Shown in pieces: positions 1 to 32,196 of a stretch of 32,196 nt of DNA. Under the pieces are notes generated by a model, which was given only the letters and a program-made list of their open reading frames with translations, ran no database searches and was not told the origin of the DNA. Position numbers and translations under genes: made by a program. The stretch lies in NCBI GenBank assembly GCA_946186945.1, contig CAMHPC010000017.1:1-32196 (forward strand), read 5' to 3'. Origin of the DNA: an uncultured Prevotella sp. GTDB lineage: Bacteria > Bacteroidota > Bacteroidia > Bacteroidales > Bacteroidaceae. Each line of letters opens with the position of its first letter. Within the stretch, counting starts at the first letter, position 1.

Positions 1-686
1 ACGGCGGCAACATATACGTGAGCACCCAGGGCAACAACGGCGAGGGCATAGAAAGCAAGAACCTACTGACCATCAACGATGGCACAGTGACCGTAGACTC
101 GTATGACGACGGCATCAACTCAGCCAGCAACATGGAAATCAACGGGGGTACCATCACCGTAGTGGCAAAGAACAACGATGCCATAGACAGCAACGGCAAC
201 CTGACCATCAACGGCGGCACCGTGATAGCCTGCGGAGCCGGTGGCGCCGAGTGTGGACTGGATGCATACGAGAGTTGCAAACTCTGGATAAAGGGCGGCA
301 CCGTATTAGCCATAGGCGGCAGCAATAATGCCGTGACCAGCACCACCGGTTCGCAGGCCTTGGTAAGCGTATCTGCCACCGTCACCGGCGGCAATACCGT
401 GGCAGTGAAAAGTGGCAGCAACACGTTAGTGAGTTTCACAGTGCCAGCCAGTTACACGGGCAACAGCGGTGGCGGCGGCGGTCCTGGTTGGGCTCCTGCC
501 GATGGCAGCGGCACACTGATGGCACCTCCCGGTGGCGGCGGTCCTGGCGGCGGCGGTCCTGGCGGGGGCGGCAGTGTACTCATTAGCAGTCCATCACTCA
601 CCTCTGGCACCACCTACACAGTGACGGCAGGCAGCACCTCATCCAATGCCACGGCCAGTACCAGCACCGGCGGTGGCGGATGGTGA
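1..686 (+). CDS. Carbohydrate-binding beta-helix protein (Cthe_2159/DUF4353-like), 5' partial
   Basis: The reading frame is open at the left edge (first full codon at base 3), so the start lies outside the window. The visible 228 residues begin with short repeated beta-strand turns of the type LTINDGTVTV, MEINGGTITV, LTINGGTVIA and LWIKGGTVLA, with acidic turns (DDGINS, NDAIDSNG). This matches the calcium-binding, single-stranded beta-helix style of the Cthe_2159 family, whose founder binds polygalacturonate. After the helix comes a Gly/Pro-rich linker (runs of GGGGP near bases 465-575), then a Ser/Thr-rich end closing in GGGGW. Such proteins are exported; the signal would be upstream. The family is fairly sure, the ligand unknown. 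A hairpin terminator follows at 744-785. Confidence 0.7.
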   Translation, partial: GGNIYVSTQGNNGEGIESKNLLTINDGTVTVDSYDDGINSASNMEINGGTITVVAKNNDAIDSNGNLTINGGTVIACGAGGAECGLDAYESCKLWIKGGTVLAIGGSNNAVTSTTGSQALVSVSATVTGGNTVAVKSGSNTLVSFTVPASYTGNSGGGGGPGWAPADGSGTLMAPPGGGGPGGGGPGGGGSVLISSPSLTSGTTYTVTAGSTSSNATASTSTGGGGW

Positions 687-727
687 TAGACACATCTGCC
701 TTGGCATAGAAAAAAAGCACGATTTTT

Positions 728-759
728 TTTGGTTAATACATACGAAAGTGTTTTCTTTG
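728..759 (+). promoter_or_regulatory. Possible promoter for ftcD-hutU, overlapping the upstream terminator
   Basis: TTTG at 728-731, a 20-nt spacer, then TTTCTTTG at 752-759. This differs from the Bacteroidetes TTTG-N20-TAnnTTTG pattern only by TT in place of TA. It would start transcription near 764-767, about 50 nt before the chosen ftcD ATG. The -7 box sits inside the left arm of the terminator hairpin. The pattern is seen; promoter function is inferred. Confidence 0.4.
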
Positions 760-785
760 CAAAAAGGAAAACACTTTCTTTTTTT
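744..785 (+). terminator. Intrinsic terminator after the carbohydrate-binding protein gene
   Basis: A perfect 12-bp inverted repeat (GAAAGTGTTTTC at 744-755, GAAAACACTTTC at 767-778) with an 11-nt loop is followed directly by seven T residues (779-785). It lies 57 bases past the stop at 686 and before the ftcD start. This is also why the ftcD reading frame upstream of 819 is not believed. Confidence 0.75.
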
Positions 786-818
786 ACTAAGAAAACCAAG
801 ACCTTAAATCGACATAGA

Positions 819-2528
819 ATGAAAACAATGCAAAGACTGGTGGAGTGCGTGCCCAATTTCAGCGAGGGACGCGACATGAGCGTGATACGGCAGATAACCG
901 ATGCCGTGGAGAGTGTAGAGGGAGTGAAACTGCTGAACGTGGACCCGGGCGAAGCCACCAACCGCACCGTAGTGACCTTTGTGGGAGAACCCGAACCCGT
1001 CATGGAGGCCGCCTTCAGGGCAGTGCGCAAGGCCGGACAAGTCATCGACATGCGGCAGCACCATGGTGCCCATCCCCGCATGGGAGCCACCGATGTGCTG
1101 CCCCTGATACCCGTGAGCGGCATCACCCTGGAGGAGTGTGCCGAGTTGGCACGTGCCCTTGCCAAGCGCATAGCCGATGAGCACCGCATACCCTGCTACT
1201 GCTATGAAGCCTCGGCCTACAGTGAGGAGCGCAGAAACCTGGCATGGTGCCGCAAGGGCGAGTACGAAGCCCTGCCCGAGAAGTTGAACGATGCACAGAT
1301 AGGTCCCGACCTTGGACTGCGTCCGTGGGATGAGGATGTGGCACGCACCGGTTGCACCGTAGTGGGAGCCCGTGACTTCCTGATAGCCGTAAACTTCAAC
1401 CTGAACACCACCAGCACCCGCCGTGCCAATGCCATAGCCTTCGACGTGAGAGAGAAGGGACGCCCCCAGCGCGAAGGCGGCAGCATAGTAGGCAAGCCAC
1501 TGTATGATGCCGACGGCAAGCCACTAATGATACCAGGCACGCTGAAAGGCACCAAGGCCATAGGCTGGTACATAGACGAATATGGCATAGCCCAGGTATC
1601 GATGAACATCACCGACCTGCACAAGACACCCCTGCACGTAGCCTTCGATGAGGTATGCCGTGCCGCCGCCGCCCGTGGAGTGCGTGTGACGGGCACCGAG
1701 ATAGTGGGACTGGTGCCCAGGCGCACCCTCATAGACGCCGGCAAGTACTTCCTGGAGAAGCAGCACCGCAGCACCGGCATACCCGAGAAAGACATATTGG
1801 ACATAGCCGTACACTCCATGGGGCTGAACGACCTGCGCGAGTTTAACCCCCGCGAGAAAGTGATAGAATACCTGTTGGAGGACGATGCCAAGAAGCCATG
1901 CCTGGCAGACCTGAGCGTGCGTGCCTTTGCCGAAGAGACCTCGCGAGAGTCTCCCGCCCCCGGTGGTGGCACCATCTCCGCCTATATGGGACTGCTCGGA
2001 GCATCCCTTGGCACCATGGTAGCCAACCTATCGAGTCACAAGGCAGGTTGGGACGACCGCTGGTATGAGTTCAGCCAGTGGGCAGAGCGCGGTCAGGAAT
2101 TGATGAGCCGGCTGCTGTATCTGGTAGACGAAGACACCGAAGCCTTCAACGGTATCATGCGCGCCCTGGGAATGCCCAAGGGCAGCGAAGAAGAGCGTGC
2201 CGCCCGCAGACAGGCACTGGAGCATGCCACCCACTACGCCGCCGAGGTGCCCCTCCACACCCAGGAGACCGCCTTTGAGGTGTTTGACCTGTGCCGAGCC
2301 ATGGCAGAGAACGGCAACCCTAACAGTGTGAGCGATGCCGGAGTAGGAGCCTTGGCAGCCCGTGCCGCCGTCTTGGGAGCCGGTATGAACGTGAAGATCA
2401 ACGCACAGGGACTGGGCGACCGCGAGGAGGCATGCCGTCTGACCAGTATGGCAGACGAATGGGCACGCAAGGCATGCGAGGCAGAGCACGAGATAGTAGA
2501 GATAGTAGAAAAGAAGATAAACAAGTAA
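819..2528 (+). CDS. ftcD: Bifunctional glutamate formiminotransferase / formiminotetrahydrofolate cyclodeaminase
   Basis: This cytosolic enzyme takes the formimino group of N-formimino-glutamate (from histidine breakdown) onto tetrahydrofolate, releasing glutamate, then deaminates it to 5,10-methenyl-THF and ammonia. The 569 residues hold both parts. Residues about 4-180 are the formiminotransferase N-domain (VECVPNFSEGRD; HHGAHPRMGATDVLP, containing the likely catalytic His). Residues about 181-330 are its C-domain. From about 365 follows the helical cyclodeaminase (ESPAPGGGTISAYMG; NPNSVSDAGVGALAARAA). The frame is open back to 729, but that stretch crosses the terminator hairpin, so the ATG at 819 is chosen; ATG 828 is an alternative. 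No Shine-Dalgarno is evident. hutU follows after 15 nt. Many bacteria encode the two activities separately; the fusion matches the animal FTCD architecture. Confidence 0.93.
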   Translation: MKTMQRLVECVPNFSEGRDMSVIRQITDAVESVEGVKLLNVDPGEATNRTVVTFVGEPEPVMEAAFRAVRKAGQVIDMRQHHGAHPRMGATDVLPLIPVSGITLEECAELARALAKRIADEHRIPCYCYEASAYSEERRNLAWCRKGEYEALPEKLNDAQIGPDLGLRPWDEDVARTGCTVVGARDFLIAVNFNLNTTSTRRANAIAFDVREKGRPQREGGSIVGKPLYDADGKPLMIPGTLKGTKAIGWYIDEYGIAQVSMNITDLHKTPLHVAFDEVCRAAAARGVRVTGTEIVGLVPRRTLIDAGKYFLEKQHRSTGIPEKDILDIAVHSMGLNDLREFNPREKVIEYLLEDDAKKPCLADLSVRAFAEETSRESPAPGGGTISAYMGLLGASLGTMVANLSSHKAGWDDRWYEFSQWAERGQELMSRLLYLVDEDTEAFNGIMRALGMPKGSEEERAARRQALEHATHYAAEVPLHTQETAFEVFDLCRAMAENGNPNSVSDAGVGALAARAAVLGAGMNVKINAQGLGDREEACRLTSMADEWARKACEAEHEIVEIVEKKINK

Positions 2529-2543
2529 GACACAAGAACGACC

Positions 2544-4559
2544 ATGACTACACAAGAATTTCAGGAAGAGATACGCAGAGGCATACCCGACACCCTACCC
2601 CCCATGCCCGAGTATGACACCACTATAAACCATGCCCCACGGCGCAAGGACATACTGACCCCCACGGAGAAGCAGTTGGCACTGCGCAATGCCCTGCGCT
2701 ATTTCCCCCGTCATCTGCATGCCACCCTTGCCAAGGAGTTTGCCGAGGAGTTGAGGCAATATGGCAGGATATACATGTATCGCTACCGTCCGCAGTACGA
2801 GATGTACGCCCGCAGCATAGACGAGTATCCAGCCCGTTCGCGTCAGGCAGCCGCCATCATGCTCATGATACAGAACAACCTGGACCCACGGGTGGCACAG
2901 CACCCCCATGAACTCATCATCTACGGAGGCAACGGCGCCATCTTCCAGAACTGGGCACAGTACAGACTGACCATGCGCTACCTGAGTGAGATGACCGACG
3001 AGCAGACCCTGGTGATGTATAGCGGTCATCCACTGGGTCTGTTTCCCTCACATGCTGGAGCCCCTCGTGTGGTAGTGACCAACGGTATGGTGATACCCAA
3101 CTACTCCAAGCCCGACGACTGGGAGCGTATGAATGCCCTGGGAGTGAGTCAGTACGGGCAGATGACCGCCGGTTCGTATATGTACATCGGTCCGCAGGGT
3201 ATAGTACACGGCACCACCATCACCGTGCTCAATGCCGGCAGGAAAGTGCTGAAGGAGCGTGGTGAGCAGCCGGGCAGCCGGCAGTTGCTCTTTGTGAGCA
3301 GCGGTCTTGGCGGCATGTCGGGTGCCCAGCCCAAGGCAGGCAATATAGCCGGAGTGGTGAGCGTGGTGGCAGAGATAAACCCCAAGGCGGCCGAGAAGCG
3401 CTATGAGCAGGGTTGGGTGGACGAGTTGCACTACAACCTGGATGAGTTGATACCCGCCGTGCGCCAGGCGGTGAAGGAGAGGCGCACCGTGTCTATGGCA
3501 TACGTAGGCAACGTGGTAGACCTGTGGGAGCGTCTCGCCTCAGACGGTATACATGTAGACCTGGGCAGCGACCAGACCTCGCTGCACAACCCCTGGTCGG
3601 GCGGTTACTACCCTGTGGGCTACAGTCTGGACGAATCGAAACAGATAATGGCCTCCGAGCCTGACCGTTTCCGTGAAGCCGTCCAAGCATCACTGCGTCG
3701 TCAGGTGTCAGCCATCAATCAGTTGACTGCCCGTGGCATGTACTTCTTCGACTACGGCAATGCCTTCCTGTTGGAATCGAGCAGAGCCGGAGCCGACATC
3801 TTGTTGAGCGACGGCAAGTTCCGCTATCCCTCGTACGTGCAGGATATCATGGGTCCGATGTTTTTCGACTATGGCTTCGGTCCCTTCCGCTGGGTGTGCA
3901 CATCGGGCAATCCAGAGGATCTGGCATTGACCGACCGTCTCGCCTCCGATGTATTGTCTGACATGATGCTCACCAGTCCTGAGAGCATCCACGGGCAGTT
4001 GGCAGACAACCTGCACTGGATACGCGAGGCTGGCAAGAACCACCTGGTAGTAGGTTCGCAGGCCCGCATCCTCTACGCCGATGCCGAGGGCAGGACCCGC
4101 ATAGCGTTGGCATTCAACGATGCCATCCATCGCGGAGAGTTGAGCGCGCCCGTGGTACTGGGCAGAGACCACCATGACGTGAGTGGCACCGACTCCCCCT
4201 TCCGTGAGACGAGCAACATATACGACGGTTCGCAGTACTGTGCTGACATGGCAGTACAGAACGTGATAGGCGATGCCTTCCGCGGAGCCACGTGGGTGAG
4301 TCTGCACAACGGTGGCGGCGTAGGTTGGGGCGAAGTGATAAACGGCGGTTTCGGCATGGTGATAGACGGCAGCGAGGCAGCCGACGAGCGCATCCGCGAG
4401 ATGCTGTTCTGGGATGTGAACAACGGCATAGCGCGCAGGAGTTGGGCTCGCAACAGTGGCAGTATGGAAGCCATACGCAGGGAGATGGAGCGCAGCAAGG
4501 GATTGTGCGTGACCATGCCCGAGATAGTGGACGACGAGATACTGCGAGCCATAGAATAA
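2544..4559 (+). CDS. hutU: Urocanate hydratase
   Basis: Urocanase converts urocanate to 4-imidazolone-5-propionate, the second step of histidine catabolism, using tightly bound NAD+ as an electrophile. The 671 residues carry long conserved urocanase blocks: YGGNGAIFQNWAQY (near 128-141), MTAGSYMYIGPQGIVHGT (near 207-225), GLGGMSGAQPKA, QTSLHNPWSGGYYPVGY, FGPFRWVCTSGNPEDL and NGGGVGWGEVINGGFGMV. The length is greater than the roughly 560 residues of the Pseudomonas enzyme and closer to the longer animal-type form. It starts 15 nt after ftcD and is surely cotranscribed. HutH and HutI, which act before and between these two enzymes, are not in the window, so the pathway must be completed elsewhere. 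Confidence 0.95.
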   Translation: MTTQEFQEEIRRGIPDTLPPMPEYDTTINHAPRRKDILTPTEKQLALRNALRYFPRHLHATLAKEFAEELRQYGRIYMYRYRPQYEMYARSIDEYPARSRQAAAIMLMIQNNLDPRVAQHPHELIIYGGNGAIFQNWAQYRLTMRYLSEMTDEQTLVMYSGHPLGLFPSHAGAPRVVVTNGMVIPNYSKPDDWERMNALGVSQYGQMTAGSYMYIGPQGIVHGTTITVLNAGRKVLKERGEQPGSRQLLFVSSGLGGMSGAQPKAGNIAGVVSVVAEINPKAAEKRYEQGWVDELHYNLDELIPAVRQAVKERRTVSMAYVGNVVDLWERLASDGIHVDLGSDQTSLHNPWSGGYYPVGYSLDESKQIMASEPDRFREAVQASLRRQVSAINQLTARGMYFFDYGNAFLLESSRAGADILLSDGKFRYPSYVQDIMGPMFFDYGFGPFRWVCTSGNPEDLALTDRLASDVLSDMMLTSPESIHGQLADNLHWIREAGKNHLVVGSQARILYADAEGRTRIALAFNDAIHRGELSAPVVLGRDHHDVSGTDSPFRETSNIYDGSQYCADMAVQNVIGDAFRGATWVSLHNGGGVGWGEVINGGFGMVIDGSEAADERIREMLFWDVNNGIARRSWARNSGSMEAIRREMERSKGLCVTMPEIVDDEILRAIE

Positions 4560-4599
4560 TGTGGAGCGATGCAGGCATATAGAAAAAAAATATTTATTG

Positions 4600-4631
4600 T
4601 TTGCAGAAATAAGATAAAGTAACTATTTTTG
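4600..4631 (+). promoter_or_regulatory. Bacteroidetes-type promoter for the omega-amidase gene
   Basis: TTTG at 4600-4603, a spacer of exactly 20 nt and TATTTTTG at 4624-4631 match the phylum consensus TTTG-N20-TAnnTTTG without mismatch. Transcription would start near 4636, giving a leader of about 24 nt before the ATG at 4660. This separates the nitrilase/hypothetical pair from the upstream hut genes. Confidence 0.75.
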
Positions 4632-4659
4632 CAGCCATATATCATACGAAGCGCAGAGC

Positions 4660-5409
4660 ATGAAAGTGAGCATAGTGCAAATGGACGTGGAGTGGTCTAT
4701 GATACGTGAGAACACTCTTGTGGCCGAGCAGATGATACGGTCTGCTGCAGGCAGCGACCTGTATGTACTGCCCGAGATGTGGAGCACCGGTTTTGCCACC
4801 GACCCCCGTGGCATAGCCGAGAGCAACGACCGTTCGCTGCAGTGGATGCGGCACATGGCTGACAGCATGGATGCTGCGCTGAGTGGCAGCATATCGGTAT
4901 ATGTGGGCAGCGCCTACGTGAACCGCCACTACTTCGTGTATCCCGATGGCACTTACGTGTATTACGACAAGCATCACCTCTTCGGCTATGGCGGCGAGGA
5001 CCGTTACTACCATTCGGGCGACAGGCGTGTGACTGCCGAGTGGCGTGGTTGGCGTTTTCTGCTATTGACGTGCTACGACCTGCGTTTCCCCTTGTGGTCG
5101 CGCTATCATGGCGACTATGATGCCATAGTGTTGTGTGCCAACTGGCCGGAGCGCAGAGCCCATGCCTGGGATGTGCTGACGCGTGCCCGTGCCATAGAGA
5201 ACCAGAGCACTGTGATAGCGAGCAACCGTGTGGGACGCGACATGCAGTGTCAGTATGGCGGTGGTAGTCGGATAGTGGATGCCCACGGCGAGTTGCTCAC
5301 CCCCTCTGCTGCGAGCGGAGTCATGGTACTCACAGCCGACATAGACATAGAAGCCCAGAACAGATACCGTGAGCGGTTCAGGGTGCTCACAGACCGTGAC
5401 TGTGAATAA
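4660..5409 (+). CDS. Nitrilase-superfamily omega-amidase (YafV/Nit2-like)
   Basis: A 249-residue cytosolic carbon-nitrogen hydrolase. The Glu-Lys-Cys triad is visible: E39 in VLPEMWSTGF, K104 in YYDKHHLFGYGGED and C138 in LLTCYDLRFPLWSR. The HHLF and CYDLRFP blocks and the short single-domain length fit the YafV/Nit2 branch, which hydrolyses alpha-ketoglutaramate and alpha-ketosuccinamate to the 2-oxo acid and ammonia; this repairs the by-product of glutamine transaminases. The exact substrate is inferred from the family. The gene has its own good promoter, starts at the first ATG downstream of it, and is followed after 23 nt by the acidic-tailed unknown gene, so the two are probably one transcript. 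Confidence 0.85.
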   Translation: MKVSIVQMDVEWSMIRENTLVAEQMIRSAAGSDLYVLPEMWSTGFATDPRGIAESNDRSLQWMRHMADSMDAALSGSISVYVGSAYVNRHYFVYPDGTYVYYDKHHLFGYGGEDRYYHSGDRRVTAEWRGWRFLLLTCYDLRFPLWSRYHGDYDAIVLCANWPERRAHAWDVLTRARAIENQSTVIASNRVGRDMQCQYGGGSRIVDAHGELLTPSAASGVMVLTADIDIEAQNRYRERFRVLTDRDCE

Positions 5410-5432
5410 TAGGAAACAACAAGCAAAGAAAT

Positions 5433-6236
5433 ATGAAAGACAAGAAGACACTAACACTCAAGACATTGAGCAAGAGCAATGTATGGGACCTGCAAGAGAA
5501 CGACATCTTCCGCATGTGGGAGTCGGCAGAGCGTGATGCAGACCTGCGTGACAACCTGCGTCACTATCTGGACATAATACGCAGTGCCTTTGAAATAGAG
5601 GAACTGAAGATAGACAAGCCACAGGTAGTGAAGAAGTATGAGGACCGTGGTTACAAGATAGGGATGCTGCGTCTGGACGACCAGACCCGCACCAAGTGGT
5701 GTATCAAGAAGCGTCCTATCCTTCGTGTGACCGACCTGACCTATGAGAACATCCGTCATATCTCTGCCACGAAGTTGCTGGAGGTGCTCGACCGCAATTT
5801 CGGTGGTGGTTGGGACAGTCTCTCACAGAGTATCCGCGACATTATAGAGAGCGGCTTTGACATTAGCACCACCACTCTGCCCGCCGACCGTCTGCGCAAG
5901 CCGGGCGGCATGTACGAGAAGAAGGTGGACGATGGTTTCGAGGTGTTGGAGATACCTAAGGGTTCGTGGGTAGAGGCGATTTTTGCCAAGGCGAAGCCTG
6001 ATGTGGAGCGTCCTCGCACCCGTTTTGACATACCTGAGGACGACCTGTCTGATGACGAATTGAACGATGATGAGGACCTGCCTGAGATAGAGGACCACTA
6101 CGAGGATGATGATGATGATGATGACACCTTCGATGAGGACCGTCTGACCGAGGAGAGTTACCGCACCACCTTTGACACCGAGCCTGAGGATCTGAACCTG
6201 GAGGCAGAGGAGATGAGTGACGAATACGACAATTAA
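5433..6236 (+). CDS. Unknown protein with a highly acidic C-terminal tail
   Basis: I do not recognise this 267-residue family. There is no signal peptide or membrane segment, so it should be cytosolic. Residues about 1-200 look like a mixed helical globular domain (for example IFRMWESAERDADLRDNLRHY and IRHISATKLLEVLDRNFGGGW). Residues about 200-267 are intrinsically disordered and almost wholly Asp/Glu, with a run of seven Asp encoded by GAT repeats. Such tails often mimic nucleic acid or bind basic partners, but nothing here proves that. It follows the omega-amidase by 23 nt on the same strand. Its stop codon overlaps that of the convergent TPR gene within the palindrome TTAA at 6233-6236. 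Confidence 0.75.
   Translation: MKDKKTLTLKTLSKSNVWDLQENDIFRMWESAERDADLRDNLRHYLDIIRSAFEIEELKIDKPQVVKKYEDRGYKIGMLRLDDQTRTKWCIKKRPILRVTDLTYENIRHISATKLLEVLDRNFGGGWDSLSQSIRDIIESGFDISTTTLPADRLRKPGGMYEKKVDDGFEVLEIPKGSWVEAIFAKAKPDVERPRTRFDIPEDDLSDDELNDDEDLPEIEDHYEDDDDDDDTFDEDRLTEESYRTTFDTEPEDLNLEAEEMSDEYDN
6105..6122 (+). repeat. GAT trinucleotide repeat (six units) inside the acidic tail
   Basis: Six perfect GAT codons followed by GAC encode the poly-Asp run of the unknown protein at 5433-6236. Length changes would stay in frame, altering only the number of Asp residues. Confidence 0.8.
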
Positions 6237-8191
6237 CGGTATTTCTTGATAACGCTGTAGGCTCCGTACACACCCAGTTCCCCCGCTATGCTGAGGTCGG
6301 CAATACCTTCTTTCGTCTTGCCGAGGTGTATGAGAGCCAGTCCGCGATTGAAGAAAGCCTCCGGCAGTGCCGGTTGCAGTTTTAGGGCTGTGGTAAAATC
6401 TGCCACAGCCTTTTCATATTGTTGCTGTGCCACGTATATACACCCTCTGTCGTACACCACGTAGGCATTGTCGGGTTCGAGAGCGATGACAGCATCGATA
6501 TCCGTCAGTGCCCTGACCATCATCAGCGGTGCGTCGGCACCCATGAGCGGAGCCTGTAGTGCGAGGCACACCCCTCTTTGCCAGAGGGCGAGTGTGAGTG
6601 TAGAATCGATTTCAATAGCCGTAGTGAGGTCATTGCTTGCCGCATCGAGGTCTTGCAGAGCCGTATGGTTGACCGCCCTTCTGAGAAGCAGTTGGCAAAG
6701 AGAAGCATTATCCTTGGCGGCATCGATATCGTCGGAGAGCCCCTGCACGTTTTTCATCAGTTGTTTATTCTGCTCTTCGGTAGCGGAGGGAGTGTTGCAT
6801 GACAGGTAGATGTGCTGAGAGGGTGCGAGGTGAGCATTGAAGGCATCGAGCGACGCGACGAACACCGTATAGGGGTTTACCACATTAGCATAGGGCACAT
6901 ACGAGAGCATGTACAGCGGTTGGTATTCGCCTTCTGTCTGGTGGTTTTGCACTTTTCCCCTGTATGGATTATCGTACTTGAACTCATGTTCCACCTTCTC
7001 CTCGTCCGCCACTACTATCTGGTTGTACTTGTCCATATCCACCTCGCTCTTCTTTCTGGTGAGTCGGCGTTGAGCTGCCGTCCATCGTGGTTGTATACCC
7101 ACATGTTTATCCATCTGTGCCTTGAAGATACGAAACTCGTCGAGTTCAGCCTGTTTAGTCATTCCCAGTTTCCGGTAGCAGTCAGCCCTGTGATGCAATC
7201 CCGTCCAGAAGTTTGGATACTGGTTTATGACCTTGGTATAGTCGTTGATAGCCGCCCTGAGGTTTCCCGTCTTATGGTGTAGCAGAGCCCTGTTGTATAT
7301 AGCCATGAGGTTTTCCGGTTCGAGTTTGAGTATGAAGTCGAAGTCCTCTATAGCCCTGTTGTCGTCGCCCACCTGTATGCGTAGCAGTCCCCTGTTGTAG
7401 TGAGCGAGGAAGTTGTCTGGGTCGACGTCGATAGCCGTATCATAGTCCTGCATAGCCCCTCTGAGTTGGTTGAGGTTAAGTCTGGCGAGAGCCCTGTTCA
7501 CATAGTTGCTCACCATCTTGGGTTTTAGTTTTATGGCCTGTGATAGTTGCTGTTCCGCCTCTTTCCACTGGCTTCTTGATAGCGAGACGTGAGCCCTTGT
7601 CATCCACCCCTCGGCATTGTATGGGTCTTTCTCGAGTGAGCGGTCGAGCCATTTCATAGCCGTAGTGGTATCATTTTGTATCATATATATCTGTGCTCTG
7701 ACGGCGTATGTTCTGGAGTTTTGGCTCCAGCGGTGTATGATACTGTCTATCTGAGCCTGGCAGCGGTCATACTCTTTAGTTTCGAAGAGGCACAGCATGC
7801 GGTTGAACCACAGGTTTTCAGCCGTAGGGTTGAGAGCGATGGCGTGGTCATAGTCGTCGATGGCATCAGTGTAATTCTCCTGCCTGATACGGCACAGAGC
7901 CCTGAGTTCGTACATAGTATCGAAATAGGGGTTAATCTTCATGGCAGCCGTCACGTCCTGCTCAGCACCGTAGAAGTCGTCGAGATAATACTTAGCCACC
8001 CCTCTGTAATACCAAGGGTCGTAGAGGTAGGGTTTTGCATTGATAGCCCTGTTGAAGTATTGTATGGCGAGCACATAGTCTTCATAATACAATGCGCTGC
8101 GCCCATTCACGATAAGTCTGTCGACATTGTATTGTGAATAGGCGCAGAGAGAAAAGAGCAGAGTGATGATGAAGCAGTGCAACCTTTGCAT
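6233..8191 (-). CDS. Secreted tetratricopeptide-repeat protein
   Basis: A 652-residue protein with an N-terminal signal peptide (hydrophobic run to about residue 18, CAYSQ cleavage region), so it is exported to the periplasm or cell surface. Residues about 20-370 form at least nine TPR units with the usual pattern, for example VNRALARLNLNQLRGAMQDY, YNRGLL and YNRALLHHKTGNLRAAINDY. A non-repetitive linker (about 370-470) contains LYMLSYVPYANVVNPYTV. A second TPR block (about 495-645) ends the protein. TPRs mediate protein-protein contacts; no enzyme motif is visible. It starts 4 nt after the def stop and is the last gene of the SPOR-ruvX-def unit. Its TAA overlaps the stop of the convergent gene. 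Confidence 0.88.
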   Translation of the reverse strand: MQRLHCFIITLLFSLCAYSQYNVDRLIVNGRSALYYEDYVLAIQYFNRAINAKPYLYDPWYYRGVAKYYLDDFYGAEQDVTAAMKINPYFDTMYELRALCRIRQENYTDAIDDYDHAIALNPTAENLWFNRMLCLFETKEYDRCQAQIDSIIHRWSQNSRTYAVRAQIYMIQNDTTTAMKWLDRSLEKDPYNAEGWMTRAHVSLSRSQWKEAEQQLSQAIKLKPKMVSNYVNRALARLNLNQLRGAMQDYDTAIDVDPDNFLAHYNRGLLRIQVGDDNRAIEDFDFILKLEPENLMAIYNRALLHHKTGNLRAAINDYTKVINQYPNFWTGLHHRADCYRKLGMTKQAELDEFRIFKAQMDKHVGIQPRWTAAQRRLTRKKSEVDMDKYNQIVVADEEKVEHEFKYDNPYRGKVQNHQTEGEYQPLYMLSYVPYANVVNPYTVFVASLDAFNAHLAPSQHIYLSCNTPSATEEQNKQLMKNVQGLSDDIDAAKDNASLCQLLLRRAVNHTALQDLDAASNDLTTAIEIDSTLTLALWQRGVCLALQAPLMGADAPLMMVRALTDIDAVIALEPDNAYVVYDRGCIYVAQQQYEKAVADFTTALKLQPALPEAFFNRGLALIHLGKTKEGIADLSIAGELGVYGAYSVIKKYR

Positions 8192-8195
8192 ACTG

Positions 8196-8756
8196 TTACC
8201 TCATTGCAGGTTTCACACGGTAGGCGCATCTCATACGTCCCTGTGAGATAGCCTTGAGTTTGTTTTTTATCAGTTGTTTTCTGAGAGGTGAGATATGGTC
8301 GATGAACATGTGTCCGTCGAGGTGGTCGAACTCGTGCTGCATGACCCTTGCGAGGTATCCTTCTATCCACTCATCGTGGGGTGTGAAAGTCTCGTCCATG
8401 TACTTGACATGTATGCGTGTGGCTCGTGTCACCTTTTCGTGAATACCTGGCAGCGAGAGGCATCCCTCCTCACTTTGGTCAGTATGTTCATCATCGGTTT
8501 CGATGATATGCGCATTGATGTATACATGTCTGAAGTCTTTGTATTGCGGCATATCTTCGGCGAGAGGGTCGAGGTCGATGACCACCACTCTGATATCCTT
8601 TCCAATTTGTGGTGCTGCCAGTCCGATACCTTCCGACTGTGCGAGAGTTTCCCACATATTGTCTATGAGAGTCTTGAGTTCCGGTTCATCGGGCATGATA
8701 TCCCTTGCCACCTTTCTTAGCACGGGTTGTCCGTATGTGTAAATGGGTAGTATCAT
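8196..8756 (-). CDS. def: Peptide deformylase
   Basis: Removes the N-formyl group from nascent proteins in the cytosol, with a metal ion (usually Fe2+) at the active site. All three signature motifs are present in the 186 residues: [10 protein letters not shown] (residues 43-52), EEGCLSLPG with metal ligand C99, and QHEFDHLDG with ligands H141 and H145 and catalytic E142. The length is normal. It lies 15 nt after ruvX and 4 nt before the TPR gene, within a four-gene minus-strand unit. Confidence 0.97.
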
Positions 8757-8771
8757 TAAATTATCGTACTG

Positions 8772-9185
8772 TTATTTTTTTTGTTGCAAGAAGTCTTGCA
8801 GAATGATAGTGGCCGATATTTCATCGACCAGTGCTTTGTTTTGCCGGGCCTTTTTTTTCAGTCCGCCGTCTATCATTGTCTGGTGTGCAATGACCGATGT
8901 AAATCTCTCGTCGTAGGTGGTGACGGGTATTTGCGGGAATATTTTTTTGAACGAGTGTATGAACTGTTGTACACGTTGATAGTTTTCCGATGGAGCGCCA
9001 TTATTCTGTCTTGGTTCTCCCACCACCACCAGTTCCACCTGTTCTTTGTCGAAGTAGGTCTGCAACCAGTTGATGAGTTGTGAAGTAGAAACAGTCGCCA
9101 ATCCTCCCGCAATGATTTTGAGAGGATCGGTGACTGCTACACCTGTACGTTTTTTTCCGTAGTCTATTGCTAAGATTCTGGCCAC
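8772..9185 (-). CDS. ruvX: Putative Holliday-junction resolvase / pre-16S rRNA nuclease (YqgF family), GTG start
   Basis: The YqgF family has an RNase H fold; E. coli YqgF matures the 16S rRNA 5' end, and a junction-resolving role has been proposed. The 137 residues show the family's acidic sites: D8 in ILAIDYGKKRTGVAV, E57 in VVVGEPRQNNG, D92/E93 in TTYDERFTS and D121 in KALVDEISATIILQDFL. The start must be the GTG at 9185, because the codon just upstream in the same frame is the TAA of the SPOR gene. def follows after 15 nt. Confidence 0.93.
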   Translation of the reverse strand: MARILAIDYGKKRTGVAVTDPLKIIAGGLATVSTSQLINWLQTYFDKEQVELVVVGEPRQNNGAPSENYQRVQQFIHSFKKIFPQIPVTTYDERFTSVIAHQTMIDGGLKKKARQNKALVDEISATIILQDFLQQKK

Positions 9186-9698
9186 TTATTTGCCTTGATA
9201 GAGCAGCCAGGCGTCTGCGTATGTATTTCTGAGTTGGTTTCTGCTTGACACTGCGCTTGCTTTGTCAGTGAATGTAGAAGCCACCACTCTGTACATGCCT
9301 CTTGCGGAGTTGTATGCCAATTGTGCGTCCATGCCTTGGTTTCTGAGTCTCTCGACCAGTCCTTCGGCATTAGCCTTTACGGAGAATGAGCCGACTACGA
9401 CGGAGAAGTTTTTCAGTCCTGAGCCGTTTACCACAGTGAGGTTTTCGGTGCGCACTGGCACATTGTCGTTATTGTCGGTGACGCGTGTATCTGTGACAGG
9501 CTGGTCGGTGAGTGGTGTAACGACAGGAATGTCGTTGTAGTCATTGTTTTGGTTTGAAGTGTTGGTAGTGGTATTATTACCCTGTGCGAGTGCGGCGTCG
9601 TATGCTTTACGATAAGCGCTTTCACTACCTTTACAACTTGAAAGGGCTACGAGTCCGCAGAGAGCCACTCCAGCCACCATAAGATTTTTCATTTTCAT
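9186..9698 (-). CDS. SPOR-domain lipoprotein
   Basis: The chosen start (ATG 9698, 170 residues) begins MKMKNLMVAGVALCG and gives a standard lipoprotein signal with lipobox LSSC (lipidated C22). An in-frame ATG at 9725 adds nine unlikely residues. A disordered Asn/Thr/Asp-rich linker (about 45-90) leads to a C-terminal SPOR domain (about 95-170: FSVVVGSFSVKANAEGLVERL ... YRVVASTFTDKASA). SPOR domains bind denuded glycan strands of septal peptidoglycan, so a cell-envelope or division-site role is likely. Its TAA is immediately followed, in the same frame, by the GTG of ruvX. Confidence 0.88.
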   Translation of the reverse strand: MKMKNLMVAGVALCGLVALSSCKGSESAYRKAYDAALAQGNNTTTNTSNQNNDYNDIPVVTPLTDQPVTDTRVTDNNDNVPVRTENLTVVNGSGLKNFSVVVGSFSVKANAEGLVERLRNQGMDAQLAYNSARGMYRVVASTFTDKASAVSSRNQLRNTYADAWLLYQGK

Positions 9699-9750
9699 AT
9701 AAGAGTATTTTGAAAAATTAGACATATTTCTGAATTTTGTGCGAAGTTAC

Positions 9751-9758
9751 GCAAAATA
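9751..9758 (-). promoter_or_regulatory. Weak -7-like element upstream of the SPOR gene
   Basis: On the minus strand this reads TATTTTGC, one base shorter than TAnnTTTGC, about 50 nt before the ATG at 9698. I could not find a well-spaced -33 TTTG. The divergent intergenic region (9699-9914) must hold promoters for both directions; only the plus-strand one is convincing. Confidence 0.3.
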
Positions 9759-9840
9759 GATTAAACATGGCACAAAAATGTAGATAAAGTTTGTTAAATG
9801 GTTTTAAACGTAAAGATTTAACAAAAAATTACCTTTTTCA

Positions 9841-9873
9841 TTTGTGAATAATGCGAGATAATTATTATATTTG
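9841..9873 (+). promoter_or_regulatory. Bacteroidetes-type promoter for the YtxH/holin-like operon
   Basis: TTTG at 9841-9844, a 21-nt spacer and TATATTTG at 9866-9873 match the phylum consensus. The predicted start near 9878 leaves a leader of about 35-45 nt before the first gene, in an AT-rich divergent region. Confidence 0.75.
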
Positions 9874-9914
9874 CAAATCGAGAGACAAACCTTTATTACT
9901 AACATTATAAAATT

Positions 9915-10139
9915 ATGACAGACATGAAAGCATTAGGTTACATTGGCGCTTGCCTTGGTGGTGCCATCGCTGGCGCAGCCCTTGGTTTGCTGTTGGCTCC
10001 TGAAAAGGGTTCAGACACACGCAACAAGATTTCCGATGCAGTGACAGATTTCTGCAAGAAACACAATTTGAAGTTGAGCAAGAAGGATGTGGAGGATTTG
10101 GTAGACGACATCAAGGATGCTGCTCCTGAACTTGACTAA
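9915..10139 (+). CDS. YtxH-like small membrane protein
   Basis: A 74-residue protein with one N-terminal glycine-rich membrane segment (GYIGACLGGAIAGAALGLLLAP) directly followed by the EKGSDTRNKISD signature of YtxH-domain proteins and a charged helical tail. YtxH proteins are envelope or stress-associated and biochemically undefined. ATG 9915 is used; ATG 9924 (MKALGYIG) is equally plausible. It is first in a three-gene unit with a good promoter. Confidence 0.85.
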   Translation: MTDMKALGYIGACLGGAIAGAALGLLLAPEKGSDTRNKISDAVTDFCKKHNLKLSKKDVEDLVDDIKDAAPELD

Positions 10140-10169
10140 TTATTCATTTAGAGTCATTGGTATCGATAT

Positions 10170-10535
10170 ATGTTGTCGAGTGACAAGAATATAGAGACCA
10201 TCGCTCAGTTGGCCGAAGCGGTGAAGCGTTACGTTCGTCTTCAGTCGGAGTATGTGAAGTTGGACGTGATAGACAAGGTAGTTCGCCTTGTCACCGCTGC
10301 GGCTTTGGCTGTAATAGCCTTACTGATTATTTTGTTTATCCTGTTGTTTCTCTCCTTGGCTGCTGTCAATGCCCTTACCCCCTGTTTAGGCAGTGTAGGT
10401 GCTTGCAGTGTGGTGGCAGGTGTTTACGTATTGCTGCTGATAGTGGTAATACTAAATCGCCGTCGCTGGGTAGAGAAGCCGTTAGTTCATTTTCTGGCAG
10501 ATATTTTGCTAAACGACACTCCCAATGGAAAATAG
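10170..10535 (+). CDS. Phage-holin-superfamily membrane protein (DUF1469-like)
   Basis: A 121-residue protein. An N-terminal amphipathic helix (about 1-38, IETIAQLAEAVKRYVRLQSEY) precedes two membrane segments (about 40-70 and 78-96) separated by a short loop, then a charged tail. This is the layout of the DUF1469 / phage holin 3_6 group. These are common chromosomal housekeeping proteins in this phylum, so the holin name does not imply a prophage. It lies 30 nt after the YtxH-like gene and overlaps the next gene by 11 nt. Confidence 0.8.
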   Translation: MLSSDKNIETIAQLAEAVKRYVRLQSEYVKLDVIDKVVRLVTAAALAVIALLIILFILLFLSLAAVNALTPCLGSVGACSVVAGVYVLLLIVVILNRRRWVEKPLVHFLADILLNDTPNGK

Positions 10536-10806
10536 ATATCATTCACTGGAAGAAATACGTCTGCGCAAGGCGGAGTTGCGTTCTGAGTTGCAGAAGGAGC
10601 GTGGCACAATAGGTGGCATGACTCACAGTCTGTTTCAGAAGGAGGATGAGAGTGTGCGTCCCACTCGCAGGATAGTGGGTATAATGTCTCGCGGTGCCAA
10701 CATAGTGGATGGTGCTATATTGGCGTGGAAGTTGTACAGGCGTTTCCGTCCTGAGCAGAAGAAGAAATTGCAACCTCGCAAACGCAGTCGTTTCCGTCTG
10801 TTTTAG
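10525..10806 (+). CDS. Small basic conserved protein of the YtxH/holin operon
   Basis: A 93-residue protein beginning MENRYHSLEEIRLRKAEL. It has a charged N-terminal helix, a central stretch (IVGIMSRGANIVDGAILAWKLY) that could lie against the membrane, and a very basic end (KKKLQPRKRSRFRLF). I know of no function. It overlaps the holin-like gene by 11 nt in another frame, suggesting translational coupling, and ends the three-gene unit. The convergent hydrolase gene ends 33 nt away with no clear hairpin between. Confidence 0.8.
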   Translation: MENRYHSLEEIRLRKAELRSELQKERGTIGGMTHSLFQKEDESVRPTRRIVGIMSRGANIVDGAILAWKLYRRFRPEQKKKLQPRKRSRFRLF

Positions 10807-10838
10807 TTGTGTATTCTTGATTTTTCCATTTCAGTTTC

Positions 10839-11615
10839 TCAGAACTGGATAGTCAGGTTGTCGTAGGCCATAGATATGCCCTCCGGCAGTTTTTTCTGTA
10901 CTTCCTCATGTAGTCCCATATCGTGACTGGCATGTACGAGGTATGTTCTTTTCGCCCCTATTCGCCGTGCGAAGGCTATTGCATCGTCTACCAGTTGATG
11001 CGAGTAGTGTTCGCCTTGGAATCGGAGAGCATTTACCACCAGCACCTCAGCCCCCTCGGCGTATTTCAGTTCGTCATCGTCAATAGTTTTCATGTCGGTG
11101 ATATAAGTCAGGTTGCCTATTCGGAAGGCAGTGATAGGCATAGCCCCATGGTTGACCCAGAAGGGCACCACGGTGATATCCCCCACCAGGAGTGGAGAAT
11201 GATGTTTGAGCGAATGCAGTTGTAGTTTCGGAATGCCCGGATATGAATTTGGAGTGAAGCAGTACGGCATATTATGAGTGAGGGCTTTAGCAGTGGGCTC
11301 ATCGGCATAGATATCTATATCGAGCAGTTTCGGGTATTCAGCCGAGCAGAAGGGCCTGAGATCGTCGATACCTCCCACATGGTCGTAGTGTATATGAGTA
11401 ATGAGCACAGCGTCAATCTTTCTGAATGGCACTCTGAGCATCTGCTGTCTGAAATCGGGTCCGCAGTCGATGATGACACGTGTATTATCAGTCTCTACCA
11501 TAGCAGATGTGCGCAGTCTGTTATCGTGAGGGTCGGTGCTGGTGCACACTTTGCATTGGCAGCCTACTGCCGGCACTCCGCCCGATGTGCCTGTACCGAG
11601 AAATGTGAGGTTCAT
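10839..11615 (-). CDS. Metallo-beta-lactamase-fold hydrolase (PhnP-like)
   Basis: A 258-residue cytosolic enzyme of the metallo-beta-lactamase fold. Metal-site motif THIHYDH gives H74, H76, D78 and H79. The N-terminus (LTFLGTGTSGGVPAVGCQCKVC) carries the Cys-rich loop typical of the PhnP branch, phosphoribosyl 1,2-cyclic phosphate phosphodiesterases. Later ligands are likely in VNHGAMPI, YITDMKTI and LVHASHD. The substrate here is not established: phn genes are absent, and in this phylum such proteins are conserved housekeeping genes. It lies 31 nt after murB, with a 9-bp tandem array in the gap. Confidence 0.82.
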   Translation of the reverse strand: MNLTFLGTGTSGGVPAVGCQCKVCTSTDPHDNRLRTSAMVETDNTRVIIDCGPDFRQQMLRVPFRKIDAVLITHIHYDHVGGIDDLRPFCSAEYPKLLDIDIYADEPTAKALTHNMPYCFTPNSYPGIPKLQLHSLKHHSPLLVGDITVVPFWVNHGAMPITAFRIGNLTYITDMKTIDDDELKYAEGAEVLVVNALRFQGEHYSHQLVDDAIAFARRIGAKRTYLVHASHDMGLHEEVQKKLPEGISMAYDNLTIQF

Positions 11616-11625
11616 ATTTTTTTAT

Positions 11626-11652
11626 TTTCTAGATGGCCTAGATTTTCTAGAT
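11626..11652 (-). repeat. 9-bp tandem array between murB and the hydrolase gene
   Basis: On the minus strand three units read ATCTAGAAA, ATCTAGGCC and ATCTAGAAA. The first unit contains the TAG stop of murB, so the array begins in the last codon and fills the intergenic gap. Function unknown. Confidence 0.7.
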
Positions 11653-12651
11653 GATATTTACTTCTGGTTTGATGTTGATATTGAATTTGCTTTTTACGTC
11701 TTCTTGTATTTTGTGGCAGAGGTTAATGATTTCCTCTCCGGTAGCATTGCCGTTATTTACCAGTACGAGAGCCTGTTTATGGTGCACGCCAGCCCTTCCG
11801 AGAGATTTGCCTTTCCATCCACACTGTTCTATCATCCATCCAGCAGGTATCTTTATATGATGCTCATCCACCTGATAAAACGGCATATCGGGATAACGGG
11901 CGTGAATATTCTCGAAGACATCGCGCTCCACTACAGGGTTCATAAAGAAACTTCCCGCATTGCCCGTGACTTTTGGGTCGGGCAGTTTAGCCTGACGTAT
12001 CTCCACCACCGTTTGTCTGAGGTTATGCGGAGTGACCACTTTTATCTGTTTCTCTGCCATGTGCTGCCGTATATTGCCATAGTCGATGCGAGGAGAGAAG
12101 GTACGAGAGAAGCGGAAAGAGACATGAGTGATAATGAAGCGATTTTTCCATTCCGCTTTGAATATGCTGTATCTGTAGGCGTATCGGCACTGTTCGGGAG
12201 TGATAGTCAGAGTCTCACCTGTCAGTCTGTCCACAGCCTCCACACTATTTATCAGTTCAGACACCTCAGCCCCGTATGCGCCGATATTCTGTACGGCAGC
12301 GGCGCCCACATCGCCGGGAATGAGCGAGAGATTTTCTGCCCCATAGAGGTCATTGTCCAAAGCATATAGCACCACATCGTCCCATGTTTCTCCTGCCCCA
12401 CATCTCACTATGTATCCATCCCGTTCAAAACCCTTTATATCAACCCTTGCCACGGTGCCTGGCACATCCTGTGAAAGGAGCAGATTGCTACCCTGCCCTA
12501 TCACCACTGCGGGTTGCTGCAAGGAGTCATGGGGTTGTCTGAACCAGTGGGTCACCTCTTGTGTAGACTGCCACTGTACGAACTGTGAGCATCTGGCATG
12601 AATGCCAAACGTATTGTTATTTATCAGGTCATAGTTTTGATGTACGATCAT
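11647..12651 (-). CDS. murB: UDP-N-acetylenolpyruvoylglucosamine reductase
   Basis: A flavoenzyme that reduces UDP-GlcNAc-enolpyruvate to UDP-MurNAc with NADPH, the second committed step of peptidoglycan synthesis. The 334 residues show the FAD-binding motif VVIGQGSNLLLS (residues 49-60), LSLIPGDVGAAAVQNIGAYG (108-127), and RYSIFK. The proton-donor Ser is S234 in TGNAGSFFMNP, and the C-terminal catalytic Glu is E330 in IKPEV. The length and the retained extra segment fit the E. coli-like type I form. It starts 15 nt after the DUF4348-type gene. Confidence 0.96.
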   Translation of the reverse strand: MIVHQNYDLINNNTFGIHARCSQFVQWQSTQEVTHWFRQPHDSLQQPAVVIGQGSNLLLSQDVPGTVARVDIKGFERDGYIVRCGAGETWDDVVLYALDNDLYGAENLSLIPGDVGAAAVQNIGAYGAEVSELINSVEAVDRLTGETLTITPEQCRYAYRYSIFKAEWKNRFIITHVSFRFSRTFSPRIDYGNIRQHMAEKQIKVVTPHNLRQTVVEIRQAKLPDPKVTGNAGSFFMNPVVERDVFENIHARYPDMPFYQVDEHHIKIPAGWMIEQCGWKGKSLGRAGVHHKQALVLVNNGNATGEEIINLCHKIQEDVKSKFNINIKPEVNII

Positions 12652-12666
12652 GATAGTGAAATGAGG

Positions 12667-13545
12667 TTAGTTAGTCAACTTAGTGAGTTTCCACGCTCCA
12701 CCCTTCATTTGGAATGTCATCTCTGTTTCCAGACCATTGGCAATACCCCTTATGATGAACAGTTTTTTGTTGGACTGTTTATATTCCTGTCCATAGAGTA
12801 TGTTGTATATGAGGTGTTGGGGCATGATAGGAGGTTTGAAATCCACCCACTGTTCCGGATAGAATTCTCCGTCGATATACGAGAAGTCGTCGTCGGGGTC
12901 GGGCAGTGAGGTCTTAACCGGTTGGTCGAGACTTGCTATTTGGAAAAGCGAGTCGCGTGAGAAGCGTTCATAGAAGTTGAGGAACGAAGCATTGGCATTC
13001 TGGTACATGGCATTCTGTCGGATATCTGTGAGAGTCCACAATCCGTTTTTCCTCTGGAATGTAAACTGTTCCACCTTATCCTCGTCGAGATTGACCTTTT
13101 CCACCACTGCGTGTGAGATATGTGTATCCTTCATCAGTTCCATTTGTTTCTCATTGTCGAAGATCAGGGTATAGTATCCCTGTGTCATGAAGAACTGCTG
13201 CATGTGCCACTGTTTTTCCTCTATGAATGAAGTATCGTTGTCTGAGATGACCGGCAGTGGGAAGTTGACCCTTTCGTGCTGTAGTTTATTGTTTGCAGCA
13301 AAGTTGAACAGGAAGTCATCAAACAATTCGTCGGCGGCTTTAGGCATGGGTGTAGCAGCGATGATAGACGACATTGTATCGAGCACCACGGTATCTGAAT
13401 CTTGAGGCGCCACTGTATCTATGACCGCCACCGAGTCGGAGTCGGCTATACTGTCGTTGGCAGGAGTTTTTCTCTCAGAGCATCCAGTACTGATGGCAGT
13501 TGTCAGCATAAGGAAGGCGAGGAAAAGAAGAGGCAGTTTTTTCAT
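12667..13545 (-). CDS. DUF4348-like lipoprotein
   Basis: A 292-residue envelope protein with a lipoprotein signal (MKKLPLLFLAFLML; lipobox STGC, C22), followed by an acidic Asp/Ser-rich linker (about 27-65). The globular part opens with KAADELFDDFLFNFA and contains two repeat-like halves with FTFQRKNGLWTLTDI (about 160-175) and MTFQMKGGAWKLTKL (about 275-290), the style of the Bacteroidales DUF4348 family. Function unknown; the localisation should be the periplasmic face of a membrane. It lies between the GldB-like gene (separated by a 9-bp array) and murB. Confidence 0.75.
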   Translation of the reverse strand: MKKLPLLFLAFLMLTTAISTGCSERKTPANDSIADSDSVAVIDTVAPQDSDTVVLDTMSSIIAATPMPKAADELFDDFLFNFAANNKLQHERVNFPLPVISDNDTSFIEEKQWHMQQFFMTQGYYTLIFDNEKQMELMKDTHISHAVVEKVNLDEDKVEQFTFQRKNGLWTLTDIRQNAMYQNANASFLNFYERFSRDSLFQIASLDQPVKTSLPDPDDDFSYIDGEFYPEQWVDFKPPIMPQHLIYNILYGQEYKQSNKKLFIIRGIANGLETEMTFQMKGGAWKLTKLTN

Positions 13546-13562
13546 AATTTATTATAGTGTCA

Positions 13563-13616
13563 GGACTTTAAGGACCTTAAGGACTTTAAAGACTTTAAGG
13601 GCTTTAAGGCTTTTTA
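13563..13616. repeat. 9-bp tandem array between gldB-like and DUF4348-type genes
   Basis: Plus-strand units read GGACTTTAA, GGACCTTAA, GGACTTTAA, AGACTTTAA and GGGCTTTAA (13563-13607), then a degenerate sixth unit. The array begins right after the stop of the GldB-like gene and occupies most of the gap to the next gene. The units are nearly self-complementary around TTTAA/TTAAG, so the transcript could fold. Confidence 0.85.
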
Positions 13617-14420
13617 TTATTTGATATCGGAATAGTCATTCATTTTCAGGAGTTCTGCTATGCTTACGTTTGAATGTTGCTGCATATACCTCTCCACCTT
13701 TCTCACATAGTCGGTAGTAAAGAAGTTTTTGTCCATGGCCTTATTTGCCACCCACTGTATTTTTCCGATGTGAGCGTCCCTGTCGGTTTGGGGTCGGGTG
13801 GCGAAGTTGGGCAAGGGGAATTTGCTAAGCAGGAAGAAACTGATACAGTCGGGCAGGATATAGTCCCTTGACATAGTGTTACGTTGTTCCTCTGTGTAAT
13901 ATTTGGCGTATGTAGGGTAGTCTTTTCCGAGGTATTTATCGAGTGATATGCCGACGGAAGACTCTCCTATGATAACGCTTTGGTCGAGGGCACTTATTTG
14001 CGTATATACCATAGGTATCTTGAGGTCTGGCAGCCAAGACTTGAGTTTTTTGAAAGCGGCAGAGAACTGCTTGTTGAGGTCGTCCACATTGGCGTATTGT
14101 GATTCTGCTTCGCTTATAATATTCTGCAGCACGGAGTCTTGGTAGAAGGTGAGGAATTTGGAGTATATGTCCGGTGTGCTCACCGAGCCGAGTTTCAGCA
14201 CATCTTCTATGAGTGTGCGTGTTTCCACGGGGTAGTCAGTACTCATTTGTTGAAGTGCCGAGAAGTCGCCGGTGGTGAGGTAGAGGCTTTGCGTACGGTC
14301 ATACCTTTGTATCTCCACCAGGTCCACGTTATTGTTCTCATCGCCGTTTTTAGTATTTATATCGCAGGCTATGAGAGAGGAGCAGAGCAGTGCAGAAAGG
14401 ATGTATTTCAGTATGCGCAT
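13617..14420 (-). CDS. gldB: GldB-like gliding-motility-family lipoprotein
   Basis: A 267-residue lipoprotein (MRILKYILSALLCSSL; lipobox LIAC, C19). The mature part shows the GldB pattern: VDLVEIQRYD near residue 33, a helical segment, then VGISLDKYLGKDYPTYA and SRDYILPDCISFFLLSKFP in the second half. In gliding flavobacteria GldB is required for motility; non-gliding Bacteroidales keep homologues of unknown role, probably envelope-related. A good promoter lies 23-53 nt upstream. It likely heads a minus-strand unit continuing to DUF4348-type, murB and the hydrolase. Confidence 0.8.
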   Translation of the reverse strand: MRILKYILSALLCSSLIACDINTKNGDENNNVDLVEIQRYDRTQSLYLTTGDFSALQQMSTDYPVETRTLIEDVLKLGSVSTPDIYSKFLTFYQDSVLQNIISEAESQYANVDDLNKQFSAAFKKLKSWLPDLKIPMVYTQISALDQSVIIGESSVGISLDKYLGKDYPTYAKYYTEEQRNTMSRDYILPDCISFFLLSKFPLPNFATRPQTDRDAHIGKIQWVANKAMDKNFFTTDYVRKVERYMQQHSNVSIAELLKMNDYSDIK

Positions 14421-14442
14421 AATGAATAGAGGAGAATTTTTG

Positions 14443-14473
14443 CAAATTTACCAAAAACTATTCAACGCAGCAA
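14443..14473 (-). promoter_or_regulatory. Bacteroidetes-type promoter for the GldB-like gene
   Basis: On the minus strand: TTG (complement of 14471-14473), a 20-nt spacer, then TAAATTTG (complement of 14443-14450). The predicted start lies near 14438, leaving a leader of about 17 nt before the ATG at 14420. Confidence 0.65.
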
Positions 14474-14555
14474 TTTATTTGCTAAAAAAAATTAAAAAGC
14501 GTGGATATTATTTAATATTTGTTAGCAGTGAAAGGTGAAGAAGTAATATAACAGA

Positions 14556-14588
14556 CAATGAGGTTGCCGTATATCGGCAACCTCATTG
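14556..14588 (-). terminator. Strong hairpin downstream of the ribosomal-protein cluster
   Basis: A perfect 14-bp inverted repeat (14556-14569 with 14575-14588, loop TATAT) lies 27 nt past the DUF4295 stop. Neither side carries a real T-run, so it is either a weak intrinsic terminator or an mRNA 3'-end stabiliser for the rpmB-rpmG-DUF4295 transcript. Confidence 0.55.
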
Positions 14589-14615
14589 GTCAATATAGTG
14601 ATAAGATATCGTGAT

Positions 14616-14771
14616 TTACTTGAAGAAATCCTTCACAGCCTCATTGGGCACCATCTGCTCATCGAAGATATAGGCACCGGTTTTGGGGCTTTTCACCATT
14701 TTGATAACCTTGGTATATGCGCGACCGTCCTTCGAGCCTTCGTGGAGGGTAGCAACCGTTTTCTTTGCCAT
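14616..14771 (-). CDS. DUF4295 small basic protein
   Basis: A 51-residue ORF read directly from the minus strand: it begins MAKKTVATLHEGSKDGRAYT, continues with KVIKMVKSPKTGAY and ends VPNEAVKDFFK. It is the DUF4295 protein that in Bacteroidetes regularly follows rpmG, so a ribosome-associated role is likely but unproven. It starts 12 nt after rpmG and is the last gene before the hairpin at 14556-14588. Confidence 0.9.
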   Translation of the reverse strand: MAKKTVATLHEGSKDGRAYTKVIKMVKSPKTGAYIFDEQMVPNEAVKDFFK

Positions 14772-14783
14772 GTGTCAGATAAA

Positions 14784-14975
14784 TTATTTGATTTCCTTAT
14801 GAACCGTCATCTTTTTGAGAATCGGGTTATACTTTTTGAGTTCCATTCTCTCGGGAGTGTTTTTACGGTTTTTAGTGGTAACGTACCGACTTGTCCCAGG
14901 GAGTCCACTGTTTTTCATCTCAGTGCACTCGAGGATAACCTGCACTCTATTTCCTTTAGCCTTTTTTGATGCCAT
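14784..14975 (-). CDS. rpmG: 50S ribosomal protein L33
   Basis: A 63-residue basic protein with the L33 pattern: [19 protein letters not shown], then [22 protein letters not shown]33 sits near the E site of the large subunit. It has only the single Cys of ECTE, so it is the zinc-free (C-minus) type. It starts 5 nt after rpmB. Confidence 0.95.
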
Positions 14976-14980
14976 GGTAT

Positions 14981-15244
14981 TTAATCTCCTATAACTTTAA
15001 TGTCTTTCCAGTCAATGTATCCCTTGGCAACAGCCTGCTTGAGTGCTGCGTCGAGACCTATTTTATTGATAAGGCGCAGTCCTGCGGCACTTATTTTGAG
15101 GCTTATCCAGCACTCCTCTTCTACATAGTAGAATTTCTTGCTGAACAGGTTCACATCAAAACTACGTTTTGTGCGGTGCTTTGAGTGGGAAACATTATTG
15201 CCTATCATGGCCTTTTTCCCAGTGATCTGACAAACTTTCGACAT
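14981..15244 (-). CDS. rpmB: 50S ribosomal protein L28
   Basis: An 87-residue large-subunit protein with the L28 signature [21 protein letters not shown], then [15 protein letters not shown] and [20 protein letters not shown]. The length is normal. It is first of three genes (rpmB, rpmG, DUF4295) under an unusually good promoter at 15298-15329, with a leader of about 50 nt. Confidence 0.96.
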
Positions 15245-15297
15245 TGCTATCTATTCTTTTTTGTTTTCGATTTTTGATAACTATTCCAAACAGGGTG

Positions 15298-15329
15298 CAA
15301 AATTACAATAATTATTTTATCCAACCAAA
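15298..15329 (-). promoter_or_regulatory. Bacteroidetes-type promoter for rpmB-rpmG-DUF4295
   Basis: On the minus strand: TTTG (complement of 15326-15329), exactly 20 nt, TAATTTTG (complement of 15298-15305). A perfect consensus match in an AT-rich gap. It separates the ribosomal genes from the same-strand kdgK-sensor directon upstream. Confidence 0.8.
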
Positions 15330-15371
15330 TTTTCCAAAAACATTTTTAGTTTTGTTTTGAAAAAATGGCAA

Positions 15372-15995
15372 TTAGCAGAATACGAACTCGAGTGAAGAGA
15401 GCAGCATGACGACGAGTATATATATGGGGACGATGGGGGCTGCCACTTTCGGTCCGTGCCAGAGAGCCTTGTAAGCATCAGCCAGTGACGAGAACATTCC
15501 GCTGAAAGAACCATAGACGAGTGATACCGCTGTGATGATAAAGGCGAGCACAGGTATCATGCCGCGGCTGAAACTGGAAGGCACCCATTCGCCTATAGCA
15601 CTAAGCAGTACGGGTTGTGGAGCGAGTATGAGATAGAGCCACAGAGCCACCATTATGACGGCAGTTATGACCGACATGCGCAGTGCGAACCGTTGTCGGT
15701 AGGTGAGGTGTCGTCGTCGCAGTGCATCAGCCATGGCGTGATGTATTTGAGCCTTGGAAGCGGTACCCCATGCCACTATGCACAGCAGCAGGTATGCCCC
15801 GATGGGATTAGAGAGAGAAGTAGCGAATGAGCCCACCATCCATCTCACCCCTTCACCGCTGAGCAGCGAGTGGAGTGTAGAGTCGGTCTGTGCCGATGAT
15901 ATCATCCACGACAGCAGCACGAGCAGCAATTGCAGTGTGAAGAGAGTGATGCACGTCACCGCCCCCACCCTATTCATTATATCTCCATTCATCAT
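15372..15995 (-). CDS. Small integral membrane protein, possibly a shortened AbgT-family relative
   Basis: A 207-residue protein with about five hydrophobic membrane segments (around 12-32, 58-78, 107-128, 145-166 and 188-205). By eye its two ends resemble the ends of AbgT p-aminobenzoyl-glutamate transporters. The N-terminus has LLLVLLSWM followed by LLSGEGVRWMVGSF, and the C-terminus has IITAVSLVYGSFSGMFSSL. The long transport core is missing; AbgT proteins are about 500 residues. I do not know a function and would not call it a working transporter. It begins 8 nt after the response-regulator gene, so it probably belongs to the same transcript. A regulatory or accessory role in the sensor system is possible but only inferred. 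Confidence 0.55.
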   Translation of the reverse strand: MMNGDIMNRVGAVTCITLFTLQLLLVLLSWMISSAQTDSTLHSLLSGEGVRWMVGSFATSLSNPIGAYLLLCIVAWGTASKAQIHHAMADALRRRHLTYRQRFALRMSVITAVIMVALWLYLILAPQPVLLSAIGEWVPSSFSRGMIPVLAFIITAVSLVYGSFSGMFSSLADAYKALWHGPKVAAPIVPIYILVVMLLSSLEFVFC

Positions 15996-16003
15996 CAGTC
16001 ATT

Positions 16004-16729
16004 TCACTCATCATCAGGTCTGAGGTTGTCTACATCGATGAGATGCAGTTCGATAGCCCTCACCACCAGTCTTGTTGCATTGACGCCTATCCTGCCCCCT
16101 GCTTCCGGGAAGAGTTTCTGCACCAGTTCGTTCTGTCTTTTCTCCAGGCTTTTTACTCCGAAGGGCATGCCTCTGAGGTTAGTGATTTGTTCCTTGGTAT
16201 ATCCCAGAGCCAAGTGTCTGAGAAACCTCTCATCATATTCATCTATTTCATAGTTGACGATAGCCTCTTGTCTGAGCAGTTGGCTACCCACAGAGTGTTT
16301 GAACCTGTCCACTATTTTCTGCAGGATAGGTTGGTTGAACACCAGTCGTTTTCCGCTCATTACACTGAACACATCCCCTCTGGTGAGCAGTTCACCGCTT
16401 TTCAGGATGATGCCGTCAGCCCCTGCGTCGAGCACATCCACCCACAGTTTCTCGTTGAGTATTTCTCCTGTAAAGATGAGCACCTTGACAGCGGGATACA
16501 GTTCCTTGGTCTGTCTGCATATCTCCACCCCCACGGTAGTAGAACCATTGAGACCAAGGTCGAGCAGCACCAGTCCCGGCATATCTTTTTTTATCAACCT
16601 CCAGTATGCGGTCTCATCCTCGGCAGTACCGATGATAGTAGCCTCAGGTATTTCGTTTCTTATTATGCCCTCAGTACCTTTCAGTTCCAGTGGCACATCC
16701 TCTACGATGATTATTTTAAACTGTTCCAT
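16004..16729 (-). CDS. Response regulator with a Bacteroidales-type C-terminal domain (DUF5932-like)
   Basis: A 241-residue protein. Residues 1-130 form a receiver domain: acidic pocket E10/D11, phospho-acceptor D57 in GLVLLDLGLNG, Thr in VLIFTGE, and conserved Lys in DGIILKSGE. The output part (about 155-235) has YDERFLRHLALGYTKEQITNLRGMPFGVKSLEKRQNEL, shaped like a LuxR-type helix-turn-helix (a GYTKEQI turn followed by a recognition-helix-like VKSLEKRQ), so DNA binding is likely. It starts 25 nt after the sensor kinase gene, which is almost certainly its partner. Confidence 0.85.
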   Translation of the reverse strand: MEQFKIIIVEDVPLELKGTEGIIRNEIPEATIIGTAEDETAYWRLIKKDMPGLVLLDLGLNGSTTVGVEICRQTKELYPAVKVLIFTGEILNEKLWVDVLDAGADGIILKSGELLTRGDVFSVMSGKRLVFNQPILQKIVDRFKHSVGSQLLRQEAIVNYEIDEYDERFLRHLALGYTKEQITNLRGMPFGVKSLEKRQNELVQKLFPEAGGRIGVNATRLVVRAIELHLIDVDNLRPDDE

Positions 16730-16754
16730 ATTGTATAGATTATAAGAGATTCGG

Positions 16755-19700
16755 TTATTTATTGCATTTAGCCAGCACCACCGTCACCTGCGTAAACCCC
16801 TGAGTGGTGAGGCATGCGCTTATGCCGCATCGTCGTGAATTGGTGTTTTCGCCTATATCCCTCACGATTTGTCTGCAGAGCAGTAATGGCAGGTGTCGTG
16901 TGGCGAGTGAGAAGAGGTTGGGTATATCCTGTTGCGGTATAGTCAAGTGTTTCATGTCGAATGTGAATGTGAGGTATTTGTCACTGTCATCTTGACACTC
17001 ATGCAATTCAGGTTTATGTCCCTGGTTCTCCTTTTGCAGTATCTCCATCATATATTTCAGGAGCACGGCATCTCCCCATACGCGTGCTGTCTGTTTCTCA
17101 TGTCCCATCAAGTCAGCACTCAACCATTCCGTCAGCGCCACGGGTTTGCACTCCACCCTCACCTTTTCGAGTTGTCTCATGGCTTGCAGAGAGAGTATGG
17201 AGTACAGTTCTTTATAATATTCGGCGAGCGGTCTTATTGTATCTATTTTGCCTTCGCCTTCTTCCACCAGTATACCTATGCGTGAGGGATAATACATAGT
17301 TTCGTGTTTGAGTGTAGAAAGGCAATTGTCGAGCACGCTGTTGCACACATACACTTTCTCCTCATCCATTTTCAGGCGTCTGAGTTCATCTTCAGCCATA
17401 TCCTTTGACAGAGCATTATTCTCCAGTAGCGTCTGTCTTTGTTTTAGCGTGTCGAGTATCTGGCGCACCACCCCCACCAGGTTTTCCGGCAGCAGTTCAG
17501 CGTTAACTTGCTGCTTGTTTCCCTGCCTGAGAACTATTCCCTCGATATCCTGTATCTTCCTATCGATCGGCGACTCGTCTTTGAGCAGTTTATTCACCGT
17601 ATTAACCTTTTCCACACAGAGTCTGTAGTACACCTTGTGTCTGTAGTATAGAATGAAGTATGCAGTGATGACGAGCAGCAGCAGCATGACGAGTAGCATG
17701 ATAGCCACATTTTTGTTAGTCTTGCTGTTTTGCATCATTCTGCAGTACTGGTCGAGGCTGTCATCCCTCGACCTTTCCTTGAACAGTTGCGTATACACCC
17801 TGTTGTTGCATCTGTACACATCCCACATGTGCAATGCCAGAGCAGCCACAGCATTTTCGTTTCTCATGGCGAGTATCACCTCATAATCCACCTTCACCTG
17901 TCTCTGCCACCATAGTATCTCGGCAGCGGAGCCCGCCGATTGCGGCATAGCCACGAGAGTATCAGCATTGTCGGGATGGATGGCGAGATAGTGTCTGTTC
18001 AGGTAATACCTGATAGAGTCGGCGAATATGATAGTCTTTTCGTAGTGTCTGTCCACATTGGCTTGGTATGCGCTGTCGGTATATACTGCCGCCATACTGT
18101 CGCACAGTTGAATGAATTGGTTATTGTCCTGTGTGGTATGAGCGGCAGTATTTTGTGCGCAGGTGTGTGATGCAAGCAGGGCGAGCCCCAGTGTGACGAG
18201 AGAGCGCGACATGCCTTTAGGCAGTCTGAAGAACACCCGGCTGCCCTTGCCTGGAGTACTTTCCGCCCCGATAGAGCAGACGTGGAAGATATTGCTTATC
18301 TTCTTATACTTTTCGATAATGCCCTTGCAGTTGACCAGTCCGAACCCATGGCCTTTCTTTTGTTCCGCGTTGGCAGAAGATGCAGTGGCAGTAGCAGAGA
18401 TCATGCCATCCACCGAGAACAGCGAAGCGAGTTGTTGTTCCGTCATTCCCTCTCCATTGTCCTCAACGGTTATTTCCACGTATCCCTCACCCACGGAGGC
18501 AGAGAGTTTCACCTGTCCCCCCTCTGGAGTGAATTTCCTAGCGTTGTCGGCGAGCGTATTGACCATGAAGAGAGTGAGCACCCTGTCCGCCTTCACCACC
18601 AGAGTAGTAGGCACCACCAGCAGTTGCACCCCCTTCATTTGGAAAGCCGTTTTCCCTTTAGCCACCATATCGAAGAGTTGCTGCACTGGGAATGAAGAGA
18701 TATGCAGAGTGATTTGTCCCTGTCGTATCTGTATCCATCTGGTGAGCGTGTCGTTGTATTCATTGATTTTATCAGTGATTTCCGCCACGTATTCGAATCG
18801 TTCCCTTCTCACCTGTTCTGGTTCGTCTCGTTCGTCGAGCATTCTTATCTCGTGGTTCATCCGGTCTATGAGCGGCGTGATAGTATTGACAAGCGACACC
18901 TTAGCCCTTTGTTCCAGGTGTTCTTTTTTGTTTTTCTCGAGTCTCAGTATGGTCATTGCCTTCTGTTCCTCTATCTCCTCCATTTCTTCTGCCCATGTCT
19001 TCAGTTGAGCATCGTTTTCCCGTTTCCATTCCTCGAGGGGTGAGAGCAGAGGAGCGATATTGCGTTGTTTTTCGTTGCGGCGTCGCATATAAATCAACAG
19101 TGCGAGCAAAGTCATGGCGATAATGACCATGAGAGCCACAGCAGCCAGCAGCACATTGAGTTGCATGACCGACTGGTCGAGTTGTTCTGCCCTCGACTCC
19201 AGGTATCTGTCCTGTCTGGTCTGTTCCTGCAGGTCGAGGTATAGGTTTCTGTTGATGTCGCTGTTCTCCTTGTCATCGACGGCAGAATAGAGCAGACTCA
19301 GTTGTTCGCGTATCGACGCCACCAGGTCGGGTGCCTGCATGATAGCCACATTGTCCTCGAGCGCCTTTTTCAGGCAGATGAGAGCCGACTGATAGTCAGC
19401 AATTTTCCAGTAGCACTGAGCCAGTGTACGGTATCCGCCTGCTATCTGGTACACATCTCCATAGTCGGCAAAGACATTTAGTGCCTTTTGTGCCAGGTAT
19501 CCAGCGAGCAGGCTATCCGGCATATTGTCAGGATTGATGAATTTCATGGATGGCATGTTATACGCCATGAGTGATATCCTGAGTGAGTCGTCCTGCAGGT
19601 GTTCGCTGATAGCCTGTAGGGAGTTGGCCATCCAGAAGGGGTAGTTGTGTCTTTGCGCCGTGAGGAAGCACCTCATGAGGTAGTCGAATTCCGTCTGTGC

Positions 19701-20357
19701 TATCTCTTGCGGTGTCCCCTCATTGATTATCCCTCCTGCTCCCACGTTGTACAGATACGCCAGCATCTGTGCAGTGTCACGTTCGAGAGGTTCGTAGTTG
19801 TCGAGAGTTCTGAGGTACTGCACAGAGAGGTCTTCGAGTCCCACATAATAATAGTATGTGGAAGTGACGATTGAAAATTCCGACTCTGCGTAGGTGAGTC
19901 TCTGCATGGTATGTTGCTGCAGTAGTTCCGGCTGTTCGTGTATGCGTGCCATGCGTTCGGTGGCTCTCTCGCGGTATGTATAGAAGTCTTTGTTTCTGGA
20001 GCGTCGCTGACAGAGGCGCATGAGTTGCACGTCAGCCACCAGCATTTCCACCTGGTTGTCGGAGAGCATTGCCACGGAGTCGAGCACCTTTTCCGCCTCG
20101 TCGTACTCCATACGTGCCGTAAGAACGAAAGCCTTGTGGTTGAGGCATTCGGCCTGCACATTATTGTCATCGGGAGCCAAGGCAGCCGCCCTGGCAGAGA
20201 ATGCCAATGTAGAGTCGAGGTTGCGGTAATGGTAGTCATACGCCGACTCGCACAGTCGCAGCACCTGTGTGGGTGTATCCTCATGGCATGCCACGAGCAT
20301 CATCGCAGAGCAGGTGCACAACATGGATATGACGAGACGGCGTATGTTTAGCATCAT
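16755..20357 (-). CDS. Two-module membrane sensor kinase (DUF5112-HATPase-DUF5113 type)
   Basis: The frame is open back to 20492, but that part overlaps eda, so ATG 20357 (or 20354) is chosen, 8 nt after the eda stop; 1200 residues. Module 1: lipoprotein-like signal (lipobox LVAC, C24), TPR-like periplasmic domain (about 30-390), membrane segment (about 401-424), coiled coil, a histidine near H502 (RMNHEIRML), and a complete ATPase domain: N-box N600/N605 (NTLADNARKF), G1 box DNGEG at 633-637, G2 box GHGFG at 669-673. Module 2: a second signal-like segment (from Met716, SLVTLGLALLASHTCAQ), a periplasmic stretch, a membrane segment (about 884-905), and a cytosolic domain resembling an ATPase domain without G-boxes. 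Domain names are from memory. The ligand is unknown. The response regulator follows after 25 nt. Confidence 0.85.
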   Translation of the reverse strand: MMLNIRRLVISMLCTCSAMMLVACHEDTPTQVLRLCESAYDYHYRNLDSTLAFSARAAALAPDDNNVQAECLNHKAFVLTARMEYDEAEKVLDSVAMLSDNQVEMLVADVQLMRLCQRRSRNKDFYTYRERATERMARIHEQPELLQQHTMQRLTYAESEFSIVTSTYYYYVGLEDLSVQYLRTLDNYEPLERDTAQMLAYLYNVGAGGIINEGTPQEIAQTEFDYLMRCFLTAQRHNYPFWMANSLQAISEHLQDDSLRISLMAYNMPSMKFINPDNMPDSLLAGYLAQKALNVFADYGDVYQIAGGYRTLAQCYWKIADYQSALICLKKALEDNVAIMQAPDLVASIREQLSLLYSAVDDKENSDINRNLYLDLQEQTRQDRYLESRAEQLDQSVMQLNVLLAAVALMVIIAMTLLALLIYMRRRNEKQRNIAPLLSPLEEWKRENDAQLKTWAEEMEEIEEQKAMTILRLEKNKKEHLEQRAKVSLVNTITPLIDRMNHEIRMLDERDEPEQVRRERFEYVAEITDKINEYNDTLTRWIQIRQGQITLHISSFPVQQLFDMVAKGKTAFQMKGVQLLVVPTTLVVKADRVLTLFMVNTLADNARKFTPEGGQVKLSASVGEGYVEITVEDNGEGMTEQQLASLFSVDGMISATATASSANAEQKKGHGFGLVNCKGIIEKYKKISNIFHVCSIGAESTPGKGSRVFFRLPKGMSRSLVTLGLALLASHTCAQNTAAHTTQDNNQFIQLCDSMAAVYTDSAYQANVDRHYEKTIIFADSIRYYLNRHYLAIHPDNADTLVAMPQSAGSAAEILWWQRQVKVDYEVILAMRNENAVAALALHMWDVYRCNNRVYTQLFKERSRDDSLDQYCRMMQNSKTNKNVAIMLLVMLLLLVITAYFILYYRHKVYYRLCVEKVNTVNKLLKDESPIDRKIQDIEGIVLRQGNKQQVNAELLPENLVGVVRQILDTLKQRQTLLENNALSKDMAEDELRRLKMDEEKVYVCNSVLDNCLSTLKHETMYYPSRIGILVEEGEGKIDTIRPLAEYYKELYSILSLQAMRQLEKVRVECKPVALTEWLSADLMGHEKQTARVWGDAVLLKYMMEILQKENQGHKPELHECQDDSDKYLTFTFDMKHLTIPQQDIPNLFSLATRHLPLLLCRQIVRDIGENTNSRRCGISACLTTQGFTQVTVVLAKCNK

Positions 20358-20365
20358 GCGTGTGA

Positions 20366-21046
20366 TTAGGGATAAGATTTTTTCGCCTCGGCGATGGCGG
20401 CGAGGGCTTCTCTGCACAGTGTGGTGATGCGTTGCCACTGACAGCCTTTGACAATATCCTCTGTGAAGAGTTGCGAGCCCATGCCCACGCACATGGCACC
20501 AGCCCTTATCCAGCGTTGCAGGTTATCCTTTTCAAGTGTAACCCCACCCGACACCATGATGTTCGACCATCTGAATGGTGCCATGATATTAGCCACGAAA
20601 GGTGGCCCGCCGAGTTCATCGGCGGGAAACACCTTTGTGATATCGCATCCGTGTGCCTGTGCCCTGTTTATCTCGGTAGGAGTGCCGCATCCCGGGCAGT
20701 ATGGCACCAGTCGTTTGTTGCATACCTGGCAGATTTGCTCATCGAAATACGTTCCCACCACGAAGTTGGTACCCAGTTGCAGGTACAGAGCCGCTGTGGC
20801 CTCATCGATCACAGTACCTACGCCTATAATCATCTCAGGGCACTGTGTCTCTGCCCAGTGGTTCACCTCGTTGAACACCTGGTGAGCGTAGTCGCCTCGG
20901 TTAGTAAATTCGAATGTCCTGACCCCGGCGTCGTAGCATGCCTTCACCACCTGCTTCACCACCTCGGCATCGGAGTGGTAGAAGAGTGGCACCAGACCGG
21001 TTTGCTGCATGGCCGTGATGACCTGGACCTTATTAAATCGTGCCAT
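20366..21046 (-). CDS. eda: 2-keto-3-deoxy-6-phosphogluconate / 4-hydroxy-2-oxoglutarate aldolase
   Basis: Cleaves KDPG to pyruvate and glyceraldehyde-3-phosphate. The 226 residues have the family landmarks: E46 in TFEFTNRG (general acid/base), IIGVGTVID near 73-81, CPGCGTPTEI near 118-126, and the Schiff-base K138 in DITKVFPADELGG; a phosphate-binding MVSGGV follows. It lies 17 nt after kdgK, completing the KDG to pyruvate/GAP step. Its stop is only 8 nt before the sensor kinase start, so expression of the two is probably linked. Confidence 0.95.
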   Translation of the reverse strand: MARFNKVQVITAMQQTGLVPLFYHSDAEVVKQVVKACYDAGVRTFEFTNRGDYAHQVFNEVNHWAETQCPEMIIGVGTVIDEATAALYLQLGTNFVVGTYFDEQICQVCNKRLVPYCPGCGTPTEINRAQAHGCDITKVFPADELGGPPFVANIMAPFRWSNIMVSGGVTLEKDNLQRWIRAGAMCVGMGSQLFTEDIVKGCQWQRITTLCREALAAIAEAKKSYP

Positions 21047-21063
21047 GATATATTAAGAATAGA

Positions 21064-22089
21064 TTACCTTTGTACCCTGCCCGATGCATCGCCTCCAGCC
21101 AGTTGTTCCACCTCGGCGGCGGAAACCATATTGAAGTCGCCGGGCACTGTATGTTTGAGAGCCGAAGCCGCTACTGCAAACTCGAGAGCCCTCTTCTTGT
21201 CACCCTGGTATGTGAGCAGTCCGTGGATGAGTCCGCCAGAGAAGGCATCACCCCCTCCCACTCGGTCTACGATGGGCATGATATCGTATCTGCGACTGGC
21301 ATAGAACTCCTTGCCGTCATATATGAGAGCCTTCCACCCGTTATGACTGGCAGAGAACGACTCGCGCAGCGTGCTTGCCACATATTTGAAATTGAATGTC
21401 TCTGCCATTTCGCGGAATATGCCATAATAGCCCTCGGCGTCAGTCTTTCCTGCATTGACATCGGCTTGTGGTTTGAAGCCCAGACACAGTTGTGCGTCCT
21501 CCTCATTTCCTATGCACACATCTACGTATTGCATCAGTGGTTTCATCACGCTTTGAGCCTTCTCCGAGGTCCACAGTTTTTTGCGGAAGTTGAGGTCTAC
21601 GCTCACAGTGACGCCATGTCTGACGGCAGCCTGGCAAGCCAGTTTCACCAATTCGGCAGCCCTGTCGCTGATAGCGGGTGTTATGCCACTCCAGTGGAAC
21701 CAGTCGGCATCCTTCATGATGGCATCGAAGTCGAAGTCTTGAGGTAGTGCCTCTGCTATAGCACTGTGTGCGCGGTCATATATCACCTTGGATGGACGCA
21801 TGCAGGCACCTGGTTCGAGGTAGTAGATACCCACCCGGTCGCCGCCACGTGCTATGAAGTCAGTGTTCACCCCATACCTCCTGAGGTGGTTGACAGCACA
21901 TTGTCCTATCTCATGCTTAGGCAGTTTCGTGACGAAGTAAGCCTGGTGTCCGTAGTGAGCCAGGCTGACAGCCACATTTGCCTCTCCGCCGCCATAGACG
22001 GCATCGAGTTGTTCGGTTTGTATGAATCTCTTCATGTCGGGCGGAGAGAGTCTGAGCATGATCTCGCCCATAGTAATAACTTTTGCCAT
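21064..22089 (-). CDS. kdgK: 2-keto-3-deoxygluconate kinase (PfkB family)
   Basis: Phosphorylates KDG, from hexuronate or pectin/alginate breakdown, to KDPG. The PfkB-family fold is visible in 341 residues: N-terminal MAKVITMGEIMLRLSPP, substrate motif YGGGEANVAVSLAHYG, and the C-terminal anion-hole motif DRVGGGDAFSGG with catalytic D281. The start is placed at ATG 22089, where homologues begin, not at the in-frame ATG 22107. eda follows after 17 nt. The gene is divergent from a LacI-type regulator, its likely controller. Other PfkB sugar kinases cannot be fully excluded, but the eda neighbour supports KdgK. Confidence 0.9.
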   Translation of the reverse strand: MAKVITMGEIMLRLSPPDMKRFIQTEQLDAVYGGGEANVAVSLAHYGHQAYFVTKLPKHEIGQCAVNHLRRYGVNTDFIARGGDRVGIYYLEPGACMRPSKVIYDRAHSAIAEALPQDFDFDAIMKDADWFHWSGITPAISDRAAELVKLACQAAVRHGVTVSVDLNFRKKLWTSEKAQSVMKPLMQYVDVCIGNEEDAQLCLGFKPQADVNAGKTDAEGYYGIFREMAETFNFKYVASTLRESFSASHNGWKALIYDGKEFYASRRYDIMPIVDRVGGGDAFSGGLIHGLLTYQGDKKRALEFAVAASALKHTVPGDFNMVSAAEVEQLAGGDASGRVQR

Positions 22090-22131
22090 AATATCAGTTG
22101 TTGTCAATCATTAGAAATACAGATTTAACCA

Positions 22132-22139
22132 CAAAGGTA
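22132..22139 (-). promoter_or_regulatory. Likely -7 element for the kdgK directon
   Basis: On the minus strand this reads TACCTTTG, matching TAnnTTTG, and would start transcription about 35-40 nt before ATG 22089. The nearest upstream TTTG is 24 nt away, longer than the usual 19-21, so the promoter may be weak or activator-dependent. Confidence 0.45.
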
Positions 22140-22203
22140 CGTATAAAAATTCGAAGAATAGAACAAAAACATCATTTTTTTGTTTTTTTACCAAAAACAT
22201 GTG

Positions 22204-22219
22204 TTGTGCTTTCGCACAA
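22204..22219. promoter_or_regulatory. Inverted repeat, candidate operator in the lacI-kdgK divergent region
   Basis: TTGTGC, four bases (TTTC), GCACAA: a perfect 6-bp palindrome. It overlaps the -33 element of the regulator gene and lies in the shared region with kdgK. A LacI-type protein binding here would block its own promoter. Its 4-nt spacer differs from the classic central-CG LacI operator, so this is a candidate only. Confidence 0.35.
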
Positions 22220-22242
22220 TTGAGAATAAAGTGTTATTTTTG
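22210..22242 (+). promoter_or_regulatory. Promoter of the LacI-family regulator gene
   Basis: TATTTTTG at 22235-22242 is a perfect -7 element; 21 nt upstream lies TTTC (22210-22213), one mismatch from TTTG. The predicted start (about 22246-22249) is only a few bases before the ATG at 22252, so the transcript would be nearly leaderless. Confidence 0.6.
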
Positions 22243-22251
22243 CAAAAGATT

Positions 22252-23319
22252 ATGAAAAAGAAGATAAGGATAAAGGACATAGCGGAGCGTGCGGGTGTGT
22301 CGGTAGGCACTGTGGACCGTGTGCTTCACAACCGTCCCAACGTTTCTAAGTTGGCATTGGACAGGGTGCGCAAGGCTCTTGATGACATGCAGTATCAGCC
22401 CAATGCCTATGCCAGTGCATTAGCCTACAACCGTTCGTACACGTTCTACTGTATCATGCCCAAGCATGCCTCTGAGGCCTACTGGGACGAGATAGAAGAG
22501 GGTGCCATGGCTGCCTGTGAGGCACACCGTGATTTCCATGTAGACGTGCACATGTTGTATTACGAGCGTTTCAACCGCAGCACCTTTGTCGAAGCCTACG
22601 AGACCTGCTTGGCAGCCGAGCCCGATGGAGTGGCGATAGTGCCCAGCACGATGAGTCTGACACGTGAGTTTACCGACATCATGCATGAGCGCGGCATACC
22701 TTTTGTGATGTTGGACTCATACATGCCTGATTTGCATCCGTTGGCCTTTTACGGTCAGGACTCTCACAGTAGCGGTTACTTCGCAGCGCGGATGCTGATG
22801 CTCATAGCGAGAGATGAGAAGGAAATCATGATAATGAAGCGCACCAACGAGGGCCGTGTGACCAGCAAGCAGCAGGAAGACCGCGAGATAGGTTTCCGCC
22901 AGTACATGCACGACCATTTCCCCAGCGTAAGCATTAGCGAGGTGAACCTGCCAGCCGACGACAATGAGAAGCGTTCATACGACGGCATCTTGGAGGAGTA
23001 CTTCACCTCTCATCCTAATGTTCACCACTGCATCACCTTTGGTTCGAAGGCCCATATAGTGGCCGACTTCCTGTTGCGCACCAACCGTCGCACCGTTCAG
23101 ATCATGGGTTACGACATGGTACACAAGAACGCCCACTGTCTGCGCGAGGGCAGCATCTCGTTTCTGATAGCCCAGCATGCCTACATGCAGGGTTACTACA
23201 GCATAGATGCCCTGTTTCGTGCCATAGTATTGAAAACGGAGGTAAAGGCAGTGAACTATATGCCAATAGAGATACTCAGCATAGAGAACATAGACTTTTA
23301 TCAGCGCACCATGATATAA
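22252..23319 (+). CDS. LacI-family transcriptional regulator
   Basis: A 355-residue repressor-type protein. Residues 1-50 are the LacI helix-turn-helix and hinge: IRIKDIAERAGVSVGTVDRVL, then LDRVRKALDDMQYQPN. The rest is a periplasmic-binding-protein-like ligand domain (about 60-340), with KRTNEGRVTSKQQEDREIGF and IMGYDMVHKNAHCLREGSISFLIAQ, as in ribose-binding-like folds. ATG 22252 is chosen because the helix-turn-helix begins there; the longer frame from 22180 runs through the promoter. Divergence from kdgK-eda suggests it senses KDG, KDPG or a hexuronate (KdgR-like). Its TAA overlaps the next ATG (TAATG). Confidence 0.92.
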   Translation: MKKKIRIKDIAERAGVSVGTVDRVLHNRPNVSKLALDRVRKALDDMQYQPNAYASALAYNRSYTFYCIMPKHASEAYWDEIEEGAMAACEAHRDFHVDVHMLYYERFNRSTFVEAYETCLAAEPDGVAIVPSTMSLTREFTDIMHERGIPFVMLDSYMPDLHPLAFYGQDSHSSGYFAARMLMLIARDEKEIMIMKRTNEGRVTSKQQEDREIGFRQYMHDHFPSVSISEVNLPADDNEKRSYDGILEEYFTSHPNVHHCITFGSKAHIVADFLLRTNRRTVQIMGYDMVHKNAHCLREGSISFLIAQHAYMQGYYSIDALFRAIVLKTEVKAVNYMPIEILSIENIDFYQRTMI

Positions 23320-24140
23320 TGGACATCATCACCAGCAATCTGCTTTCACTCCTTGGCAATGAGTTGTATTCTCAGAGTCACATCATTGCCACGTTGTCGC
23401 CGTTCAAGTGGCACCGTCTGTTGTCTCAGGCGGATGCCCACCATGTGTCGGACTATGTGCGCGATGCCCTTCTGACCACCATGCGCAAGCAGCCAGACGT
23501 GGTAGATGGCACATCACTGAAGGACTGGAACACCGACTGGTATCAGATGACCGTGGAGCACTCCTCGAAATACAAGCCCGACGAGAACATCTTTGCCACC
23601 CGTCGTCAGAGGATGCGCTATACCGACATACTGTCGGAGCATGTAGAGAACCGCGACACCACGCCCGAGACTATGCGTCTGTTTCGTATGCTTACCGCCA
23701 ATAGCATGGAGATGCTGAACAGTGGTTTCTGTCTTCGTGGCTTGCTTCAGATGGGTAAGTTTCTGCGCGAGGAGGGCGACAAGGTGGACTACGTGCTCCT
23801 GGAGCATGACCTGGCAGAGATGGGTGTGACCTCACTGTCCGGTCTGCAGGGTTCGATACTGGTGAAGTTGTTTGATTTCAGCGAAGACGAGATACCCTTC
23901 TTGGGCAGTCTGAAATCCTCATCGGGCAGACTGGCCCTTCGCTGTATCGTTCACCCCGAGCGTTACAGCAGCAGCGAATGGAGTTTCCGTCAGAGCAGTC
24001 ATGGACTGTTGGCCAACAATCCCCGTCAGTGGCTTCGCGGCATGCGCCGTCTGTCACTATATTTCCCATATTCCCCCGGCGGCAGTGTGTCCACCCTGTT
24101 CTCTCGTGTGGTTCGCAGTCTGTCGGAGATAGAAGAGTGA
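23319..24140 (+). CDS. Unknown protein, possibly a divergent nucleotidyltransferase-family (NTP_transf_5-like) member
   Basis: A 273-residue cytosolic protein with no signal or membrane segment. I do not recognise it with confidence. Three parts resemble the helical portions of the NTP_transf_5 family found in Bacteroides polysaccharide loci: the N-terminal helical repeat (SPFKWHRLLSQADAHHVSDY), the middle (FCLRGLLQMGKFLREEGDKV, then a DLAEMGVTSLSGLQGSILVK stretch) and the end (NNPRQWLRGMRRLSLYFPY). However, the catalytic block with the DxD pair expected in a nucleotidyltransferase is not visible, so it may be inactive or misassigned. The start ATG shares its A with the TAA of the LacI gene, so translation is probably coupled. 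The lysozyme gene follows after 16 nt. Confidence 0.6.
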   Translation: MDIITSNLLSLLGNELYSQSHIIATLSPFKWHRLLSQADAHHVSDYVRDALLTTMRKQPDVVDGTSLKDWNTDWYQMTVEHSSKYKPDENIFATRRQRMRYTDILSEHVENRDTTPETMRLFRMLTANSMEMLNSGFCLRGLLQMGKFLREEGDKVDYVLLEHDLAEMGVTSLSGLQGSILVKLFDFSEDEIPFLGSLKSSSGRLALRCIVHPERYSSSEWSFRQSSHGLLANNPRQWLRGMRRLSLYFPYSPGGSVSTLFSRVVRSLSEIEE

Positions 24141-24156
24141 GGAGGAAAACATTCAA

Positions 24157-24864
24157 ATGAAGAATAAGAAGAGACTATCATCAATTATATTTGCCCTGCT
24201 CTGTGGCATTGCACAGTTGCAAGCCCAGGGTTATGGAGTGCAGTGTGAAGACACCTGCACCCATATACATGGTTTGGACATGAGTCATTATCAGGGCGAG
24301 GTATTCTGGGAGACGTTGGGCAACAACAGTCGCCAGGCCTACGTATATTTCAAAGCCACTGAGGGTAAGATGACCATCGACGCCACCTATAAGCGCAACA
24401 TAGAGTATGCCCACAAATACGGTTTGAAGGTAGGCAGTTATCATTTCTACCATGCCAACATAGACCAACAGTTGCAGTTGCGTCATTTCATGAGTCAGTG
24501 CAGGCCTGGCGATCAGGATCTGATACCGATGATAGACGTAGAGACCATGCCCCGCAACATGAGCAACACCGCATTTTGCGACTCGCTGACTAAGTTTCTG
24601 CGTCTGGTAGAGGATGCCTATCACCAGAAGCCCTTGGTGTATACCGGTACATATTTTTACAACACCCACCTATTGGGTAAGTTGGACGACTACAAACTTA
24701 TGATAGCCCAGTATTCGGAACGTGAACCCCGGCTGAAGGACGAACGCGACTACATAGTGTGGCAATATACCGGTAAGGGAAGGATAAACGGTGTGAACAC
24801 CTATATAGACAAGAGCAGGCTGATGGGCAGACACAGTCTGCGTGAATTGTGGTTCAGACATTAG
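24157..24864 (+). CDS. Secreted GH25 lysozyme (N,O-diacetylmuramidase)
   Basis: A glycoside hydrolase family 25 protein of 235 residues that would cut the MurNAc-GlcNAc bond of peptidoglycan. A signal peptide (KKRLSSIIFALLCGIAQLQAQ) directs export. Family motifs: HGLDMSHYQGEVFW with D41, AYVYFKATEG with E69, GSYHFYHA near 93-100, the catalytic pair D127/E129 in LIPMIDVETMP, VYTGTYFYN, and IVWQYTGKGRINGVNTYIDKS at the C-terminus. It is 16 nt after the unknown gene and 29 nt before the zinc-ribbon gene. No phage genes are nearby, so a housekeeping wall-remodelling or competitor-lysing role is more likely than a phage one. Confidence 0.92.
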   Translation: MKNKKRLSSIIFALLCGIAQLQAQGYGVQCEDTCTHIHGLDMSHYQGEVFWETLGNNSRQAYVYFKATEGKMTIDATYKRNIEYAHKYGLKVGSYHFYHANIDQQLQLRHFMSQCRPGDQDLIPMIDVETMPRNMSNTAFCDSLTKFLRLVEDAYHQKPLVYTGTYFYNTHLLGKLDDYKLMIAQYSEREPRLKDERDYIVWQYTGKGRINGVNTYIDKSRLMGRHSLRELWFRH

Positions 24865-24893
24865 TGTAAAGAGAAAGGAGACGAAGACAAGCA

Positions 24894-26630
24894 ATGGCAA
24901 TGATAAAATGTCCCGAGTGTGGACGCCAGATAAGTGAGAAAGCCACCGTCTGTCCCAGTTGCGGAGTAGAGATAGACGGCAAGGTGACGCGGTGTGAGAA
25001 CTGTGGAGAGGTATACTTCAAGGATGAGGGATTCTGTCCGAGTTGCCACGCTCCGTATAAATCCGTGCAGGGTGATGGTCACAGCCATTCACCCCGTGAG
25101 CAGTTTCCCGACAATGGTTCTGAAAAGAAATCGGCACTTACGGCTGATGATACAAAATCTGAAACAGAGTCAAAAGGAGAGAAGACTGCACATATTTCTG
25201 ATAAGAAGCGCGAAAAGAAAGACAAAGAGGAGAGAGGCGAAAGCAGAGAGCAGGTAGCGCAGAGGAGACGAAATACCGTTCGTGAGCCAGACTCAGAAGA
25301 CATAGAGAGTGGCACCCCCGTCAAGAAGAGTCTGAAGCGCAGGTTGGCTCCCTATCTGGTATCTGTGGTTATGGCATCTATTGTGGGTGCCGTAAGCATC
25401 TATTTCTACAAAGAGTCGAAGCATGCCAAGGAGCAACAGGCTTATAAACTTGCCATACAGAGCAACGACACCATCATGATGCACGGCTACCTGAGCACCT
25501 ACGGCGATGCCCCCACCCAGCACATCGACTCCATTCGCAGTCGTATCATGTACATGAAGCAGTCGGGCAGAGACTGGCAGGTACTCATGTCTAACAAGAC
25601 GAAGGACTTGACGGTCAGTTTCCTCAACCATTACCCAGACAGTCCCCATCTGTTGCAAGCCACCGCCCTACTCGACTCCATTGACTGGGCAGCCGCCGAG
25701 TCAGCCAACACCTCTGCCGCCTACCGTCTGTACATGCAGGAACATGCCAAAGGCAGCCATCTGGCTCAGGCACGCGAGCGTGTGTATGGCATCAATTTGA
25801 ACACTGTGGAGTTGGAGGAGAGTCAACTGGTGGAGGAGGCTCTTGGTATCTTCTTCAAGAGTGTAAACGAGAACGACGGTGTGGCACTCCGCGACCTCCT
25901 GTCTGACAATGTGAGCACCTTTATGAGTACCGAGCACCCCACCAAGGCAGAGGTAGTGGGCTGGATGCAACGTCAGCATGGCGAGAGTGTGAAAGACCTG
26001 AAGTGGCAACCCTCTGAGCAGTTGGATATTACCAAACGTAAGTTGGAAGGAGACAAATATGAGTATCTGGTAAGGTGCGATGCTCATCAAAAGTTGACCA
26101 AGGATGGGAAGAGTGTGGAAGACCGCTACAAAGTGAGTGCCACAATCACATCGAGTGGCAAATTAAAAGCCATGGACATGATAAAAATAGTGGCAGCAGA
26201 GGGTAAGTCGGGCACCACTACCACTTCAAGCAGCAAACCATCCTCTTCGAGCAGTAATACGGATAAGAAACCAGCCACCTCTTCAAACAACAAGCCTTCT
26301 ACATCCGGCAGCAAACCAGCAAGCAGCAGCAAACCAGCAAGCAGCAGCAAACCAGCAAGCAGCAGCAAACCGGCAAGCAGCAGCAAACCAGCAAGCAGCA
26401 AACCTTCAAGCAACAACAAGACATCGAGCAGCAACAAGACATCGAGCAGCAACAAGACATCGAGCAGCAGCAAACCGGCAAGCAGCAGCAAGACTTCGAG
26501 CAGCAGCAAGACTTCGAGCAGCAGCAAGACATCAAGCAGCAGCAAGACTTCGAGCAGCAGCACACAGAAGAAGTCTACTTCCTCGAGCAAGAGCACATCA
26601 TCGAGCAGCAAGACTCAGACCAAGAAGTAA
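24894..26630 (+). CDS. Zinc-ribbon membrane protein with Ser/Lys repeat tail
   Basis: A 578-residue protein. Two N-terminal zinc ribbons are clear: C6/C9 with C20/C23 (CPECG, CPSCG) and C34/C37 with C48/C51. Then come a charged disordered region (about 60-145), one membrane segment (about 152-172) and an extracytoplasmic part (about 175-440), helical at first and with an NTF2-like pattern near 315-430 (VEEALGIFFKSVNENDGVALRDLL). The end (about 445-578) is a low-complexity Ser/Lys/Pro/Thr tail made of 6-residue units. The ribbon side is predicted cytosolic and the tail outside. Function unknown; a basic tail could bind wall polymers or teichoic-like anions. It lies between the lysozyme and guanine deaminase genes. 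Confidence 0.8.
   Translation: MAMIKCPECGRQISEKATVCPSCGVEIDGKVTRCENCGEVYFKDEGFCPSCHAPYKSVQGDGHSHSPREQFPDNGSEKKSALTADDTKSETESKGEKTAHISDKKREKKDKEERGESREQVAQRRRNTVREPDSEDIESGTPVKKSLKRRLAPYLVSVVMASIVGAVSIYFYKESKHAKEQQAYKLAIQSNDTIMMHGYLSTYGDAPTQHIDSIRSRIMYMKQSGRDWQVLMSNKTKDLTVSFLNHYPDSPHLLQATALLDSIDWAAAESANTSAAYRLYMQEHAKGSHLAQARERVYGINLNTVELEESQLVEEALGIFFKSVNENDGVALRDLLSDNVSTFMSTEHPTKAEVVGWMQRQHGESVKDLKWQPSEQLDITKRKLEGDKYEYLVRCDAHQKLTKDGKSVEDRYKVSATITSSGKLKAMDMIKIVAAEGKSGTTTTSSSKPSSSSSNTDKKPATSSNNKPSTSGSKPASSSKPASSSKPASSSKPASSSKPASSKPSSNNKTSSSNKTSSSNKTSSSSKPASSSKTSSSSKTSSSSKTSSSSKTSSSSTQKKSTSSSKSTSSSSKTQTKK
26313..26562 (+). repeat. 18-bp in-frame tandem repeats encoding the Ser/Lys tail
   Basis: Three related families of 18-nt units (six residues): KPASSS (first about 26313-26399, nearly identical at the DNA level), NKTSSS (about 26412-26465) and SKTSSS (about 26484-26555). 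Because each unit is a multiple of three, copy-number change keeps the frame. Shared AGCAGC cores make slippage likely. Confidence 0.85.
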
Positions 26631-26633
26631 TGC

Positions 26634-27911
26634 ATGAAAAAAGTCTATAGAGCAAATATCATATTTACACGCGAGCGGAGCCGTTTTGAGATATTAGAGC
26701 ACGGTTACGTTGTGGTAGATGTTGCCGGTAGAGTGACGGGAGTGCACCATGATTTGTCTTCGGTAGATACGAGTGATGCTGAGATAATTGACTTCGGCGA
26801 CTGTCTGTTGATACCTGCGATGAACGACCTGCACGTACATGCCCCCCAGTATCGCAATCAGGGTATAGCGATGGATATGGAGTTGCTGCCATGGTTACAG
26901 AAGTACACCTTTCCCGAAGAGTTGAAATTTGCCGACCTGCACTATGCCGAGCGCGTATATCGTCGGTTTATTCACGACTTATGGCGTTTCGGCACCATGC
27001 GCAGCAGCGTATTTGCCACCATACATACCCAGAGCGTTTTGCTACTGATGCGTCTGTTTGAGGAAGCAGGCATGGGAGCTTTTGTAGGCAAGGTGGCCAT
27101 GAACCGCAACTGTCCCGTGGCACTCGCCGAGGATGTAGGAGAGATGACCTCAGGATATGAGTCACTAATCTGCGGGCATGGCAGTCAGTCTGCTCTGGTT
27201 CGTCCTATTATCACCCCCCGTTTCATCCCCTCGTGCACCCCAGACATACTACGAGCCTGTGGAGAGTTGGCTTCACAGTATCATTTGCCTGTACAGTCTC
27301 ACCTATCGGAAAACTTAGACGAGGTGTCTGCGGTGAGGAGTTTGGAAGAGTCGAGCAGTTGTTACGGTGAGGCATACCACCGTTATGGTCTTTTTGGACA
27401 GACACCTACTGTGATGGCCCACTGCGTATGGACTGACGGTGAGGAGTTAGAACTGATGAAGCGCAATGGAGTGATGGTAGCCCACTGTCCCTCGTCCAAT
27501 TTCAATGTAGCCTCAGGCATGGCCCCAATCAGGAGATTTCTTGACGAGGGACTATCCGTAGGTCTTGGCAGCGATATCAGTGCCGGTCACGACCTGAGTA
27601 TCTTCCGCATGATGGTATATGCCATACAAGTGAGCAAGATGCAGTATCAACTGGATCACCGTCGTACATTCCTTACCCTCTCCGAAGCCTTCTGGATGGC
27701 CACCAAGTCGGCAGGCAGTTTTTTCGGCAGAGTGGGCAGTTTTGAGCCCGGTTATGATTTTGATGCCCTTGTGATAGACGACAGTTGCCTTAACTACGAC
27801 AACTACACGCTGAGTGAACGTCTGGAGCGATACATATACTTAGGCGACGACAGAGAGATAACACATCGTTTCTGTGTGGGTAAGGAAGTGTCGGAACCGG
27901 TGATAGTATAA
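26634..27911 (+). CDS. guaD: Guanine deaminase
   Basis: A zinc amidohydrolase converting guanine to xanthine and ammonia. The 425 residues show the superfamily ligands in order: H67/H69 in MNDLHVHAPQYRNQG, H223 and E226 in QSHLSENLDEV, H263 in MAHCVWTDGEE, and D314 in GLGSDISAGHD. The block ITPRFIPSCTPDIL and HAPQYRNQG are characteristic of guanine deaminase and distinguish it from imidazolonepropionase (HutI), which would otherwise be tempting given the hut genes. It starts 3 nt after the zinc-ribbon gene stop and ends the plus-strand unit; the convergent asnB ends 39 nt away. Confidence 0.9.
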   Translation: MKKVYRANIIFTRERSRFEILEHGYVVVDVAGRVTGVHHDLSSVDTSDAEIIDFGDCLLIPAMNDLHVHAPQYRNQGIAMDMELLPWLQKYTFPEELKFADLHYAERVYRRFIHDLWRFGTMRSSVFATIHTQSVLLLMRLFEEAGMGAFVGKVAMNRNCPVALAEDVGEMTSGYESLICGHGSQSALVRPIITPRFIPSCTPDILRACGELASQYHLPVQSHLSENLDEVSAVRSLEESSSCYGEAYHRYGLFGQTPTVMAHCVWTDGEELELMKRNGVMVAHCPSSNFNVASGMAPIRRFLDEGLSVGLGSDISAGHDLSIFRMMVYAIQVSKMQYQLDHRRTFLTLSEAFWMATKSAGSFFGRVGSFEPGYDFDALVIDDSCLNYDNYTLSERLERYIYLGDDREITHRFCVGKEVSEPVIV

Positions 27912-27950
27912 GAGATACCAGCAGTCCCGACACATCCGAATATTATTTCT

Positions 27951-29618
27951 TCAGGAGTAAGCCTGTTCGTGCACCCCTTTGACTGCCCGTCCGCTGGGGT
28001 CGTTCATATTTTTGAAAGCAGCATCCCACTCCAGAGCGATCGCCGTGCTGCATGCCACACTTGCCTCGCTGGGCACGGAACGTGCTGCGGAGTCGGAGGG
28101 GAAGTGTTCGGCAAAGATGCAGCGGTAGTAATATTCCTCTTTGTTCTTTGGCGGATTGACAGGGAAGCGTTCAGCGGCATGAGCCATCTGTTCATCGGTG
28201 ACCGCTTCAGACGTGATTTTCTTTAGAGTGTCAATCCAGGAATAGCCCACGCCATCGCTAAATTGTTCCTTCTGTCTCCATGCCACCTCCTCAGGCAGCA
28301 TATCAGCGAAGGCCTCGCGCACTATTTTCTTCTCCACTGTCTGTCCCTGACACATCTTAGCCTCGGGGTTGGTACGCATAGCGACATCGAGAAACTCCTT
28401 GTCGAGGAAAGGCACCCTTCCCTCTACGCCCCATGCCGAGAGACTCTTGTTAGCCCTCAGGCAATCATATAGATAGAGTTTTGATAGTTTCCTGACCGTC
28501 TCGTCGTGAAATTCCCTTGCCGACGGAGCCTTATGGAAATACAGGTATCCACCGAATATTTCGTCAGCGCCCTCACCCGAGAGCACCATTTTTATTCCCA
28601 TCGACTTAATGACACGCGCCAGGAGATACATAGGTGTGGATGCCCTCACGGTAGTGACATCGTATGTTTCTATATAGTATATCACATCGCGTATAGCATC
28701 GAGTCCCTCCTGCACGGTATAGTTTATCTCGTGGTGCACAGTACCGATACGTTCAGCCACGAGTCGTGCCTTTGCCAGGTCGGGAGCCCCTTTCAGTCCC
28801 ACGGCAAAGGAGTGTAGTCTTGGCCAGTATGCACGTGTGAGACTGTTGTCCTCTATACGGTGTTCGCTGAACCTCTCTGCAATAGCCGACACCACACTGC
28901 TATCCAGACCGCCGCTGAGCAGCACCCCGTATGGCACATCGCTCATCAGTTGCCGCTTCACGGCAGCGGTGAGTGCTTGCCGTATAGCCTCCACCGAAGC
29001 AGGGTTGTCCTTCACCTCATCGTATGAGAACCAGTCGCGTTTGTAGTATCTCTTCATGCCCGGTTGGCGGCTCCAGTAGTAATGTCCGGGCAGGAACTGT
29101 TCGTAGCGTTCGCACTGCCCCTCGAGCGCCTTCAGTTCTGAAGCCACATATACCGTGCCGTCACTGTCGTAACCGATATAAAGTGGTATGACCCCTATCG
29201 GGTCGCGGGCTATGAGAAATTCATCTTTCTCCTCATCATAGAGCACGAAGGCGAAGATACCGTTGAGGTCTTCGAGGAAATCTATACCCTTGTCCCTGTA
29301 AAGAGCCAGAATCACCTCGCAGTCGCTGCCAGTTATAAAATCATATCTGCCAGTATATCTGCGACGTATTTCCTGGTGGTTGTATATTTCACCATTTACG
29401 GCAAGCACTTGGTTTCGGTCGGTAGAGAAGAGCGGTTGCCCTCCACTTTCAGGGTCGACTATAGACAGACGTTCGTGTGCGAGGATGGCAGACCCTCCCA
29501 CGTATATACCACTCCAGTCGGGTCCGCGATGACGCAGTTTCTGACTCATGCACAGGGCTTTGCGTCTGAGTTCAGGTGTCTGTTGCCTTACATTAAGGAT
29601 AGATACTATTCCACACAT
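27951..29618 (-). CDS. asnB: Glutamine-hydrolysing asparagine synthase B
   Basis: Makes asparagine from aspartate, ATP and glutamine. The ATG at 29618 gives 555 residues, the normal AsnB length, with Cys2 as the N-terminal nucleophile of the class II glutaminase (MCGIVSILN). The frame is open to 29735, but that would bury Cys2. Glutaminase motifs: RHRGPDWSG, LAHERLSIVDPESGGQPL and VNGEIYNHQEIR. The synthetase half has the PP-loop LLSGGLDSS (235-241), LSGEGADEIFGGYLYFHKAP and VEGRVPFLDKEFLDVA. It begins 34 nt after the carbamoyl-phosphate synthase gene, so glutamine-dependent Asn and carbamoyl-phosphate production are probably cotranscribed. Confidence 0.95.
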   Translation of the reverse strand: MCGIVSILNVRQQTPELRRKALCMSQKLRHRGPDWSGIYVGGSAILAHERLSIVDPESGGQPLFSTDRNQVLAVNGEIYNHQEIRRRYTGRYDFITGSDCEVILALYRDKGIDFLEDLNGIFAFVLYDEEKDEFLIARDPIGVIPLYIGYDSDGTVYVASELKALEGQCERYEQFLPGHYYWSRQPGMKRYYKRDWFSYDEVKDNPASVEAIRQALTAAVKRQLMSDVPYGVLLSGGLDSSVVSAIAERFSEHRIEDNSLTRAYWPRLHSFAVGLKGAPDLAKARLVAERIGTVHHEINYTVQEGLDAIRDVIYYIETYDVTTVRASTPMYLLARVIKSMGIKMVLSGEGADEIFGGYLYFHKAPSAREFHDETVRKLSKLYLYDCLRANKSLSAWGVEGRVPFLDKEFLDVAMRTNPEAKMCQGQTVEKKIVREAFADMLPEEVAWRQKEQFSDGVGYSWIDTLKKITSEAVTDEQMAHAAERFPVNPPKNKEEYYYRCIFAEHFPSDSAARSVPSEASVACSTAIALEWDAAFKNMNDPSGRAVKGVHEQAYS

Positions 29619-29652
29619 AACAATATATTTTAGATAATAATCAACTATAAAC

Positions 29653-32196
29653 CTATAGATAAGAGAGATAGAGGTAATTGGTGACGGCAGGATATTCGGC
29701 AGCGAGAGTATCAATCTGGTTAGTCTTTGGCACAATATCCAGTTCTTTACGCCATTGGCGAATGGTGAGTCCCGCCTGTTCCATATTCATATCCTTCTCC
29801 AGTCCGATAGCCCTGCCTATCTGGAAGTCGGAGAAGCCATACCTTTTGGCATGTCTGAGCAGGTCGGCAAACTCAGGCGCCTCAACATACTCCAGTAGTT
29901 CGAGCGGTTCCATAAATGAAATCAAATCAGAGAAGTGCTGGAACTCGTGCAGACGGTCGTCAATATCGATGATATGTTTGAGTTTTTTCAGGAACCAGTT
30001 GTCTATCATTGTCATCTGATGGATCTGTGCCACACTATACCCCATTTTCATGGCTTTGGCGAGGACGAAGATACGCATATCGGTAGGCTCGTGCAGAGCC
30101 CTCATGACATCCTTTATTTTCAGTTCATGGTTGCCCACGAATCCATGCATACCTTGTCCTATCATGCGCAGCCCCTTCTGCAGCGCCTCCTCGAATGTCC
30201 GTCCGACAGCCATCACCTCGCCCACACTTTTCATGCTCGAGCCCAGTTGGTGACTCACGCCATGGAATTTGGAGAGGTCCCATCTTGGTATCTTGCACAC
30301 CACGTAGTCCAGTGCAGGTTCGAAGAACGCCGAAGTGCACTTAGTGACAGAGTTATTGAGTTCGAAGAGTCCGTATCCCAGTCCGAGTTTTGCTGCCACG
30401 AATGCCAGCGGATATCCCGTAGCCTTGGAAGCCAGAGCCGACGACCTGCTGAGACGGGCATTGACCTCGATGACGCGGTAGTCTTCCGACTGCGGGTCGA
30501 GTGCGTACTGCACGTTGCATTCGCCCACCACCCCTATATGTCTTATGATTTTGATGGCGAGGTGTCGCAACTTGTGATATTCGCTATTTGAAAGAGTCTG
30601 CGAAGGTGCCACCACAATACTTTCTCCAGTATGAATACCCAGTGGGTCGAAATTTTCCATATTGCACACGGTGATACAATTGTCGTATGCATCTCTCACC
30701 ACCTCGTATTCTATCTCTTTCCATCCTTTCAGTGATTTCTCCACGAGCACCTGCGAAGAGAAAGAGAACGCCTCTTCCGCCTGAGTCTCCAGTTCCGCCT
30801 CGTTATCACAGAAGCCCGAACCCAGTCCGCCGAGAGCATAGGCGGCACGCAGTATGACGGGATAGCCCAGTTGCTCAGCCGCGCGTCGCACCTCCTCCTT
30901 GTTGTTGCAAGCCTGCGATTTGATAGTCTTCACCCCTATTTCATCGAGTCGTTTGACGAAGAGTTCCCTGTCCTCGGTATCGATGATAGCCTGTACGGGA
31001 GTGCCCATCACCTTCACCCCGTATTTATCCAACACACCATTCTCGTAGAGAGTCACTCCGCAGTTGAGCGCCGTCTGTCCACCGAAGCCCAGCATGATAC
31101 CATCGGGCCGTTCTTTCTCTATTATCCTCTCCACGAACTCAGGAGTGACGGGTTGGAAATACACCTTGTCAGCCACATCCTTTGAGGTCTGTACGGTAGC
31201 GATGTTTGGATTGATGAGAACTGTGTATATGCCCTCCTCCCTGAGAGCCTTGAGAGCCTGCGCCCCACTGTAGTCGAACTCGCCGGCCTGTCCTATCTTC
31301 AGGGCGCCCGAACCGAGTATCAGCACCTTCTTAGGCTTCTGTCGGTGGTTTGCTTCGGTTGGTGTGGCGAGTATGTCCCTCTTGTCAGGATGCAGAATCA
31401 CATCGACGAACTCGTCGAAGAGAAACTCCGTATCCACCGGTCCCGAGCATGCCTCGGGGTGGAACTGTGCCGAGAACCACGGGTTTGTATCATGTATGAT
31501 ACCCTCGTTGGACCCATCGTTCATGTTTACGAAGAGCGGTTGCCAATCCCTGGGCAGAGAAGAATCGTCTACAGCATATCCATGGTTTTGCGAAGTGATG
31601 AAGCACTGTGTAGAGTTGACTCTTCTGACAGGTTGGTTGTGTGATCGGTGTCCGTATTTCAGTTTGTATGTAGTAGCCCCAGCCGCACGAGCCAGCAGTT
31701 GGTTGCCGAGGCAGATACCCATGCAGGGTCTCACCTTCTCGTTACGTAGGAATGTACGGATATGGTTGACCGTTGTCTCGCACTGTTCGGGGTCGCCGGG
31801 TCCGTTTGAGATAAAGAGAGCATCAAAGTCAAGAGTATTGAAATCGTAATCCCATGGCACCCGTATCACCTCCAGGTTTCTTTTCACGAGGCATCGTATG
31901 ATGTTTGCCTTCACCCCGCAGTCTACGAGAACCACCCGTTTTGGTGCGCCTTCGTTGTACGTCACGGTTTCCTTCACACTCACTCTCTCCACCCAGTTCA
32001 CGTTTTCATATCCCTCATCTGTGGGCATGTCATGGCAGTCCTCTATTACTATGGTGCCTCGCATCACGCCGTGTTCACGGAGTAGCATGGTCAGTCGTCG
32101 GGTGTCTATGCCCGAGACCGCCGGTATGCCCTCTTGTCTGAGCCATTCTTGCAGTGACAGTCTGGCATTCCAATGGCAATACTGTTCACTATAGTC
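29653..32196 (-). CDS. carA/carB: Carbamoyl-phosphate synthase: CarA fused to the first half of CarB (5' partial)
   Basis: The frame is open at the right edge (first visible codon GAC at 32196; DYSEQYCHWNARLSL is mid CarA N-domain). A class I glutaminase follows with nucleophile Cys in GICLGNQ (near 31713) and His/Glu in QFHPEACS. From about 31332 the same frame continues as CarB (VLILGSGALKIGQAGEFDYSG; INPNIATVQTS; GFGGQTALNCG; an ATP-grasp domain with YALGGLGSG, SLKGWKEIEYEVVRDA and VEVNARLSRSSAL), then the oligomerisation domain. It ends at TNYLYLSYL and a TAG stop, where normal CarB passes into its second ATP-grasp half; that half is absent. The sequence is close to eukaryotic CAD. Glutamine supplies ammonia; the second phosphorylation needs a partner or homodimer. 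Confidence 0.9.
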   Translation of the reverse strand, partial: DYSEQYCHWNARLSLQEWLRQEGIPAVSGIDTRRLTMLLREHGVMRGTIVIEDCHDMPTDEGYENVNWVERVSVKETVTYNEGAPKRVVLVDCGVKANIIRCLVKRNLEVIRVPWDYDFNTLDFDALFISNGPGDPEQCETTVNHIRTFLRNEKVRPCMGICLGNQLLARAAGATTYKLKYGHRSHNQPVRRVNSTQCFITSQNHGYAVDDSSLPRDWQPLFVNMNDGSNEGIIHDTNPWFSAQFHPEACSGPVDTEFLFDEFVDVILHPDKRDILATPTEANHRQKPKKVLILGSGALKIGQAGEFDYSGAQALKALREEGIYTVLINPNIATVQTSKDVADKVYFQPVTPEFVERIIEKERPDGIMLGFGGQTALNCGVTLYENGVLDKYGVKVMGTPVQAIIDTEDRELFVKRLDEIGVKTIKSQACNNKEEVRRAAEQLGYPVILRAAYALGGLGSGFCDNEAELETQAEEAFSFSSQVLVEKSLKGWKEIEYEVVRDAYDNCITVCNMENFDPLGIHTGESIVVAPSQTLSNSEYHKLRHLAIKIIRHIGVVGECNVQYALDPQSEDYRVIEVNARLSRSSALASKATGYPLAFVAAKLGLGYGLFELNNSVTKCTSAFFEPALDYVVCKIPRWDLSKFHGVSHQLGSSMKSVGEVMAVGRTFEEALQKGLRMIGQGMHGFVGNHELKIKDVMRALHEPTDMRIFVLAKAMKMGYSVAQIHQMTMIDNWFLKKLKHIIDIDDRLHEFQHFSDLISFMEPLELLEYVEAPEFADLLRHAKRYGFSDFQIGRAIGLEKDMNMEQAGLTIRQWRKELDIVPKTNQIDTLAAEYPAVTNYLYLSYL

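Follow-up and report, generated by a model that had tools for sequence, protein, structure and literature searches.

The car gene of an uncultured Prevotella sp., as read from its sequence, encodes a natural half-size CarA-CarB protein from which the allosteric domain and the second half of CarB are missing; what is new is a natural half-size CarB with its glutaminase, and the kind of enzyme to which it belongs, carbamoyl-phosphate synthase, is known. The predicted role of the half is that of a glutamine-dependent carbamoyl-phosphate synthase, which would work as a homodimer beside a full-length and probably ammonia-dependent CarB (CarB2), a reading that we regard as evenly poised between right and wrong. 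The window, i.e. the whole stretch of 32,196 nucleotides that was analysed, is the entire contig C17 of a genome of 185 contigs that is 89.6% complete, and as the car frame runs off the contig end, the start of the gene lies outside the window; nearly all of the 93 missing codons were found on contig C23. The open frame in the window (29653-32196, minus strand) has 847 codons and ends with TNYLYLSYL and a stop codon, and the features of the locus are as follows:

29653..32196, minus strand: carA-carB(N) fusion gene, final 847 codons and stop; the opening ~93 codons are mostly on contig C23
32050..32193, minus strand: C-terminal part of the CarA N-terminal domain PF00988 (profile positions 79-126; Pfam)
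31402..31932, minus strand: class I glutamine amidotransferase domain PF00117, with catalytic Cys, His and Glu present (Pfam)
30985..31332, minus strand: CarB pre-ATP-grasp domain PF25596, carrying Q where full-length CarB1 has E (E. coli position 22; Pfam)
30364..30972, minus strand: first CarB ATP-grasp domain PF02786, with all catalytic residues that were checked kept (Pfam)
29812..30099, minus strand: CarB oligomerisation domain PF02787 (Pfam)
29875..29925 (approximate), minus strand: insertion of ~17 residues inside the oligomerisation domain, common to half-type proteins (read from the alignment)
29653..29655, minus strand: stop codon TAG where the two halves of CarB would adjoin, past E. 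coli position ~550 (sequence)
27951..29618, minus strand: asnB (asparagine synthase B), the next gene in the glutamine-amidotransferase cluster, with its ATG at 29618, 34 nt past the car stop

As the earlier note had proposed, the frame joins a glutaminase to the first half of CarB and stops at the domain boundary. CPSase_L_D1, L_D2 and L_D3 were each found once by Pfam, together with the CarA small-chain part and the GATase domain, and neither a second L_D2 (the second ATP-grasp half) nor the allosteric MGS-like domain PF02142 was matched in the window frame. The TIGR01369 match (859.6 bits, under the cut-off of 1027) is likewise confined to model positions 2-542 of 1052, and with a glutaminase and a single CarB half the protein has the half-size GLN-CPS.A architecture. 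The glutaminase is intact, as had been noticed, and the triad C269, H353 and E355 is kept in the CarA parts of all 37 half-type proteins aligned from loci. The whole gene is represented by a database protein of 940 aa (P0001), encoded on a single contig of 5190 bases and with the same stop as the window frame, which is 100% identical to the window protein after rounding, with at least two residues differing. The only CarA found in the source genome by PF00988 is that of the fusion itself, since the two PF00988 matches are two pieces of the same gene.

A search of 301 genomes of the family with the C-terminal end of the half placed the half form, among the matches listed, in at least 38 genomes and at least seven of 30 genera, either fused to CarA or as a gene of ~565 aa beside carA. 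Matches were counted as half-type when they started from query residue 1-4 (insertion onward) with E <= 1.1e-34; the next family matches listed had E >= 2e-30, began no earlier than query residue 9 (mostly at 16-19), and sit in longer frames typical of full-length CarB, a few of them cut by contig ends. Of the 38 half-type matches, 30 occupy frames with a length of either 565-570 or 938-1056 aa and seven are shorter fragments; the remaining match is the window itself. Among the best 120 of 8000 scored database relatives, 102 were halves and 18 full-length, and in the alignment the same end, with small variations, recurs in 37 halves from loci and in the 102 database halves. Incomplete or unclear rows (L036, L043, L069, L084, L085, L105 and L113), together with sequences that duplicate the window (L001, L002, L003 and L088), were dropped before an alignment of the loci; L105 (G339) is a full-type carB that appears as two overlapping open frames (511 and 497 aa) owing to a frameshift, which reflects either error or decay.

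The 37 locus halves, in which at least one genome was sampled twice (G304 and G353 share coordinates), comprise 27 fused to CarA (e.g. L007-L014) and 10 split, with a separate gene adjoining carA in for instance L015, L079, L082 and L086; fusion to CarA is therefore optional in the halves, and the fused or split state requires a minimum of seven changes on a quick tree. Full-length CarA-CarB fusions of 1448-1484 aa were also seen in several Bacteroidales (L027, L035, L048, L051, L054, L057, L060 and L062), and CarA-CarB fusion may therefore have arisen or been lost repeatedly. One genome (G301) holds two half-type copies, each with its own CarA, and in 15 half-type genomes reached via named loci, the CarA that was detected is either fused to the half or its neighbour.

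The second half of CarB was then searched for. The earlier note had seen none before asnB, which the 34 nt between the car stop and the asnB start codon bear out, and a search of 36 stretches downstream of halves, each at most 4000 bases long, found no remnant of a C-half, while its control worked. It had also raised a second half encoded elsewhere, and this part of its inference found no support: at E <= 1e-15, no stand-alone C-half was found in any of the 23 half-type genomes sampled from the genus, nor was one found in the 15 reached via named loci, two sets which overlap by at least one genome and in which many genomes are incomplete. A split gene with CPS.B elsewhere was rejected on this basis, and of the two options in that note we prefer the other, a natural fused synthase of half size with predicted activity; in the source genome the second CarB half exists only within CarB2. 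The suspicion that a sequencing or assembly error hides a full CarB frame, or that the gene is a decaying carAB duplicate, has in its favour that the contig end breaks the gene and that a full carB is present elsewhere in the genome. We nevertheless give it practically no credence: the same end recurs across loci and database proteins, the half form is matched in at least 38 of 301 genomes and in seven genera, no C-half remnant was found in the downstream stretches, and the gene is under purifying selection (see below). Frameshift or assembly error was ruled out by the recurrent end together with the clean downstream stretches, and a decaying duplicate by the residues and substitution rates described next.

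Fourteen positions of the N-half, which we take to be the catalytic ones of E. coli CarB, show no departures across 138 aligned halves (37 from loci and 101 database proteins, partly non-independent). C232, A251, A314 and R265 are also present in 138/138, as are A23, E25, R306 and E383. The median dN/dS of the halves is 0.10 (46 pairs) and 0.07 in the ATP-grasp part, compared with 0.14 in 27 pairs of full CarB1 and 0.09 in 40 pairs of CarB2, all by simple Nei-Gojobori counting on pairs at dS 0.2-1.2 only; by these measures the half is under purifying selection. Only seven of 541 positions are both fixed (>=97%) in full CarB1 and below 85% in the halves; broad decay of a surface is thus not apparent from the sequence, even for the surface that meets the C-half in normal CarB. 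The half could be a mere glutaminase or regulatory partner with the CarB part left over as a docking scaffold, as the absence of the second phosphorylation site and the allosteric domain might suggest, but a scaffold has no need of the ATP-site residues, all of which are fixed in the 138 rows where checked. The ATP-grasp domain is moreover the most conserved part of the half, with a mean entropy of 0.19 bit (21 halves) vs 0.37 bit in full CarB1, the halves being a narrower clade, and together with its low dN/dS this makes the scaffold explanation quite improbable.

Six substitutions are fixed between 21 halves and the N-half of full CarB1, at positions 22, 67, 130, 155, 194 and 546 (E. coli numbering), five ahead of the last residues and one near the very end, in addition to the insertion. 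None was found at the catalytic positions checked in these 21 halves, and no CarA position has one residue fixed (>90%) in half-type rows and another in full-type rows. The active-site sequence of the half is that of an ordinary N-half, without visible features of a C-half, which counts against the homodimer reading.

The surroundings of the halves were compared with those of full-length genes. Among 20 half loci, pyrG was found in 18, a purF-like gene in 17 and asnB in 18, most commonly in the order pyrG, purF-like, car, asnB, which is also that of the window locus across contigs C23 and C17; among 15 full loci that were chosen, glmS was found in 11 and the purF-like gene in nine. The half-type car locus forms a run of glutamine amidotransferases (27951-29618 in the window; L178, 266-3632 on contig C23), although the purF-like protein of half loci, of ~600 aa, has only weak GATase matches. 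Contig C23 also carries a putative gltD-like oxidoreductase gene (463 aa) near the car locus, and an ammonium transporter is located near car in some other half loci. That the usual neighbours pyrG, purF-like and asnB use glutamine, and that CarB2 could supply carbamoyl phosphate, would fit a half that makes another ATP-dependent product from glutamine nitrogen; with just the six fixed substitutions separating it from the CarB1 N-half, none of them at catalytic positions checked, we consider this very improbable.

A second full carB, a possibility already considered in the earlier note, is present in the source genome: CarB2, of 1098 aa, is located on contig C16 (6407-9703, L005) with no carA adjoining. 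CarB2 without a neighbouring carA was found in many Bacteroidales (L122-L139, L142 and others), and no conserved gene cluster was seen around it. In the genus sample (80 genomes, of which 73 had a match to CarB and seven did not, tallied by hand and leaving out G343, G354, G377 and G381 as undetermined fragments or CarB2 only), CarB2 was found in 21/23 half-type genomes vs a second CarB in 19/46 genomes with full CarB1 (Fisher p 7e-5, uncorrected for kinship among genomes), the latter defined in these 19 by a second PF02787 match, and only part of these matches were included in the tree. Among genomes at least 95% complete the numbers are 8/8 vs 4/19 (p 2e-4, likewise uncorrected). CarB2 is also present in 14 of the 15 half-type genomes reached via named loci (in pieces in G313), and 34 of the 38 half-type genomes listed for the family show at least two PF02787 matches, whereas the other four, with a single match, are 63-89% complete. 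It was not seen in G341 and G362 (genus sample), G307 (named loci) and G044, G100 and G260 (family sample), and since none of these six is known to be more than 91% complete, these absences may be gaps; no half-type genome known to be at least 95% complete was found without CarB2. That CarB2 is constant in well-assembled half-type genomes and often absent with a whole CarB1 is the main evidence against a self-sufficient half and suggests that the half alone is insufficient, or lacks the proper control.

This near-constant co-occurrence is the main support for an alternative in which the half works only with CarB2, delivering glutamine-derived ammonia or carbamate from which the C-half of CarB2 makes carbamoyl phosphate; there is also usually a single CarA gene per genome, and two of the three tunnel-gate residues are kept in CarB2. 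We consider this alternative unlikely, albeit the most serious of those weighed here. CarB2 contains both halves itself, its gate Cys (C232) is changed to A or V and R265, a residue presumably sited at the CarA interface, to Q in 37/37, and the N-half fused to CarA would be expected to occupy the docking surface of CarA. The six half-type genomes in which no second CarB was seen also speak against it, with the possible gaps mentioned above, as does G381 (99% complete, two contigs), which has CarB2 alone and no CarA match; taken with the residue losses of CarB2, G381 indicates that the glutaminase of the half is not obviously there for CarB2. As A251, A314, A309, S307 and R306 are retained in 37/37 CarB2 sequences, loss of the ammonia path in CarB2 is unproven. 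CarB2 is probably a separate, ammonia-dependent synthase in bacteria. Over 68 genomes, CarB2 was not strictly associated with a second carbamoyltransferase, of the arginine pathway, and several genomes with only full CarB1 also show two carbamoyltransferase matches.

In the homodimer that we favour, ammonia from the CarA domain would pass through the retained tunnel to the adjoining N-half, the ATP-grasp site of one copy would make carbamate, and the identical site of its partner would phosphorylate it. Around the known pseudo-twofold axis, two N-halves would thereby stand in for the usual pair of N- and C-half, position 22 with its Q and the insertion common to the halves being possible adaptations to N-half pairing, and the half would use its own glutaminase and CarB2 free ammonia, a division to which the residue pattern points without proving it. 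The gate residues of human CPS1 presumably correspond to E. coli C232, A251 and A314, which we matched by near-equal spacing. According to PMC4655335 on CPS1, that gate consists of Cys648, Ala667 and Ala729, and the phosphorylation domains form a pseudohomodimer with a carbamate tunnel built evenly from both, which makes an N-half homodimer a plausible substitute. The CarA subunit is described in PMC6245113 as contacting the carboxyphosphate and oligomerisation domains, with a twofold axis relating both phosphorylation domains, and both CarA-contacted domains lie within the retained half.

Position 22 lies next to position 23, as 574 does to 575, and we assume that 23 and 575 line the carbamate tunnel. 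It is E in 87/88 full CarB1 sequences and Q in 138/138 halves and 37/37 CarB2 sequences; E. coli CarB has Q at both 22 and 574, which is a precedent for pairing Q with Q across the axis. The insertion is by its place no clean marker, because one full CarB1 (L181, G389, 4566-7943) has its own, longer insertion of other sequence at the same spot.

Phylogenetically, all halves fall into a single clade with SH-aLRT 100, placed next to the CarB1 sequences from the Prevotella group. Placement with Prevotella CarB1 has SH-aLRT 98 in a first tree (21 halves, 85 CarB1 and 37 CarB2) and 95 in a third tree (15/37 halves, 38/88 CarB1 and 6/37 CarB2), and the N-half identity is ~0.80 to Prevotella CarB1 vs 0.73-0.79 to other groups. 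Full CarB1 as one clade without the halves was not rejected by the AU test, either with the E. coli outgroup (p 0.34; second tree with 37 halves, 46/88 CarB1 and 8/37 CarB2) or without it (p 0.13; third tree). Origin of the half from Prevotella CarB1 is thus suggested by the SH-aLRT support, the higher identity and the shared purF-like neighbour, while the AU tests leave earlier branching possible.

Compared with known systems, the closest is the Bacteroidales CarAB itself: the half shares with it a homologous glutaminase and an N-half ~80% identical to that of Prevotella CarB1, and the purF-like neighbour is common to both (17/20 half loci vs 9/15 chosen full loci), but the half lacks the second ATP-grasp and MGS domains, has the insertion and carries Q rather than E at 22. 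Engineered half enzymes of the same architecture are said to have been made by Guy and Evans 1996, Guy et al. 1997 and Serre et al. 1999, a glutaminase plus one synthetase half reportedly being active as a homodimer; those are constructs, whereas the Prevotella half is a natural, conserved gene. To our knowledge, activity of half enzymes has been shown only for constructs and for split pairs. Searches of the open-licence PMC literature brought up no account of a half-size Prevotella CarB. Aquifex aeolicus has a split synthase with separate GLN, CPS.A and CPS.B genes (PMC6022934), and its CPS.A is a unit of its own like the Prevotella half, but it has a CPS.B gene, which was not found as a stand-alone gene in the half-type genomes. 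The 41-kDa 'smallest CPS' of Methanobrevibacter smithii, with a single ATP-grasp domain, was proposed to be a dimer (PMC6022934); this is disputed, as PMC11915815 calls it 'clearly not a CPS' because it is never near CarB in trees, and proposes a pseudomurein role, whereas the Prevotella half groups with Bacteroidales CarB1. Of the eukaryotic CAD/CPS1-type synthase the half has the fusion with glutaminase but not the second synthetase half. P0001 scores 1184.7 bits in one chain against human CPS1, above the 653.8 bits against E. coli CarB and 250.9 against CarA (904.7 together), but the link to the eukaryotic enzyme that the earlier note drew is weak, and the half seems to be specific to its lineage.

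As the half is conserved, database entries of ~940-970 aa named 'carbamoyl-phosphate synthase small subunit', a name carried by four of the best 120 of the scored relatives, are likely functional proteins and not fragments. The internal duplication of CarB predates LUCA according to PMC11915815. A living lineage may have reversed this ancient duplication, with a homodimeric half and its glutaminase carrying out both phosphorylations like the presumed single-domain ancestor, a proposal that we make a little more tentatively than the prediction of a homodimer as such. A conserved natural half with its glutaminase, clearly akin to full CarB, raises the question whether a half suffices in the cell, and allows asking what the second half and the allosteric domain contribute and how two identical sites could split two different reactions between them. 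If the homodimer reading is true, a proposed ancestral form of the enzyme would become testable in nature.
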